Position numbers and translations under genes: made by a program. A DNA stretch of 64,000 nt from Bacteroidales bacterium. GTDB taxonomy: Bacteria; Bacteroidota; Bacteroidia; Bacteroidales; UBA4181. Numbering within the stretch: position 1 is the stretch's first letter; every line of letters begins with the position of its first letter. The stretch spans positions 1-64,000 of the forward strand of contig JAISOY010000203.1 in assembly GCA_031275285.1 (NCBI GenBank). The letters are read 5' to 3'. This document shows, piece by piece, positions 1 through 64,000 of the stretch. The notes beneath the pieces were generated by a model. That model searched no databases. It was not told the origin of the DNA and saw nothing but the letters and a program-made list of their open reading frames with translations.

Positions 1-996
1 ATGTACATGTAATTTCAGGCTGTCGCTTTTTTCTATACGGATGAGTGCTTTTTCCGTATCAGTACCCGAACCGATGGTACGGGCGCCTTGTATCAGGATT
101 CCTCCCTCGAAGGAGACATCAGGATAAATATTTTCGAAAACAAATGTTTTATCATGTGTTTGAAATTCAGGATATAAAGCAGTTTCCGGACTCTGGTTGC
201 GCATCACTTTATCTGAAAGTTTCCCTTTTACAGGAGTGGGAAAGTATATTTTATGTACGAACATCACCGAATCAGCTTCATATCGGGATTGTTTCATATT
301 GATCTTATATTGATCCAGGGTGGCATATACTTCAGAAGCTTCAAACCCTGTGCGTTCCCAGGTTACATTTCCACCCCTGCCGGTCCATTGTTGGGTCGCC
401 ATATTGAAACGGCCGGTCGTTTGCCCGATCTGGATACTGTCTCCTACTGAAAAACAAAAGATATCTGCAGTACCGAACACGACTGTTAACCCGTCATCGG
501 TTTGTTCAAAACGATAATCGTTCCCATTGGTTCTCCATTCGCTCCCTGGCGATGAGCAGATAATTTTTTTATTGAGCAACAATTCTGTTGCATTCATTAT
601 TGTTTGCAGGCTTGTAGGAGTGGTGCGCCTTTCCTGGGTGGTTTTGTAAAGAGCATCCATCCATGTATCATATCCTTTACCGGTATTGAGCGGATCCTTA
701 AATGAAAGGATACAACGCCACAGTAAAAGATAATGTATGTTGCGGGCTTTCTTGACCTGGAATAGTCCTGAAAGCTGTACAATTTTCATTTTTTCATTTT
801 CCGAAAGAGTACCGTTCTGCCAGGCTTCAGAAAAACGGGCAATCAGTAGTTTATCATCTTCTGTAGGTTTCGATGTGGTGAACATGGCTTCCACGGAAGC
901 CGGGTATTGTTCTATTTCTTCAAATTGTACAGCCTGTTGTGCATGCAAAGATGTGATGCTACAAACAAAAAAGAAAAGTAATGCAATCCTGACCAT
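1..996 (-). CDS. Secreted protein of unknown function (3' end missing)
   Basis: An open frame of 332 codons runs from ATG at 996 to the left edge without a stop, so the C-terminal part lies outside the window. The first 20 residues form a Sec signal peptide (hydrophobic core LLFFFVC, probable cleavage after LHA before QQ), so the product is exported. Residues 25-115 look helical; the rest is rich in Thr, Gly, Asp and aromatic residues, as in beta-structured extracellular or periplasmic domains. I do not recognise a domain. It lies downstream of nagB in the same direction but is separated from it by a strong hairpin terminator, so it is probably its own transcription unit. Secretion is well supported; function is unknown. 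Confidence 0.75.
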   Translation of the reverse strand, partial: MVRIALLFFFVCSITSLHAQQAVQFEEIEQYPASVEAMFTTSKPTEDDKLLIARFSEAWQNGTLSENEKMKIVQLSGLFQVKKARNIHYLLLWRCILSFKDPLNTGKGYDTWMDALYKTTQERRTTPTSLQTIMNATELLLNKKIICSSPGSEWRTNGNDYRFEQTDDGLTVVFGTADIFCFSVGDSIQIGQTTGRFNMATQQWTGRGGNVTWERTGFEASEVYATLDQYKINMKQSRYEADSVMFVHKIYFPTPVKGKLSDKVMRNQSPETALYPEFQTHDKTFVFENIYPDVSFEGGILIQGARTIGSGTDTEKALIRIEKSDSLKLHVH

Positions 997-1099
997 ATCA
1001 TTTTTTATTTGCTGTGGATCCAAATAATTCCTGAATATTTTTCCGTGGATATGGTGGTGTTTGTTGATCACATTCATTGGTTCTTTCTGCAAGCTACTG

Positions 1100-1107
1100 C
1101 AAAGATA
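1100..1107 (-). promoter_or_regulatory. -7 box for the left-edge secreted protein
   Basis: TATCTTTG on the minus strand matches the Bacteroidota -7 consensus TAnnTTTG. A TTTG-type box lies further upstream at 1130-1133 with a 22-bp spacer, slightly longer than the usual 19-21. The start codon at 996 would follow a leader of roughly 100 nt. The upstream box overlaps the edge of the nagB terminator hairpin. Confidence 0.4.
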
Positions 1108-1131
1108 AAAAAGTAATTGATTTTTATTACA

Positions 1132-1174
1132 AAAACGGTTAACAGGGGAATATAATTCCCCTGTTAACCGTTTT
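1132..1174 (-). terminator. Strong hairpin terminator after nagB
   Basis: Two perfectly complementary 20-nt arms (1132-1151 and 1155-1174) enclose a 3-nt loop, ATA. On the minus strand the hairpin ends in TTTT followed by an A/T-rich stretch. It starts 24 bp beyond the nagB stop, so it most likely ends nagB transcription. The perfect 20-bp stem is longer than a usual intrinsic terminator. Confidence 0.75.
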
Positions 1175-1197
1175 ACGTAATATAATGGATAAAAGTT

Positions 1198-1989
1198 TTA
1201 AAGATTGTTCTTTTCTATATCTTTAAAATATTTATAAGTTCCTACTTTCAATTCGGCTGTTGCATCTTCATCGCACACAATGATTCCTTTAGCGTGCATC
1301 TGTAATGCGGATATGGTCCACATATGGTTGATGCTACCTTCAACAGCATGGTATAATGCCCGTGCTTTATTATGTCCGTTTACAATGATCAGCACCTCCT
1401 GTGCATCAAGCACTGTTCCTACTCCTACTGTTAATGCTGTTTTGGGTACCTTATTCAGGTCATTGTCAAAGAAGCGGGAATTAGCGATGATGGTGTCCGT
1501 TGTCAGGGATTTAATTCTTGTACGTGAAGATAGGGAGGATCCCGGTTCATTAAATGCAATATGGCCATCGGGACCTATTCCACCCATGAACAGATGTATC
1601 TGTCCGTATGATTTGATTTTTCCTTCATAACGCCGGCATTCCGCATCAAGGTCAGGTGCGTTTCCGTTCAGTATATTCACATTTTCTGCCGGTATGTCAA
1701 TGTGGCTGAATAAGTGGTGCCACATAAAGGAATGATAACTTTGAGGATGATCTTTCGGGATGCCGACATATTCATCCATATTAAAGGTAACAACGTTTTT
1801 GAAAGATACTTTTCCTTCTTTGTTCATCCGTACCAACTCCTGATATATTCCTATGGGGGAAGAGCCGGTAGGCAGTCCCAGTACAAAAGGACGATCAGGA
1901 CCGGGAGCAAAAGCATTGATTCTGGAAACGATGTGGCTGGCAGCCCATTGTGATATTCTTTTGTAATCAGGTTGAATAATAAGTCGCAT
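1198..1989 (-). CDS. nagB: Glucosamine-6-phosphate deaminase NagB
   Basis: Cytoplasmic enzyme that converts glucosamine-6-phosphate to fructose-6-phosphate and ammonia, feeding amino sugars into glycolysis. The 263 residues match the usual family length. The catalytic residues of E. coli NagB are at identical positions: Asp72 in the MDEY motif, Asp141 and His143 in PDGH, and Glu148 in FNEPG. The phosphate-binding LPTGSSP loop is at about 39-45. The gene stands alone, with a full promoter upstream (2021-2052) and a long hairpin terminator downstream. No other amino-sugar genes are adjacent. Confidence 0.97.
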
Positions 1990-2020
1990 GGTATTGTTTT
2001 TTATATCTTTATTAAAAACA

Positions 2021-2052
2021 CAAATGTAATATCTTTGTTCTTTTTGTCCAAA
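2021..2052 (-). promoter_or_regulatory. Canonical Bacteroidota promoter of nagB
   Basis: On the minus strand the -33 box TTTG (2052-2049) and the -7 box TACATTTG (2028-2021) are separated by exactly 20 bp, the textbook spacing for the Bacteroidota primary sigma factor. Transcription would begin near 2015, about 25 nt before the nagB start codon. Confidence 0.75.
2030..2037 (+). promoter_or_regulatory. -7 box of prmC, inside the nagB promoter
   Basis: TATCTTTG on the plus strand fits TAnnTTTG and lies within the 20-bp spacer of the divergent nagB promoter. A clear TTTG box is not visible about 20 bp upstream. AAGGAG at 2064-2069 is a plausible ribosome-binding site 11 bp before the prmC start. 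Confidence 0.5.
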
Positions 2053-2080
2053 AGTTAAAACATAAGGAGTTTTTCAGCTA

Positions 2081-2968
2081 ATGCCTCCCATTGCCCATAT
2101 CGTATCCGGTATTAAAGATGAATTGACAGGATATTATCCTTCAAATGAAATAGATAGCTTTATCCGTATTCTTCTTGAACATTTTCTGCAAATATCAACC
2201 ATCACAGCATACCTTGAGCCGGATAAAGAGATAAATATACAAGACGAAGCCAGGATAAAAACAGCTGTTGCCGGCCTTAAGAAATATTGTCCTGTCCAAT
2301 ACATCACCAGTGAAGCTTTTTTTTATGGACTGGTATTTAAAGTTACGCCGGATGTGTTGATACCCAGGCCGGAAACAGAGGAATTGGTACACTGGGTGAT
2401 TCATGATATTATTTCTAATAAAACGGAGAACCCCAAAATACTTGATATCGGTTGTGGAAGTGGTTGCATCGCCATATCTCTTGCCGCCAATATCCCTGAT
2501 GCAGAGGTATGGGCGGTAGATATTTCAAAACCGGCACTGGAGATTACTGAAGAAAATGTAAAAATAAACCGGGTATGTGTACATACTGTGCAGGCAGATA
2601 TCCTTTCAGAAAATATTGATGTGCTTTTTCCGGAAACAGGTTTCGATGTGATTGTGAGCAATCCACCATATGTCACTTTGCCTGAAAAACAAGATATGTC
2701 AGCTAATGTGTTGAATTACGAACCTCACCGGGCGTTGTTTCCTTTAGGTGATGATCCCCTGGTTTTTTATGATCGAATTGCAGCTTTCGGCGCACACCGG
2801 ATAAAAGAAAACGGAACCATTTATTTTGAGATCAATGAGCACTTTCCTGAAGAAACCGGAAATATATTAACGAAACATCATTATTCGGATGTCAATGCCC
2901 GGAAAGATATCCGGAACCGTTGGAGGATGATACGCGGAAGCAGGATGGATATCCACCCTGCTTCCTGA
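2081..2968 (+). CDS. prmC: Peptide chain release factor glutamine N5-methyltransferase PrmC (HemK)
   Basis: Uses S-adenosylmethionine to methylate the glutamine of the GGQ motif in release factors RF1 and RF2, which improves translation termination. The 295-residue protein has the family layout: a helical N-terminal release-factor-binding domain (about 1-90), the PRPETE signature at 95-100, the SAM-binding DIGCGSG loop at 122-128, and the catalytic NPPY motif at 194-197. A purine-rich AAGGAG precedes the ATG. The gene diverges from nagB and converges on yidC. prfA is not adjacent, unlike in many other bacteria. Confidence 0.95.
   Translation: MPPIAHIVSGIKDELTGYYPSNEIDSFIRILLEHFLQISTITAYLEPDKEINIQDEARIKTAVAGLKKYCPVQYITSEAFFYGLVFKVTPDVLIPRPETEELVHWVIHDIISNKTENPKILDIGCGSGCIAISLAANIPDAEVWAVDISKPALEITEENVKINRVCVHTVQADILSENIDVLFPETGFDVIVSNPPYVTLPEKQDMSANVLNYEPHRALFPLGDDPLVFYDRIAAFGAHRIKENGTIYFEINEHFPEETGNILTKHHYSDVNARKDIRNRWRMIRGSRMDIHPAS
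2936..2965. terminator. Hairpin between convergent prmC and yidC
   Basis: Arms GGAAGCAGG (2936-2944) and CCTGCTTCC (2957-2965) pair perfectly, and inner TGG/CCA can extend the stem around an ATAT loop. The hairpin occupies the last codons of prmC, directly before its stop. It lies 26 bp past the yidC stop and may end transcription from that side. No long T-run follows, so termination is inferred. Confidence 0.4.
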
Positions 2969-2991
2969 AATACGTTCCTAAATTTATCTTC

Positions 2992-4872
2992 TTATTTTTT
3001 TCTTGCTGTTTTGGCTTGCGCCTGTTGCTGTTTTTGCATCTGTTCCAGTCTCTGCTGGAATTTTGATTTTTTCACAGGCTTGGCGCTATTGGCATGTATC
3101 TTTTTCAGGATTTTATCCTCGTTGATGGCACGTTTGAATATTTCATTTTGAATAATGGTGATCACGTTGGCCAGAAAGTAATAATAGGTTAGACCTGCGG
3201 AAAAATTATTCAGGATAAACATGAACATGACAGGCATGATGTACATCATCGTTTTCATACCGGGCATGGCCGAGGTATCCGTTTGTCCGCTGCTCATGCG
3301 CATACTGATCACAGTAGCAACAGTCATCAGGATAGTGAACAGACTGATGTGATCGCCATAAAATGGAATAGTAAATGGCAGGTCGAGTATGGAGTCATAC
3401 GTGGAAAGGTCGGTGGCCCAAAGAAATGACTCTTGCCTTAATTCGATAGATGCAGGGAAGAATCGGAACATGGCAATCAGGATGGGCATCTGCAATAACA
3501 TAGGTAAGCATCCACCCATAGGACTTACGCCTGCTTTTTTATACAAAGCCATAACAGCCTGCTGGCGTTCCATGGCTTTGTCTTTCGGGATCCGTTCGTT
3601 GATCTCATCGATCTGTGGCTTCAACACCCGCATCTTGGCCGATGACATATAGGATTTGAAAGTCATGGGAAGGATACCGATTTTAATGATGATGGTCATC
3701 AGAAGGATGATCAGTCCATAGCTATTAATAAATCCACCCAGCCAATCGAAAATAGGAATGATCACAAAACGGTTGATCCAGCGGATGATATTTTTTCCGA
3801 GCGGAACCAGTCTTTCTATGCCAATGTCGTATTTTTTCAGTGTTTTATAATGATTCGGACCAAAATACATTTCCATAGGAATGTTTTGTACCTGCTGGCG
3901 GCTATTGAACTCCATTCCAATGATGGCATCATATTTTTTTATATATTTTTGCTGATTGGCCATTTTCTGGGACTTTAATTCGGCATTGGCAAAACTCTCC
4001 CTGGCAATCAACCCCCATGAAAAAAACTGTTGTTTGAAGACGACCCAATCCAGTCGTGTGCTGACTTTCTTTTCTTCCACATCTTTGGTCGGCCCCATCT
4101 CTTCTACATCGTCTTTATAGTATTTATAAAAGAGTGCAGTATAATTATTTTCATTGTCCGCACCTTTTTCCTGGCGTGGCGAATATACCTGCCAGTTAAA
4201 GTCAATAACGGTCTGATTAGCGGCTATCAATTGTCCCATATTGACTAACTGTACATCAAACCCAATCATGTAGTCTCCGGGTTTCATGGTATAACGATAC
4301 TCTATATAAACATTGTCCCCGGCTTTCAGGCGCATACTCAATGTTGAAGAATCATTGGTTACCTGTATGGTTGATTGCTGTGTACTCGGTTCAAAATAAA
4401 GAAGATTGGTTGCAATACTGCGGTTTTGCGCAAAGAAATTAAATCCAAAAATGGTAGAATCCCCATCGAAGAGAATCAAAGGAGTCTGGTCGAAGCGCTT
4501 ATAATTTTTGAGTTCAACGGAATACGGACGTCCACCCTTGTTGGAAAATTTGACTTTCATCAGGTCGTTTTCCATGGTGATGAAACGGGTTTCCCCTTCT
4601 GCCGCTTCGGCAAAAGCCCCGAACATATCTTTCAGTCCTTGTATTTTTACAGAATCATTTTTTTCGCCAGTGTTAATGGTTTGTAAGGACCTTTCTTCTG
4701 CCTGCCGGATTTCTTCTGCCAGCCGTTCTTTCTCTTTAAGGTTTACCAGTGCTATGGAGTCTCTTTTATGCTGGATCCGCTCTACCTCCTCTTTCGAAGG
4801 TTTGCTCCACATATAGTAGCCGAATAATATTCCAAAAATAAGCACTAACCCAATAATCGTATTCCTATCCAT
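2992..4872 (-). CDS. yidC: Membrane protein insertase YidC
   Basis: Inserts and folds inner-membrane proteins, alone or with SecYEG. The 626 residues match Bacteroidota YidC. Visible parts are an N-terminal anchor (about 5-22), a coiled charged stretch (25-65), a large periplasmic beta domain (about 90-340), and the conserved five-helix core from about 372, with the YKKAGVSPMGGC segment at 444-455. Lys397 occupies the place of the groove arginine of E. coli YidC. The tail after 580 is very basic and Gln-rich, as expected for a ribosome-contacting tail. It lies 132 bp downstream of pyrG on the same strand. Confidence 0.96.
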   Translation of the reverse strand: MDRNTIIGLVLIFGILFGYYMWSKPSKEEVERIQHKRDSIALVNLKEKERLAEEIRQAEERSLQTINTGEKNDSVKIQGLKDMFGAFAEAAEGETRFITMENDLMKVKFSNKGGRPYSVELKNYKRFDQTPLILFDGDSTIFGFNFFAQNRSIATNLLYFEPSTQQSTIQVTNDSSTLSMRLKAGDNVYIEYRYTMKPGDYMIGFDVQLVNMGQLIAANQTVIDFNWQVYSPRQEKGADNENNYTALFYKYYKDDVEEMGPTKDVEEKKVSTRLDWVVFKQQFFSWGLIARESFANAELKSQKMANQQKYIKKYDAIIGMEFNSRQQVQNIPMEMYFGPNHYKTLKKYDIGIERLVPLGKNIIRWINRFVIIPIFDWLGGFINSYGLIILLMTIIIKIGILPMTFKSYMSSAKMRVLKPQIDEINERIPKDKAMERQQAVMALYKKAGVSPMGGCLPMLLQMPILIAMFRFFPASIELRQESFLWATDLSTYDSILDLPFTIPFYGDHISLFTILMTVATVISMRMSSGQTDTSAMPGMKTMMYIMPVMFMFILNNFSAGLTYYYFLANVITIIQNEIFKRAINEDKILKKIHANSAKPVKKSKFQQRLEQMQKQQQAQAKTARKK

Positions 4873-4889
4873 CTTTGTTTGTTAAACGA

Positions 4890-4914
4890 ACAACCGGTTA
4901 TGAGAGCCGGTTGT
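4890..4914 (-). terminator. Hairpin between pyrG and yidC
   Basis: ACAACCGG and CCGGTTGT form an 8-bp stem around a 9-nt loop, 18 bp before the yidC start codon and about 90 bp after the pyrG stop. Only a weak T-rich stretch follows on the minus strand. It may be a leaky terminator or a leader structure affecting yidC translation; the sequence does not decide which. Confidence 0.35.
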
Positions 4915-5004
4915 GATAATTATATTTTATATTTACTAAATAACGAATGATATTGCTTTATATCTGTTAACTGAGAAATGCGTGCTGAATGCAGGCGGTA
5001 TCCT

Positions 5005-6624
<1,620 letters not shown>

Positions 6625-6652
6625 TTAAATGCCCTCTATTTGATTATCTTTT

Positions 6653-8812
6653 TTAATTATTGTCGTCAAGATTATCGATCAACCGGATCTTTTCTTCCAG
6701 TTCCTTCATGTCGATACGTCCTTGTTCGATCATCCGTTCTACATTAGCGATCATAGCTTCGGAATTTTTCGATTTTGAAAAGAATCCGATATTGTTTTCC
6801 CAAACGATCAGGTCATTTTGTAATTGCTGGTATTTACGAACCATCTTATCCCGTTCGGAATCCAGTTTTCCCCGTGATTGGGATGTCGTTTTTAAGTTCT
6901 CGATCTTATTTTTATACATCAACAGATTGCGGTCTTTTTTATCCAGTTTTAATGAGTCAAACTGTTTATTGACAGCATTTCTGTATTCTTCCTGTATCTT
7001 CTTCTTATATTTGATGGGAACAAAACCGATTTCACTCCATTCACGCTGGAATTCCTTTAATTGTTCAAAGTTCTTCTCGGCATCATTAGAGTGGGCAAAA
7101 TCCTGTATCCTTTTTATTAAATCCTGTTTTGCTTTTAAATTATTTTCATATTCAGAATCAACAGATGAGAAATGTTTTGCTTTTTGTTCGAAGAAGTAAT
7201 CACATGCCGAACGGAAACGTTTCCAGATCGATTCCCGGTATTTTGCAGGAACACTGCCTATTTCCTTCCATTTCTTCTGGAGATTGATCATATCCTCAGT
7301 GGCCGATTTCCACTCTGTGCTGTCTTTAAGGGCTTCAGCCTGAACGCAAAGATCTTCTTTTAGTTGAAGGTTATTTTCCTGTTCGACCTTTTCGTTACCG
7401 AAAAACTCTCTTTTCCGGTTAAAGAAATCATCACATGATGCATGGAAACGTTTGTATAACTTGGAATTGTCTTTTTTAGAAGTATATCCGATGGTATTCC
7501 AAAGTTTTTGTATTTCGATAATTTCTTTGGAATTCTTTTCCCATTGCGACATCGTGGTCATAGGACGCTGTGCAATTTCTTCTACTTTTTCAATTAAAGC
7601 CTCTTTTGCTTCCAGATTCTTCTGTTGCAGTTCCTTCTGGTTTTCAAAATGTTCCTGATGCTTTTTATTGATTTGGGAAGATGCTGCCTTGAAACGTTCC
7701 CAGATCTCTGTCCGCATTTCTTTCGGTACGGGGCCTATTTCTCGCCATTGATCATGTAACGTCTGGAGTACATGGAAGGCATTAATGACTGAATCATCCA
7801 GCATTAATGCTTCTGCCTTTTCACATAAATTGATCTTGGCTTCAAGATTACGTTTAAAATCAAGATCACGGAGTTCTTTGTTGATCTTGATATAATCATA
7901 GAAAACTTCCACATAATGATGGTAAGTTTCCCAAAGGTTTTTTACTTCTGATTGCGGGACCAACCCAATGGTTCTCCAGCGATTTTGTAGATCCCTGAAT
8001 GATTGAAAATTGTCTCCTATGGAATCGCTGCTGTTGGTCAATTCCTTCAGTTCTTCGATAATTTTCAGCTTCTCTTCAAGATTTTGTTGTTTTTCTACTT
8101 CAAGCTGTTCCCTCTGAACATTCCGCATTTCACGGTATTTGTTCAATAGACTTTTCAGAATCAATTCTTGCGCATCTTCTTCATACACAAAATCATCTTC
8201 TTTTCCTCCATTTTCTACATAATCTTTGCGTTTCAGGTCATTTTCCGCCTTTAGTTTCTTGTAGAAATGGAATTTTATGGTGTCTATTTCATCTTTGATT
8301 GCATCCACTTCGCCATGATCAACCAGCTTACGCAAGCGTTCCACCATTTTTTCACGGTCATATTCAGAATAATCAATTACTTCTACCTCTTTTTCCTGGG
8401 TATTATCAAGAATTTCCTGGACTTCTTCTTCTTCTTCTTCTTCTTCTTTTGCTGATGTATCTTCAGGTATATCAGAAGAGATATCTTCTGCGGCTTCTGT
8501 TGTATCTTGTACCGCATCTGTAATTTCCGGATTTTCAGGCATTCCGTTACCTGTCTCATCCGGCAGATCTGCCAGAGGTTCTTCGTCCTCAACCTCGGAA
8601 GATGACTTTTCGATATTTATATCATCAGAAGCAATGACATTTTCAGGGGCAATGGAGTCATTTTCAGGGTTTTCAGGTACTATATCAGTACTGGTTTGAT
8701 CCGTATTGTCCTCTTTGACAGATTGTCCTTCCGGCATTTGTACGTCGTTGGTTTCCTGAGGATTGTCCTGACCGTCTACTATTCCGGATTGTTCTTTTGG
8801 ATGATTTGTCAT
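6653..8812 (-). CDS. DUF349 repeat protein with acidic N-terminus
   Basis: A 719-residue cytoplasmic protein of the DUF349 family, whose molecular role is not established. Residues 1-145 are strongly acidic and probably disordered, including a run of eight glutamates at 123-130. From about residue 150 the protein is charged and helical. Five repeats carry the DUF349 signature of a W-x-x-IG turn followed by a helix with F/Y and basic residues: WRTIG (279), WREIG (356), then WNTIG, WKEIG and WSEIG. The C-terminal 80 residues are predicted coiled coil. It probably heads the transcription unit that continues into pyrG. Confidence 0.85.
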   Translation of the reverse strand: MTNHPKEQSGIVDGQDNPQETNDVQMPEGQSVKEDNTDQTSTDIVPENPENDSIAPENVIASDDINIEKSSSEVEDEEPLADLPDETGNGMPENPEITDAVQDTTEAAEDISSDIPEDTSAKEEEEEEEEVQEILDNTQEKEVEVIDYSEYDREKMVERLRKLVDHGEVDAIKDEIDTIKFHFYKKLKAENDLKRKDYVENGGKEDDFVYEEDAQELILKSLLNKYREMRNVQREQLEVEKQQNLEEKLKIIEELKELTNSSDSIGDNFQSFRDLQNRWRTIGLVPQSEVKNLWETYHHYVEVFYDYIKINKELRDLDFKRNLEAKINLCEKAEALMLDDSVINAFHVLQTLHDQWREIGPVPKEMRTEIWERFKAASSQINKKHQEHFENQKELQQKNLEAKEALIEKVEEIAQRPMTTMSQWEKNSKEIIEIQKLWNTIGYTSKKDNSKLYKRFHASCDDFFNRKREFFGNEKVEQENNLQLKEDLCVQAEALKDSTEWKSATEDMINLQKKWKEIGSVPAKYRESIWKRFRSACDYFFEQKAKHFSSVDSEYENNLKAKQDLIKRIQDFAHSNDAEKNFEQLKEFQREWSEIGFVPIKYKKKIQEEYRNAVNKQFDSLKLDKKDRNLLMYKNKIENLKTTSQSRGKLDSERDKMVRKYQQLQNDLIVWENNIGFFSKSKNSEAMIANVERMIEQGRIDMKELEEKIRLIDNLDDNN
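8422..8448. repeat. CTT trinucleotide tract inside the DUF349 gene
   Basis: Nine consecutive CTT units on the plus strand encode the polyglutamate run of the DUF349 protein on the minus strand. Changes by whole units would only lengthen or shorten the run of glutamates, not shift the frame. Confidence 0.9.
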
Positions 8813-8942
8813 AGCTATTTACATCAAAAAATTAAACTTTTTAGCCCACGAAAATAGGTATTTAACCTCAAATCCCCAAGAAGTTTCGAAAGTTTCTGTC
8901 GGTTATCGGTTTTATGTGCCTTTTAGGAATAGCCTTGTCGAA

Positions 8943-9686
8943 TCAAATGCTTTCGTTCTGCCGTACTATTTCATACATCAACACGGTAGCCGCTGCTGAA
9001 ACGTTTAATGAGCCTATTTTCCCTTTCACCGGAATTTTGACCAGCACATCTGCCACTTGAAGATATTCCGGGGATATTCCGGTATCTTCCGCACCCAATA
9101 ATAATGCCACCGGGCCGGAGAGGTCCGGCTGGTTATACATGATTTCTCCTTTTTCAGTAGCTGCGACTATTTTCAGTCCGCTGTTTTTCAAAAATGAAAG
9201 TGTGGATTTTAGATTGTCAGTACGGCAAACAGAAATATGACTGAGTGCTCCGGCTGACGTTTTTACGGTATCTGCACTGATCAGCGCGGACCCCCTTACC
9301 GGAAACAGTATGGCATGTGCTCCGGCACATTCCGCGGAGCGGGCAATGGCCCCGATATTCCGGGTATCGGTAATTCCGTCACAGACGATAATAAAAGGTT
9401 GTTCACCAGATTCGAATAATGCAGGGATCAGGTTTTCTATACGGGCGTATTCGATGGGTGAAACAAAAGCAATGACACCCTGGTGGTTTTTGCGGGTAAT
9501 CCTGTTCAGTTTTTCAACCGGGACGATCTGAATAGGTATACTGTTGTTGCGTAACAAACCCAGTAGTTTTTTGTACTGATCGCCTTCAAGGCCCTTGCGT
9601 AAAAATACTTTACTTATCTCCTGGCCGGCATCCACTGCTTCCATTAAAGGATGCAGTCCGAAAATTATTTGTTGGGAAGATTTCAT
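8943..9686 (-). CDS. rlmB: 23S rRNA 2'-O-methyltransferase RlmB (SpoU/TrmH family)
   Basis: SPOUT-class methyltransferase predicted to methylate the 2'-hydroxyl of a guanosine in the 23S rRNA peptidyl-transferase region (G2251 in E. coli). The 247 residues contain an N-terminal substrate-binding domain (about 1-75) and the three SPOUT motifs: NIGAIARSAE near 106, GAEDTGIS near 199, and SLNVSAAATVLMYE near 227, which form the SAM-binding knot. It starts one base after the stop of the GWxTD gene, so the two are almost certainly cotranscribed. A second SpoU-type gene lies at 14709-15485, so the exact substrate split is inferred. Confidence 0.88.
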   Translation of the reverse strand: MKSSQQIIFGLHPLMEAVDAGQEISKVFLRKGLEGDQYKKLLGLLRNNSIPIQIVPVEKLNRITRKNHQGVIAFVSPIEYARIENLIPALFESGEQPFIIVCDGITDTRNIGAIARSAECAGAHAILFPVRGSALISADTVKTSAGALSHISVCRTDNLKSTLSFLKNSGLKIVAATEKGEIMYNQPDLSGPVALLLGAEDTGISPEYLQVADVLVKIPVKGKIGSLNVSAAATVLMYEIVRQNESI

Positions 9687-9687
9687 T

Positions 9688-10977
9688 CTATTCTATATCA
9701 TTAAGGCTGAATACTCGTCCGTTTCGCCAGCTTTCAATAGCCAGTGACCAGTATGTAGTTTGCGGATCCCCTCTACGCAATACATAATATTCGTCACAAT
9801 ACGGTAACGGTTTTCGATCGAAAGTAAAGGTAACCGGATTGGACTGTTTTCGGGTATATTCCCATGTCTCGGAATCGGATCCTTTAAAAACATTATTGGG
9901 CAAGCCATATACCATATAGACCATCCCCCTATCGGTTTTCCATCCTTCTCTTGTATCACTGAAATATTGATTGGCGTACGACATACGTGTATAAAAAACG
10001 CGTATCTGCATTCGGGCTTTATCCGTACTTCCGGTAGTTGCCAGCCAGAAATTATCCAACATTTTTTTGGGATTTTCGGCTTCACTCAATTTTCGGTATT
10101 CACTCTCCGAAGCAAGGTAATTGATGGGTTGTACCAGTATTGCAGTACGGTTTTCCCTGGGAAAAGAAGGTCCGAAATTCCGCAACAATAACCCTTCCTG
10201 ATGAGTCGTATCTGTCTGTATTAAATAGATACCTTCATAGCCGAACATGAAATTAGTGTTCGGACTGTAAGACTGTTCCCATATACTGTCCGGTTTGAAG
10301 GATAAATCTGTAATAGGAGCCGGTGCCAGCGGGGAAGTCGGAATCGGCGCCTGGCTGGCTGAATATTTGATGAAAATACGATCTACCGGACGCCTCTGGT
10401 AAACGATCCTGAAAACGTCATTTATCCTGATGTTTTTTTCAAGTTTTGGTGCTCCGTTAAGCGCTGTAATTTTAAAGTTTTGTGGGGAAGTTTCAGATAA
10501 TTTATTGACTGTAATGAATTCACGTACCGTATTTCGCCTGATCAGATCAGTGATCTGCACGAGCAGTAAATAGCGATGCCCTTGTTCAACCGGAATCATG
10601 ATGGGAAATACAATCGTCCGTTGTTGCTTTTTTATTTCTATTGAATTGATAAAAGTCGCGCTATCGCTGACAATTTTATTATTTTCTATTTCCGTGCAAT
10701 CAAATAATTGGTAATGAATTCTCAGGTCAGCTTTGGGTACCCCTTCCGCGTTTGCTTCATTTACAATTAGTTCATTTGTGTTTAGCTGGATATATAACTG
10801 GGATTCCTTTTCAGATATATGAAAGACTCCTAGTAGCGGATGTAAGGATGATGATGCGGGATTATACAGTATCGGTTTATTGATTTTAGGTGCTTGTTTA
10901 TTTCTGGAAGAACCACAAGCCACTGAAAATAATATGATAAAACCTATCAAAAAACAGTGAAAAAAAGCTTTTTGCAT
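9688..10977 (-). CDS. GWxTD domain lipoprotein
   Basis: A 429-residue exported lipoprotein: a hydrophobic segment (5-18) ends in a lipobox with Cys21 (SVAC). The C-terminal region has the GWxTD signature as GWKTDRG followed by GLPNNVF, with a YTRMSYAN segment just before it, as in GWxTD proteins of Bacteroidota. The middle part is beta-rich. Function in the family is not established; a cell-envelope role is likely from the lipoprotein signal. Its stop lies one base before rlmB. A -7 box (11020-11027) lies about 43 bp upstream. Confidence 0.85.
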   Translation of the reverse strand: MQKAFFHCFLIGFIILFSVACGSSRNKQAPKINKPILYNPASSSLHPLLGVFHISEKESQLYIQLNTNELIVNEANAEGVPKADLRIHYQLFDCTEIENNKIVSDSATFINSIEIKKQQRTIVFPIMIPVEQGHRYLLLVQITDLIRRNTVREFITVNKLSETSPQNFKITALNGAPKLEKNIRINDVFRIVYQRRPVDRIFIKYSASQAPIPTSPLAPAPITDLSFKPDSIWEQSYSPNTNFMFGYEGIYLIQTDTTHQEGLLLRNFGPSFPRENRTAILVQPINYLASESEYRKLSEAENPKKMLDNFWLATTGSTDKARMQIRVFYTRMSYANQYFSDTREGWKTDRGMVYMVYGLPNNVFKGSDSETWEYTRKQSNPVTFTFDRKPLPYCDEYYVLRRGDPQTTYWSLAIESWRNGRVFSLNDIE

Positions 10978-11019
10978 TGTAACTGATCTCGTTTTTTTGA
11001 TTTATTCCTTCACACCTGA

Positions 11020-11027
11020 CAAAGGTA
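11020..11027 (-). promoter_or_regulatory. -7 box of the GWxTD-rlmB unit
   Basis: TACCTTTG on the minus strand fits TAnnTTTG and lies 43 bp before the GWxTD start codon. The nearest upstream TTTG (11041-11044) is only 13 bp away, too close for the usual spacing, so only the -7 element is convincing. Confidence 0.45.
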
Positions 11028-11079
11028 ATATTTCTTTTGACAAAATCGGATAGTTGCATTTTGCGTGCAAAGCCTGATC

Positions 11080-12528
11080 TTATCCCACACTTCCTTCCAG
11101 ACTGATTGCGAGTAGTTTTTGGGCTTCCACGGCAAACTCCATAGGCAACTGGTTGATTACTTCCCGCGCATAACCATTAACAATGAGTCCTACAGCGTCT
11201 TCCGTATTGATTCCTCTCTGGTTGCAGTAAAACAATTGGTCTTCTCCTATTTTTGAGGTGGTCGCTTCATGCTCCACTACGGAAGAAGTGTTGGCTACTT
11301 CCATGTACGGGAATGTATGGGCACCGCACTGGTCTCCCAGCAACAGCGAATCACATTGTGAAAAATTCCTGGCATTTTCAGCCCGGTCCACTACTTTTAC
11401 CAGCCCCCGGTAACTATTCTGGCTACGCCCGGCTGATATTCCTTTTGAAACGATCCTGCTCCGGGTATTTTTCCCGATATGTATCATTTTGGTACCCGTG
11501 TCGGCCTGTTGCCGGTTATTGGTCAATGCAACCGAGAAAAACTCTCCGGTAGAATGGTCCCCCTGTAATATGCAACTCGGATATTTCCATGTGATGGCAG
11601 ATCCCGTTTCCACTTGTGTCCAGGATAACTTAGACCGGTCTCCTTTACAAATTCCCCTTTTGGTTACAAAATTAAAAATACCACCTTTCCCGTCTTTGTC
11701 TCCCGGATACCAGTTTTGTACAGTGGAATATTTTACTTCTGCATCTTTTAATACCACAATTTCCACTACCGCAGCATGCAGTTGGTTTTCATCCCGTTGA
11801 GGTGCTGTGCAGCCTTCAAGATAAGACACATATCCTCCTTCGTCAGCAATCAGCAGGGTCCGTTCAAATTGTCCGGTATTGGCGGCATTGATCCGGAAAT
11901 AGGTGGATAACTCCATCGGACAACGTACTCCTTTCGGGATGTAACAAAATGATCCGTCACTGAATACAGCCGAATTAAGGGCGGCAAAGTAATTATCTTC
12001 TGGAGGTACCACAGAACCCATATATTGTTGTACCAACTCCGGATGTTCGCGTACAGCTTCACTGAACGAACAGAAAATAATTCCATGCTTGGCCAGTTCG
12101 TCCTTAAAGGTGGTTTTTACTGAAATACTGTCCATGACTGCATCTACGGCTACTCCGGCCAATAATTTCTGTTCTTCAAGCGGAATGCCCAACTTTTCAA
12201 AAGTTTTACGAAGTTCCGGATCCACCTCGTCCATACTGTTCAATGCCGGACGTTGCTTTGGTGCAGCATAGTAAATGATATCCTGATAATTGATTTCAGG
12301 TATTTCCAAATGGGCCCATTCCGGCATTTCCATATTCAGCCAATGCCGGTAGGCTTTCAGGCGGAAATCCAACATAAATGCTGGTTCCTCTTTTTTTCGG
12401 GAAATTAAACGGATCACATCCTCATTCAACCCTTTGGGTATGGTCTCCGTTTCAATTTCGGTAACAAACCCATGCTCATATTCCCTCTGTGTGACTTTAT
12501 TTAATATTTCGTCCTGTTCAGTACTCAT
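11080..12528 (-). CDS. sufB: Fe-S cluster assembly scaffold SufB
   Basis: SufB is the scaffold of the SufBCD complex on which iron-sulfur clusters are built in the cytoplasm. The 482-residue length and the sequence are typical: an N-terminal helical region, then the long beta-helix core with segments such as [36 protein letters not shown] and [19 protein letters not shown], and the C-terminal [15 protein letters not shown]. Conserved cysteines include those in GCTAP and SQCDSLL. Unusually, neither sufC nor sufD follows; the next gene in the same direction is the GWxTD lipoprotein. The rest of the machinery must be elsewhere. A -7 box lies at 12582-12589. Confidence 0.96.
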
Positions 12529-12581
12529 GATTGATCGGTTTTCGGTACATTACGGATCATCCGTTCCGTATAACGAAGATG

Positions 12582-12589
12582 CAAAGATA
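12582..12589 (-). promoter_or_regulatory. -7 box of sufB
   Basis: TATCTTTG followed by C on the minus strand, 54 bp before the sufB start codon. It fits TAnnTTTG; no clear TTTG box at 19-21 bp upstream. Confidence 0.5.
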
Positions 12590-12717
12590 AAGATTTTGGT
12601 GCAATTATTTGAAAACTGCTCTTTTATCTTTTATGACATGATCATGTTTTCAGTCGCTTTTTGGGAAAAGTCCGTGTGTTTTTACTCTTTAAAAATCCTA
12701 TATTGAAGTAACAATTT

Positions 12718-12725
12718 TATCTTTG
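12718..12725 (+). promoter_or_regulatory. -7 box almost touching the pgeF start
   Basis: TATCTTTG fits the -7 consensus but ends only 4 bp before the pgeF ATG at 12730. Transcription from it would begin near 12731-12734, so the mRNA would be leaderless or start at the second ATG (12736). Confidence 0.4.
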
Positions 12726-12729
12726 TTAC

Positions 12730-13551
12730 ATGAATATGATCAATCAACCACCCATCCTTCATTTCGAATCGATTGAAGCATCAGGGAATGTCACAGCATT
12801 CACGACTACCCGTTATGGCGGATATAGTTCCGGTAATTATGCTTCTTTCAACCTGAGTTATTATTCGGGTGATTTAACCGGGAATGTGGATAAGAACCGC
12901 GAGGAATTATGCCGGATAATACATATTTTACCGGATCGTTTGTTCGCCCCATATCAGGTACATGGTGACGAAATATTCATCATCGATGAATGTTTTTTGC
13001 ATGAAAAAGCTGAGAGGAAGGATCCATTACTTAATGGAAAGGATGCATTGATCACATCTTTTAAAGATATATGCATTGCCGTATCTACGGCCGATTGTGT
13101 GCCGGTGTTGCTTTATGACCCCGGGAAACAAATAATTGGGGCGGTGCATGCCGGTTGGCGGGGAACATGTAAACGTATCCTACAAAAAGTGATCAGACAA
13201 ATGGTAACGATATGGGAATCTGATCCATCAAAATTATATGCTGCCATTGGACCTTCCATCGGTCCGGATGCTTTTGAAGTTGGAGATGAGGTATACCGCT
13301 CTTTTGCTGAAGAAAGTTTTGATATGGAGCTGATTGCCCGGTATCATCAGAGTTCAGGGAAATATCACATCGATCTGTGGGAGGCTAACCGTTTACAACT
13401 TATATCCGAAGGAGTACAACAGGAAAAAATAGAAATTGCAGGCATATGTACCCGGCAGCATACGGACGCTTTTTTTTCGGCAAGAGAACTGGGGATATCT
13501 TCAGGCAGGATGCTTACCGGAATCTGTATGCATTCCGGGAAACAGAATTGA
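12730..13551 (+). CDS. pgeF: Multicopper-type peptidoglycan/purine enzyme PgeF (YfiH family)
   Basis: A 273-residue cytoplasmic protein of the YfiH/laccase-domain family. Members have been described as peptidoglycan editing factors and as purine nucleoside-converting enzymes using a metal site. The three metal-binding residues are present: His78 in QVHG, Cys123 in STADCVP, and His140 in AVHAGWRG. The C-terminal CTRQHTDAFFSAR segment is also typical. The substrate in this organism cannot be fixed from sequence. It stands alone, divergent from sufB and convergent with the metallo-hydrolase. ATG at 12736 is an alternative start. Confidence 0.9.
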   Translation: MNMINQPPILHFESIEASGNVTAFTTTRYGGYSSGNYASFNLSYYSGDLTGNVDKNREELCRIIHILPDRLFAPYQVHGDEIFIIDECFLHEKAERKDPLLNGKDALITSFKDICIAVSTADCVPVLLYDPGKQIIGAVHAGWRGTCKRILQKVIRQMVTIWESDPSKLYAAIGPSIGPDAFEVGDEVYRSFAEESFDMELIARYHQSSGKYHIDLWEANRLQLISEGVQQEKIEIAGICTRQHTDAFFSARELGISSGRMLTGICMHSGKQN

Positions 13552-13589
13552 ATAATTTATTCTGGAAAGTGGCTTATTATCGGAAGGCG

Positions 13590-14690
13590 TTAATCAAAAT
13601 TCCACCAGACAGTTCGTTTCACAGGTTCACCGATAGTATAGGGTTCACCGATTTTTGGAACGGTTACCGGGATATTCAGCGAGTCGGCTACAGGAAGCAG
13701 CCGGTATATCGGATCGTTCCAGGAATGATAGGTTGCTGAAAACTTGGCCCAATGTACGGGAAATAGCATATCGGCCTGTAAGTCCAATGCCGCCGCAGCG
13801 GTTTGTTCCGGATAACAATGGCTGGATGGCCAGTACGGACTGTATTGACCGTTTTCCAGTAATGCCAGATCGAAAGGCCCGTATTTATTCCCAATATCTT
13901 TGAAATGGAGATTATAACCACCGTCTCCGCCAAGGAAGAGGCGATACCCGTGAATATCCAGTACATAGGACGACCAAAGTGTTTTATTTTTTTTATTACG
14001 TCTTCCGGAGAAATGTTGTGCCGGAGTGGACGTGAGTATAATATCCGGTGATATAGGAACAGTATCGGACCAGTTGACGACATATAGCTGATCTTTGTCG
14101 TACCCCCAGTAAAGCATGGTTCTGTCAACGCCCGACGGAACAACTACCTGATCGACGGATTTTCTTAATTTCCGGAGCGTTTTGTAATCCATATGGTCAT
14201 AATGGTCATGTGTCAGGATCAACAGGTCTATGTCCGGCATATCTTTCAGTGAATATATATTGCTTCCGTCAAAATTCCGGTTGATGAACCATAACGGTGA
14301 TCCGTACCCTGAAAAAACAGGATCGACTAAAATATTGAATCTTTTGGACTGGATGAGATATGACGAATGTCCGAACCATGTGATGGTCGGTGCGGTATAT
14401 ACGGTATCTTTCAGATTGGTTTTTACAGAGGGCATCTTTTGTGACAGTACCGGCTTTTTGAACCTGCTGTAGCGTTCTTTTCGGAACCTGCTTTTCGGAA
14501 CAGCCTTTCTTGTAGTATCTAAAGGAGGATACAGGTTTTGAAATTTTCCGTCCAGGTAGTTGGGTAATGATTCAAATACAAGTTGTTGCTTTTTTGACGG
14601 ATACCGGCCGGTAGAACGGATAGCAGAGCAGGCAACGGCTATCATTCCTCCCGTAATTAAAATGATAATAATATGTAGCCATCTTTTCAT
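13590..14690 (-). CDS. Metallo-beta-lactamase fold lipoprotein hydrolase
   Basis: A 366-residue exported member of the metallo-beta-lactamase superfamily, of the type related to NAPE-PLD and UlaG. Hydrophobic residues 5-20 end in a lipobox with Cys21 (AVAC), so it is probably a lipoprotein. The metal-binding motif THDHYDHMD is present, preceded by TWFGHSSYLIQ and NILVDPVFS, and followed by a GGDGGY segment and a VHWAKF segment with further ligands. The substrate is not deducible; phospholipid-like or other phosphodiester substrates are known in the family. It is the last gene of the exbB-exbD-tonB-methyltransferase run, 18 bp after the methyltransferase. Confidence 0.85.
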   Translation of the reverse strand: MKRWLHIIIILITGGMIAVACSAIRSTGRYPSKKQQLVFESLPNYLDGKFQNLYPPLDTTRKAVPKSRFRKERYSRFKKPVLSQKMPSVKTNLKDTVYTAPTITWFGHSSYLIQSKRFNILVDPVFSGYGSPLWFINRNFDGSNIYSLKDMPDIDLLILTHDHYDHMDYKTLRKLRKSVDQVVVPSGVDRTMLYWGYDKDQLYVVNWSDTVPISPDIILTSTPAQHFSGRRNKKNKTLWSSYVLDIHGYRLFLGGDGGYNLHFKDIGNKYGPFDLALLENGQYSPYWPSSHCYPEQTAAAALDLQADMLFPVHWAKFSATYHSWNDPIYRLLPVADSLNIPVTVPKIGEPYTIGEPVKRTVWWNFD

Positions 14691-14708
14691 GAATTGTCAA
14701 AATAATGT

Positions 14709-15485
14709 TCAATAAGAAAACTTTCTTCTGAATTCGGAACAAACAATTGCTGCTGCAGTAGCTACGTTCAATGACTCGGAAGTATCTTCTCCGGCCGGAT
14801 ATGACGGTATTAATATGCGCTTATTTACATAAAAACCTATATCCTTACTGATCCCTTTTGATTCATTTCCCATTATGATTACCGCTTTTTCATTCAAAGA
14901 TTCTTTATAAATATTGTTTCCGTCCAGGAATGTTCCATAGATAGGAAAATCGGGAAATGAGTTTTTCAATTGTTCAAAGAAAAGTACGTTGGATACATAT
15001 ACTTTGACGCGGGTAAGCGCCCCCATAGTCGATTGTACGGTTTTAGGGTTATACGGGTCAGCGCAGCCTTCTCCGCATATTACATGCTGTATTCCGAACC
15101 AATCGGCAATCCGGATAATGGTACCTAAGTTTCCGGGGTCCTGCACCCGGTCAAGGAATAGTGAAAGTCCGGATACAATATCTGTAAAAACTATCTCATG
15201 GGTAGGTATTTCAACCAGGGCAACAGCTTGATTAGGGGTTTTTAAGAAACTGATCTGGGATAGTTCTTTTTCTTCTACAGCTATTACTTCTACCTGGTTA
15301 GAAATTAGGTGTCCGGGTAATTCTTCTATCCAGGCGGCTTTGGCCAGAATACAGCGAACATACAATGAAGAGCCCAGCATTTCCCGGACATTTTTATCTC
15401 CTTCCACCAAAAACAACCGGTTTTGATAACGGTATTTTTTTTGTTCCAGAGAACGGATCAGTTTTATTTTGGCTTTACTTAACAA
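14709..15485 (-). CDS. TrmH/SpoU-family RNA 2'-O-methyltransferase
   Basis: A 258-residue SPOUT methyltransferase acting on rRNA or tRNA; the target is not deducible. The N-terminal substrate-binding domain (1-90) precedes the knot motifs RVQDPGNLGTIIRIADW (about 113-129), MGNESKGIS and SLNVATAAAIVCSEF. The start is TTG at 15485: the tonB stop codon lies in the same frame only four codons upstream, so no ATG start is possible, and MLSKAKIKLIRSL matches family N-termini. It is a paralog of rlmB in this window. It sits between tonB (9 bp) and the metallo-hydrolase, in one apparent operon. Confidence 0.85.
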   Translation of the reverse strand: MLSKAKIKLIRSLEQKKYRYQNRLFLVEGDKNVREMLGSSLYVRCILAKAAWIEELPGHLISNQVEVIAVEEKELSQISFLKTPNQAVALVEIPTHEIVFTDIVSGLSLFLDRVQDPGNLGTIIRIADWFGIQHVICGEGCADPYNPKTVQSTMGALTRVKVYVSNVLFFEQLKNSFPDFPIYGTFLDGNNIYKESLNEKAVIIMGNESKGISKDIGFYVNKRILIPSYPAGEDTSESLNVATAAAIVCSEFRRKFSY

Positions 15486-15494
15486 AGCAACAAC

Positions 15495-16313
15495 TTATTC
15501 TCCCTGTAATTTAAAGATATAGGTAATGGTCCCTTTTTGTACGGGAGCATCGGGTTTTCGTGTGAATTTAGCCTGTTTAGCGGCTTTTAAAGCAGCATCG
15601 AGCAGTGTTTTATCCAAAGTGGTCGATCCTTTGACTCCTGCAATGGCATTACTTACATTTCCATCTTTATCGACAGTGATTTCTACTACTACCTTACCCT
15701 GTTCCTGGGATTTATAAACTGGTAGGGGAAGTCTTCCCTGTAAACCTCTTCCACTTAATGAGAAAGTACCTCTGCCGTCATCTCCGCCTTCTCCATAAAC
15801 GTGTACATCCGGTGCTCCGGTGGTAACTCCCTGATTGCCTTCTCCTCCGGCCTCTCCCTGACTGGTGGCTGTGCTGGCGTTATCTCCCCTTCCGGGATAA
15901 AGTGCCCGTTGGTTTACTGTTCTTTCAACAGGTTTCGGTTCTTCAACCGGCTTCGGTTCCTCTTTGGGCGTTTCTTTAGGCTCTTCTTTGGGTTTGGTCT
16001 CTTTTTCTTTAGGTTTGGTTTCTGGCTTTGGAGGAATGGTTACGGCTTCTTCTATGTCCTGTGTTAAGACCGGATCTTCCTGTTCGGGTTGTGATGTTTG
16101 AACAGGTTTTGGTTGAACCGGCGCGGGATCGTTTCTCCGGGGTTCATAATTTCCCATTCCAAAATTACTATTTCCAAAATCGACCATAATGCCTTGTTCT
16201 TCAGGTAATGGTAAGGGAGTCCTGAAAGCCATGAATAACAAAATGAACAACAAGATACCATGGAAAATAAGGGTACCAGCTAATCCGTTACGATATTTGA
16301 CCGGTGTTGCCAT
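15495..16313 (-). CDS. TonB-like energy transducer
   Basis: A 272-residue inner-membrane protein that would couple the proton motive force, through ExbB-ExbD, to outer-membrane transport. It has one N-terminal membrane segment (about 11-29), a long Pro/Lys/Glu-rich periplasm-spanning region (about 75-130), a Gly-rich stretch (about 145-190) and a C-terminal TonB-type domain containing VVVEITVDKDGNV. The first half resembles TolA/TonB hybrids that Bacteroidota pair with ExbBD, so a TolA-like role is an alternative. It follows exbD by 25 bp. Confidence 0.85.
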   Translation of the reverse strand: MATPVKYRNGLAGTLIFHGILLFILLFMAFRTPLPLPEEQGIMVDFGNSNFGMGNYEPRRNDPAPVQPKPVQTSQPEQEDPVLTQDIEEAVTIPPKPETKPKEKETKPKEEPKETPKEEPKPVEEPKPVERTVNQRALYPGRGDNASTATSQGEAGGEGNQGVTTGAPDVHVYGEGGDDGRGTFSLSGRGLQGRLPLPVYKSQEQGKVVVEITVDKDGNVSNAIAGVKGSTTLDKTLLDAALKAAKQAKFTRKPDAPVQKGTITYIFKLQGE

Positions 16314-16338
16314 TTGTTCTGATTAATACACAATTAAA

Positions 16339-16740
16339 TTACCGTCTCCTTTCGGGTGAGGTAGCCATGATTAATTTATATTTATTCCGTGCCGCTATAT
16401 TCATTACTTTCACCATGTCCTTCACCTGTACAGTTTCATCCATGTGCAGGGAAATGGTCGGATCGGGAGCATCCATGAGTTTTAACTGCAACTGACGCTC
16501 CAGGTCTGCCAGTGGAACAGGAGTGGTTTCAATGTAATAATGAAGGTCCTTGGAGATGGATACACTGGTAACTGCTTTAGCTGAAGTCTGGTTATTGCTT
16601 TGGGGTAAGAGTAATTTCAAAGCATTTGGGCTTACCAGGGTAGAGGTGATCATAAAAAATATGAGCAATAAAAAGACCAGGTCGGTCATCGATGACATAC
16701 TGAATGACGGATTGATCTTATTTGATGAGCGGATAGCCAT
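16339..16740 (-). CDS. exbD: ExbD/TolR-type biopolymer transport protein
   Basis: A 133-residue inner-membrane protein with one membrane segment (about 19-40) containing the conserved Asp of the family in SSMTDLVFLLLIFFMI (Asp20), which takes part in proton flow with ExbB. A periplasmic domain follows. The gene starts 7 bp after exbB and precedes the tonB-like gene. The sequence alone does not separate ExbD from TolR; the neighbouring TonB-like protein favours ExbD. Confidence 0.9.
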   Translation of the reverse strand: MAIRSSNKINPSFSMSSMTDLVFLLLIFFMITSTLVSPNALKLLLPQSNNQTSAKAVTSVSISKDLHYYIETTPVPLADLERQLQLKLMDAPDPTISLHMDETVQVKDMVKVMNIAARNKYKLIMATSPERRR

Positions 16741-16747
16741 AGATCAG

Positions 16748-17458
16748 TTATTTTACCGGTTCATTGAGTAAATCCATAAATTCGGTGGTATTGGCTTCCA
16801 GTCCATTGACCACTTTTTCAATGCTGGCTACTAATATATTGTAGGCAAAATAGGCAATGATACCTACAAATAGACCAGCTACTGTTGTGACCATTGCTTC
16901 ATAGATACCGGATGATAGTATCTGGATATCGATATTGTTCCCGGCCATCGACATATCATAAAATGCCCTTACCATACCGGTAACAGTTCCTAAGAACCCA
17001 AGCATGGGAGCACCTCCGGCGGCAGTGGCCAATGCCGGTAACCCTCTTTCCAGTTTAAATATTTCTAATCGTCCTACATTTTCTATAGCAGTATTGATAT
17101 CACTTAACGGGCGTCCGATACGTTGAATCCCTTTTTCGATCATACGTGCGATAGGGCTATCAGTAGATTGGCAAAGGGCTAGGGCAGACTCAATTTTACC
17201 TTCATGGATATAATCCTTGATACGGTTCATAAAGTTTTCATCTGTTTGTGCCGCTTTACGTATGGCGAAGTAACGTTCTACAAAAATATAGACAGCAAGA
17301 ACTGACAATGCTGCAATAGGAATCATGATCCATCCTCCTTTGAGGGCAAGATCCCATAATGGCATACTAACTTCTTCCGGTGCCGCATCTAAGGCATTCA
17401 CCATCTGTTCCTGACCTGATATCTGCGCTGAAGCCTGTAATAAAAAATTGTATAGCAT
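16748..17458 (-). CDS. exbB: ExbB/TolQ/MotA-family proton channel protein
   Basis: A 236-residue inner-membrane protein forming the proton channel with ExbD. Membrane segments are seen at about 39-62, 140-165 and 183-205, with the family segment GLPALATAAGGAPMLGFLGTV at about 139-159 and TVAGLFVGIIAYFAYN. The N-terminal 35 residues are an extension typical of Bacteroidota. It is the first gene of a five-gene run: exbB, exbD, tonB-like, RNA methyltransferase, metallo-hydrolase. A -7 box is at 17522-17529. Confidence 0.92.
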   Translation of the reverse strand: MLYNFLLQASAQISGQEQMVNALDAAPEEVSMPLWDLALKGGWIMIPIAALSVLAVYIFVERYFAIRKAAQTDENFMNRIKDYIHEGKIESALALCQSTDSPIARMIEKGIQRIGRPLSDINTAIENVGRLEIFKLERGLPALATAAGGAPMLGFLGTVTGMVRAFYDMSMAGNNIDIQILSSGIYEAMVTTVAGLFVGIIAYFAYNILVASIEKVVNGLEANTTEFMDLLNEPVK

Positions 17459-17521
17459 TAAAATTGAGTTTAAAATAATCGTTATGTGCTTGTCTGATAT
17501 TGGTTTAATATTTTATGATGA

Positions 17522-17529
17522 CAAAGATA
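17522..17529 (-). promoter_or_regulatory. -7 box of the exbB operon
   Basis: TATCTTTG on the minus strand, 64 bp before the exbB start codon, in the gap after nhaD. No clear TTTG box at the usual distance upstream. Confidence 0.45.
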
Positions 17530-17549
17530 ATAAAACCCCGGATACTTTG

Positions 17550-18941
17550 TCATCCCATCAACAAATAATATGCTGCGACCCCGGAAAGATATCCTGCTGC
17601 TGCCAATAGGGTTACTTTTTTTACATACCATATGAAATCTATTTTTGTCAATCCCATTGCAGCTACACCAGCAGCAGAACCAATGATCAACATACTTCCC
17701 CCGGTTCCGGCACAGTATGCCAACAGTTCCCAGAATGTTCCGTCTGTAACAAAATGACTCATATATGCTGCTCTGGCCGGATCGGCGATCGTAGCTAATG
17801 TTTCAGGGGTCATTACGTCATACATCCCCATGGTACCTGCTACCAGAGGTACATTATCCACTATCGAGGATAACGTACCAATAGCAATGTTTATTGCATA
17901 GATATTGTGTACTTTCTCATCGAGAAAAGCGCTGAATATGTTTAGGTGTCCTGCAGATTCCAGACCTGCAACGGCCAGTAAGATACCTAGAAAGAAGAAA
18001 ATCGTAGGCGTATCGATTTTTTTCAGTATCCCGGCCAGGGTCAGGCGCATCCTTAATTCCTTCTGTTTGCGGCGATGCAAAATTTCCGTCATGACCCACA
18101 TAAATCCTAATACCAGTAAAACCCCAAGATAAGGAGGAAGATGGGTAATGGATTTAAATACCGGGACAAATAATAGCCCTAAAACTCCTGATACCAGGAC
18201 TATCCATCGTTCCCGGTCGGTTGTCGGGACTTTTGATTTCGCCCGGTCCGTACGGGACGGTGGAACTGCATTTCCCTTCATAGTAAATGATACAATGATA
18301 AGGGGTATCAGCATACAGATTAAACTGGGTATAAATAATTGTTTGATAATGTTGGCAGCGGTAATTTGTCCGCCGATCCATAACATAATGGTGGTCACAT
18401 CCCCGATCGGTGACCAGGCGCCGCCGGCATTGGCAGCTATAACCACCATACTGGCGAAAAACCAACGCGTATTCTTGCCGCCGATTAATTTTTGCATGAG
18501 AGCAATCATCACAATAGTGGTCGTGAGGTTATCCAGTGCCGCCGACATAAAAAAAGTAAGGAATGAGAATATCCATAATAACTTCACCTTTTTGGTGGTC
18601 TTGATTATTTTGGATAAAATGCTGAACCCTCCATGACTATCGATAATTTCGACAATAGTCATAGCACCCAGAAGAAAAAACAGGATTTCGCTGATCTCGC
18701 CAAGATGTTCTATTAACTCATGATGGGTCACAAAATCCATTACCGAAGCTCCCGGATTCAGTTTTGTGTAATCCTGGAAACTGGTTAATTCAGGATAAAT
18801 CGTATCACCGCCAAAAGCAATACATACCCATACTAAAGCAGCCGTAATCAGGGCAGAAGCCGCTTTGTCTATTTTTAATGTATGCTCCAGTGCAATAGCA
18901 GAATAGCCTATAATGAAAATAGCAATGATCAGGTAAAACAT
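17550..18941 (-). CDS. nhaD: Na+/H+ antiporter NhaD
   Basis: A 463-residue inner-membrane sodium/proton antiporter of the IT superfamily, used for sodium export and pH balance. Hydrophobic segments cover nearly the whole length. Family segments are visible: AFGGDTIYPELTSF, FFLLGAMTIVEIIDSHGGF, NLTTTIVMIALMQKLIG, GGAWSPIGDVTTIMLW and NVPLVAGTMGMYDV; Asp/Thr residues in the last three are the expected ion-binding elements. The gene is monocistronic or leads into exbB 91 bp later; each has its own -7 box. It diverges from typA. Confidence 0.93.
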   Translation of the reverse strand: MFYLIIAIFIIGYSAIALEHTLKIDKAASALITAALVWVCIAFGGDTIYPELTSFQDYTKLNPGASVMDFVTHHELIEHLGEISEILFFLLGAMTIVEIIDSHGGFSILSKIIKTTKKVKLLWIFSFLTFFMSAALDNLTTTIVMIALMQKLIGGKNTRWFFASMVVIAANAGGAWSPIGDVTTIMLWIGGQITAANIIKQLFIPSLICMLIPLIIVSFTMKGNAVPPSRTDRAKSKVPTTDRERWIVLVSGVLGLLFVPVFKSITHLPPYLGVLLVLGFMWVMTEILHRRKQKELRMRLTLAGILKKIDTPTIFFFLGILLAVAGLESAGHLNIFSAFLDEKVHNIYAINIAIGTLSSIVDNVPLVAGTMGMYDVMTPETLATIADPARAAYMSHFVTDGTFWELLAYCAGTGGSMLIIGSAAGVAAMGLTKIDFIWYVKKVTLLAAAGYLSGVAAYYLLMG

Positions 18942-18981
18942 CGTTATATTTTATGGATAAGAGGATTTTAATAAACGGCTG

Positions 18982-18989
18982 CAAATGTA
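18982..18989 (-). promoter_or_regulatory. -7 box of nhaD
   Basis: TACATTTG followed by C on the minus strand, 40 bp before the nhaD start codon. It fits TAnnTTTG; the upstream region is very AT-rich and lacks a clear TTTG at 19-21 bp. Confidence 0.5.
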
Positions 18990-19129
18990 CGAAAAATGTA
19001 TATAAAATAAACATTTTTGATGATCAATTTATATTGATGTATGTTTTGGTCGCAGATGTTTATGTTTTTGATTTATAGATCGTAAGTGTATTTTGTAATG
19101 GTCCTGTATAAAAAAAGCAAAAAATACCA

Positions 19130-19137
19130 TACCTTTG
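19130..19137 (+). promoter_or_regulatory. -7 box of typA-rseP
   Basis: TACCTTTG followed by C on the plus strand, 25 bp before the typA start codon. The nearest upstream TTTG (19092-19095) is 34 bp away, so only the -7 element is convincing. Confidence 0.5.
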
Positions 19138-19162
19138 CAGCCCGAAATTTATATTATTCTTC

Positions 19163-20959
19163 ATGTCCAAAATAAGAAATATTGCCATAATAGCGCACGT
19201 AGACCACGGAAAGACCACATTAGTAGATAATCTGATCAAGCTTGGAAAGCTTTTCAGGGATAATGAAGACCCCGGCGAATTAATTATGGACAGCAATGAC
19301 CTGGAGCGTGAAAGAGGAATCACGATTCTGGCCAAGAATGTTTCCGTTGAATATAAGGGTGTAAAAATAAATATCATAGATACCCCCGGCCATGCTGATT
19401 TCGGAGGAGAAGTCGAACGGGTGCTCAATATGGCTGATGGCGTGTTATTGCTGGTTGATGCTTTTGAAGGTACTATGCCGCAAACCCGTTTTGTACTGCA
19501 AAAGGCTTTGGGATTAGGCAAAAAACCTATTGTGGTGATCAATAAAGTAGATAAACCCAATTGTCGGCCAGATGAGGTACAGGAAGAAGTGTTCGACCTG
19601 ATGTTTAACCTGAATGCTTCCGAAGATCAGTTGGATTTTACCACCATATACGGTTCTGCCAAACAAGGATGGATGTCTAAGGATTGGCGTAACCCAACGA
19701 CAGATATTACCGCATTGTGCGATGCCATTATCGAGCATATCCCAGCGCCTGTTGCACTGGAAGGTACTCCGCAGTTATTGATTACCTCACTAGAATACTC
19801 TAATTATGTGGGGCGGATTGCTATTGGGAAATTACATCGCGGAACCCTGAAAGAAGGGCAAAACGTAGCATTGGTAAAACGTGACGGCGCTATAGTGCGT
19901 TCTAAGATAAAAGAACTATTAACCTTTGAGGGTTTGAATAAGAAAAAAGCTTCATCGGTAAGTTCGGGGGATATTTGTGCATTGGTAGGATTGGATGATT
20001 TCAGCATCGGAGATACCGTAGCTGATCTGGAAAACCCCGAAGGACTGGAAACCATTGCTATTGACGAACCAACGATGAGTATGCTGTTCACCATAAATAA
20101 TTCACCTTTCTTCGGCAGGGACGGTAAATATGTAACTTCCCGCCATATTAAGGACCGGTTGGACAAGGAATTGGAAAAGAATATTGCTCTTCGCGTATCA
20201 GAAACCGATTCGGCGGATTCATTCATGGTGTACGGCCGTGGGATTTTACATTTATCCGTGTTGATCGAGACCATGCGTCGTGAAGGATATGAATTACAGG
20301 TAGGACAGCCTAAAGTGATCATTAAGGAAATAGAAGGTGTGAAATGTGAACCTATTGAAGAATTGACGGTGGATGTTCCAGAAGAATCTTCCGGAAAGGT
20401 AATTGAGATGGTTTCCCGGAGAAGGGGAGAGATGGAGAAGATGGAAACCAAAGGAGACCGGATCCATCTTGAGTTTTCTATCCCTTCGCGTGGAATTATC
20501 GGATTGCGGAACCAGGTACTGACTGCGACTGCTGGAGAAGCTGTAATGACACACCGTTTCAGGGAATTTGCACCAATGAAAGGAGAAATTGAAAAACGCA
20601 TCAACGGATCTTTGATCTCTATCGAGACAGGCAGTGCTATTGCTTATGCCCTGGATAAATTGCAGGACCGGGGCCATTTCTTTGTAGATCCAGGTGAAGA
20701 AATTTATGAAGGGCAGGTAGTCGGTGAAAATAACCGTGCAGGAGACCTGGGATTAAATATCTCGAAGACAAAAAAAATGACCAATGTACGTGCTTCCGGA
20801 ACAGATGATAAGGCTAAAATAACGCCGGCTATCAAGTTTTCCCTGGAAGAGGCGCTTGAGTATATTCAGGAAGATGAATATGTGGAAGTAACCCCCTTGC
20901 ATATCCGTCTGCGTAAAATTTTACTGACGGAAAATGAAAGGAAACGCCAGGGGAAATAA
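19163..20959 (+). CDS. typA: Ribosome-associated GTPase TypA/BipA
   Basis: Translational GTPase related to EF-G that binds the ribosome and helps 50S assembly and stress or cold adaptation. The 598 residues show the G-domain motifs: AHVDHGKTT (P-loop, 11-19), the switch I RGIT segment, DTPGHADF (G3) and NKVDKPNC (G4). Domains II, III and V and the BipA-specific C-terminal domain follow, with GRGILHLSVLIETMRREGYE and PSRGIIGLRNQ. The rseP gene follows after 26 bp, so cotranscription is likely. No upstream gene shares the direction. Confidence 0.97.
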   Translation: MSKIRNIAIIAHVDHGKTTLVDNLIKLGKLFRDNEDPGELIMDSNDLERERGITILAKNVSVEYKGVKINIIDTPGHADFGGEVERVLNMADGVLLLVDAFEGTMPQTRFVLQKALGLGKKPIVVINKVDKPNCRPDEVQEEVFDLMFNLNASEDQLDFTTIYGSAKQGWMSKDWRNPTTDITALCDAIIEHIPAPVALEGTPQLLITSLEYSNYVGRIAIGKLHRGTLKEGQNVALVKRDGAIVRSKIKELLTFEGLNKKKASSVSSGDICALVGLDDFSIGDTVADLENPEGLETIAIDEPTMSMLFTINNSPFFGRDGKYVTSRHIKDRLDKELEKNIALRVSETDSADSFMVYGRGILHLSVLIETMRREGYELQVGQPKVIIKEIEGVKCEPIEELTVDVPEESSGKVIEMVSRRRGEMEKMETKGDRIHLEFSIPSRGIIGLRNQVLTATAGEAVMTHRFREFAPMKGEIEKRINGSLISIETGSAIAYALDKLQDRGHFFVDPGEEIYEGQVVGENNRAGDLGLNISKTKKMTNVRASGTDDKAKITPAIKFSLEEALEYIQEDEYVEVTPLHIRLRKILLTENERKRQGK

Positions 20960-20985
20960 TCACTAAATTATGATAGATTAAGATA

Positions 20986-22305
20986 ATGGAAATCCTTATA
21001 AAAGCCTCGCAGTTTGTTCTTAGCCTTTCCATACTGATTGTTGCCCATGAAATGGGGCATTTTCTTTTTGCTAAATTGTTTAAAGTCCGCGTTGAGAAAT
21101 TTTACCTGTTTTTTGATGCAGGTTTTTCTTTATTCAAATTTAAAAAGGGGGAAACGGAATACGGTATCGGCTGGTTACCGCTGGGAGGATATGTGAAGAT
21201 AGCCGGGATGATAGATGAATCCATGGATACGGAGCAAATGTCGCAACCGCCCCAGCCTTGGGAATTCCGTACCAAACCGGCATGGCAACGTCTATTGATC
21301 ATGGTGGGTGGTGTATTGGTCAATTTTGTTTTGGCCTTTTTTATCTATTCGATGATCCTTTTTGTCTGGGGAAAAGAATACATACCGGTACAGAATGCAG
21401 CTTATGGATATGAGTTTTCCCAAACGGCCCTGGAAAACGGATTCAGGAACGGAGATAAAATTATAGCGGTAGATGGTGTAAGTTACGATATGTTAGCTGA
21501 TCTTACTGAACAAATCATTCATGGAGGGGCAAAAAATGTAACCATTGAACGTGACGGAGAAAGAATGGATATAGCATTACCATATGATTTTTCTGCACAG
21601 TATTCATCCTCAAAGGATAAGGTATTTGCTTCACCGCTTTACCCTTTTGTCATAGATAAGACCCAGTCCGGTTCTCCGGCGGCTAAAGCAGGATTACAAT
21701 CCGGCGACATCATAACAGCTGTTAATGATCATCCGACCCCTACAGCCGGTTTGTTCATGGGTGAAGCCAAAAATAACGCAGATAAAAAGATTAACCTGAC
21801 CATAGAACGCAATGGTATGCAGGAAACGATGGATATGACTGTCTCCGAAAGCGGAACCATTGGTGTATATTGTCAGTTACCTACTAAAATACTGAAATCG
21901 GAGCGTATTGAGTATGGCTTTTTTGAATCTATTCCTGCAGGGATCGTTTATGGCGTGGATATTCTATCCAACTATGTGGGTAATCTTGGTAAGCTCTTCA
22001 ATAAAGGCGGCCTGAAGCAATTGGGCGGTTTTATTGCTATTGGAAATATATTTCCTGCAGAATGGGATTGGTTGTCTTTTTGGACGATGACGGCTTTCCT
22101 TTCAATTATTCTTGCATTTATGAATATTCTTCCTATTCCGGCGCTTGATGGAGGTCATGTATTGTTCCTTCTTTTTGAGATGATTACAGGAAGAAAACCA
22201 GGTGATAAATTTTTAGAACGGGCGCAAATCGTTGGTATGGTTATTTTGATAGGCTTGCTTCTGATAGCCAACGGAAATGATATCATCAGATTATTCTCGA
22301 GGTAA
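20986..22305 (+). CDS. rseP: Site-2 intramembrane zinc protease RseP
   Basis: Inner-membrane metalloprotease that cuts anti-sigma factors or leftover signal peptides inside the membrane. The 439 residues have the S2P active site: HEMGH at 21-25 in the first membrane segment and LDG at 387-389 in the last third. Two PDZ-like domains lie between (about 130-195 and 215-290), the second with SPAAKAGLQSGDII. No anti-sigma factor gene is adjacent. It follows typA by 26 bp. Confidence 0.94.
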   Translation: MEILIKASQFVLSLSILIVAHEMGHFLFAKLFKVRVEKFYLFFDAGFSLFKFKKGETEYGIGWLPLGGYVKIAGMIDESMDTEQMSQPPQPWEFRTKPAWQRLLIMVGGVLVNFVLAFFIYSMILFVWGKEYIPVQNAAYGYEFSQTALENGFRNGDKIIAVDGVSYDMLADLTEQIIHGGAKNVTIERDGERMDIALPYDFSAQYSSSKDKVFASPLYPFVIDKTQSGSPAAKAGLQSGDIITAVNDHPTPTAGLFMGEAKNNADKKINLTIERNGMQETMDMTVSESGTIGVYCQLPTKILKSERIEYGFFESIPAGIVYGVDILSNYVGNLGKLFNKGGLKQLGGFIAIGNIFPAEWDWLSFWTMTAFLSIILAFMNILPIPALDGGHVLFLLFEMITGRKPGDKFLERAQIVGMVILIGLLLIANGNDIIRLFSR

Positions 22306-22338
22306 AGAAGCATAATTTTTCTCATTATTGTATTTTAT

Positions 22339-22364
22339 TTTTCATTAATTTCTGATAATGAAAA
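22339..22364 (+). terminator. AT-rich hairpin after typA-rseP
   Basis: TTTTCATTA (22339-22347) pairs with TAATGAAAA (22356-22364) across an 8-nt loop, 34 bp after the rseP stop. The stem is weak in G/C and no clear T-run follows, so its role as terminator is only suggested. Confidence 0.3.
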
Positions 22365-22520
22365 TGTTATATTGATATTACCTCGTAATCAAATGATCAT
22401 TTATTTACTGTATAGAAATAAAGATCATATTTGCTGGTTTACATAGATTAAGTTAATTTTCCTTCACTCATTTATATAATCGTGATTTTTATGTAAGTTT
22501 GTGCTTTATAAAGAATACTT

Positions 22521-22835
22521 ATGGATGAAGTAAGGAAAATAGATACTGATATTCATATTCAGGTGAATACTAGTAATACAGTAAATGGAAAAAAGCAACA
22601 AAACTCTTTTATCCTAAATGCCATTAGTTAACACAGCAAAGAAAGAACATTATACGATTCTTGGATGGCAATATGCAAATTGATAACATCAAAGTTTTAG
22701 AAAGATGGTCAAGATGGAATTCTAGTTCTTTAATATCTTAATTCTGATGGAGATTTGAAAAAGAAAATATGTTGAAAAAATGAATTTATTAAATTTGAAA
22801 AGGAAATCGGGACTATAAATCAAATCTATACTTAA
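22521..22835 (+). pseudogene. Possible decayed reading frame in AT-rich gap
   Basis: The gap 22306-22977 has no intact gene. One frame beginning with ATG at 22521 stays hydrophilic and protein-like for about 105 codons but is broken by in-frame stops at 22629, 22698, 22731 and 22773, with the last piece ending at 22833-22835. Pieces such as KERTLYDSWMAICKL and KNEFIKFEKEIGTINQIYT look like coding sequence. No family was recognised. AT-rich DNA can give this by chance, so confidence is low. The rest of the gap (22836-22977) shows nothing further. Confidence 0.25.
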
Positions 22836-22977
22836 TCCTGTAATCCGTTGAGAATATGAAAATCTATTATCTAATAAAGTTCACAATTTTCTCAAAATCC
22901 TCAATAAATGAATTCGATACTTTAATATTATACTCTACAGGGAGATTAAAAAAACATCAACAAAAAATGGTTGAATT

Positions 22978-23367
22978 ATGAGATCAAAATTTTTAATTCT
23001 CACATTAATAGCAACCTCTCTCATTTGTTATCTGGAGTGGGGAGCTGGCAATAAATCATTTTTATTTGAAATCGAATATGAGGTTTTCAAGCAAATATTT
23101 ACTGCCCAAAAACTTTTTGTCCATCCTCTTATATTACTTCCACTTCTCGGACAAATTTTACTTTTGATTACTTTATTTCAGAAAAAGCCACAAAAAATTC
23201 TTATTTATATTAGCATAGTCTGTTTGGGGTTACTATTAATTCTTATATTTTTCATTGGAATTCTGGCTATGAATTATAAAATATTGATTTCAGTATTGCC
23301 ATTTTTAATTACAGCAATAATTACAATATTATCTCTCAAACAATCAAAATCCGATAAATTCCTATAA
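22978..23367 (+). CDS. Small integral membrane protein of unknown function
   Basis: A 129-residue protein with four predicted membrane segments at about 4-20, 49-67, 73-94 and 101-118, separated by short loops; Lys/Ser-rich C-terminus. It does not match a family I can name. It lies in AT-rich DNA after a gene-poor gap, with codon use richer in A/T than the neighbouring rseP, which hints at recent transfer. No promoter was recognised. Confidence 0.6.
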   Translation: MRSKFLILTLIATSLICYLEWGAGNKSFLFEIEYEVFKQIFTAQKLFVHPLILLPLLGQILLLITLFQKKPQKILIYISIVCLGLLLILIFFIGILAMNYKILISVLPFLITAIITILSLKQSKSDKFL

Positions 23368-23424
23368 TCTTTTCAAAAATAAAATAAGAGTTAAAAAAAA
23401 CGCTTCAGATATAAATTATTAAAA

Positions 23425-24186
23425 TTGCGAACATTGAAGACTTTTAAGAGTGATCTTTCCCACAAAGAGTATCCGCTATCAGAAAGGATATCAGGCCGGT
23501 CCATCCGTCGTTCCATCATGAATGTGATACTAAAGGAACATCCTGAATTTAAGGAAGACAATTATCTGGCTACTGAAGAATTGAATCATTACAGGCGAAA
23601 ATATATTTCCGAGGCGGTCAGTAAGCAGGTCGGAGATATGTCGTCCCTTGAAAAAACGGTATTGAATTCCTTGTCGAATCAAACTACACTTTCAGATAAA
23701 ATTGACGGTGATGACGATGCTGTAGCGACGTTGGGACAAAAAGTGGCGGATAAAGTTGCCACATTCGGAGGGAGTTGGACGTTTATTATCTCTTTCGGTG
23801 TATTCATATTTATTTGGATAACGATCAATGTGATTTGGTTGGCCAATAAAGCATTTGATCCCTATCCGTTTATTCTTTTGAACCTGATGTTGTCTTGTCT
23901 GGCAGCGTTACAGGCTCCGGTGATCATGATGAGTCAGAACAGGCAGGAAGATAAAGACCGGGAACGTTCCAAAAAGGATTATATGATCAACCTGAAATCA
24001 GAATTAGAGATCAGGAGCCTTCATGAAAAAATCGATCACCTGATTTTTCACCAGCAACAGGAATTGATGGAAGTACAAAATGTCCAGCTAGAGTTGTTGG
24101 ATGCTATCTTAAACCAGATAGAAAAGAAAGAAGCGCCCCGAAAACCTGTTCGCTCCAAAAAACAATCGGAAAATAAAAAAACATAA
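23425..24186 (+). CDS. DUF1003 family membrane protein
   Basis: A 253-residue protein of the DUF1003 family, of unknown function. The N-terminal part with the LSERISGRSIRRSI segment and ILKEHPEF is typical. Two membrane segments at about 113-131 and 142-163 are joined by a short NKAFDPYPF loop, the family hallmark. A charged, probably coiled-coil C-terminal half follows. The frame has no ATG before the conserved N-terminal region, so the start is TTG, at 23425 or at 23434; an internal ATG at 23518 would remove conserved residues. No ribosome-binding site was seen. Confidence 0.82.
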   Translation: MRTLKTFKSDLSHKEYPLSERISGRSIRRSIMNVILKEHPEFKEDNYLATEELNHYRRKYISEAVSKQVGDMSSLEKTVLNSLSNQTTLSDKIDGDDDAVATLGQKVADKVATFGGSWTFIISFGVFIFIWITINVIWLANKAFDPYPFILLNLMLSCLAALQAPVIMMSQNRQEDKDRERSKKDYMINLKSELEIRSLHEKIDHLIFHQQQELMEVQNVQLELLDAILNQIEKKEAPRKPVRSKKQSENKKT

Positions 24187-24450
24187 CTTTTTGTCAGTTA
24201 GTGTGCAATGTGTTTTTTATGGGAACCTGTATAGTCAGGATGTCAAAAAAATGTTTTGTCATTTTAGAAACATTGGATAAAAAAAGATATTTTTATCGTT
24301 TTTATTGTATTTCTGATCAAATGAATTTTCTATAATCTCCACAGAAGTGACTGTGAAGAACTGTTATTCCAGTTGCAGGTATATGCATCCTGTAGATCAA
24401 TGATTCATTTGAAAACTCCTTTATCGACGTGAAAATTAAAATATAGACAG

Positions 24451-26922
24451 ATGAAAAAAATTATTGTTTCCCTCTTAATGATGGTATCACTTGTATACGG
24501 ATGTGGTTCTTCCGGACATGAAGTCATTCAAAACGATTTGCGCGCACCGGCATACCCGTTGGTTACTATCGATCCTTATACTTCGGCCTGGTCGTTCGGT
24601 GATAAGTTATATGAGGGTTCGTTAAAACACTGGACAGGAAAAGATTTTCCCTTATTGGGTGTTATCCGTGTAGATGGCGAGAATTATCGCTTCATGGGAC
24701 TGGAGGATATTCCGCTTTTAACAGTATTCAATACATCCGAACAAGGAATGTGGACCGGGAAATATACTTTTACCCGTCCGCGTGAAGGATGGAATAATAA
24801 AGATTTTAACGATAAACAATGGAAAGAAGGACCTGCTGCTTTCGGAACACGGGACGAATCTACAGTGAAGACAGCATGGGAAACCGAGGAGATTTGGGTA
24901 CGGCGTGAAATCAATCTGGAAGAAGACCTTTCCGGGAAGAAAGTATTTCTGGAATATTCGCATGATGATGATTTTGAGTTATATATCAACGGAATAGAAG
25001 TGGTCAATACCGGGTATAAGTGGCGGAAAAACGTCACTGAGCCTGTTACCGGCGAAGCCCTGGCATCATTGAAAAAAGGAAAGAATGTTATTGCCGCTCA
25101 TTGTACGAATCGTTCACATGGGGCTTTGGTCGATTTCGGACTTTTCACGGAACAATCCATGCCGGTGAAACTGGAAAGGACAGCAGAACAGAAATCAGTG
25201 AATGTGCAGGCTACACAGACGCATTATACATTTACTTGTGGCGGTGTTGACCTGAAACTCTCTTTTGCTGCCCCGCTGTTTATGGAACAGCTCGATCTTC
25301 TTTCTCGTCCGGTGAATTACCTCTCTTATGAAGTTGTATCCAACGATGGTAAGGAACATGAAGTGGATGTATATTTCGAAAGTTCTCCCAACTGGGCATT
25401 GAATCATCCCGGACAGGCGTCGGTGAGCGAAAGTTTTGAGAACGGAGGGCTTGTCTTCCTGAAAACAGGCAGTAAGGAGCAGAATTATTTAGGAAAAAAA
25501 GGCGATGATGTACGTATCGACTGGGGATACTTTTATATGGCGGCCAAAAAAGAAAACACTTCTTACCTTGTTGGAAATGCAGCTGATTTAAGAAAGAATT
25601 TTGTGGATAAAGCAGCCAATGCCTCTTCCGTAAAAAAAGAAAATGCACGGATGGCGTTGATACAGTCATTGGGAAAAATAAAGAAAGGTTCGGGAAAAAT
25701 AATGATCGGTTATGATGATATTTATTCCATACAGTATTTTGGTGTAAACCTCCGGCCCTATTGGAACCGTTCCGGGGACCAGGATATACTGATGCAGTTT
25801 CAGGCAGCTGACCGGGAATACCAGCAATTGATAGATCGTTGTTACCGTTTTGATCAACAATTAATGGAAAAAGCAACGTTGGCAGGTGGTAAGAAATATG
25901 CCGAGTTATGTGTTCTGGCTTACCGTCAGGCTATTGCCGCCCATAAATTAGTAGAGGCGCCGAATGGTGATTTACTGTTCCTTTCCAAGGAAAATTTCAG
26001 CAACGGATCCATTGGTACGGTAGACATCACTTATCCATCAGCTCCTTTGTTTTTACTGTACAATGTGGAATTAGTCAAAGGCCTGATGAATCATATTTTT
26101 TATTACAGCGAGAGCGGAAAATGGACCAAACCTTTTGCTGCACACGATGTGGGAACTTATCCAATGGCTAACGGACAAACTTATGGCGGGGATATGCCGG
26201 TGGAAGAAAGCGGAAATATGTTGATTCTTACGGCAGCTGTTGCGGCGGTAGAAGGAAATGCAAAGTATGCGGAAAAACATTGGGATGTATTGACAGTATG
26301 GACGGATTACCTGGTAGAAAACGGGCTGGATCCGGAAAACCAATTATGTACGGATGATTTTGCCGGACATTTTGCACATAATGTCAACCTGTCCGCAAAG
26401 GCCATAATGGGGATCGCTTCATACGGAAAACTCGCAGCTATGCTGGGAAAAAAGGATATATCGGAAAAATATACCCAAAAAGCAAAGGAAATGGCCAAAG
26501 AATGGATGAGAATGGCCGATGATGGTGATCATTATCGCCTGACATTCGACCAGCCGGGAACATGGAGCCAGAAATACAATCTTGTATGGAATAAACTGAT
26601 GAACATGGGCATTTTCCCGGAAGAAGTAGCAGCCAAAGAGATTGCTTATTACCAGACCAAACAGAATAAATACGGTTTGCCGTTGGATAACAGGAAAACA
26701 TATACCAAAGCCGACTGGATCATCTGGACGGCTACCCTGGCCAATGACAAGGAAACATTTCAGAAGTTCATAGATCCTTTATACCTCTTTATGAATGAAA
26801 CCACCGACAGGATTCCCATGTCCGACTGGTATTATACCGATAAGCCAAAGCATACAGGGTTCCGTGCCAGAGCAGTAGTCGGGGGGTATTTCATTAAAAT
26901 GCTGGAAGGCGAAATGAAATGA
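24451..26922 (+). CDS. DUF4965/DUF1793-type (glutaminase-A-like) lipoprotein
   Basis: An 823-residue exported lipoprotein (lipobox Cys18 in VYGC). The layout matches Bacteroidota proteins related to fungal glutaminase GtaA: an N-terminal DUF4964-like strip (about 28-75, PAYPLVTIDPYTSAWSFGD), a jelly-roll sugar-binding-like insert (about 90-235), a DUF5127-like domain (about 250-450), then DUF4965 and DUF1793 helical barrel regions (about 460-815). Such genes usually sit in glycan-degradation loci and the real substrate is often not glutamine. It opens the enzyme island and is followed 70 bp later by the GH2 gene, with a terminator only after that gene, so the two form one unit. Confidence 0.82.
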   Translation: MKKIIVSLLMMVSLVYGCGSSGHEVIQNDLRAPAYPLVTIDPYTSAWSFGDKLYEGSLKHWTGKDFPLLGVIRVDGENYRFMGLEDIPLLTVFNTSEQGMWTGKYTFTRPREGWNNKDFNDKQWKEGPAAFGTRDESTVKTAWETEEIWVRREINLEEDLSGKKVFLEYSHDDDFELYINGIEVVNTGYKWRKNVTEPVTGEALASLKKGKNVIAAHCTNRSHGALVDFGLFTEQSMPVKLERTAEQKSVNVQATQTHYTFTCGGVDLKLSFAAPLFMEQLDLLSRPVNYLSYEVVSNDGKEHEVDVYFESSPNWALNHPGQASVSESFENGGLVFLKTGSKEQNYLGKKGDDVRIDWGYFYMAAKKENTSYLVGNAADLRKNFVDKAANASSVKKENARMALIQSLGKIKKGSGKIMIGYDDIYSIQYFGVNLRPYWNRSGDQDILMQFQAADREYQQLIDRCYRFDQQLMEKATLAGGKKYAELCVLAYRQAIAAHKLVEAPNGDLLFLSKENFSNGSIGTVDITYPSAPLFLLYNVELVKGLMNHIFYYSESGKWTKPFAAHDVGTYPMANGQTYGGDMPVEESGNMLILTAAVAAVEGNAKYAEKHWDVLTVWTDYLVENGLDPENQLCTDDFAGHFAHNVNLSAKAIMGIASYGKLAAMLGKKDISEKYTQKAKEMAKEWMRMADDGDHYRLTFDQPGTWSQKYNLVWNKLMNMGIFPEEVAAKEIAYYQTKQNKYGLPLDNRKTYTKADWIIWTATLANDKETFQKFIDPLYLFMNETTDRIPMSDWYYTDKPKHTGFRARAVVGGYFIKMLEGEMK

Positions 26923-26992
26923 GTAAATAGGAATGATCCGTATAGAAGATAAACAACAAATAAACATAAAATCAATAAATTAAATCTTTAAA

Positions 26993-28804
26993 ATGAAAAA
27001 ACCTTTCTTAACGATTGCTTTTTTATCAGCGCTTGTCCTTTGTGTTTCAGCGCAGTGGGAGCCTCAGGGCGATAAGATCAAAACCAGCTGGGCGGAAAAG
27101 ATAGACCCCAATAAAGTATGGCAGGAATATCCTCGTCCCATCATGGAGCGTTCTGATTGGCAAAATCTTAATGGGTTGTGGGATTATGCCATTAAACCTG
27201 TAGGTCAGAATGAACCGGCTTCTTTTGATGGAAAAATACTGGTGCCCTTTGCAGCGGAATCAAGTCTTTCCGGAGTACAGAAAACCGTTGGAGAGAAGAA
27301 TGAGTTATGGTACAAACGTACTTTTACTGTTCCCAAAACATGGAAGGATAAAGATATCCTGTTGCATTTCGGTGCTGTTGACTGGAAAACAGAAGTATAC
27401 GTTAATGATATCATGATCGGATCGCATCAGGGAGGATATACTCCTTTCTCCTTTAATATTGCACCTTATCTGAATGCGTCAGGGGAACAGAAACTGGTAG
27501 TGAAAGTATGGGATCCTAGCGACAAGGGATATAACCCAAGAGGAAAACAAGTACATAATCCGCACGGTATCTGGTATACCCCGGTGACCGGTATCTGGCA
27601 GACCGTATGGCTGGAACCTGTACCTGCAAAAAGGATCATGGCATTAAAAGTTGTTCCTGATATCGACCAATCCAGGATCACTGTATCTGCTCAGGCAGAA
27701 AATGTGGCTCCCGGCGATGTGCTGGAAGTAAAAGTCATGGAAAACGGAAAGGTGATTGCTACGGCAAAGGCTGCTATTTGCCAGACAGCCAGTATCAATA
27801 TACCCGATCAGAAATTGTGGAGTCCCGATTCTCCCGTATTGTATGATATGGAAGCAAGCATCATCAGTAAAGGCAAAGTAACAGATAAGGTGAAAAGTTA
27901 TTTTGCAATGCGTAAATATTCTACCAAACGCGATGCCAACGGTATTGTACGCATGCAACTGAATAACAAGGATCTTTTCCAGTTCGGTCCGCTCGACCAG
28001 GGATGGTGGCCTGACGGATTATATACAGCCCCTTCTGATGAAGCATTGGTTTATGATATTAAGAAAACCAAAGATTTCGGTTTCAATATGATCCGTAAAC
28101 ATGTAAAAGTGGAGCCGGCTCGCTGGTATACGCATTGCGACCGCCTCGGTATCATTGTATGGCAGGATATGCCTAACGGAGACCGTTCTCCGCAGTGGCA
28201 GATGCGTCAGTACTTTGATGGATCTGAATTACGTCGTTCACCTGAATCGGAAGCTAATTTCCGTCAGGAATGGAAAGACATCATGGATTACCTGATCAGT
28301 TATCCCTGTATCGGTGTATGGGTACCCTTCAATGAAGCATGGGGACAATTCAAGACAGTGGAAATTACAGAATGGACCAAAGCGTATGATCCTTCCCGTT
28401 TAGTAAATCCTGCAAGTGGAGGAAACCATTATCGCACGGGCGATATACTCGACCTTCATAATTATCCCGGACCGGAAATGTTCCTATACGATGCCCAAAG
28501 AGTTACAGTATTGGGTGAGTATGGAGGGATCGGCCTTCCGTTGGAAGGACATCTCTGGCAGACAGATAAAAACTGGGGATATATTCAGTTTAAAAATTCC
28601 GAAGAAACCACTGATGAATATGTAAAGTATGCTGAGCAACTTAAAAAGTTCATCAAAACAGGATTCTCGGCTGCCGTATATACACAGACCACCGATGTGG
28701 AAGGTGAAGTAAACGGGTTGATGACATACGACCGTAAGGTTATCAAACTGAACGAAGCCCGCCTGAAAAAAATAAATACCGAAATTTGTGAAATATTGAA
28801 ATAA
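26993..28804 (+). CDS. Glycoside hydrolase family 2 enzyme
   Basis: A 603-residue secreted enzyme (signal peptide 1-20, cleavage before QWEPQ) of the GH2 family, covering beta-galactosidases, beta-glucuronidases and related enzymes. The sugar-binding domain spans about 40-210 (EYPRPIMERSDWQNLNGLWD; GGYTPFSFNIAPYL), an immunoglobulin-like domain about 215-310, and the TIM barrel follows. The likely acid/base is Glu448 in PFNEAWGQ and the nucleophile Glu509 in LGEYGG. At 603 residues it is a short GH2 without C-terminal extra domains. Exact sugar specificity is not deducible. It follows the DUF4965 gene and ends at a strong terminator. Confidence 0.88.
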   Translation: MKKPFLTIAFLSALVLCVSAQWEPQGDKIKTSWAEKIDPNKVWQEYPRPIMERSDWQNLNGLWDYAIKPVGQNEPASFDGKILVPFAAESSLSGVQKTVGEKNELWYKRTFTVPKTWKDKDILLHFGAVDWKTEVYVNDIMIGSHQGGYTPFSFNIAPYLNASGEQKLVVKVWDPSDKGYNPRGKQVHNPHGIWYTPVTGIWQTVWLEPVPAKRIMALKVVPDIDQSRITVSAQAENVAPGDVLEVKVMENGKVIATAKAAICQTASINIPDQKLWSPDSPVLYDMEASIISKGKVTDKVKSYFAMRKYSTKRDANGIVRMQLNNKDLFQFGPLDQGWWPDGLYTAPSDEALVYDIKKTKDFGFNMIRKHVKVEPARWYTHCDRLGIIVWQDMPNGDRSPQWQMRQYFDGSELRRSPESEANFRQEWKDIMDYLISYPCIGVWVPFNEAWGQFKTVEITEWTKAYDPSRLVNPASGGNHYRTGDILDLHNYPGPEMFLYDAQRVTVLGEYGGIGLPLEGHLWQTDKNWGYIQFKNSEETTDEYVKYAEQLKKFIKTGFSAAVYTQTTDVEGEVNGLMTYDRKVIKLNEARLKKINTEICEILK

Positions 28805-28813
28805 GTAAGATGG

Positions 28814-28846
28814 CCGGAAGGAAGAAGTTCCTTCCGGTTTTCTTTT
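28814..28846 (+). terminator. Intrinsic terminator after GH2
   Basis: CCGGAAGGAA (28814-28823) and TTCCTTCCGG (28828-28837) form a perfect 10-bp stem with a GAAG loop, followed by TTTTCTTTT. This is a classic intrinsic terminator 9 bp after the GH2 stop. Confidence 0.9.
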
Positions 28847-29267
28847 AATGATCGATAGTTAATGCCCGGATATTAAGTTTCTTTCCCGGACTCTTCAGGA
28901 ATTAAATCCGGTTGTTGGTCTGTAACTGAGTAATTATTTGTGTTGCATATTGATCATAAGTAAAAAATATAAGCAATGGCAACTCCTACTTATGAAGAAA
29001 CAATCAATCAAGCCCGATTGATTTTATCTGATGTGATATTACAAAAGAGCAGGGAAAGAAAATAGAGATACTGGCAAAGGGAATCAGGAAATAAAATAAT
29101 AACAGTGAATTCCTTAAAATGAGGCAAAAAAGATCACTGCCGGATTAAATGAAAAAATGCTTACCTTACGGCAGGTTATTTTTATTGATACCATAATCGT
29201 AAAAATAGAGTTTTTCCAGTCGTTTTGAGCGGAATTCTGGGTCAATGCCAGTAGATAATCTTATAAA
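28847..29267. other. Intergenic stretch without an intact gene
   Basis: No supported gene. A 29-codon frame (ATG 28976 to TAG 29063-29065) begins MATPTYEETINQARLIL and looks protein-like but is too short to call; the sequence after it has several stops. It may be the remnant of a lost gene. Confidence 0.4.
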
Positions 29268-29316
29268 TGATTATTGATTATTGATTATTGATGATTGATT
29301 TTTGAATATTGACTTT
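29268..29316. repeat. Seven-unit heptanucleotide array (TGATTAT type)
   Basis: Seven consecutive 7-bp units: TGATTAT three times, then TGATGAT, TGATTTT, TGAATAT and TGACTTT. Every unit starts with TGA and the period is exactly 7 over 49 bp. It lies upstream of the TraB/GumN gene. Similar period-7 arrays occur at 30331-30365, 30386-30406 and 58655-58702. Confidence 0.85.
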
Positions 29317-29389
29317 GTCAGGCTCGTAAGTTCAGCTGAGTATTTATAGAAACACATATATTATTGGAATCTGTATAAAACCGTCAGTT

Positions 29390-30322
29390 ATGAAAAAATT
29401 TGTTCGTCACCTGGTCTACACCGTTTTTTTTATCGGGATTGTATCATGTTCATCTACAGTTACCACAGGAGAAGGTACCGGGTTATTGTGGCAGATATCC
29501 GGGAACGGATTGAAAAACCCATCTTATCTTTTTGGTACCCATCATCTGGTGCTTAAGCAATTTCTGGATAGTGTGCCAGGATTTTATCCTGCTTTTAATT
29601 CCGTATCCCAGTTAATTTCCGAAGTAGGTGCGGAACTGTCTCCAGAAATGATGAACAGCTTTCCGGATATGATGATGCCCGTCGATACCACATACAGGGA
29701 TCTGTTGGGAGATGAAGACCTCCGTATACTGGATTCTGTTTTATTGAAATATTTTAAAGTAACATCCGGTCAGATGTCCATGAAACCATCCATACTGAGT
29801 TATTCCATTATGATGATGTATTATTTCGAAGACCGGGATATTCCTAAAGATATCTTACAGAATGGCCTGGATGGCCATTTGACCAATGAAGCCTTATCAA
29901 AAGGATATCCTGTGGTTGCCCTGGAAAGTGCCGATAGTCAGTATCAGTTGCTATTCAAAGGGTCATTGACAGAACAGGCTCTTGAGTTGATGTGCACATT
30001 AAAATATCCGGCGCTGATGGAAGCTCAGGTAGAACTGGAACCCGCCTACCATAGGCAGGATCTGGATAAACTCTGGAAAATATACCAGGATCAGCTTGCA
30101 GAAATAGAGAAGATAGACATTGCTTGTCAGCCCACTCCCGAAGAAAAAGAAGAGGATGCCCTGGTAAAAGGCCGTAACCTGAAGTGGATGGAGAAAATAC
30201 CCGGTTTGATTACAGAGCAACCGTCGATCATCGTAGTAGGTGCACTCCATCTACCGGGAGAATACGGGTTGATCCATCAGCTCCGCGAAAAGGGATATAC
30301 CGTAAGGGTAGTGAAGAAATAA
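29390..30322 (+). CDS. TraB/GumN family lipoprotein
   Basis: A 310-residue exported lipoprotein (signal peptide, Cys20 in IVSC) of the TraB/GumN family, related to TIKI-type metalloproteases. Family features are LLWQISGNGLKNPSYLFGTHH near residues 29-49, with the conserved GT-H motif, and a C-terminal VVGALHLPGEYGLIHQLREKGY. A catalytic protease role in bacteria is suggested by homology to Tiki but not proven. It lies between two carbohydrate-enzyme genes, with heptanucleotide repeat arrays on both sides, and may be unrelated to glycan use. Confidence 0.88.
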   Translation: MKKFVRHLVYTVFFIGIVSCSSTVTTGEGTGLLWQISGNGLKNPSYLFGTHHLVLKQFLDSVPGFYPAFNSVSQLISEVGAELSPEMMNSFPDMMMPVDTTYRDLLGDEDLRILDSVLLKYFKVTSGQMSMKPSILSYSIMMMYYFEDRDIPKDILQNGLDGHLTNEALSKGYPVVALESADSQYQLLFKGSLTEQALELMCTLKYPALMEAQVELEPAYHRQDLDKLWKIYQDQLAEIEKIDIACQPTPEEKEEDALVKGRNLKWMEKIPGLITEQPSIIVVGALHLPGEYGLIHQLREKGYTVRVVKK

Positions 30323-30330
30323 TAGCGCAA

Positions 30331-30365
30331 TGGATAATGGAGAATGGAGAATTGAGAATGGAGAA
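30331..30365. repeat. Heptanucleotide array (TGGAGAA type)
   Basis: Five 7-bp units in a row: TGGATAA, TGGAGAA, TGGAGAA, TTGAGAA, TGGAGAA, beginning 8 bp after the TraB/GumN stop codon. A degenerate sixth unit may follow. Confidence 0.8.
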
Positions 30366-30385
30366 TGCTGACAAACATCTGAAAA

Positions 30386-30406
30386 CTTTGAACTTTGAAT
30401 CTTGAA
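30386..30406. repeat. Short heptanucleotide array (CTTTGAA type)
   Basis: Three 7-bp units, CTTTGAA, CTTTGAA and TCTTGAA, just upstream of the DUF1680 gene at 30418. Same period as the neighbouring array but a different unit. Confidence 0.65.
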
Positions 30407-30417
30407 TTTTTATAAGA

Positions 30418-32463
30418 ATGAAATATTTTAAAATTTTTATTGTCTCAGGGATTATTTTATTGAATGCCTGCTCCGGATCCTCGGAAACAGAAATTACCTG
30501 TGTTGACCGTCCGTCAACCGATGTTTCCAATACTCATTACACTGGGAACCGACCACCCCTGCAACCGCTTCATTTCATTAAACTTCCGGTAGGATCTGTT
30601 CAACCGGAGGGATGGCTAAAAGAATACCTGATACGCCAGCGGAATGGACTCACCGGACATCTGGGAGAGATCAGCGCGTGGTTGCAGAAAAAAGATAACG
30701 CATGGCTAAGTATCGACGGAAAAGGCCAATGGGGATGGGAAGAAGTTCCTTACTGGCTGAAAGGGTATGCCAATATGGGATACATACTGAATGATCCTGC
30801 CGTGATTGCAGAGTCCAGATTATGGATAGATGCTGCGTTGAACAGTCAGCGTCCGGACGGATATTTTGGTCCGTGGATCGAGAAAAACGGTAAGCCTGAC
30901 CTATGGGGGAATATGATTATGGTTTGGTGCCTGCAGTCTTATTATGAACATTCGGGTGATGAACGGGTGATCCCTTTCCTGACAAAATATTTCCAGTGGC
31001 AATCCGCATTGCCGGATGAAATGTTCCTGAAAGATTATTGGGAAAACAGCAGGGGAGGAGACAACCTGTACAGTATCTACTGGTTGTATAATATTACCGG
31101 CGACCAGTGGTTGCTCGACCTTGCCGAAAAGACCCACCGTAATACCGCCAACTGGCGTCAGGATACCAGCCTTCCCAACTGGCACAATGTTAACATTGCA
31201 CAATCATTTCGTGAACCTGCCACCTGGTGGATGCAAAGTAAAGATTCTTCTGACCTGAACGCCACATACAATGTTTTCCATTTGATCCGGCGTACTTTCG
31301 GGCAGGTTCCCGGGGGAATGTTCGGGGGGGATGAAAACAGCCGCATGGGATATATCGACCCCCGGCAGGGAGTGGAAACCTGCGGTATGGTCGAGCAGAT
31401 GGCGTCCAACGAATTATTGCTGCGTATTACAGGCGACCCGTTCTGGGCCGACCATTGTGAAGACGTCGCATTCAATACCTATCCGGCTGCAGTAATGCCT
31501 GATTTCAAATCCCTGCGTTATATCACTTCACCCAACATGGTGGTTAGCGACGGCAAGAACCACCATCCCGGGATCGATAACAGGGGCCCGTTCCTGATGA
31601 TGAATCCTTTCAGCAGCCGTTGCTGCCAGCATAATCATACGCAAGGATGGCCGTATTATGCCGAGAACCTTTGGGTAGCTACCCCGGATAACGGCCTGGC
31701 AGCAGTTCTTTTTTCCGCTTCTTCGGTAAAAGCAAAAATAGCCGATGGTACTGAAGTAACGATTACCGAGGAAACCAATTATCCATTTGAAGAACAGGTG
31801 CGTATGCAGGTGAGTTTACCAAAGAATATACATTTCCCATTATATATAAGGATACCTTCGTGGTGTAGAGATGCACAGATCAGCGTTAATGGAACGAAAC
31901 TGGGAAAAGACCTGAAGCCCGCAACCTATGCACGTATTCTTCGTGAGTGGAAGGATGGGGATAAGATCACTATTGATTTTCCTATGACAGTAACTGCCCG
32001 TCGATGGAAAGTAAACCAGAACAGTGTAAGCGTCAATCATGGACCACTCACTTATTCATTAAAAATCGATGAAAAATACATCCAGCATGACAGTAAAGCC
32101 TCAGCCATATGGGATTCTAAATGGCAGGAAGGAGCAGATCCGTCCAAATGGCCTTCATGGGAAATACAACCCGGCAGTGCATGGAATTATGCCCTGTATT
32201 TTGATATAAAGCATCCGAAAAATACGTTTTCTGTAACAAGGAAACCATGGCCTGCTGATAATTTTCCCTTTACATTAGAAAGTGTACCGATCGAGATCAA
32301 AGCAAAAGGACGAAAAATCCCTTCATGGGGGATCGATCAGTATGGCCTGTGCGCCGTATTGCCGGCTTATCCTGCGCATACATCCGGAGAAATGGAAGAG
32401 ATTACCTTAGTCCCTATGGGAGCGGCCAGACTGAGGATTTCATCATTTCCATCGGTACAATAA
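30418..32463 (+). CDS. DUF1680 (GH127-superfamily) lipoprotein, likely beta-L-arabinofuranosidase-like
   Basis: A 681-residue exported lipoprotein (lipobox Cys18, LNAC) of the DUF1680 superfamily, which includes beta-L-arabinofuranosidases of GH127 and GH146. An (alpha/alpha)6 barrel covers about 60-430 and beta domains follow. The zinc-thiolate site of GH127 appears conserved: Glu320-Thr-Cys322 and the Cys402-Cys403 pair, with the second cysteine pair embedded in SSRCCQHNHTQGWP; Glu306 in GGDE is a candidate acid/base. It is only distantly similar to the GH127 protein that follows 19 bp later, and closer to the one at 38232. Substrate is inferred, not shown. Confidence 0.82.
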   Translation: MKYFKIFIVSGIILLNACSGSSETEITCVDRPSTDVSNTHYTGNRPPLQPLHFIKLPVGSVQPEGWLKEYLIRQRNGLTGHLGEISAWLQKKDNAWLSIDGKGQWGWEEVPYWLKGYANMGYILNDPAVIAESRLWIDAALNSQRPDGYFGPWIEKNGKPDLWGNMIMVWCLQSYYEHSGDERVIPFLTKYFQWQSALPDEMFLKDYWENSRGGDNLYSIYWLYNITGDQWLLDLAEKTHRNTANWRQDTSLPNWHNVNIAQSFREPATWWMQSKDSSDLNATYNVFHLIRRTFGQVPGGMFGGDENSRMGYIDPRQGVETCGMVEQMASNELLLRITGDPFWADHCEDVAFNTYPAAVMPDFKSLRYITSPNMVVSDGKNHHPGIDNRGPFLMMNPFSSRCCQHNHTQGWPYYAENLWVATPDNGLAAVLFSASSVKAKIADGTEVTITEETNYPFEEQVRMQVSLPKNIHFPLYIRIPSWCRDAQISVNGTKLGKDLKPATYARILREWKDGDKITIDFPMTVTARRWKVNQNSVSVNHGPLTYSLKIDEKYIQHDSKASAIWDSKWQEGADPSKWPSWEIQPGSAWNYALYFDIKHPKNTFSVTRKPWPADNFPFTLESVPIEIKAKGRKIPSWGIDQYGLCAVLPAYPAHTSGEMEEITLVPMGAARLRISSFPSVQ

Positions 32464-32482
32464 TGTTTAAATTTAAAAGATA

Positions 32483-34909
32483 ATGAATCTATCCGGTAAG
32501 TACTACACAAGTATATTTCTGCTTTGCTTTTTTATGGTTTTTGTCGCTTGCAGTAAGCGTTCACAAGGAGATTATCCGTACAAGGATGTTAAGTTTACTC
32601 AGGTACATCTTCATGATCATTTCTGGGCGCCAAGGATAGAAACGTCCAGAATGGTAACGGTACCTTATGCATTCAGGAAATGTGAAGAAACCGGTCGGAT
32701 CGATAATTTCGCTGTTGCGGGCGGACTGAAAGAAGGCCGGTTTCGTGGGGCATATCCTTTTGATGATTCCGATGTCTTTAAGATCATGGAAGGCGCTTCC
32801 TTTCTGTTGGCCGTACAAAAGGACGAAAAACTGGATGCCTATCTGGATAGTCTGATATTCCTGATTGGAAAAGCTCAGGAACCTGACGGTTATCTCTATA
32901 CGAACAGGACCATCAATGATCCGCCCCACAGGTGGATTGGAAAAAACCGTTGGGAAAACGAGTGGGACAACAGTCATGAAACTTATAATGCCGGACATAT
33001 GTATGAAGCAGCAGTCGCGCATTATTTAGCAACAGGAAAAAGAAATTTTCTGGATATTGCCATTAAGAATGCCGATCTGATGTGTGCCACCTTTAATCCG
33101 GACGGTCTGTGCATTGCTCCCGGCCATCAGGTCATTGAAATGGGGTTGGTAAAATTATACCGGGTGACCGGGGAACGGAAATACCTGGATTTATCACATT
33201 ATTTCCTCGAATCCCGGGGGAAGAATACCCGGTTTGACAAAAACTCATCCGATATGTTCCGTAACGGGCAATACTGGCAGGATCATCTGCCGGTAACACA
33301 ACAAACCGAAGCAGTGGGGCATGCCGTCAGGGGAACTTACCTGTATTCGGCCATGGCTGATATTGCCGCGTTGATGAATGATCAGGCATACCTGGATGCG
33401 GCGGATTCGGTATGGACAAATATTGTCGGGAAAAAGATGTATATCACGGGAGGTATCGGGTCTACATCGCATGGAGAAGCATTCGGGAAAAATTACGAAT
33501 TGCCCAATGCCAGCGCTTATTGTGAGACCTGTGCCGCTATCGGGAATTGCATGTTCAACCACCGTATGTTTATGTTGCATGGTGATGCAAAGTACATGGA
33601 TGTACTGGAACGTTCCCTGTACAATGGTGTTCTTTCCGGGATCAGCCTTTCAGGTAACCGGTTCTTCTATCCCAATCCGCTGGAAGTCCACCAGGGAGGA
33701 CAGGAACGCAGTGAATGGTTCGATTGTTCCTGCTGTCCGTCCAATCTGGCCCGTTTCATACCATCCGTTCCCGGTTACATGTACGCCACGGATAATCATT
33801 CGGTCTATGTGAACCTGTTTGCTGAAAGTACGGCTGATATACCCTATCAGGGTAAAAGTATACATGTGGAACAAAAGACCGCCTATCCCTGGAAAGGAGG
33901 GGTTTCGTTGGTTATTGATCCGCAAAAAGCAAATTTTGATCTGAAAATACGTATTCCGGGATGGTCTGCTAATGAGGTTGCTCCATCTGATTTATATGTT
34001 TTTGCCAATCATTCGGATAAAGACATGCAGGTAAAACTCAATGGGAAGGATTATCAATATCAAGTTGAAAAAGGATATGCGATCATTAAAAATAAATGGA
34101 AAAAAGGCGATCAGGTGGAGATTTCTATTCCGATGGAAGCAAGGATGGTTAAGGCACATCCCCTTGTGGAAGCGGATAAGGGAAGGTTATCTGTTGAATA
34201 CGGTCCTATAGTATACTGTGCAGAGTTTGCCGATAACAACAGGGCGGTCAGTGATTATTCCATTACAGCGGGTACCGGATTTATTCCTGTTTTCGAACCG
34301 GAACTGATGGGTGGAACGAATGTTTTAAAAGGAAAATCAACGGTTTATTCGGTTGACGATAGAACAAAAGAATTTCTTAGTGTCGAAGAAGACCTGGTAC
34401 TCGTCCCTTACCATTTGCGTTCCCATCGCGGAACAGGCGAGATGCTTGTCTGGATGCCGGAAGATCCGGAAATTTTGAAGAAAAAATCTCTTGCTGCATA
34501 TAGAACTGTGGATATGGTAACGGTCGGCAGCGAACAATCGGAAAAAGCGCATAATATGCAGGGGTTCAAAACCAATACAGGAGGGTCTGCGGCTGGTTGG
34601 CGGGATGCATCTGATGGCGGCTGGTTTTCCTATGACCTGAAAGTTGTTCAGGGAGAGCCGTTGGAACTGGTGCTGACCTATCTCAGCAGGGATGGAGGAA
34701 ACCGGTATTTCGAGATCTTTGCCAATGACAGAAAAATAGGTGAACAAAAACTACGTGCCGAAACATTCACTGAGATGATCGAACGTAATTATCCTATTCC
34801 GGCTGACGTAATTAAGGGTAAAGAAAAAGTAACCATTAAGCTGAAATCCGTTCCGGGCAATATTGCTGGTGGCATATTCGGATGTAAGATACAGCGTGTA
34901 AATATATAA
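32483..34909 (+). CDS. GH127 beta-L-arabinofuranosidase lipoprotein
   Basis: An 808-residue lipoprotein (lipobox Cys23, FVAC). The catalytic region matches GH127: by alignment with HypBA1 of Bifidobacterium longum (acid/base Glu322; zinc ligands Glu338, Cys340, Cys417, Cys418; Cys417 nucleophile), the equivalent residues here are Glu332, Glu348, Cys350, Cys417 and Cys418 in the segments GEAFGKNYELPN, YCETCAAIG and DCSCCPSN. HypBA1 removes beta-L-arabinofuranose from plant glycoproteins. A beta domain follows (about 430-640), and residues 665-805 form an extra C-terminal beta domain of the DUF6805 type. It lies 19 bp after another DUF1680 gene. Confidence 0.92.
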   Translation: MNLSGKYYTSIFLLCFFMVFVACSKRSQGDYPYKDVKFTQVHLHDHFWAPRIETSRMVTVPYAFRKCEETGRIDNFAVAGGLKEGRFRGAYPFDDSDVFKIMEGASFLLAVQKDEKLDAYLDSLIFLIGKAQEPDGYLYTNRTINDPPHRWIGKNRWENEWDNSHETYNAGHMYEAAVAHYLATGKRNFLDIAIKNADLMCATFNPDGLCIAPGHQVIEMGLVKLYRVTGERKYLDLSHYFLESRGKNTRFDKNSSDMFRNGQYWQDHLPVTQQTEAVGHAVRGTYLYSAMADIAALMNDQAYLDAADSVWTNIVGKKMYITGGIGSTSHGEAFGKNYELPNASAYCETCAAIGNCMFNHRMFMLHGDAKYMDVLERSLYNGVLSGISLSGNRFFYPNPLEVHQGGQERSEWFDCSCCPSNLARFIPSVPGYMYATDNHSVYVNLFAESTADIPYQGKSIHVEQKTAYPWKGGVSLVIDPQKANFDLKIRIPGWSANEVAPSDLYVFANHSDKDMQVKLNGKDYQYQVEKGYAIIKNKWKKGDQVEISIPMEARMVKAHPLVEADKGRLSVEYGPIVYCAEFADNNRAVSDYSITAGTGFIPVFEPELMGGTNVLKGKSTVYSVDDRTKEFLSVEEDLVLVPYHLRSHRGTGEMLVWMPEDPEILKKKSLAAYRTVDMVTVGSEQSEKAHNMQGFKTNTGGSAAGWRDASDGGWFSYDLKVVQGEPLELVLTYLSRDGGNRYFEIFANDRKIGEQKLRAETFTEMIERNYPIPADVIKGKEKVTIKLKSVPGNIAGGIFGCKIQRVNI

Positions 34910-35212
34910 GTAAGGTCCGGCGGTTTGGGCTTTTGAACATTTATCACTTTTTATTGTTGATACGGCATTGGGGGTTAAGTTTAAAGAGATATATTTGTAT
35001 GGATAAACTTTTTCCGATATCCACACTTAGGTATCATGCAAGGGAGAGTGCCGGTATTCCTGTTTACAAAAGAGAGCATGTTGTATATAAATTATTGAAT
35101 AGTGAGTGCCTGTTGATCTGATAGTATTTGCTTTTTTAAATCCGGTTTATTGTTGGCCGTATTTTGCTGATGATCAGTGTTCGTTTTTCGTACTTCTTAC
35201 CGATGAAAATAT
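34910..35212. other. Intergenic stretch, nothing recognised
   Basis: No gene, hairpin or clear promoter is supported here. A 40-codon frame from ATG at 34999 ends at 35119-35121 but has no features that support it. Confidence 0.5.
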
Positions 35213-36259
35213 ATGAAAATGAAAAGAATATTTTTGGTGCTATTGGTAACATGCTTATTAGTTGGTTGCAGTGATGATGACAAGAAAGATATTATTGTAC
35301 AGGATGAGCGCCAACTAACGCAGAAAGCCTATGCAGACCAAACTTCAGGAAGTAGTGATGTAACCTTTACAACTACAGGTGCATGGGGTTGGTTTGTTAC
35401 ACAAGCCAATGTAGAAGACCCGAACTGGGTATCTATCACACCTGACCGGGGTTGGGCTGATGCCGGTACACATACCATCAGTATTGTTCTTGATAAAAAC
35501 TATACCGGGGTAAAGCGGACGGCATTACTCACTATTACCTGCAATGATCACTCGATTATAATCACGATCGACCAGGATGCTGTGACACAAACGGGTGAAA
35601 TTCCCAAGCCGATAACGGATTTAACATTGGATAAAAAGGCTTTGGTACTCACCGTAGGCGAGAGTGAAACGCTTACGGCAATAATTGATGGCACTGATAA
35701 AAGCGTTTTATGGCTCAGCAATAATCCGGATGTTGCCACTGTCGACGCAAATGGTAAAGTAACAGCTATAGCGAAAGGAACAGCACAAATTAAAGCAACG
35801 TCTAACGAAGACTATTCTAAAACGGATATTTGCAGTGTAATCGTTAATGGTCCTATACAAGGGACATTGACATTTGACGGATTTACCTATAACTATGAAT
35901 CGATGCAGGTTAAATGTGGCAAGGCCACATTAGGACCGGGTTATTATATTCAATATACAGCTTTTACAACAAGTTCAAAATATTTCACCTTCTCAGTATA
36001 CTATGATAACAAGAAGACTTTTCCTGAATCGGGAGTATATACAGTGTCCTTTGGTCAGATGACAAATAACATAGTTTATGACACCGGAATTGCAGCGCCG
36101 GGGTTATACGTCTCATTACTTAGTGAGACACAAATATCTGTGGAATCGAGTGCTGGTACAATACGTATTTCATGTAACGGAAGAACTGGATTTGACAATC
36201 TTATTAATTTTAGCTATGCCGGAACATATGATCTTGTTATTGAACCGGGGATGAAGTGA
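35213..36259 (+). CDS. BACON/Ig-like domain surface lipoprotein
   Basis: A 348-residue lipoprotein (lipobox Cys19, LVGC). The residues after Cys19, SDDDKKD, match the acidic export signal that sends Bacteroidota lipoproteins to the cell surface. A BACON-type domain spans about 35-125 (NWVSITPDRGWAD near 71), a bacterial Ig-like Big_2 domain about 134-212 (LDKKALVLTVGESETLTA), and a C-terminal beta domain of unknown type about 215-348. There is no catalytic motif. BACON domains are often carbohydrate- or mucin-binding modules, so a surface glycan-binding role is plausible in this island, but not shown. Confidence 0.82.
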   Translation: MKMKRIFLVLLVTCLLVGCSDDDKKDIIVQDERQLTQKAYADQTSGSSDVTFTTTGAWGWFVTQANVEDPNWVSITPDRGWADAGTHTISIVLDKNYTGVKRTALLTITCNDHSIIITIDQDAVTQTGEIPKPITDLTLDKKALVLTVGESETLTAIIDGTDKSVLWLSNNPDVATVDANGKVTAIAKGTAQIKATSNEDYSKTDICSVIVNGPIQGTLTFDGFTYNYESMQVKCGKATLGPGYYIQYTAFTTSSKYFTFSVYYDNKKTFPESGVYTVSFGQMTNNIVYDTGIAAPGLYVSLLSETQISVESSAGTIRISCNGRTGFDNLINFSYAGTYDLVIEPGMK

Positions 36260-36360
36260 AAAATAGTTATTTTTAATGATTTTTACGGAAATGTGAAAAA
36301 TCAAGAGATAATGAAATGTTGCACGTGCCCTTGTCGGGTTTTATTATTCCATATATTAAA

Positions 36361-38172
36361 ATGAAAAATATAAAATTTATTTATTATTTATTGTTTCTTC
36401 TTTTACTGGCTGCTTGTCAAAATAAAAAAATGGAAATAGCTTACGATATCCCGGTTGAAGATTTCCGGGGGCGTGATCCCTTTGTTTTTCCTGATAAAGA
36501 GAGTGGGCTGTATTATATACATTTGAATACCCATCCGACCATTACGGTATATGAAAGTAAGGACCTGAAATATTGGCGTAAGGCCGGAGTATCGTTTTCT
36601 CCATCCGAAGACTTCTGGGGTAAGAAAGATTTCTGGGCGCCTGATCTTTGTTATTACAATGGCCGTTATTACCTGCTGGTAACTTTCAGTGACGAACAAT
36701 CAAGGCGCGGAACAGCCATATTGGTATCCGATCATCCGCAAGGACCATTTGAACCGTTGATCAATGAACCCATTACACCCAAAGAGCACACCTGTCTGGA
36801 TGCTACTTTGTACATAGATGAGCAGCAGGATCCATGGTTGTTGTATTGTCGTGAGTGGATAGAGGTAACAGACGGGCAAGTAGTGGCGCAGAAATTATCG
36901 GCAGATTTGAAAACAAGGATCGGGGAACCGGTCATTCTTTTTACAGCATCACAGGCTGCATGGACGGGCACGGTTTCCGGATTCGGGATCGAAGCCGGTT
37001 ATGTGACTGATGGCGCTTTTGCTTTTAAAACAAAAGAAGGAAAACTGTGGATGTTATGGTCCAGTTTTACCAAGGACGGGGCTTATGCTGTTGCCCTGGC
37101 CCGTTCTGAAACAGGTCGGATCACCGGTCCATGGACATTGGATGAATCCTCGTTGAATAAAGATGACGGCGGACATGCCATGATCTTCACGGATTTTGAG
37201 GGAAAACAGAAAATATCCTATCATTCGCCCAATAGTGGGGCTACCACGGTAACCATCCGTGATTTTAGACTGACGGATAAGGGAATATCACTTCGTTTCA
37301 GGGTAGAAGCAAGGGAAAAAATACCTTTCGGCGACCCATTCATCCTGTTACATGAAGGGACATACTATGCTTATGGAACGCTGGCTGCTGACGGTATTGC
37401 AGTGTATACATCGAATGATCTGATGGAATGGGAACCCGTTGAAAAACTGGCACTGCATAAGGATGATGTCTGGGGAGGAAAGTGGTTCTGGGCGCCTGAA
37501 GTATACGATGTGAACGGGAAATTTTATATGTATTTTTCGGCAAACGAACATATTTGCGCGGCTACTGCCGATCATCCGCTCGGACCTTTTACACAGGCAG
37601 TTAAAAGACCAATGATCGAAAATGAAAAATGTATCGACAATTCTCTTTTCATCGATGACGATGGTAAGCCTTACCTGTTTTTCGATCGTTTCAATGATGG
37701 ATTGAACATCTGGGTGGCGGAGCTGACGGATGATCTCCTGGAGATCAAACCGGAAACCATGCATCCATGTATCCACGTTTCACAGGAATGGGAAACAGTC
37801 TGGCCGCGTGTGAATGAAGGCTGTTTTGTGTTGAAACACAAAGGGAAATATTATATGACTTATTCTGCTAATAGTTATGAAAGCCAGTATTATGGAATCG
37901 GTTATGCCGTAGCTGACAAAGTAACCGGCCCGTGGGAAAAATATGAGGGTAATCCTATTCTGCAAAAGGCAAACGGGTTATTTGGGATCGGCCATAGCGC
38001 CATGTTCACAGATAAAGATGGAGATCTGCGGATCACTTTCCATGCACATAACAACGATACCCAGATACATCCGCGGAAAATGTATATTGCGGACGTGAAA
38101 TTCGGGAATGAACCTATTCCTGTAATGAGGATCGAAAACATCATTACACCTGTAAAACAGATAACAGAATAA
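36361..38172 (+). CDS. Tandem GH43 double-domain lipoprotein
   Basis: A 603-residue lipoprotein (MKNIKF start, lipobox Cys19, LAAC). ATG at 36361 is chosen over the upstream ATG at 36316 because it gives a clean signal peptide. Two five-bladed propellers of the GH43/GH117 clan are fused. In the second (about 318-600) the GH43 triad is complete: Asp325 (FGDPF), Asp426 (CIDNSLF) and Glu486 (VNEGC). In the first (about 28-315) Asp39 (RDPF) and Asp147 (CLDATLY) are present but the acid position holds Asp217 (TDGAF) instead of Glu. GH43 enzymes are mostly arabinofuranosidases, xylosidases and galactosidases. It lies between BACON and DUF1680 genes in the same direction. Confidence 0.88.
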   Translation: MKNIKFIYYLLFLLLLAACQNKKMEIAYDIPVEDFRGRDPFVFPDKESGLYYIHLNTHPTITVYESKDLKYWRKAGVSFSPSEDFWGKKDFWAPDLCYYNGRYYLLVTFSDEQSRRGTAILVSDHPQGPFEPLINEPITPKEHTCLDATLYIDEQQDPWLLYCREWIEVTDGQVVAQKLSADLKTRIGEPVILFTASQAAWTGTVSGFGIEAGYVTDGAFAFKTKEGKLWMLWSSFTKDGAYAVALARSETGRITGPWTLDESSLNKDDGGHAMIFTDFEGKQKISYHSPNSGATTVTIRDFRLTDKGISLRFRVEAREKIPFGDPFILLHEGTYYAYGTLAADGIAVYTSNDLMEWEPVEKLALHKDDVWGGKWFWAPEVYDVNGKFYMYFSANEHICAATADHPLGPFTQAVKRPMIENEKCIDNSLFIDDDGKPYLFFDRFNDGLNIWVAELTDDLLEIKPETMHPCIHVSQEWETVWPRVNEGCFVLKHKGKYYMTYSANSYESQYYGIGYAVADKVTGPWEKYEGNPILQKANGLFGIGHSAMFTDKDGDLRITFHAHNNDTQIHPRKMYIADVKFGNEPIPVMRIENIITPVKQITE

Positions 38173-38231
38173 TCAGATAGATAATATCAATAAGTTAATA
38201 TCATATTTAATAAATCTAATCAATTCGATCA

Positions 38232-40325
38232 ATGCAACTTAAGAAAATAATGAATAACAATAAATACTTAATTGTCCGGTTTATGAGATGTCTGAGGTCT
38301 ATTTTTCTTTTGGTTTTCCTTTTTCTACCTGTGCTCTGTATCTCGGCAAATGATCTATCGAATTATCAGAATAACCGTTATCCTTTGGTAAGGAAACCAT
38401 ACATGGAGTTGCCGTTAGGGAGTATCAAGGCAAAAGGCTGGTTACTGGAAATGCTGGAACGGCAGAAAAATGGAGCTACAGGGCAGATGGATAAGTTGTA
38501 TCCGGAAGTGATGGGATCACGGAATGGATGGCTGGGCGGTGACGGCGACCAATGGGAAAGGGGACCTTACTGGATCGATGGATTGTTGCCTCTGGCCTAT
38601 ATCCTGGATGATAAGAACCTGAAAGAAAAAGTACAGCCATGGATAGAATGGGCATTGAAAAGCCAGCGTGAAGACGGGTTTTTCGGTCCGGCTAAAAATT
38701 ATAGTTATGAACCCGGCCTGCAGCGCGATAATGCTGAAGACTGGTGGCCGAGAATGGTCGTACTCAAAATATTGCAGCAGTATTATTCCGCAACGGGCGA
38801 TCAGCGCATTATATCATTTATGACCGGATATTTCAGGTACCAATTAAATACATTACCTGAAAAACCATTGGGTAACTGGACATTCTGGGCCAGATACAGG
38901 GTATGCGACAATTTGCAGGTGGTATACTGGTTATACAACATCACCGGAGATGATTTTTTACTCGATCTGGGTAGCCTGTTACATCAGCAGGGTCATGATT
39001 TTGTCCATATGTTCCTTCATAGTCAGGATCTTTGCCGCCAGAATTCCATTCATTGTGTCAATCTGGCGCAGGGAATCAAAGAGCCGGTAATATTTTACCA
39101 GCAAAGCGGGGATAAAACACATCTGGAAGCTGTAAAAAAAGGATTTGCCGATCTCAAAAGATTCAATGGTCAACCACAGGGAATGTATGGAGGTGATGAA
39201 GGATTACATGGCCGTAATCCGACACAGGGTTCCGAACTGTGCTCGGCTGTAGAATTAATGTATTCACTGGAAAAGATCACGGAAATTACCGGAGATATAG
39301 CTTATGCCGATCATCTGGAAAAGATCGCATTTAATGCCTTACCTACCCAGGTGTCCGACGATTACATGGCCAAACAGTATTTCCAGCAGGCCAACCAGGT
39401 AATGATCACAAGGCATCCTCGTAATTTTTATGAAGACGCCAACCATAAAGGAACAGATGTGCTTTTCGGGACATTGTCCGGTTATCCGTGTTGCTTTTCC
39501 AACATGCATCAGGGATGGCCCAAGTTTACCCAGCACCTATGGTATGCAACCCCCGATAATGGTATTGCTGCTATGGTTTATTCCCCTTCCGAAGTGTCTG
39601 CTTTAGTCGGTAAAGGCTGTAAGGTGAAGATCTCCGAAGATACCTATTATCCTATGGATGATAAGATCAGGTTTACGATCAGAATTGACGACAAGCGTAT
39701 TTCTACCGTTGACTTTCCTTTCCATCTGCGTATTCCCGGGTGGTGCAGACAGGCAACGGTGTCAGTGAACGGAAAAGAGGAGCAAAAGGTTGAAGGAGGT
39801 AAAACGGCCGTTATCAAACGTAACTGGAAGAGTGGGGATCAGGTCGAACTGTATCTGCCGATGGAAATACAGGTCAGCACCTGGCATGAAAATTCAATTG
39901 CATTGGAACGTGGGCCCTTGGTGTATGCACTGAAGATGGAAGAAACATGGAACAGGAAAGAGATGCCCGAAGCAGATGTAAAAGCCTATGGAAAACATTA
40001 TCTAGAAGTGACTTCCCCTTCGAAATGGAATTATGGTATTGTCGGTTTCGACCAGAAAAAGGCTGATGAGCATTGTAAGGTAACCATTGATCCGGAGAAG
40101 CAACGTTCGGCATATCCGTGGAACCTTGAAAATGCTCCTGTAGAAATTAAATTAAAAGCACGACCTATTCCAAACTGGCAGTTATACAGTGAAATGGCAG
40201 GGCCGTTGCCGTTTTCCACAGGCCACTGGACCAGTAAAGAAGTGACTCCGGATGAGGAAATCACCCTGATACCTTACGGATGCACCACTCTACGTATCTC
40301 CGAATTTCCGGTAGTACGCCCATAA
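38232..40325 (+). CDS. Secreted DUF1680 (GH127-superfamily) protein
   Basis: A 697-residue exported protein with a signal peptide and no lipobox (hydrophobic core about 24-36, cleavage near ISA-ND). ATG at 38250 or 38283 are possible starts. It resembles the protein at 30418 more than the true GH127 at 32483. The metal-thiolate residues are conserved as Glu335-Leu-Cys337 and Cys420-Cys421 (YPCCFSNMHQGWP); Glu323 in GGDE is the candidate acid/base. A beta-L-arabinofuranosidase-like activity is inferred. The gene follows the GH43 fusion by 59 bp and precedes another propeller gene. Confidence 0.84.
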   Translation: MQLKKIMNNNKYLIVRFMRCLRSIFLLVFLFLPVLCISANDLSNYQNNRYPLVRKPYMELPLGSIKAKGWLLEMLERQKNGATGQMDKLYPEVMGSRNGWLGGDGDQWERGPYWIDGLLPLAYILDDKNLKEKVQPWIEWALKSQREDGFFGPAKNYSYEPGLQRDNAEDWWPRMVVLKILQQYYSATGDQRIISFMTGYFRYQLNTLPEKPLGNWTFWARYRVCDNLQVVYWLYNITGDDFLLDLGSLLHQQGHDFVHMFLHSQDLCRQNSIHCVNLAQGIKEPVIFYQQSGDKTHLEAVKKGFADLKRFNGQPQGMYGGDEGLHGRNPTQGSELCSAVELMYSLEKITEITGDIAYADHLEKIAFNALPTQVSDDYMAKQYFQQANQVMITRHPRNFYEDANHKGTDVLFGTLSGYPCCFSNMHQGWPKFTQHLWYATPDNGIAAMVYSPSEVSALVGKGCKVKISEDTYYPMDDKIRFTIRIDDKRISTVDFPFHLRIPGWCRQATVSVNGKEEQKVEGGKTAVIKRNWKSGDQVELYLPMEIQVSTWHENSIALERGPLVYALKMEETWNRKEMPEADVKAYGKHYLEVTSPSKWNYGIVGFDQKKADEHCKVTIDPEKQRSAYPWNLENAPVEIKLKARPIPNWQLYSEMAGPLPFSTGHWTSKEVTPDEEITLIPYGCTTLRISEFPVVRP

Positions 40326-40443
40326 ATTATGTAATGCCAATGAATGTCGAATTTATTGAATGTAATCTATTTAACCAATGTGTTTTAATAAAATAATAAA
40401 AAGCACAGGGTACTTGATTTATAAACACCAATATATAATTAAA

Positions 40444-41454
40444 ATGAAATTTTTTATTCTTGTACTTTCCATGTTGTTTTTCCTGCATTATCCGGGACAA
40501 GCATCAGCTGAAGAATTGATCCCGAATGAACCGGGTATGATGATGTTCGGTGATACTTCCCGTGTAGGGAAACCTTTTTCAAAAGATCCGCATGTTGTGA
40601 AATTCAATGACAAGTACCTGATGTATTATTCTATTCCTCCTTATAAGGATCATCCGGAGTCGGGCTGGAATATCGGGATTGCAGAAAGTAAAGACCTGAT
40701 CAACTGGACCAAGGTAGGTGAGATCACCCCTTTTCCCGGTGCGGAATACGAAAAACGGGGACTATGCGCTCCCGGGGCATTGGTCAGGGATAATAAGGTC
40801 CATTTGTTTTATCAGACCTATGGCAACGGCCGCAATGATGCGATCTGCCATGCATATTCGAATGACGGGATAAATTTTGTGCGGAATCCGACCAATCCGA
40901 TTTTCAGCCCTACGGGGGACTGGAATTGTGGAAGGGCCATTGATGCAGAGGTCTGTAAGTATAAAGGAAAATATTACCTTTATTTTGCTACCCGTGATCC
41001 GGACTATAAAGTACAGATGCTGGGCGTTACAGTAGCCCCCGGGAATACGGATTTTAAAAGGGAAGACTGGGTACAGGCGGCAGATTATTCCATCCTTTAT
41101 CCGGAACTGGACTGGGAAAAGAAATGTATCGAGGGTGCATCGATCGTACAGAAGGGGAAAAAACTATATATGTTTTATGCCGGTGCTTACAATAATGAGC
41201 CGCAACAGGTGGGAGTAGCGGTAAGTAAGGACGGAATTAAATGGGAACGTTTATTTAGTACACCATTTTTACCTAATGGTAAGCCGGGTGAATGGAATTC
41301 CAGCGAATCCGGTCATCCGCATATATTCGCCGATCCCGGAACAGGCAGGACATTTTTGTTTTACCAGGGAAACAACGACCGGGGAAAAACATGGCTTATT
41401 TCAAATGTGGAAGTTGTTTTTAAGAAAGGAATACCAGTGATAAAGAACGAATAA
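40444..41454 (+). CDS. GH43/GH117-like five-bladed propeller enzyme
   Basis: A 336-residue secreted protein (signal peptide 1-21, probable cleavage in ASA-EE). ATG at 40444 is preferred over 40378 because the longer N-terminus puts non-signal residues ahead of the hydrophobic core. It has the propeller pattern of the beta-fructosidase superfamily, with repeated YMYYS/YLYFAT/YMFYAG strands. Candidate catalytic residues are Asp48 (SKDPH), Asp167 (AIDAEV) and Glu230 (CIEGAS). The family could be GH43 or a close relative such as GH117; which sugar it releases is unknown. It is the last gene of the plus-strand run, followed by a hairpin. Confidence 0.78.
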   Translation: MKFFILVLSMLFFLHYPGQASAEELIPNEPGMMMFGDTSRVGKPFSKDPHVVKFNDKYLMYYSIPPYKDHPESGWNIGIAESKDLINWTKVGEITPFPGAEYEKRGLCAPGALVRDNKVHLFYQTYGNGRNDAICHAYSNDGINFVRNPTNPIFSPTGDWNCGRAIDAEVCKYKGKYYLYFATRDPDYKVQMLGVTVAPGNTDFKREDWVQAADYSILYPELDWEKKCIEGASIVQKGKKLYMFYAGAYNNEPQQVGVAVSKDGIKWERLFSTPFLPNGKPGEWNSSESGHPHIFADPGTGRTFLFYQGNNDRGKTWLISNVEVVFKKGIPVIKNE

Positions 41455-41474
41455 TAGAATTTTGTTCGTTCTTT
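41442..41474. terminator. Hairpin between convergent genes at 41.45 kb
   Basis: AAAGAACGAA (41442-41451) pairs perfectly with TTCGTTCTTT (41465-41474) across a 13-nt loop. It covers the last codons and stop of the propeller gene and lies 25 bp from the stop of the minus-strand gene, so it may serve both. Confidence 0.6.
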
Positions 41475-41499
41475 ATTGCAAAGACATATATAGAAATAA

Positions 41500-42168
41500 T
41501 TATTCGGAAAACATTGGCTTTAAGGCGTACTTTGAAATTCTTTGGTGTTTGGGTAATCCACGCATTAAAAAAGCCAGGTAATATTTAAAATGATTGTATG
41601 ATTCGTCATTTCCAGAGGACGCCTGGGACTTTGACAGGGTATTGGACATTAATTCTATCAGGATGATAATTTCATCGATCTGTTCGAATAAAATCCTTGT
41701 TTGTAGTAAATTAAGCCGTTCTCTGGTTTTCAGGAACTCTTTAGTTACTTCTTCAAAATCAACAAAAAATTTGTTAAAAACTTCCAGGAAATCGGCGAGT
41801 ATTTTTTCGAGGTTATTTTTTTGAGATACGGTCAGTAGACCTTCAATGCTTTTATATTCCTGTTTTACATAGGGGAATATTTCTTTTTGGGTGTATTTGT
41901 TTACCCTGAGAATATATTCCAGCGACTCGTCGAAAGGGAGGGATCCCGGATAATCGTTTGTCTTATACTCATCAAAAGAATACATATTGCAGATAAATAA
42001 CAATAAATCAACACTGACATTGTGTTGGGCACATACTTCTTTTGCTTTGGCCCGGGGACAAAATCCTAATTTAATATCCAGTAAGACAAGTGTCATATTT
42101 AGTTGATAGTTCTGCTTCAGCATCTCAGATAGTAATGTATCGGGATGATAAAATTCTTGTTTGTACAT
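41500..42168 (-). CDS. ScdA/hemerythrin-like protein lacking metal ligands (copy 1)
   Basis: A 222-residue cytoplasmic protein. The first half resembles the N-terminal domain of ScdA/YtfE-like proteins from Bacteroidota (PDTLLSEMLKQNYQL; KLGFCPRAKAKEVC; LFICNMYSFD), which usually precedes a hemerythrin-like four-helix domain binding iron. The second half is helical, but the expected HxxYxxE-type ligands are not seen: the conserved His is replaced in VNKYTQKEIFPYV. It is 222 residues and a clear paralog of the next gene upstream (42201-42866), with the same order of motifs. The two are 32 bp apart in one direction and likely cotranscribed. Function is unknown. Confidence 0.7.
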   Translation of the reverse strand: MYKQEFYHPDTLLSEMLKQNYQLNMTLVLLDIKLGFCPRAKAKEVCAQHNVSVDLLLFICNMYSFDEYKTNDYPGSLPFDESLEYILRVNKYTQKEIFPYVKQEYKSIEGLLTVSQKNNLEKILADFLEVFNKFFVDFEEVTKEFLKTRERLNLLQTRILFEQIDEIIILIELMSNTLSKSQASSGNDESYNHFKYYLAFLMRGLPKHQRISKYALKPMFSE

Positions 42169-42200
42169 TTTGGATTTTGGTAAGTCGTTAAAGCAAACTC

Positions 42201-42866
42201 TTATGTGTAAGAAAGGATAGGCTTAAGCGTATGTTTAGTTATGTTGGTGTGCTTTGGGAAATCCTTTTTCAGAAAGGTTAGATAATATTTCAGATGGTTA
42301 TATTGTTCCACATCTTTAGAGGCTACTTTATGATTCGATATTGTTTCGATGATTATATCTATCAAAACAAGATTACGTTCCATTTGTTCAATTAATAGCT
42401 GCGACTCATCTTTTGTTAATATTTTTCCTGTATTTAAGTAATTATCTGCTGCTAATACAAAATTTGCATAATACTCTTCCATGTTTTCAAAAAAATCATC
42501 CAGCAATCCTTTTAATTTTTGTTTAAAAGAGAGGGGTAATAGATGTTCAATGCTTTTGTATTCGACATTTACATATGGGTATATTTCTTTTTTGGAGTAT
42601 TCGTGGGACCTTAAAAGGTAGGTTAAAGCATCTTTAATAGGAATGGTGGATGGAAAATCTTCATGAGGATAATTATCAAACGAATATATGTTACAGATAA
42701 AAAGGAACAAATCCGTATTGACATTGTACCGGTCACAAACATCTTTTATGGTTGATTCCGGGTGATACCCCATTTTTATGTCAAATAATGTTTGCAGCAT
42801 AATTAACCGGTAATTATACTTTAACACATCTGACATTGGCATTTCAGGATGAAAAAAAGTCTGCAT
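42201..42866 (-). CDS. ScdA/hemerythrin-like protein (copy 2)
   Basis: A 221-residue paralog of the downstream gene. It shares HPEMPMSDVLKYNYRL, the GYHPESTIKDVC segment and LFLFICNIYSFDNY. One His remains at the first hemerythrin position (LLRSHEYSKKEIYPYV), but the later His/Glu ligand pair is not visible, so iron binding is doubtful. ATG at 42866 is used; an in-frame GTG two codons upstream (42872) would give the same spacing as copy 1 and cannot be excluded. A possible -7 box TATTTTTG lies at 42902-42909 on the minus strand. Confidence 0.7.
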   Translation of the reverse strand: MQTFFHPEMPMSDVLKYNYRLIMLQTLFDIKMGYHPESTIKDVCDRYNVNTDLFLFICNIYSFDNYPHEDFPSTIPIKDALTYLLRSHEYSKKEIYPYVNVEYKSIEHLLPLSFKQKLKGLLDDFFENMEEYYANFVLAADNYLNTGKILTKDESQLLIEQMERNLVLIDIIIETISNHKVASKDVEQYNHLKYYLTFLKKDFPKHTNITKHTLKPILSYT

Positions 42867-42872
42867 CTCCAC

Positions 42873-43188
42873 TTATGAGGATATATCAAATAAATACAAG
42901 ACAAAAATAGTATAAAATTGGATAATAAAAAGGATATCTTACCAAGCTTTTCATGCTAACTGAGACTGTTATTATTTTCTAATGACAGTTTAACCTTGTC
43001 ACATTAAAGTGTATAGCCTATAAAGATTTCTTTTTCACAAACTGAAAAAGGTCTTTTATAAAGTGCTTAAAAACTGTTAAATAAAGTTAAAAGCGACAAA
43101 AGGCCATGTTCTGGCGAAGCAAAATATCCAAAATGATGGCAATATGCAATTAAATATTTTACTTTTGCAAAAACAAAAAAATAAAACA
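42873..43188. other. Divergent intergenic region with promoters
   Basis: No gene. It separates the two hemerythrin-like genes (minus) from the Gfo/Idh gene (plus) and holds the -7-like boxes TATTTTTG (minus, 42902-42909) and TACTTTTG (plus, 43160-43167). No operator repeat was recognised. Confidence 0.5.
43160..43167 (+). promoter_or_regulatory. -7 box of the Gfo/Idh lipoprotein gene
   Basis: TACTTTTG fits TAnnTTTG. It lies 21 bp before ATG 43189 and inside the frame that would begin at ATG 43144, which argues that 43189 is the real start. Confidence 0.5.
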
Positions 43189-44574
43189 ATGTTGAATAGA
43201 GTATATATCATTTTAGTGTTATCAGCAGTGGTACTTGTGAATTCGTGTAAAACAGAAAAAAAAGCAGTGTTCACGGGAGCTGAAGGAGAAGTGCAGTTAA
43301 TTACACTTGATCCCGGACATTTTCATGCAGCTTTGGTGCAGAAGAATATGTATAAACAGGTAAATCCTGCAGTGTATGTGTACGCCCCGGATGGCGATGA
43401 CCTGAACGAACACCTGAAAAAGATAGACGCATATAACCAGCGGGCGGACCAACCTACTTCATGGAAAGAAGAAGTATATCGCGGGCCTGATTTCTTTGAG
43501 AAAATGATTGCACAGAAAAAAGGAAATGTAATGGTTACCGCAGGTAATAACCGCAAGAAAACCGAATACATAAAGAAAACCATAGATGCGGGTATCAATG
43601 TACTGGCAGATAAACCTATGGCTATTAATGTACAGAATTTTGAGTTGTTAAAACAGGCTTTTGCTTCTGCACAGCAAAATGGAGTGTTGTTATATGATAT
43701 TATGACCGAACGTTTTGAGATAACTACCATGTTGCAGAAAGAGTTTTCCCTTTTACCTGAAGTATTCGGAACTTTGGAAAACGGATCGGTAGAGGATCCT
43801 TCAGTGACCAAGGAAAGTGTCCATCACTTTTTTAAGTATGTATCCGGTTCGGCCCTTAAGCGTCCCGCATGGTTTTTTGATGTGGAACAGCAGGGAGAAG
43901 GAATTGTGGATGTTACCACACACCTTGTCGATCTGGTACAATGGGAGTGTTTTCCGGATGTAGTCCTGGACTATACGAAAGATATTGAGATCGTTTCGGC
44001 AAAACGTTGGACGACCAATATGGGCAAAGACCAGTTCCAACAAGTGACAGGATTAGCCGATTATCCTGATTATCTTAAGAAAGATGTTCGCAATGATTCA
44101 TTATTGGTATATGCCAATGGGGAAATTAATTACAAATTAAAAGGTAAACATGCCAAGGTGGTGGTTATATGGAATTATATGCCTCCTGAAGGTACCGGAG
44201 ATACTCATTATTCTACCATGAGGGGCACCAATGCAAACCTGATTATCCGTCAGGGTGCTGAACAAGCTTATAGGCCAACCTTGTATATAGAGCCGGTTGT
44301 GAAAGACATCGCTGCTTTTGAAACCGCATTGAATAGTAATTTGAAGAAAATCCAAACAAAATATCCCGGTATTGAAGTGAAAAAACTGGATGCCGGTTGG
44401 GAAGTCCTGGTACCTGAGAAATATCATAATGGTCATGAAGCCCATTTCGGACAGGTGACTGAACGTTACCTGCAATACCTGGTGGATGGGAAACTGCCGG
44501 AATGGGAAGTACCCAATATGATCGCCAAATATTACACCACCACAAAGGCGTTGGAAATGGCAAAGGGTAAATGA
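43189..44574 (+). CDS. Gfo/Idh/MocA-type oxidoreductase lipoprotein
   Basis: A 461-residue protein with a lipoprotein signal (Cys20, VNSC) and the fold pattern of Gfo/Idh/MocA oxidoreductases, which usually use NAD(P) on sugars. The N-terminal Rossmann part lacks the common GxGxxG: the corresponding segment reads LITLDPGHFHAALV. A second strand region, NVLADKPMAIN, fits the family EKP-type motif. The C-terminal half is of the extended type (Oxidoreduct_C-like) found in Bacteroidota. An exported dehydrogenase is unusual. The start at 43189 gives the signal peptide; the -7 box at 43160 excludes the upstream ATG. A terminator follows. Confidence 0.82.
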   Translation: MLNRVYIILVLSAVVLVNSCKTEKKAVFTGAEGEVQLITLDPGHFHAALVQKNMYKQVNPAVYVYAPDGDDLNEHLKKIDAYNQRADQPTSWKEEVYRGPDFFEKMIAQKKGNVMVTAGNNRKKTEYIKKTIDAGINVLADKPMAINVQNFELLKQAFASAQQNGVLLYDIMTERFEITTMLQKEFSLLPEVFGTLENGSVEDPSVTKESVHHFFKYVSGSALKRPAWFFDVEQQGEGIVDVTTHLVDLVQWECFPDVVLDYTKDIEIVSAKRWTTNMGKDQFQQVTGLADYPDYLKKDVRNDSLLVYANGEINYKLKGKHAKVVVIWNYMPPEGTGDTHYSTMRGTNANLIIRQGAEQAYRPTLYIEPVVKDIAAFETALNSNLKKIQTKYPGIEVKKLDAGWEVLVPEKYHNGHEAHFGQVTERYLQYLVDGKLPEWEVPNMIAKYYTTTKALEMAKGK

Positions 44575-44592
44575 CCCGTCTGTCATTAACAT

Positions 44593-44626
44593 AAAAAAGA
44601 CGGAACAATAAAATTCCGTCTTTTTT
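44593..44626. terminator. Strong terminator after Gfo/Idh
   Basis: AAAAAAGACGGAA (44593-44605) and TTCCGTCTTTTTT (44614-44626) pair perfectly over 13 bp around an 8-nt loop, giving a T-run on both strands. It ends the Gfo/Idh transcript 19 bp after its stop. Confidence 0.85.
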
Positions 44627-44675
44627 ATTGTCAGCTGAAAGAAGATGATTATTCCATAATAATAAAATTATAAAA

Positions 44676-45143
44676 ATGCCGGAAAGGATAGTTATTCAGA
44701 ATTTTGAAGAATTTGAAAAGTATGTCGGAAAGGTTTTAGGCGTTTCTGCTTACCACACTGTTACACAAGAACAGATTGATCTGTTCGCAGATGCAACGTT
44801 GGATCATCAGTGGATACATGTAGATGTGGAGAAAGCTAAAAAAGAAAGCCCATATGGGACAACTATTGCGCATGGTTATCTGAACTTATCCATCATTCCT
44901 TATTTATGGGGGCAAATCATTGAGGTGAGGAATATCAAATTATTGGTAAATTACGGAATTGATAAGCTTAAATTTAAACAGCCGGTTTTGGTAAACGATG
45001 GGGTACGGCTTAAAGCATCTTTACGATCATTGACTAATCTGAGAGGAGTATCAAAAGCGGAAGTCAATGTTACCCTGGAGATCAAAGACAATGATAAACC
45101 TGCGTTGGATGCGACACTGGTCTTCTTGTACCATTTCGAATAA
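44676..45143 (+). CDS. MaoC-family enoyl-CoA hydratase-like protein
   Basis: A 155-residue cytoplasmic protein with the hot-dog fold of the MaoC/(R)-specific enoyl-CoA hydratase family, which hydrates trans-2-enoyl-CoA. The catalytic Asp/His dyad segment is present: FADATLDHQWIHVD (about residues 46-59) followed by YGTTIAHGYL. The single-domain length matches bacterial MaoC-like (NodN-type) proteins. Whether it works on a fatty acid, polyhydroxyalkanoate or other CoA ester is unknown. No fatty-acid genes are adjacent. The gene stands alone after a terminator. Confidence 0.88.
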   Translation: MPERIVIQNFEEFEKYVGKVLGVSAYHTVTQEQIDLFADATLDHQWIHVDVEKAKKESPYGTTIAHGYLNLSIIPYLWGQIIEVRNIKLLVNYGIDKLKFKQPVLVNDGVRLKASLRSLTNLRGVSKAEVNVTLEIKDNDKPALDATLVFLYHFE

Positions 45144-45199
45144 ATAAGCCTATTTTTACCGGGGACGGATTTTGCCGGGGACTATGTGCTGATCGTTTG

Positions 45200-45904
45200 T
45201 TATCCTATTTTTTCTCCGGTAAATCGTTCCAGATCCGACCAAAAGTGTTCCAATATCTCTTTTGCGTGTTTTTCTGATACACTTCCCCACGCATTCCAAT
45301 CCCTGTCATACCGGTATTTTCTGTCCCAGGTAACGAATTTTCCTGTCAGGTGAAGCGTTTCACATGCAATGTTTTGGGTAAATCTTTTCAGATCTGTATC
45401 AAATTGATCCCAGGAAAGGAGATAATCATCCTTGCATAAAAAATAACCGTCAAGAAAGGCGCGCAGTTCAGATAGATCATAGTTTCCAAAATACATGGAA
45501 TACCTTCTGCGCATTCCACCCATCAACTCTTTAACACTGAACTTAGGCGTTTTTCTGGGGATATACAGAATCGGATGGTCTAAAGGAAATTTATCTTCGT
45601 ATTCTTTTAGAAAATCAAGATAGTTCCGGAAAAAATCCCGTTCATCTTCACAGGAGAATGAGATCACACTTTCGAAATTCCTTGTTCCGATTTTTTCTGC
45701 ATGGTATTTCTTTCGGGCATATTCGTCGATAGAGGGCATGTCTTTGTACTTTTCACCTAAATGTTCTTCGTTTTCAGGCCTTAAGAAGATGTTTTCATAG
45801 CCGAACAAAAAAGAATTCATTAGTGATACTTTCCGTTGTATAATAAATTTTTCCGGCGAATCTTCTATGCGTTGTATGATCGCCCAATTAATAAAATTTC
45901 TCAT
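45200..45904 (-). CDS. Unknown protein, possibly immunity-like
   Basis: A 234-residue hydrophilic cytoplasmic protein without signal peptide or membrane segment, rich in aromatic and charged residues. A central stretch, MRRRYSMYFGNYDLSELRAF followed by LDGYF, resembles the R-x-x-MY-x-G...L..F..GY pattern of a group of small bacterial proteins that includes immunity-like proteins; this is a weak resemblance only. No toxin gene lies next to it. It is convergent with the MaoC gene and follows the GH78 gene, in the same direction, by 47 bp, so it may be cotranscribed with it. Function is unknown. Confidence 0.55.
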   Translation of the reverse strand: MRNFINWAIIQRIEDSPEKFIIQRKVSLMNSFLFGYENIFLRPENEEHLGEKYKDMPSIDEYARKKYHAEKIGTRNFESVISFSCEDERDFFRNYLDFLKEYEDKFPLDHPILYIPRKTPKFSVKELMGGMRRRYSMYFGNYDLSELRAFLDGYFLCKDDYLLSWDQFDTDLKRFTQNIACETLHLTGKFVTWDRKYRYDRDWNAWGSVSEKHAKEILEHFWSDLERFTGEKIG

Positions 45905-45951
45905 TCTTTATATTTTGCATGTTTTTTCTTCAATAGACTATAAAATGAATA

Positions 45952-48717
45952 CTACAATTCTGATGTAAAATTATATTTTCCGGATCCCGATTCAAATACG
46001 GCATATCCCTGTTCATTACGAAGGAACTCTAATCCCTGTGCTTCTTTGGCAGGTTTATCGCCTTCCATAACGCCCGATACGTTGCGTGTCGGTACCCAGA
46101 TTTCAGCAGTAGTATTTGCCGGAATGGTCACATCGAACATGAATTTGCTGTTTTCTATTTTCCATGATGAGGAGATGGTACCCTGTATGGACTCAAAGCT
46201 TCCTTTTGCCCATGTAAGGTCTCCGGCAGGTTGCGGCTTGACAATGATATGTTTGAACCCTGGTAGGGCAGGATTGATCCCCAGCAACGACTGGTAGAAC
46301 CATTCACCTACGCTTCCGAACATCGGATGATTCTGAGAATAAATGTTGTCCGAATATTTCCATGTTTCCCAGATGGTCGTGGCACCCGATTGCAACATGT
46401 GTCCCCATCCCGGGAAATCTTTTTTATCCACCATCTGGTAAGCAATGTCATTACGTTGGTATTTTGTCAGTGCATCCAATATCAGGGGGACACCGAAAAT
46501 ACCTGCAGCTATATGCCCGTTACGGTGTTCGATTTCCTGTAACAATACATCGAAGGCCTTATCTTTACTGCCACCGGGTAACAGTTCATAATATAATGCA
46601 AAAGCCTGTGCCGCCTGCGTATGGTTACCGGCCTTACCAGTGTTCGGATCCATAAATTTTGTAATAAATGCTGCTTTAATATCTGCAGCTAACTGGGTAT
46701 ACGTTTTTGCATCAGCAATATGGTTGGTCAATGTCGCAAATTCGGACAGGAGTATCACATGGTGGTAATAGTGTGCAGTAGCGAATAATTCGGGGATGCG
46801 TTCTTCAAGGCTTTCATGATCATTGATGCACCGGTCTATGATATGGTCTTTGGCATTGGAGCGCAGAAATTCCACCTGTTTGCGTAAAGCCGGATAGTAG
46901 GTCTCAATGGTACGTATATCCCCATAATATTCATACAACTGCTTTTGCAGGAAAGCAAAAGCCAATTGCCATCCGATGGGGCCGGATCCGTCACCTAGAC
47001 CGCGGTCGGCAATACCATTATAAGGAGCGGTTTCGGTCATTCCGCCAAGAGGGCGCTGGTCATTGGCAAAATCCCGGATCACTTTGCGGTAAAAGTTCTC
47101 CATGTCATAGTACCAGCTAAAGGTACGTGCTACTCCCACAATATCCCCGCCATATCCGAATTTTTCACGCGCAGGACAATCGGATTGTACACTGAACACA
47201 TTGCTCAAAAATGTGTGATCGATAGCAGTATTCAGTTGGTTGAACATAGGATTGGAACACTCGAAGCTTCCAGTACGTGGCAGGTCGGCATTCATGCGAA
47301 GGCCTTCTATATTATCAAGAGTAGGGCGGCCGGGCCATCCGGTGATTTCCACATACCGGAAGCCATGAAAAGTAAAAGAAGGGGCCCATATCTCCTCTCC
47401 ACTTCCCTTTAGGATATAACTATCTTCTTGCCAGGCTGTCTGAGGTTGTCCGGGAGCCTCCCGGTCTGCATCCCATATTCTTTTTTGTTGTCCGGCTACG
47501 GAGGTCATTACGTTGAGACTGCCATCCGAATATACATCTTCGCCGTAACGAATGGAGATTTTCGTTCCACGGGGACCGTTTACTTTGATACGAGCTACAC
47601 CAGCAAAGTTTTGTCCCATATCGAAAACAAAGACGCCGGGTCGGCTTTCGGTCATTCTCACAGGCCGGAAGATCCTGGTGATACGGATTGGAGGTTGCAA
47701 CTGAACGGTTAATTCTCCGGAAGGAGCATCAATGTCTGAAGCCTGTTTCCAATGATTGTCGTCGAATGCCGGAGTATCCCAATCCGGTGTTTCCAGCCGG
47801 GCGTCGTAATGTTCTCCCAGGTAAACATTATTACGCATGATGGCGCTGGGAGCAGTTTTCCAGCTTTGATCGGTAATGATCGTTTCTACGGAACCGTCGG
47901 TATAATGTATCCTCACCTGTGCTTTCACGCAGGGACGACCGATATAAAGATATTCCCGCAAAGGCCGGAATATTCTCATCGGCAATGGATTGTAAAACCC
48001 GTTGCCGAGGATGATGCTTATGGCATTGTTGCCTGGATGTACCTGGTTCGTGATATCGTAGACACTATAAAGGATCTGTTTTCCGAAATTGGTCCAGCCC
48101 GGATCAAGTACCTGGTCACCAACGCGTGCGCTGTTCATTCTGGCTTCATAATAGCCGATGCCTGCGATATAAAGGCGTGCTGAAGCTACCTGTTTTTTTA
48201 CATGGAATGTTTTTCGAAACATAGGAGCCGGATCGTCTTTATAGAAATCTATCTCATTGGCAGGTGGTTTACTACCGTCGCTGATCCATTGAGCCTTCCA
48301 ATCATCCTTTTGCAGCATGGCTGTTTCCCACCAGGCTGTAGTACTCCATTCGGAAGGTCTGCCTTCGCGGTCATATATACGTACTTTCCAGTAATAACGG
48401 GTAAACGGTTGTAGTTTTCTGCCGGTATAAACGATGTTGTTATTTTGTCCTGATATCTTTTTTCCGCTTTTCCATGTCAACTTTTTCCCTTGTTCCAGAT
48501 CGGATTCGGATGTAGCAACCATTATTTCATAGGCGGTTTGTATCTGTGACCGTTCATCAAACTGTATTTTCCATGCTAATACGGGATCAGTAATGTCAAT
48601 CCCAAGCGGGTTCTCAATGTATTCACAACTAAGACCCGTTGGCTGAATACCGGAAAACACCGGTAAACAAAGTCCGGATAAAAGGAGGAAAAAGAAATAA
48701 TGAAGATGTTTTAACAT
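45952..48717 (-). CDS. GH78 alpha-L-rhamnosidase
   Basis: A 921-residue secreted enzyme (signal peptide 1-22) predicted to release terminal alpha-L-rhamnose from glycans such as rhamnogalacturonan or plant glycosides. Order: fibronectin-like N-terminal domain (about 25-140), a jelly-roll Bac_rhamnosid_N domain (about 150-340), a beta domain (about 350-460), then the (alpha/alpha)6 barrel. The catalytic signature fits exactly the BsRhaB spacing (Asp567, Arg571, Glu572, Asp579): Asp513, Arg517, Glu518 and Asp525 in the SDCPAREKFGYGGD segment. A C-terminal beta domain ends the protein. It is the only glycan enzyme here on the minus strand, with a possible -7 box at 48817-48824. Confidence 0.94.
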   Translation of the reverse strand: MLKHLHYFFFLLLSGLCLPVFSGIQPTGLSCEYIENPLGIDITDPVLAWKIQFDERSQIQTAYEIMVATSESDLEQGKKLTWKSGKKISGQNNNIVYTGRKLQPFTRYYWKVRIYDREGRPSEWSTTAWWETAMLQKDDWKAQWISDGSKPPANEIDFYKDDPAPMFRKTFHVKKQVASARLYIAGIGYYEARMNSARVGDQVLDPGWTNFGKQILYSVYDITNQVHPGNNAISIILGNGFYNPLPMRIFRPLREYLYIGRPCVKAQVRIHYTDGSVETIITDQSWKTAPSAIMRNNVYLGEHYDARLETPDWDTPAFDDNHWKQASDIDAPSGELTVQLQPPIRITRIFRPVRMTESRPGVFVFDMGQNFAGVARIKVNGPRGTKISIRYGEDVYSDGSLNVMTSVAGQQKRIWDADREAPGQPQTAWQEDSYILKGSGEEIWAPSFTFHGFRYVEITGWPGRPTLDNIEGLRMNADLPRTGSFECSNPMFNQLNTAIDHTFLSNVFSVQSDCPAREKFGYGGDIVGVARTFSWYYDMENFYRKVIRDFANDQRPLGGMTETAPYNGIADRGLGDGSGPIGWQLAFAFLQKQLYEYYGDIRTIETYYPALRKQVEFLRSNAKDHIIDRCINDHESLEERIPELFATAHYYHHVILLSEFATLTNHIADAKTYTQLAADIKAAFITKFMDPNTGKAGNHTQAAQAFALYYELLPGGSKDKAFDVLLQEIEHRNGHIAAGIFGVPLILDALTKYQRNDIAYQMVDKKDFPGWGHMLQSGATTIWETWKYSDNIYSQNHPMFGSVGEWFYQSLLGINPALPGFKHIIVKPQPAGDLTWAKGSFESIQGTISSSWKIENSKFMFDVTIPANTTAEIWVPTRNVSGVMEGDKPAKEAQGLEFLRNEQGYAVFESGSGKYNFTSEL

Positions 48718-49158
48718 GGTAGGTTTGATATATAATTACCTGATTTTTTCTCTGTCTGTCCTGATCTGATGAATAAAATAGACCCTGTTGTATGAAATTC
48801 ATACTTTATTTGCGTACAAAGTTACAAAAACCGTTAAGAATGTAATAAACTTAAAGTAATATGAATTTAATTGATTGATTAATAGTGTGTTGTTGCTTTT
48901 TAAAATGTTGTTTTTCTGTAATGAAATATTTGATTATGAAAAATCATATATTTGTAACATTGGTATGAACAGGGTAATTCCCATATCAAGTAAATAATAG
49001 TTGCACTATAATTTGTAACAATATGAAACCCTTATGAGCGGAACTCGCAATGAAAAAGAACCGAAGCTCAATGACCGTAAGGGAGTTAATATGAAAAATG
49101 AGGGTTTAACTTCGTTGAACCTTTGGGTTCGTATGATCTTAAAATAAATGATATACAT
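48718..49158. other. Divergent region between GH78 and S41 genes
   Basis: No intact gene. Minus strand: TAACTTTG at 48824-48817, 100 bp before the GH78 start. Plus strand: TATATTTG at 48947-48954, about 205 bp before the peptidase start, which would give a long leader. A 5-bp hairpin GAACC-TTTG-GGTTC lies at 49117-49130, and an 18-codon frame runs from 49091 to 49147 just before the peptidase start; neither has clear support as regulator. Confidence 0.4.
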
Positions 49159-51144
49159 ATGAAAAAACTTTTGCTTATTTCCGTATTATTCATGCCGTTG
49201 GTTTCTTCGGCACAAACGCCCGAACAGAATAAGGTGGTTGAGGAGTTTGTTCAAAGATATAACAGGGGAAATGATGATATTGCCAGGCTTTACTATAATG
49301 TTGATATGGAGGATTATAACAGCTTCAATAAAAAGGCTGGCGAGGAAATCAGAGAACTCAGAAGTAGGCTGGGGAAAATCAGTGATCACAGGCTGATAAA
49401 GAAAAAAGGGAGCACCTTTTTTTATGATGTAACACTGGGAAACGCAGGAACATCGGAAATGAAGATTGCTTTCAAGAAAAACCTGATTGAAAATTTTTCA
49501 TTCAAAACATCGGAGGAATTCCAAATCCGTTCTCAAACGGACGATTTAATTAAAAAATCGTTTGATGAGCTTCGTCGAGCTTATATGGCGCTCGATCCGG
49601 ATAGAGCATTTGAAGAAATACAAAAAATCGAAGAGCTTTATAACTCAGGCAAATCATCAAAAAATGATGATTTTAAATACCGGATTAAATTTATCCGGGC
49701 CGAACTATATGCAATTGATAATAATGAAGAAGAGTCCCTTCGATTGCTCAGCGAATTGAACAAAGAAAAGCCGGAATATGTCCGGGAATCTGTCTACAAC
49801 TGCTCTTTTGCGTCACTGCATCAAAATCCGGAATACGTGAAACTTACTTATGATCCGCTGATGATATATTTCGCCCTGATAAAACCAGTAGAAGATACAT
49901 TGAAGAGATTAATCAGTAATAAAAAACCAGATGGAATGCTGAGGTGTCTTGATATTAAAGATTCATTATATGCCACGCTTGTTCCTGACCTTCAAAACAA
50001 AGCGCTTTATAAGCGGGTTGATGATCTGTTGTTTAGGGCTGCTGCATACTCGATGAAAGGAAATTTTGAAGAAGCAATACAAATCCTGAAAGAAATAAAG
50101 GAACAAGGCTGGGCTTATGCTGTCAATTATACCGTAACCAACGATCTTTTTAAGGATTTGAAGCAACATAAAGGATATGAAGAACTCGTGGGTGAATCAA
50201 ATTGCAATTGCAGGGAAATCTTTGACTGGGCAGTGACTGAGTTCGAAAAATCAGATGCCGGATTCGATTATGCTGTGGAATTGAAAGGTAAAGAAGCTTA
50301 TGAAAAACATACAACCGGAAAATGGGCTGAGAGTAATTCGATCACATCATCGCATGATTGTGTCCGATTGGTAACAGATTGGTTAGGTTTTTTCCGTAAA
50401 ACGCATGTTGGTTTTTTTATGAATATACCGGCATTTGCTGACACTGTTGATGTATATGATAAGTTTTCTGTCCGGAGACTGTCATCTAAAACCATGTATA
50501 TCAAACTTAAATCATTCAATGGACATAAAGCCCATCAGGTCATTGCCCGTATGATCGATGCCAACGATTATCTGATCAGTAATACCCCTAACCTGATCAT
50601 TGACCTGCGCGGTAATGGAGGTGGTAGCGATAATGCTTGGAATCCATTATGTAAATACATTGAATCCAAACCAGTATATTATACGGGTGGAAATATGTTC
50701 AGAATCAGTGAGGAAAATGCAAAACTGATGGAGCGTTACGGAGAAAAAGAAAGAGCTGATTTTATCAGGAGCAATTCCGGGAAAAGATTTGCGGGTAACA
50801 GCCATTTAATCGTTAACAAGCCAAATAAAACTCAAAAATATCCTGAAAATATCCTGATACTTACCAACAGCGGAACCGCAAGCGCTGCTGAAAGTTTTCT
50901 ATTATACGCCAAGCAAAGTAATAAAGTTAAAGTTATGGGACAAATAAGTCATGGAGCCGAAGAAGTGGGAAACTGTGCACTGATAGAGTCGCCAGACAAG
51001 CAATTTTTACTATTCTACGGCACTACAATAAGGCATTCGGCAAAACTTACCCAATATCTAGATTATGGAATACAACCTGATATATTCCTGACTTCAGATA
51101 TTGATTGGATCAATGCAGCAAAGGAGTATTTGGAATATCGATAG
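49159..51144 (+). CDS. Secreted S41-family peptidase-like protein
   Basis: A 661-residue secreted protein (signal peptide 1-18, cleavage in SSA-QT). ATG at 49159 is preferred over 49123 since only it starts the signal peptide. Residues 20-125 are an alpha/beta domain of unknown type, 130-350 are helical and repeat-like, with a NCNCRE motif at 348-353, and about 440-650 is an S41 (tail-specific protease) domain with LIIDLRGNGGGS and NSGTASAAES (likely nucleophile Ser575). The lysine that pairs with this serine in CtpA-type enzymes appears absent: the matching segment, MGQISHGAEE, has Ala600. A tricorn-like mechanism or loss of activity is possible. It stands alone. Confidence 0.8.
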   Translation: MKKLLLISVLFMPLVSSAQTPEQNKVVEEFVQRYNRGNDDIARLYYNVDMEDYNSFNKKAGEEIRELRSRLGKISDHRLIKKKGSTFFYDVTLGNAGTSEMKIAFKKNLIENFSFKTSEEFQIRSQTDDLIKKSFDELRRAYMALDPDRAFEEIQKIEELYNSGKSSKNDDFKYRIKFIRAELYAIDNNEEESLRLLSELNKEKPEYVRESVYNCSFASLHQNPEYVKLTYDPLMIYFALIKPVEDTLKRLISNKKPDGMLRCLDIKDSLYATLVPDLQNKALYKRVDDLLFRAAAYSMKGNFEEAIQILKEIKEQGWAYAVNYTVTNDLFKDLKQHKGYEELVGESNCNCREIFDWAVTEFEKSDAGFDYAVELKGKEAYEKHTTGKWAESNSITSSHDCVRLVTDWLGFFRKTHVGFFMNIPAFADTVDVYDKFSVRRLSSKTMYIKLKSFNGHKAHQVIARMIDANDYLISNTPNLIIDLRGNGGGSDNAWNPLCKYIESKPVYYTGGNMFRISEENAKLMERYGEKERADFIRSNSGKRFAGNSHLIVNKPNKTQKYPENILILTNSGTASAAESFLLYAKQSNKVKVMGQISHGAEEVGNCALIESPDKQFLLFYGTTIRHSAKLTQYLDYGIQPDIFLTSDIDWINAAKEYLEYR

Positions 51145-51222
51145 ATCCGGTTGAGTTTTATATCTTTTAAGATGTATTTTTCGGGTTGTATATAGAACTT
51201 ACCCTGTCGCGGATGAAGATAG

Positions 51223-52599
51223 TTATTCCGTAATGCCTCCACCCAATGCTTTATAAAGCGATACCGTAGCCAACAGCTTATCCAGGATGGCATCGTTGAG
51301 TGCTATTTCGGCATCGAACAACTGGCGTTGTGCATCCAAAACATCGATATAACTGATCACGCCATTCACATACTGTAATCGTGCCAGTGCATGGTACAAC
51401 TGAGCCGACTGGTACAGTGCCTCAGTTGATTCGTACATCTCTTTTGTTTTGTTAAAAAATTCAAGTGCATTATTTACTTCCCTGAAAACGTCAAGGATCT
51501 TTTTTTCATAAGCATAGGTCTCCTGTTCATAAATAGCGAGAGCAGCTTTATGGGCAGCCTTATTCTTTCCCATACTAAACAGGGGACTTGTGAGTGAGCC
51601 GGCAATATACCATGCCGGGCTTTTTAGGAAATCTTTGATCTCCGAGTTCTCAAAGCCCAGGTTCCCAGTAAGTTTTATCCTGGGGAACATATTGGTATAG
51701 GCAACTCCTGCATTAGCATGCGCCTCCTTCAGTTTTTGTTCGGCCTGGCGCACATCGGGCCTTTGTTGCAATAGCTCCGACGGAAGGTCTATCGGGAGAT
51801 CGGGAGTATCGGCATACAGGCTGATATCTTCCCCCCTGTGAATATGTGTAGGGAATTCACCCAAAAGCATGGAAAGATCGTTTTCTTTCTGCCGGATCTC
51901 ATACTGAAGTTTAGGAACAAGCGTTTCGGTACGTGCATGTTCCACCAGACTCTGCCGGTAAGGTATTTCCGAAGTCATTCCTCCTTCATACCTTAATTTG
52001 GCAAATGTAACAGCTTCATGACGCGAATCGAGTGTTTGCTGTACGATCCTCAACTCACGGTCAAGGGCTTTCAGCTCGAAATACATCTGTGCTACCTGCG
52101 AAACAACGGTTAGCTGCAAAGCCTTCTGTGATTCTACCGACTGCAGGTAAGCCGCAATACCCGCATCATTCTGGTAACGTAGATTACCCCATATATCGAG
52201 CTCCCACCCGAAGGTAAGATAAGCATTGATCTCCGGACTGTATGTCTTATTGTCTCCACCATAATTCAGGTATTCCTTATCGGCAATCGCCTGTACACCT
52301 ATCTGGGGAAACAGTTCCGAAAATTTGATCCTCCGGCTGGCAATCATCTCCCTGATACGTGCATAAGCCGAGAGCATATCCTTGTTATTTTCCAGGGCTT
52401 TCGATATAAGCCCCTGTAAAATAGTATCGGGATATAAAGTGCTCCACCCGATATCATTTATATTACCCTGCTCCATACCCTGGCTGTCGAATTTCCCGGG
52501 TATGTTCATCTCCGGTGTTTTGTAAATACGACCGGCTTTACAGGAAAAAAGCAACAGTGCCAAGACCGGGACAAGTATCATATAAAATAGGTTTTTCAT
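51223..52599 (-). CDS. RND efflux outer-membrane channel lipoprotein (OprM/NodT type)
   Basis: A 458-residue TolC-family lipoprotein (lipobox Cys20, LFSC) forming the outer-membrane exit of a tripartite efflux pump. Two outer-membrane efflux protein repeats with long helical hairpins cover about 60-255 and 265-450. Typical segments are SELLQQRPDVRQAEQKL (about 267-283) and YVNGVISYIDVLDAQRQLFDAE near the end. It is the last gene of a three-gene operon: adaptor, pump, channel, each separated by 0-4 bp. Confidence 0.93.
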   Translation of the reverse strand: MKNLFYMILVPVLALLLFSCKAGRIYKTPEMNIPGKFDSQGMEQGNINDIGWSTLYPDTILQGLISKALENNKDMLSAYARIREMIASRRIKFSELFPQIGVQAIADKEYLNYGGDNKTYSPEINAYLTFGWELDIWGNLRYQNDAGIAAYLQSVESQKALQLTVVSQVAQMYFELKALDRELRIVQQTLDSRHEAVTFAKLRYEGGMTSEIPYRQSLVEHARTETLVPKLQYEIRQKENDLSMLLGEFPTHIHRGEDISLYADTPDLPIDLPSELLQQRPDVRQAEQKLKEAHANAGVAYTNMFPRIKLTGNLGFENSEIKDFLKSPAWYIAGSLTSPLFSMGKNKAAHKAALAIYEQETYAYEKKILDVFREVNNALEFFNKTKEMYESTEALYQSAQLYHALARLQYVNGVISYIDVLDAQRQLFDAEIALNDAILDKLLATVSLYKALGGGITE

Positions 52600-52603
52600 A
52601 CTG

Positions 52604-55600
52604 TTACTTCGGTTTGCGTTTCAATATTTTTTTATACTTGTCGGGTATCCTGAATTTGAAATCGGGTATCTTAAACCTTTCCTTGAAGTTATATACCAGT
52701 ACAAAGAAAAAAGGTACCAGGATAATACCTATGGTTATAGCCAGAATCATACCGAAAAACACACCGCTACCAATGGAATGGCGACTTGCCGATCCCGGCC
52801 CTGAAGCAATAACCATCGGTAACATACCTAATACGAACGCCAAAGAAGTCATCAGGATCGGCCTGAATCGCAATTTTGCAGCCTGAAGAGCTGCCTGCAT
52901 GGGGGTATCGCCATTTTCGACCTGCATCTTGGCAAATTCTATGATCAGGATGGCATTTTTGGTAGCAAGGCCGATAAGGGTAACCAACCCTATCTGGAAA
53001 TAAATATCGTTATTAAGTCCCAGAACCCAAATCCCGAGATATGCACCTAAAGCCGACACAGGAATAGAAAGCAGGGCCGATATGGGTACTACCCAGCTTT
53101 CGTACAGTGCTGCAAGGAACAGGAATACAAAAATAAATACAAGGGTCATTACCTTCCCTGTTTGTCCCGATGCTTTTTGTTCCTGGAAGGAAAGCCCGCT
53201 CCATGAGAATCCTATATTTTTTGGAAGATGTTTCTTTGAAATCCGTTCAATAGCCTTCATCGCTTGCCCCGAGCTATACCCTGCTGCAGGGGTTACCTGT
53301 ATAGGGGCCGATGTAAACATATTGAACCGGGTAATGCTTCCGGGACCTGTGGTATATTCTGTTTTCCCCAGTACAGTAAGCGGTACCATGGTGCCATTGG
53401 AAGTCTTTACAAAAAAGAGGCTGATATCATCCTGAGTCGAACGAAAAGATTGGTCGGCCTGGATATAGACCTTATATATACGGTTGAACATGTTGAAATC
53501 ATTCACATATACCGAACCCAGATAAGCTTTCATGGTTGAGAAGATATCCGATATAGGTACTCCCAGTAACTTAGCGAGGTCTTTGTCCACATCAAAATAT
53601 ATCAACGGTATCTCGGGTTGCAGCGCACTTGACACATTGGCAACTTCTTTAGCCCTTGATGCATAGTAGATAAAAGAATCCACACCCGTTGCTAAGTCGT
53701 CCCATTGAGCATCCGATTTTGCCTGCAGTTTCAATTCTACGCCGCCTGCACCTCCAAGCCCCGGAACTACTGGAGGACGGCTGGTATACGCCTTTATTTC
53801 GGGATAGTTATATAACTCATCTAATATTATATGCATCACTTCTTCCACATCCTGGCCTCTTTTCTTCCATGGTTTCAGTATCACAGTGAGGGTAGACCGT
53901 CCCTGGTTTGAGCCTACCCTTGGACTGGAGCCGGTTACATTCTGCACATACTCCACAGCATCCAATTGGTTGATAAAAGTAACTGCCCTGTCGGTTACCG
54001 TCCGCATACGTTCGAGTGTGGTTCCCTCAGGCATTTCGAGTTCCACGGTAAAGAATCCCTGGTCTTCCTGTGGTATAAATCCTGTGGGTATATATTTGTT
54101 CAGAACGAATATCAATACCAATACCATTCCGAAACCCGCCAGGATTCTTTTCGGGTATCCGCATATTTTACCCAGGATACCGGTATATTTTTTATTGCCT
54201 TTATCTAACCAGATATTGATTTTCCTGAAAATAATATTCCGGGTTCTTTTGTGAGGTCTCAGGATAATAGCGCACATGGCAGGACTCAAAGTCAGGGCCA
54301 CTACTGTGGAAATCAATACCGATACCACAATAGTAATGGAAAATTGCCTGAACAGTGAACCGGTTATTCCGTCAAGAAAACTTACCGGTATAAATACGGC
54401 AGCCAGTACCATGGAGGTAGCAATAAGCGCACCGGTAAGCTCTTTCATTGCGATATGCGTTGCCGCACGTGCACCTATTTTGCGCGAATTCATGATACGT
54501 TCCACATTTTCGACAACCACAATGGCATCGTCCACCACAATACCTATAGCCAGTACCAACCCCAACAATGTGAGCATATTCAGGGAGAATCCCATAATCA
54601 ACATAAACCCGAAAGTGCCGATCAGCGAAATAGGGACGGCTATGATAGGAATAAAGGCAGCACGCCAGCTTTGCAATGACAGGAATACCACCAGGATTAC
54701 CAGGAAAAGAGCCTCAAACAAAGTTTTATACACTTCACTGATAGATTCGGAGATATATTCTGTAATGTCGAAAGGTATCAGATAATCCAGGCCCTCAGGA
54801 AAACTTTGAGCTATTTCATTGATTGCCCTTTTTACTTCATCGGCCACTTCTATAGCATTGGCGCCGGGCAACAGGTAAACACTCAGTATAGCAGCATTCT
54901 TGCCGTTTAAACCACTTTCCGTATTATACGACGAAGCTTCAAGTGATACCCTGGCCACGTCCCGCATCCTAATAAAAGATCCGTCGTTATTGGCTTTCAC
55001 AACAATGTCTTCAAAATCACTGACCGTAGAAAGACGCCCCCTGGCCGTAATAGTAACTGCTACATCCACATCCGAAACCGGAGGTTTACCGATCTCACCT
55101 GCTGCCGATTCCCGGTTCTGGTCTTTTAATGCGTCCTGCAGATCTTTTACCGTTATCCCGAAACTTGCCATCTTATCGGGGTATACCCATATCTGCATGC
55201 CATAATACCGGCTTCCTACATTCGACACCCGGCCTACTCCGGGTATACGGCCAATAATATCCAGCACATTGATGGTAGCATAGTTGCTCAGGTATATTTC
55301 GTCGAACTTCGGATCATCGGACACAAGGGCAATGGTCAGTAACTGGCTGGTCGCCTGCTTCTCTATGGATACACCATTTTGTATCACTTCGGCAGGCAAA
55401 CGGGATTCTGCCAGTTTCACCCTGTTCTGGACTTCCACTGCTGCAAAATCCACATTGGTATTTACATCAAAAGTGACGCTTATGGATAACCCGCCGGAGT
55501 TGGAACTGCTCGATTCCATATATATCATTCCCGGCGTACCGTTCAGTACCTGTTCAATGGGAGTCGATACCGCCTGGGATACCGTAGTGGCATTAGCACC

Positions 55601-55753
55601 AGGGTAAGACGCGCTGATCTTTACCACCGGTGGCGTAATATGCGGGTATTGTTCCACCGGCAGGGAAAACAACCCTATAATACCTAACAGTACGATCAGT
55701 ACTGAGATAACGGTTGAAAAAACAGGACGGTCAATGAAAAATCCCGGTTTCAT
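52604..55753 (-). CDS. RND efflux pump inner-membrane transporter (AcrB/HAE1 type)
   Basis: A 1049-residue proton-driven multidrug exporter. Length, twelve membrane segments and the two large periplasmic loops fit the HAE1 RND family. The proton-relay aspartates are seen in GIVVDDAIVVVEN in membrane segment 4, and other family motifs are GFIPQEDQGFF and GLNNDIYFQIGLVTLIGL. The C-terminus carries a short basic tail (KYKKILKRKPK). The gene starts immediately after the adaptor stop. Substrate range cannot be predicted from sequence; no dedicated regulator is adjacent. Confidence 0.96.
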   Translation of the reverse strand: MKPGFFIDRPVFSTVISVLIVLLGIIGLFSLPVEQYPHITPPVVKISASYPGANATTVSQAVSTPIEQVLNGTPGMIYMESSSSNSGGLSISVTFDVNTNVDFAAVEVQNRVKLAESRLPAEVIQNGVSIEKQATSQLLTIALVSDDPKFDEIYLSNYATINVLDIIGRIPGVGRVSNVGSRYYGMQIWVYPDKMASFGITVKDLQDALKDQNRESAAGEIGKPPVSDVDVAVTITARGRLSTVSDFEDIVVKANNDGSFIRMRDVARVSLEASSYNTESGLNGKNAAILSVYLLPGANAIEVADEVKRAINEIAQSFPEGLDYLIPFDITEYISESISEVYKTLFEALFLVILVVFLSLQSWRAAFIPIIAVPISLIGTFGFMLIMGFSLNMLTLLGLVLAIGIVVDDAIVVVENVERIMNSRKIGARAATHIAMKELTGALIATSMVLAAVFIPVSFLDGITGSLFRQFSITIVVSVLISTVVALTLSPAMCAIILRPHKRTRNIIFRKINIWLDKGNKKYTGILGKICGYPKRILAGFGMVLVLIFVLNKYIPTGFIPQEDQGFFTVELEMPEGTTLERMRTVTDRAVTFINQLDAVEYVQNVTGSSPRVGSNQGRSTLTVILKPWKKRGQDVEEVMHIILDELYNYPEIKAYTSRPPVVPGLGGAGGVELKLQAKSDAQWDDLATGVDSFIYYASRAKEVANVSSALQPEIPLIYFDVDKDLAKLLGVPISDIFSTMKAYLGSVYVNDFNMFNRIYKVYIQADQSFRSTQDDISLFFVKTSNGTMVPLTVLGKTEYTTGPGSITRFNMFTSAPIQVTPAAGYSSGQAMKAIERISKKHLPKNIGFSWSGLSFQEQKASGQTGKVMTLVFIFVFLFLAALYESWVVPISALLSIPVSALGAYLGIWVLGLNNDIYFQIGLVTLIGLATKNAILIIEFAKMQVENGDTPMQAALQAAKLRFRPILMTSLAFVLGMLPMVIASGPGSASRHSIGSGVFFGMILAITIGIILVPFFFVLVYNFKERFKIPDFKFRIPDKYKKILKRKPK

Positions 55754-56914
55754 CTATTCGTACTCCTCTTTAATTCCCTGGTTTTCGTAATATGGTTCTA
55801 CAACCGGGTCGCGGGCTATTACCTTTTGTCCCGGTGTCAGTTTATGATGTCCTTCCACCACTATTTTTTCGTAAGGACTAACTCCACGTGTAACTACTAT
55901 CTTATTATCATGTTCAGGTCCAGTTTCCACAAATCTTTTTTCGGCAATACTATCCCGGCGCACCACGAATAAAAAGGCCCCGCCTTTTTCTATCGAGATT
56001 GCTTTCTGGGGGACTATCATCACATTTTCCATCACATCGAGCAGAAGGGTTACCCTGGTAAACTGTCCCGGGAGAAGTTCCTGGTTAGGGTTAGGCAGTT
56101 CGGCCCTTACACCGAAAGTACCGGTCTGCGGATCTACCTGTGGCGAGGCAAAATCCACAATTCCCTCTTTGCCGTAAATGGTATTATCGGCAAGAGTAAC
56201 CGTAATGGTCGGTTGCCAGGACCGGGTGGAATCCAGTTCACCCAGGTGAACGTTACGCCGCTGGCTTCTTAAATAATCGAGAGCCGTAAGTTTAAAATCC
56301 ACGAGCACAGTATCCCGTCTCACCACTGTCGCCAGTAGGGAAGAATTGGACTTACCCACAAGTGTACCAATATCCACATGCCTTTCGCTGATATAACCTG
56401 ACAGCGGTGAACGTACCACTGTATAGCTCAGTTCCAGTTCGGCCTGGGACAGATCTGCCTTACTCATGGATACGCTGGCCTTAGCCATATCCAAAGCCGC
56501 TATGGCATTATCCAGATCGAGGCGGCTGGCTGCATTCTGTTCGTACAATGGTTCGATACGATGTAGATCCCTCTCTGCCTTTGCAGCCTGGGCCTCATCT
56601 TTTTTCAATTGTGCACGCGCCTTTTCAACTTTTGCCTTGTATACCTCGGCATTGATATAAAACAAGGGCTCGCCGCTCTCTACCCTTTTACCTTCACTAA
56701 AGGTCATCCGTTCAAGATAACCTTCCACACGCGCATGTATCTCTACGCTACGGTATGCCCGGATCAATCCCGAATATTTCCCATAAATTTCAATATTATC
56801 TATGGATACATTTTCAACGGCTACAACCGGAGGCTTTTCCTCACTCCTTTTACATGCACCGGAAGATATGATATATATCAATATTAAATAAGAAGCTATT
56901 TTCCTGAATTTCAT
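55754..56914 (-). CDS. RND efflux periplasmic adaptor (AcrA type)
   Basis: A 386-residue membrane-fusion protein linking the pump and the outer-membrane channel. Signal peptide with lipobox Cys21 (SGAC). The order is lipoyl-like halves (about 60-85 and 165-200), a coiled-coil hairpin (about 85-155), a beta barrel and a membrane-proximal domain (KAISIEKGGAFLFVV; KIVVEGHHKLTPGQKV). It is the first gene of the efflux operon; its stop is directly followed by the pump ATG. A -7-like box TAGATTTG lies at 56971-56964. Confidence 0.94.
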   Translation of the reverse strand: MKFRKIASYLILIYIISSGACKRSEEKPPVVAVENVSIDNIEIYGKYSGLIRAYRSVEIHARVEGYLERMTFSEGKRVESGEPLFYINAEVYKAKVEKARAQLKKDEAQAAKAERDLHRIEPLYEQNAASRLDLDNAIAALDMAKASVSMSKADLSQAELELSYTVVRSPLSGYISERHVDIGTLVGKSNSSLLATVVRRDTVLVDFKLTALDYLRSQRRNVHLGELDSTRSWQPTITVTLADNTIYGKEGIVDFASPQVDPQTGTFGVRAELPNPNQELLPGQFTRVTLLLDVMENVMIVPQKAISIEKGGAFLFVVRRDSIAEKRFVETGPEHDNKIVVTRGVSPYEKIVVEGHHKLTPGQKVIARDPVVEPYYENQGIKEEYE

Positions 56915-57304
56915 CTAAATGCGATCTCTTAGCCTGTATTAAAATATGATTTAAAGATAATAACAAATCTATAACAATATTGTTTTTATTATCTATAAAT
57001 TCTTTTAAAAAAATACATCTATCCTGTTTGTATTGATAATGCAATACGCATGTAATCATTGATTTATATTGATTTTTTATTTGATCAGTGTCAGTCTTAC
57101 CTAACCGGAATGAATCACGAGATCAATCAGGATTTTATTCATGCTTTCAGCAGGGATCATTTAACAAGAGAGTTGGCGCAGGTAAAAAGAGTGGGGAAAG
57201 AGATATAATCACTTTATACATCCATTTTTGTACAGATGGAGTGATATTTGAACAAATATAAATGAATATTTGTATTATATTAGTAAACAACTTTTTTTGA
57301 TAAG
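56915..57304. other. Divergent intergenic stretch upstream of efflux operon
   Basis: No supported gene. Minus strand -7-like box at 56964-56971 for the efflux operon. A 32-codon frame on the plus strand (57110-57208) looks protein-like (HAFSRDHLTRELAQVKR) but is too short to call. A perfect 8-bp inverted repeat ACAAATAT/ATATTTGT (57252-57259 and 57266-57273) lies before the lipoprotein gene and could be an operator. Confidence 0.4.
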
Positions 57305-58054
57305 ATGATGCGTTATACCAAGTATCTGGTTATTTTCATAGCTGTTATAGTTGTAGCTTGTGAAAAAGATGATGAAGAAATGGAACGGTGGGAAAGTCTC
57401 AGGGGTGATCATAAATTTTATAATACTATATGGTTTATGTCGGATGGCCGGGACTCTATTACCATATCATTTCCCGGATATCCTTTTGCCCTGGCGTATA
57501 GCTGGTATCAGAATAAATATGGTTACTGGAGTTTAGAAGAATACTATACTTATAATGCCTGTCTTCAGTATAAGGGTATTACCTATGACGACAAATATCG
57601 TTTGATTGCATGGAACGTAGGTGAAGAAGATGATCGGGAGATCATTGTTGAGGAAGGTGCGGATGGGTATACCGTTTATAATATGTCGGACAAGCTGGCA
57701 AAGGTGGAATTGAACAGGATCTGGAACTATACCGACAAGTTGGTTTCTCTTGAAGGAGAGTGGGCGATGAATATGACGAAAGATTCCATTATACTGGTCT
57801 TTGAGTCACGGCTCAAAGAATATATTTACCAGAGGGGAACCAATAATATCCTGTTGTACACCGATTACGGCGAATATGATATCATACAGAGGACTTTCTA
57901 TGAAGGAAACCGGACTATTGCCGAACTGTTGGGCCTGTTTATTGAAGAAGAGGAAAAGTTAAAGAGAATAGATCTCGATTTGCAGGGAAATCAGCTATAT
58001 GTAGGACCGGGAATGTTATATATTAATCCCGGATATTACACCAAAGTAAAGTAA
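57305..58054 (+). CDS. Unknown acidic surface lipoprotein
   Basis: A 249-residue lipoprotein (lipobox Cys20, VVAC). The residues directly after the cysteine, EKDDEEME, fit the acidic signal that takes Bacteroidota lipoproteins to the surface. The mature part is very rich in Tyr, Trp, Asp and Glu and looks beta-structured, possibly as two similar halves each with a W...I..F pattern (about 40-120 and 140-240), but no family was recognised. It stands alone between the efflux operon and an FMN-binding protein. Confidence 0.6.
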   Translation: MMRYTKYLVIFIAVIVVACEKDDEEMERWESLRGDHKFYNTIWFMSDGRDSITISFPGYPFALAYSWYQNKYGYWSLEEYYTYNACLQYKGITYDDKYRLIAWNVGEEDDREIIVEEGADGYTVYNMSDKLAKVELNRIWNYTDKLVSLEGEWAMNMTKDSIILVFESRLKEYIYQRGTNNILLYTDYGEYDIIQRTFYEGNRTIAELLGLFIEEEEKLKRIDLDLQGNQLYVGPGMLYINPGYYTKVK

Positions 58055-58186
58055 ATCAGGGTACAAAGATAATTCCTGTATTATAGATTCAGGATTGTAT
58101 ACCAGAATAAAATAATGCACCGATCATTATATGATTGGGAAAAATTTCCTGTTACTTTGCAAAACAATTTTTAAAGGGAAATAATT

Positions 58187-58654
58187 ATGCAGGGCAGAAT
58201 GAAAAGGCATCAGCTGACGGAAGCTGAAACGGAAATTTTATTGACGGAGGCATCTGTAGGGCGTATAGCTACCAACTATGAAAATGGGTACCCTTATGTC
58301 GTGCCCGTACATTTCGTATATCTGGAGAAAAAGATTTATGTACATGGCCTGATTAAAGGACAGAAGATATCCAATATTTTGTCGGATCCGAAAGTGGGTT
58401 TTGAAGTGGACGAAATGGGTGATTTAACATTTGGTGATAACCCGTGTGATACCAATACCATATTCAAAAGTGTCATTATTCTGGGTGATGCGGTATTGGT
58501 AAACGATGTCGACGTAAAAATAAAAGCACTCAGGGCGATCGTGCAGAAATATACCCCGCAATTGAGTGATCAGGAATTTCCCGAAAAAATGATAAAAGCA
58601 ACCGGTATTATTGAAATCAGTATTAAGGAAGTCACCGGGAAATATTATAAATAG
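58187..58654 (+). CDS. Pyridoxamine-5'-phosphate-oxidase-like FMN-binding protein
   Basis: A 155-residue cytoplasmic protein of the PNPOx-like split-barrel family (Pyridox_ox_2 type), which binds FMN and includes NimA-type nitroreductases. Family segments are VGRIATNYENGYPYVVPVHF (about 24-43) and IYVHGLIKGQKISNIL. Members often reduce or bind small molecules; the substrate here is not known and a nitroimidazole-resistance role should not be assumed. ATG at 58199 is an alternative start that removes four residues. It is followed by a heptanucleotide repeat region. Confidence 0.86.
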   Translation: MQGRMKRHQLTEAETEILLTEASVGRIATNYENGYPYVVPVHFVYLEKKIYVHGLIKGQKISNILSDPKVGFEVDEMGDLTFGDNPCDTNTIFKSVIILGDAVLVNDVDVKIKALRAIVQKYTPQLSDQEFPEKMIKATGIIEISIKEVTGKYYK

Positions 58655-58702
58655 TGACTGGTGATCAAACATGGTTATCAGTGACAAATGACTGGTGACT
58701 AA
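58655..58702. repeat. Heptanucleotide repeat region (TGACTGG type)
   Basis: Heptamers TGACTGG-TGATCAA (58655-58668) and TGACAAA-TGACTGG-TGACTAA (58682-58702) with a 13-bp disturbed stretch between. Begins at the stop codon of the FMN-binding protein gene. Same period as the arrays near 29.3 and 30.3 kb. Confidence 0.6.
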
Positions 58703-58735
58703 TGGAGTGTCTTTTTTTATTCATTTATCTTTCAA

Positions 58736-59560
58736 TCAAGCGGTTTTTGTTGGGATAAAATTCATCAATATCCTGTTAAACGCTTTCGCATTATCCATGT
58801 TGGCGCAATGTCCCGCTTTTTCAATGATATGAAATTTGCTGTCAGGATCATCTTTGTGCCATTGTTTTGCCATTTTGAGTGCTAATTCGTTGTCTTTTTC
58901 ACCAGATAGAATAAGCAAAGGCCAATCCCGCTCCACATTTCGATTTGCTATCAAGGCATCCAGTCCCGACATAACGGTAAACGATCTTCGTGTGAAGTGT
59001 TTTGCACTTTCATAAAAGCAGGTTTGTTCCGTCTCATTTATTACGGATACTTTCGCCGTATACTTACGAAAGGCATCCATCGAGAAGATCATCTTGAAGA
59101 ACCATTTGAACATCTCCCGTCCTTGGGATTTAGCCACCTCCGGCTGCTCCCTGTTAATGTTATATCCGCCAAGTGCTGTGAGTGACAAAACCTTATCGGG
59201 ATACTTCAACGCAAAATCCTGTGCGAGCAGAGATCCCAGGGAGACACCGACAATATGCGTCTGTTCCCGGTTTTCCACTTTTAATATTTCCGCAATGTGC
59301 CCGGCGGTCGCTGAAATTTTGTCTTTGGATTTCCCCACGCCCGTTAATCCGTGTCCCAACATATCAATGGTTATTGCCCGATATTTGGATGAAAAACAAT
59401 CAATCTGCCTGTCAAAACACCGATGGTCCCCGAATGCGGGATGCAAAAAAACAATACTCTCTCCCTGCACGTTTCCGTTTATAAAATAATGTATCGTATT
59501 TCCGTTATGTTTAATGGTTTTGTGGCCTATCTTGCTCTCGGTTTGGTTGGTAACTTTCAT
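58736..59560 (-). CDS. Alpha/beta hydrolase
   Basis: A 274-residue alpha/beta-hydrolase-fold enzyme with the catalytic triad Ser107 (GVSLGS nucleophile elbow), Asp223 (SGEKDNE) and His251 (AGHCAN); HPAFGDHRCFD near 40 forms the oxyanion region. Substrate is unknown; the layout fits esterases and lactonases. ATG at 59560 is chosen because the in-frame upstream codon at 59575 is TTG. It is followed in the same direction by no other gene and lies next to the decayed gene at 59572-59960. Confidence 0.86.
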   Translation of the reverse strand: MKVTNQTESKIGHKTIKHNGNTIHYFINGNVQGESIVFLHPAFGDHRCFDRQIDCFSSKYRAITIDMLGHGLTGVGKSKDKISATAGHIAEILKVENREQTHIVGVSLGSLLAQDFALKYPDKVLSLTALGGYNINREQPEVAKSQGREMFKWFFKMIFSMDAFRKYTAKVSVINETEQTCFYESAKHFTRRSFTVMSGLDALIANRNVERDWPLLILSGEKDNELALKMAKQWHKDDPDSKFHIIEKAGHCANMDNAKAFNRILMNFIPTKTA

Positions 59561-59571
59561 GTTTTTGATTT

Positions 59572-59960
59572 TCAATAATGGAGTTGACCTTTATGAATCT
59601 TAACAAGACGACAATTGCTTATAAGATAAACAAAAAAATCGCATTTTAATTCTTGTTTAGCCTCATTCTCGTCGCCGAATTTACGAATAGTCTTGAAATA
59701 ATCGTCATACTCGTTGCCGATGTTCCATACCATCTCGACGGTAACAAAGTTTTCCCGCTCCCGGATTTGATTATAGAGTTGGATGATTACTCCTTTATCT
59801 TATCAAATACATGATTGACCTATTTGGCTTTCTCATTCTTTCTTTTTGTCCGGTTGCCCTTTGCATCCCAAAGGGATAGGGAAACCAGAATATCAAACAA
59901 AAGGTAGTAAATGATTGATTTCAGCTCCCTCCAGGAAGCAGGAATATTGAGGTATAAACC
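59572..59960 (-). pseudogene. Decayed gene of unknown family next to tRNA-Pro
   Basis: Minus-strand protein-like sequence broken by an in-frame TAG (59820-59822) and a frameshift near 59790-59805. From the right, a frame open from 59960 reads IPASWRELKSIIYYLLFD and then a basic stretch GNRTKRKNEKAK before the stop; after the shift, about 75 codons continue with EMVWNIGNEYDDYF and ELKCDFFVYLISNC to a TGA at 59572. The composition is that of a real protein but the family was not recognised. It ends within 112 bp of tRNA-Pro, a common integration site. The sequence from 59961 to 60071 shows nothing else. Confidence 0.5.
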
Positions 59961-60071
59961 CTATTTATAAACATCTGATTTTTAGTAAGCTGCAATAGAT
60001 AGTAAGCCGGTCGCATAAATCGTAAAAGTCGCAAAATAAACGTACTGATAGTCAAAGTTTTATAAAACAAG

Positions 60072-60145
60072 TCGGGGTGAAAAGACTCGAACTTTCGACC
60101 CCTTGCACCCCATGCAAGTGCGCTAGCCAACTGCGCCACACCCCG
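60072..60145 (-). tRNA. tRNA-Pro (anticodon GGG)
   Basis: A complete 74-nt cloverleaf: acceptor CGGGGTG/CACCCCG, D-stem GCGC/GCGC, anticodon stem CTTGC/GCAAG with loop ATGGGGT (U33, anticodon GGG, G37), 5-nt variable loop, T-stem GAAAG/CTTTT with the TTCGAGT loop, and discriminator A73. The CCA end is not encoded. A good promoter lies directly upstream (60162-60192). An apparent 87-residue reading frame across it is spurious. Confidence 0.92.
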
Positions 60146-60161
60146 ATTGTTTAAAACGCTG

Positions 60162-60192
60162 CAAAGATAAGGACGAATTATCAATCTCCAAA
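60162..60192 (-). promoter_or_regulatory. Promoter of tRNA-Pro
   Basis: Minus-strand -33 TTTG (60192-60189) and -7 TATCTTTG (60169-60162) with a 19-bp spacer, the second full Bacteroidota promoter in the window. Transcription would begin near 60155, ten bases before the tRNA. Confidence 0.7.
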
Positions 60193-60258
60193 TATTTTTG
60201 TGAATATTATCTTGTCAAAAAGAGATCGTCTTTCGAACTCCCTTTGGTGAAATCCGAT

Positions 60259-60266
60259 TATCTTTG
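60259..60266 (+). promoter_or_regulatory. -7 box of the YejK-like gene
   Basis: TATCTTTG, 30 bp before the start codon at 60297. The nearest upstream TTTG (60243-60246) is too close, so only the -7 element is convincing. Confidence 0.45.
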
Positions 60267-60296
60267 TTGAATTAAATAATAATACTTTTCCGGCAC

Positions 60297-61340
60297 ATGT
60301 TATATACAGATGAAATAGGTATTCACTCACTGGTACTGCATAAAGTGGGTAATAAATCACAGGAAGAAGGAATACGGCTTTCCAATGCTCCTATGCAGGT
60401 GGATGAAGCAGTACAAAGCCTGTTATTGCAGTATTTTCTGTCTCCTTTTAAATCAGAAGAATATTATAACCTGACACATGAATCGGATATTAATCTGAAT
60501 GAGGTATATAATTATGTATCCCAGATTTTTGATCATCCTGAAACATTTTATGAACAATCTGTGAGTATTGCCCGTCATTTGTATGAAGAATCGACGCATC
60601 CGAAAATTAAAAGCGGCGAGTTATATGTGGTGCATCTACTCAATTGCGTTGTAGACGGAGAAGAAGTTGATGCTGTCGGTTTATTCAAATCCGAATCAAA
60701 AGAGACTTTCCTGAAGGTATATCCTACATCTGATAGCTTTGAGATCGAATATGAAGATGGGATCAACATCAATAAACTGGATAAAGGCTGCCTGATATTT
60801 AACAGCGAACGGGAAAACGGTTATCTGGTTTCTGTGGTAGATAACCTACGGCAAACTGGAGAAGCCATGTATTGGCGTGATAGTTTTCTGAATATCGCCC
60901 GGCGGAATGATAACTTTCATCAGACCGAACAATGCCTTGATATGTGCAAGCAATTTGTGGTGGAACGGCTTCCGGAGAGCTTTAATGTGGATAAAATAGA
61001 TCAGGCGGATATCTTGAACAAATCAGTTCAGTTTTTCAGGGAAAATGATGAATTTTCTTTTGATGACTTTGCCAGTCAGGTGATCCAGCAACCGGAAGTG
61101 ATAGAGTCTTTCAAACAGTATAAAGAAGAATATGAGGAAGACCGGGATGTGAAAATTGAAGAAGAATTTGCCATATCCGACCCGGCTGTCAAAAAGCAGG
61201 CGAAAGTTTTCAAAAGCGTCATTAAACTGGACAAGAATTTTCATATTTATGTTCACGGTAACCGGCAGTTAATAGAAAAAGGCTATGATGATGATCGGGA
61301 TATGAGGTACTACAAGATATTCTTCAGGGAGGAACAATGA
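60297..61340 (+). CDS. Nucleoid-associated protein of the NdpA/YejK family
   Basis: A 347-residue cytoplasmic protein of the NdpA family (E. coli YejK), found on the nucleoid; its biochemical role is poorly known. Family pattern: an N-terminal domain with DEIGIHSLVLHKVGNKSQEEG, then VHLLNCVVDGEEVDAVGLFKSE (about 108-129) and a central QTGEAMYWRDSFLNI segment; the C-terminal region is acidic. Length and order match. The gene diverges from tRNA-Pro and has its own -7 box. Confidence 0.86.
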   Translation: MLYTDEIGIHSLVLHKVGNKSQEEGIRLSNAPMQVDEAVQSLLLQYFLSPFKSEEYYNLTHESDINLNEVYNYVSQIFDHPETFYEQSVSIARHLYEESTHPKIKSGELYVVHLLNCVVDGEEVDAVGLFKSESKETFLKVYPTSDSFEIEYEDGININKLDKGCLIFNSERENGYLVSVVDNLRQTGEAMYWRDSFLNIARRNDNFHQTEQCLDMCKQFVVERLPESFNVDKIDQADILNKSVQFFRENDEFSFDDFASQVIQQPEVIESFKQYKEEYEEDRDVKIEEEFAISDPAVKKQAKVFKSVIKLDKNFHIYVHGNRQLIEKGYDDDRDMRYYKIFFREEQ

Positions 61341-61416
61341 TCTGATACTGGTGATTTACTCGTGAATTTGCGAATAAATACATCAGTCACTTTATTTTAC
61401 CGGTTGTTTGACTTTC

Positions 61417-62018
61417 ATGAATAAGAAAGATTTTTTAATCATCATTGATCAATTAAAAAAAACGTATTGTTTCTGTTTCTCCTGAAAACGAAGCAACGTT
61501 TGTTGTCGGGATTTTTAAGGAACAATATAATGAAGATGTAAACCCGAAACATGTTGTTCTTTCAGGATATACCTACAAATACAGTGTTTTTGTCGGATTG
61601 CTTGTCTTTTTTTTCTTCCGTTTTTTTGAGTCCTTTTTTCTTCAAAAGTATTATCGTGACAATACCTGTTGTTATCCTGTTCCTTTGTAGCCTGCCTTTT
61701 TGGGGCGGAAAGGAATATATCTGTTATGATGACCTGAAGATAGCAGATGTCAGGGAAAAGGGAACATTCAATATTACATATATCCGCCGCGATATTACTT
61801 TCCGGGAACTTGTCCGGATAAAAATCCGTACCAGGAATTATAATGGAACCAGTGTTCGCAACTATGACTTTTATTTCCGTTATGGGAAAAAGTTAAGATT
61901 TCAGTTGTCCATTGACCGACACTATCATTTTATGGTGTACTTTGAAGAACATCTGGAAAAGATCGCCTCTGGTCATGACTTTGAATTTGACAGGAAAAGA
62001 ACACTCGTTTTCTCATAA
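61417..62018 (+). pseudogene. Frameshifted membrane-protein gene
   Basis: One gene seems to be split over three frames: ATG 61417 starts MNKKDFLIIIDQLKK, then at an A8 run (61455-61462) the next frame continues RIVSVSPENEATFVVGIFKE and into a hydrophobic segment, and among T-runs (61607-61638) the third frame continues SIIVTIPVVILFLCSLPFWGG and a folded-looking C-terminal part to the stop at 62016-62018. Both shifts lie in homopolymers, so either the gene is dead or the bases are sequencing errors. The C-terminal part is basic and beta-rich (RYGKKLRFQLSIDRHYHF). Two membrane segments near the middle. No family recognised. Confidence 0.5.
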
Positions 62019-62051
62019 AGCTTTAATGTGATGTAGGCCAGAAGTATATTA

Positions 62052-62702
62052 TTATAGCTCTGATAAAGCTTGCCCGGTAAATTTTGGCTTAATAGCAGGA
62101 AATATATACCCCAGACCTATTCCTACCGATTGGGGATACATTTTGTTATTGTTATTTTGTGATGTCAACGCATTGAGTACTCCTATCTTATATTCTAGTT
62201 GAAGAGAAAGTCCGAATTTAAAACGATATCCGATCATATATCCAAGTCCGAAATCCATTCTTTTCAGGTATTCTTCATCGTACAGGTCTATGTCGTTTGT
62301 CCGGTCTGAAGCAATAAATCCTGCCCCCAGGTATATTCCCGCACCCATATGGATAGAACTGTTATCAGATCCCCATCGGTATAAAGCATAAATCGGTATT
62401 TCCGCACCACAGATCATCAATTCCCGGGAAGTCCCGTCCATATCGTTTTTGATCATGTTTGACCTGTAATAAACATTAAATTCCGGCTGGACAATGAAAT
62501 GATTTGAAATTTCCACTGGAATCATGCCTCCCAAAGATACTCCGAATCTCATGTCGCTTGAATGTCCGTTTTTGTGCTTCATGATATAATCGAAGCCAAT
62601 AGCGGAAGATTTAAATCCGACGCTGATATTGTACTGGGCCTTTATCCCGGGATGTATCCATCCGGAAATAAATAATGTCAATACTAATAAAAGCTTTTTC
62701 AT
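62052..62702 (-). CDS. PorT-like outer-membrane beta-barrel protein (copy 2)
   Basis: A 216-residue protein with a signal peptide (1-22, IKA-QY) and a small outer-membrane beta-barrel pattern of alternating residues, closest to PorT-like (OMP_b-brl_2) proteins of Bacteroidota. Conserved barrel segments are MIPVEISNHFIVQPEFNVYY (about 55-74), GYMIGYRFKFGLSLQLEYKIG and a C-terminal GIGLGYIFP. It is a paralog of 62921-63526, with the same order of segments. Function of such small barrels is mostly unknown. The stop codon overlaps no neighbour. Upstream is a segment with long inverted arms. Confidence 0.8.
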   Translation of the reverse strand: MKKLLLVLTLFISGWIHPGIKAQYNISVGFKSSAIGFDYIMKHKNGHSSDMRFGVSLGGMIPVEISNHFIVQPEFNVYYRSNMIKNDMDGTSRELMICGAEIPIYALYRWGSDNSSIHMGAGIYLGAGFIASDRTNDIDLYDEEYLKRMDFGLGYMIGYRFKFGLSLQLEYKIGVLNALTSQNNNNKMYPQSVGIGLGYIFPAIKPKFTGQALSEL

Positions 62703-62742
62703 AAAAATAAGGTACTCATATATGGATTCTTAATAACTCAGG

Positions 62743-62907
62743 AAAAAAGCTGTCCAAAATTCGTGAACATGTTGTCGTTACAGGAGGGAATTAATACAGA
62801 ACTGGTAGAAGCATTTTTATCATCTGCATATAGGATGAATTTACTGTGTTAGTCGCTTCACTTTGTTTGCATTGACGAATTTCACGGATTTTGAAGACAG
62901 CTTTTTT
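62743..62907. repeat. 165-bp segment bounded by long imperfect inverted arms
   Basis: Left arm 62743-62767 and right arm 62881-62907 are inverted copies: AAAAAAGCTGTC followed by CAAAAT-CGTGAA, differing by a 2-nt gap and one mismatch over about 25 positions. They enclose about 113 bp of unique sequence. The segment fills nearly the whole gap between the two beta-barrel genes, beginning 41 bp before one start and ending 14 bp after the other stop. No TAnnTTTG box was found inside in either direction. Confidence 0.7.
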
Positions 62908-62920
62908 GTGCTTTTGAAGA

Positions 62921-63526
62921 TTAGAATCTATATCCAAATCCCACACTGATCATTTGCGGTAACATTTTGGCATCATCGCTTCCTTCATCCATTGCGTTGA
63001 TTACCCCGATCTTGTACCCGGCATTGATCTGAAGGCCAAAGTCGAATTCATATCCGAGCATAGCGCCAAATCCGAAGTCCCAGCGTTGCAAAACATCTCT
63101 CTTATACAAATCACTACTTCCCGGACTTGATTTTGCACTGAATCCTAAGCCTACATAAGGACCTATCCCTACATAACCTGTTCCTAGCCCCAGTTGCATC
63201 TGACCAACTGCATATACCGGAATTTCCATTCCCCAGTACTCATAATCGCTTTTGGTCTTTGGTCGGGTAGAGTTATTTTTTATTTCCGAACTTTTGAAAT
63301 GAAACAATAACTCAGGTTGTATTGCAAAATTTTGTGTGAACTCTATTTTTACAAAGCCACCTAACGATGCGCCTACTTTCATTTTGCTATCCATGTGATC
63401 CAGGTCCTTCAGGATAAAGTTCGAGATATTTAAATCTGCTTTAACCCCGCTTGTTACGCTTTGAGCACTTATCTGTGTAAAGCCAGCTGCTAATATAACT
63501 GCCAGAGATAAAATTATTCTTTTCAT
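62921..63526 (-). CDS. PorT-like outer-membrane beta-barrel protein (copy 1)
   Basis: A 201-residue protein with signal peptide (1-21, ISA-QS) and beta-barrel pattern. Segments IEFTQNFAIQPELLFHFKS (about 56-74), GYVGIGPYVGLGFSAKS, and EFDFGLQINAGYKIGVINAM match the paralog downstream, and it ends with GFGYRF, an aromatic last residue typical for outer-membrane barrels. It is 218 bp upstream of copy 2 in the same direction and follows a small HTH gene after a structured gap. Function is unknown. Confidence 0.8.
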   Translation of the reverse strand: MKRIILSLAVILAAGFTQISAQSVTSGVKADLNISNFILKDLDHMDSKMKVGASLGGFVKIEFTQNFAIQPELLFHFKSSEIKNNSTRPKTKSDYEYWGMEIPVYAVGQMQLGLGTGYVGIGPYVGLGFSAKSSPGSSDLYKRDVLQRWDFGFGAMLGYEFDFGLQINAGYKIGVINAMDEGSDDAKMLPQMISVGFGYRF

Positions 63527-63564
63527 GATTTCTAAATTTTTTGGTGATTAGATTTGTGTATAAT

Positions 63565-63610
63565 AAATAGGACTCACTTATCGGCCGATATTCATGAGTC
63601 GTTCCTATTT
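63565..63610. repeat. Nested inverted repeat between HTH gene and barrel gene
   Basis: Outer arms AAATAGGA-CTCA (63565-63576) and TGAG-TCG(T)-TCCTATTT (63595-63610) with a 4-nt bulge on one side enclose the perfect 12-bp palindrome TATCGGCCGATA (63579-63590). It lies 50 bp after the HTH gene stop and 39 bp before the barrel gene start, so it may be a terminator or an operator. The palindrome is more like a protein-binding site than a terminator loop. Confidence 0.5.
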
Positions 63611-63660
63611 TTCGATTTACGGATTCATATCCGGTTACATTTTGGATATCAAGTAGATAT

Positions 63661-63846
63661 TCAAGCCCTTTTTCGCATTTCTTTTACCCATTCGGAAGGA
63701 CTTCTTCCGGTATGTTCCATGGTAATATCCGAAAGCTCTACTGGACTTATTCCAAGTTGTTCTGCATAAAAACCTGTGTCTTGTTCTTCCTTGAAATACA
63801 GTTTTGCCAGTGTCAAAAACCTGAGAAACAATTTTTCCTTTTCCAT
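63661..63846 (-). CDS. Single-HTH AraC-like microprotein
   Basis: A 61-residue protein that matches only the first helix-turn-helix of the AraC/XylS DNA-binding domain: FLTLAKLYFKEEQDTGFYAE followed by QLGISPVELSD and GRSPSEW. Full AraC proteins carry a second HTH after this; here the frame ends after KRA. It is complete from ATG 63846 to its stop. A second copy with the same end lies upstream (63887-64000). A half-site DNA-binding or dimer-forming role can be imagined, but it may also be a remnant. The nearest downstream gene is the barrel copy 1. Confidence 0.65.
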   Translation of the reverse strand: MEKEKLFLRFLTLAKLYFKEEQDTGFYAEQLGISPVELSDITMEHTGRSPSEWVKEMRKRA

Positions 63847-63886
63847 GATAGATTTATTTTATGATTTAACTTTTATTTTTTTATTG

Positions 63887-64000
63887 CTATGCTCTTTTCT
63901 GCATGGTGTCCAACCAATCTGATAAGGTGCTCTCACTCTTTTCCCAGATGATCTCAGAAAGTTCATCTGAACTTACTCCAAGATGTTCTGAGTAAAACCC
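63887..64000 (-). CDS. Second single-HTH AraC-like microprotein (5' end missing)
   Basis: The last 37 residues of a minus-strand gene whose start lies past the right edge. GFYSEHLGVSSDELSEI and LSDWLDTMQKRA align position for position with GFYAEQLGISPVELSDI and PSEWVKEMRKRA of the neighbour, and the stop falls at the same place. The start is outside the window, so a longer N-terminal domain cannot be excluded. The gap to the next gene is 40 bp, so the two are probably cotranscribed. Confidence 0.6.
   Translation of the reverse strand, partial: GFYSEHLGVSSDELSEIIWEKSESTLSDWLDTMQKRA

Follow-up and report, generated by a model that had tools for sequence, protein, structure and literature searches.

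A family of single-HTH microproteins related to the first half of the AraC domain in a Bacteroidales genome, with a possible role in protein binding

Introduction

At the right edge of the window analysed here, which covers bases 1-64,000 of contig C203 (111,956 bases) in a 5.5 Mb, 225-contig Bacteroidales assembly, two adjacent minus-strand genes encode products that stop after a single AraC-type helix-turn-helix (HTH). Are such half domains local regulators of the genes beside them, partners of full AraC proteins, or mere remnants? AraC-type regulators are numerous in Bacteroidales (this genome encodes about 40 full HTH_18 domains), and small modulators of such regulators are known mainly from enteric pathogens. 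Short genes that fall below Pfam cut-offs are easily left unannotated or dismissed as fragments.

Results

Organization of the locus

The adjacent pair and its common end after one AraC-type HTH were confirmed. Microprotein A1 (63661..63846, minus strand) and microprotein A2 (minus strand; the window holds its 3′ part, 63887..64000) are open reading frames of 61 amino acids each, 48% identical, and both end 8 residues past the conserved Trp of helix 4. When the sequence was extended beyond the edge (C203 coordinates above 64,000), as the initial annotation had proposed, A2 proved to be a gene of its own, with an ATG at C203:64072, a stop codon at 63887-63889 and a whole coding span of 64072-63887. 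A third tandem gene, microprotein B1 (64 amino acids, coding C203:64089-64280, minus strand), was found about 13 bases upstream of it. With a start codon of its own and a separate gene upstream, A2 is not the last part of a longer AraC or two-component regulator. No second HTH is present at any A locus or in any of the frames that follow the A stop codons, which rules out frameshifted AraC genes, and nothing at the C203 locus matches the second half of the domain.

The microprotein genes lie upstream of, and in the same direction as, two outer-membrane β-barrel genes, as first described. Barrel 1 (62921..63526, minus strand, 201 amino acids) matches PF13505 (1.1e-16) and barrel 2 (62052..62702, minus strand, 216 amino acids) matches PF13568 (3e-10), both over cut-off, and the two are paralogs with 36% identity. 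Read along the minus strand, the order is B1, 13 bases, A2, 40 bases, A1, a 134-base spacer with a hairpin, barrel 1, 218 bases and barrel 2. A Sir2-like gene lies further upstream, past a Bacteroidales-type promoter match (TTTG-TACTTTTG, ~64510-64482) that precedes B1. Between this promoter-like site and B1, beyond the window edge, is a 37-codon frame, MDNKISYPTNRIKMRPFFSVARIPSGNFSLPAQVVIK (~64460-64347; L005 2460-2350, minus strand), possibly a leader peptide or a product of chance. Elsewhere in the window, a tRNA-Pro(ggg) gene occupies 60071-60145 (minus strand).

The palindrome TATCGGCCGATA (63579-63590) is indeed present between the pair and the barrels, within an imperfect inverted repeat (~63565-63610) that gives a hairpin on the minus strand between A1 and barrel 1. 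The window contains 25 perfect 12-bp palindromes, so that TATCGGCCGATA alone is unremarkable. The 131-base stretch with the hairpin has a folding z-score of -1.9, and 9 of 200 shuffled sequences fold equally well; the hairpin (63565-63610) was not called as a terminator. It is a possible attenuator, processing site or operator for this locus. None of the remaining microprotein and barrel loci fetched contains TATCGGCCGATA, which rules it out as an operator of the family. Because the promoter-type match seen upstream of B1 was not found between A1 and barrel 1, the microproteins and barrels may be transcribed together, in which case the hairpin could act as an attenuator.

Fold of the microproteins

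The AraC/XylS DNA-binding domain spans about 100 residues and carries two HTH motifs; the A copies have homology to its first half (HTH1) and lack the remainder. Of the 80 positions of the HTH_18 model (PF12833), only 1-32 align with A1, at 20.2 bits against a cut-off of 33.6, and its matches to the A copies in general are weak and confined to the first 29-32 positions. At the A loci, the whole-genome HTH_18 search returned only the half domain of A1. A profile built from the A copies nevertheless retrieves the HTH1 of full-length AraC proteins with E-values down to 1e-16, and the full-length relatives in the same genome share 28-42% identity with the microproteins over ~55 residues.

An AlphaFold2 model of A1 from a five-row alignment (pLDDT 93.6) places helices at residues 3-17, 24-31, 35-46 and 50-60, and predicts a complete, self-standing four-helix domain. 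The A copies keep the invariant HTH core residues. Ranked by probability, the top matches of a Foldseek search with this model include AraC domains, one of them 3oio (TMq 0.84, r.m.s.d. 1.0, probability 1.00, E 0.45), with every E-value above 0.1, as expected for a chain so short.

Copies in the genome and their neighbours

The observation is real and larger than initially noted, a family rather than a pair. The genome holds eight stand-alone microproteins of 61-64 amino acids (7.1-7.7 kDa). Five form family A (61-62 amino acids), two on C203 and three on other contigs (C129:4803, C69:5984 and C124:10564), with 34-56% identity to A1. Three form family B (64 amino acids; C203, C7:2046 and C41:65360), which has drifted far from the HTH profiles and is modelled poorly (pLDDT 61). 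The A and B profiles share an aligned region of 58 columns (E 8e-9, probability 95.7), which suggests that family B is a diverged branch of the A-type HTH1. By these comparisons, the A copies appear derived from the first half of the AraC domain and the B copies appear to be its more distant relatives.

The neighbours differ from locus to locus. A3 comes after two tandem winged-helix genes (DUF2582; products of 69-82 residues, L006 4163-4411 and 4415-4624), and G006 has a gene similar to this pair on its barrel contig (L097 3-233). A4 lies ~20 bases after an alkaline phosphatase gene. A5 (L040 4565-4753) is at the 3′ end of an efflux-type operon (OEP/HlyD/MacB) and is followed by a His-kinase/LytTR pair; its start lies 8 bases before the stop of the macB permease gene, and this overlap suggests that A5 is coupled to macB. 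B3 (L099 5358-5549) is also at the 3′ end of an efflux-type operon, after a transporter-like gene that has an HlyD protein gene upstream. Envelope functions thus recur beside the copies, as efflux (A5, B3), alkaline phosphatase (A4) and barrels (C203), a recurrence noted without a statistical test.

Relatives of barrel 1 are found on C1 and C170 of the same genome and in G003, G006 and G002. Barrels adjoin only one of the six microprotein loci, and three other barrel loci (C1 and C170, and one in the sister genome G003) have no adjacent microprotein. The proposal that the pair are local, barrel-specific regulators is weak on these counts. RND pump and HlyD-type adaptor genes occur in the window at 52604-56914 (minus strand). 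In G003, the nearest barrel relative is beside TetR, OEP, HlyD and RND genes (L094); judging by this arrangement, barrel and pump genes may formerly have sat side by side. On C1, a barrel paralog has beside it a divergent full-length AraC gene, and directly downstream of the latter is a lone second-HTH AraC fragment (C1:67248-67334; L092 ~6249-6335; HTH_18 positions 46-74) that looks like true AraC debris.

Selection and origin

The frames are intact at 34-56% identity, and in all pairs codon positions 1 and 2 are more conserved than position 3, whose identity is low. Wherever dS was computable, dN was lower (A1-A3, 0.29/1.59, dN/dS ~0.18; B1-B2, 0.40/1.51), although these values are rough, since dS is saturated for many pairs. 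The codons thus look to be under purifying selection, in agreement with the initial suggestion of retention rather than random decay.

That the identical ends reflect independent design was not supported. In a tree of the HTH1 segment, one branch separates twelve full-length proteins from all microproteins with support 100/98, although its 60 columns neither order the copies nor place family B. Because the microproteins group together against the full-length HTH1s, the common end point is most simply read as inherited: one truncation followed by duplication suffices, and independent identical truncations are needless.

Family B reaches beyond this genome. In the sister genome G005, an open reading frame with 65% identity to B2 follows a homolog of the gene upstream of B2 (blastp 1e-16), and this shared position indicates an ortholog. 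Family B is thus older than this species and not limited to it. An order-wide search for family B returned the own genome only, from a draw that did not hold every member of the genus.

For family A, profile searches over 393 genomes of the order, 395 of the class and 396 of the phylum gave no clear short A-type gene outside the own genome. They returned full-length AraC genes and a few shorter frames, such as one of 117 residues at a contig edge with an ordinary KYL motif, which are probably cut genes. No A copy was found when eight genus relatives, several of them incomplete (57-93%), were searched with single A proteins, nor in the ~1.2 Mb of 4.6 Mb scanned in G005, where the B2 ortholog is present. 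Exact short-pattern scans of contigs from other genomes, the own genome excluded, gave no confirmed relatives, a weak negative. The viral contigs searched held no microprotein match. A phage or plasmid origin was rejected: the tblastn matches were only 32-44% identical, consistent with full-length AraC genes.

Recognition helix

We compared the 12-residue recognition stretch of the A copies with that of full-length HTH1s, 41 different ones taken from this genome and its order. The net charge is -3, -3, -4, -1 and -3 in the five A copies, and 0 to +3 in the 41 full-length HTH1s; the helix is thus acidic in 5/5 A copies and in 0/41 relatives. A rank test on own-genome proteins gave p = 0.0005, although the A copies are related and do not count as independent points. 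Because of this relatedness, the acidic helix is one shift retained rather than five independent changes.

The basic and aromatic character of this helix in the relatives is not seen in the A copies. At the position where 34 of the 41 relatives have Tyr and 5 have His, the A copies have Glu, Glu, Glu, Glu and Asp. The preceding position (Lys/Arg in 32/41) has become Val, Asp, Asp, Asp and Asp, and a later one (Lys/Arg in 35/41) is Met, Trp, Leu, Arg and Glu. A4 and A5 keep an Arg at one recognition position. In our alignment to MarA the shifted positions correspond to residues 42, 43 and 49, which adjoin the DNA-contacting residues of MarA (42, 45 and 46). DNA contacts of ExsA were taken from PMC12648661.

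Discussion

Our tentative reading is that the A copies are protein-binding antagonists or adaptors of AraC-type transcription that have given up AraC-style reading of DNA. A protein-binding module fits better than either a DNA-binding regulator or a remnant, because the fold is intact, the DNA-reading side chains are lost, the acidity is retained and the copies are dispersed in operon positions. To judge from these features, the five copies probably regulate through protein contacts rather than by reading DNA. The HTH1 half of a Bacteroidetes-type AraC protein (support helix, HTH helices 2-3 and linker helix 4) would have been freed once, and then duplicated and dispersed. Its descendants would no longer read AraC sites and would act, most simply, by competing for a surface of full-length AraC proteins that is normally taken by HTH1; the sensor domain, the HTH2 side and the RNA polymerase contact are candidate surfaces. 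The likeliest targets would be the many AraC-type regulators of this genome, whose HTH1 surface would be mimicked, with RNA polymerase as the alternative. Each copy would be made with its operon, from the promoter upstream of B1 on C203 and by translational coupling to macB elsewhere, and would tune AraC-controlled transcription as antagonist or adaptor.

The initial annotation had also offered the pair as dominant-negative partners of full AraC proteins. Given that basic and aromatic side chains are gone from the recognition helix, we favour a modified version of this. The initial interpretation as a whole is partly supported. Several points count against the protein-binding reading, among them the Arg kept by A4 and A5 and the single origin of the charge shift. 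Known AraC proteins dimerise through their N-terminal domain, and since the microproteins have none, there is no ready-made interface for heterodimers; an acidic helix would leave backbone contacts to DNA possible; and dimeric DNA binding is seen in other small HTH proteins. The B copies, with their poor model (pLDDT 61), are too diverged to be judged.

It is rather unlikely, though worth weighing, that the microproteins are small DNA-binding regulators, using a single HTH, as dimers or with altered specificity, to repress or activate their own operons, including the barrels. The HTH fold and its invariant core are kept, the contexts are operon-like, the stretch between A1 and the barrels holds an inverted repeat, and A4 and A5 retain one recognition-helix Arg. 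The acidity shared by all five A copies and by none of the 41 relatives argues against such a role, as do the differing neighbours at six loci and the absence of TATCGGCCGATA from the other microprotein and barrel loci fetched.

We consider it unlikely that the fold has been re-used outside regulation, as an envelope or efflux chaperone or adaptor, part of a toxin-antitoxin system or a metabolic peptide. The acidic surface, the distance of family B from HTH profiles and the envelope-function neighbours (a MacB-type ABC transporter, an HlyD-linked efflux operon, alkaline phosphatase and barrels) would suit it. However, no partner gene is common to the loci, fold and core are those of an AraC HTH1, and the family scans gave no toxin, antitoxin or phage family above cut-off. 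That the copies are functionless remnants of 3′-truncated or decaying AraC genes is very improbable and largely refuted: real AraC debris exists in the genome (C1:67248-67334), but eight copies and an ortholog keep intact frames despite strong divergence, A1-A3 dN/dS is ~0.18 with low third-position identity in all pairs, no HTH2 remnant lies downstream, and the model is of high confidence.

In the open-access papers searched we found no single-HTH AraC microprotein family, the conceptual neighbours being ANR, VirF21 and eukaryotic microProteins. With full-length Bacteroidales AraC/XylS proteins (HTH_18, PF12833) they share the HTH1, its support and linker helices and the fold, but they have neither N-terminal sensor domain nor HTH2, and in the A copies the recognition helix is acidic.

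The AraC Negative Regulators (ANR: Aar, Rnr) of enteric pathogens are helical proteins of 39-80 amino acids that contact AraC-type regulators and H-NS and block DNA binding (PMC4038620, PMC10148876). Small size is common to both, the microproteins at 7.1-7.7 kDa being below the 10 kDa bound for ANR, whereas the host lineage differs from the enteric one of ANR. Pfam and NCBIfam scans of the microproteins named no ANR-type family. Aar was described in 2014 as having no homology to known repressors (PMC4038620), while the derivation of the microproteins from HTH1 points to a separate origin; judged by the ANR descriptions, they would be working analogues and not members. VirF21 is a short form of Shigella VirF made from an internal start in the virF gene (PMC5101355), likewise a shortened AraC-type product, but the microproteins are separate genes and much shorter.

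Eukaryotic microProteins are single domains evolved from larger multidomain regulators, which they are inferred to titrate (PMC5381583, PMC6003976, PMC7534434). Family A has the same derivation, and family B only by way of the A-B profile match; for the AraC microproteins an interaction with targets is proposed only. None of the papers searched describes a bacterial AraC case. The wider idea, that the charge-reversed HTH1 is a lineage-specific module that antagonises or rewires several AraC regulators, a separate counterpart of ANR and of eukaryotic microProteins, we regard as possible but doubtful. If it is true, it would show that a separate regulator can arise from one half of a DNA-binding domain in bacteria.
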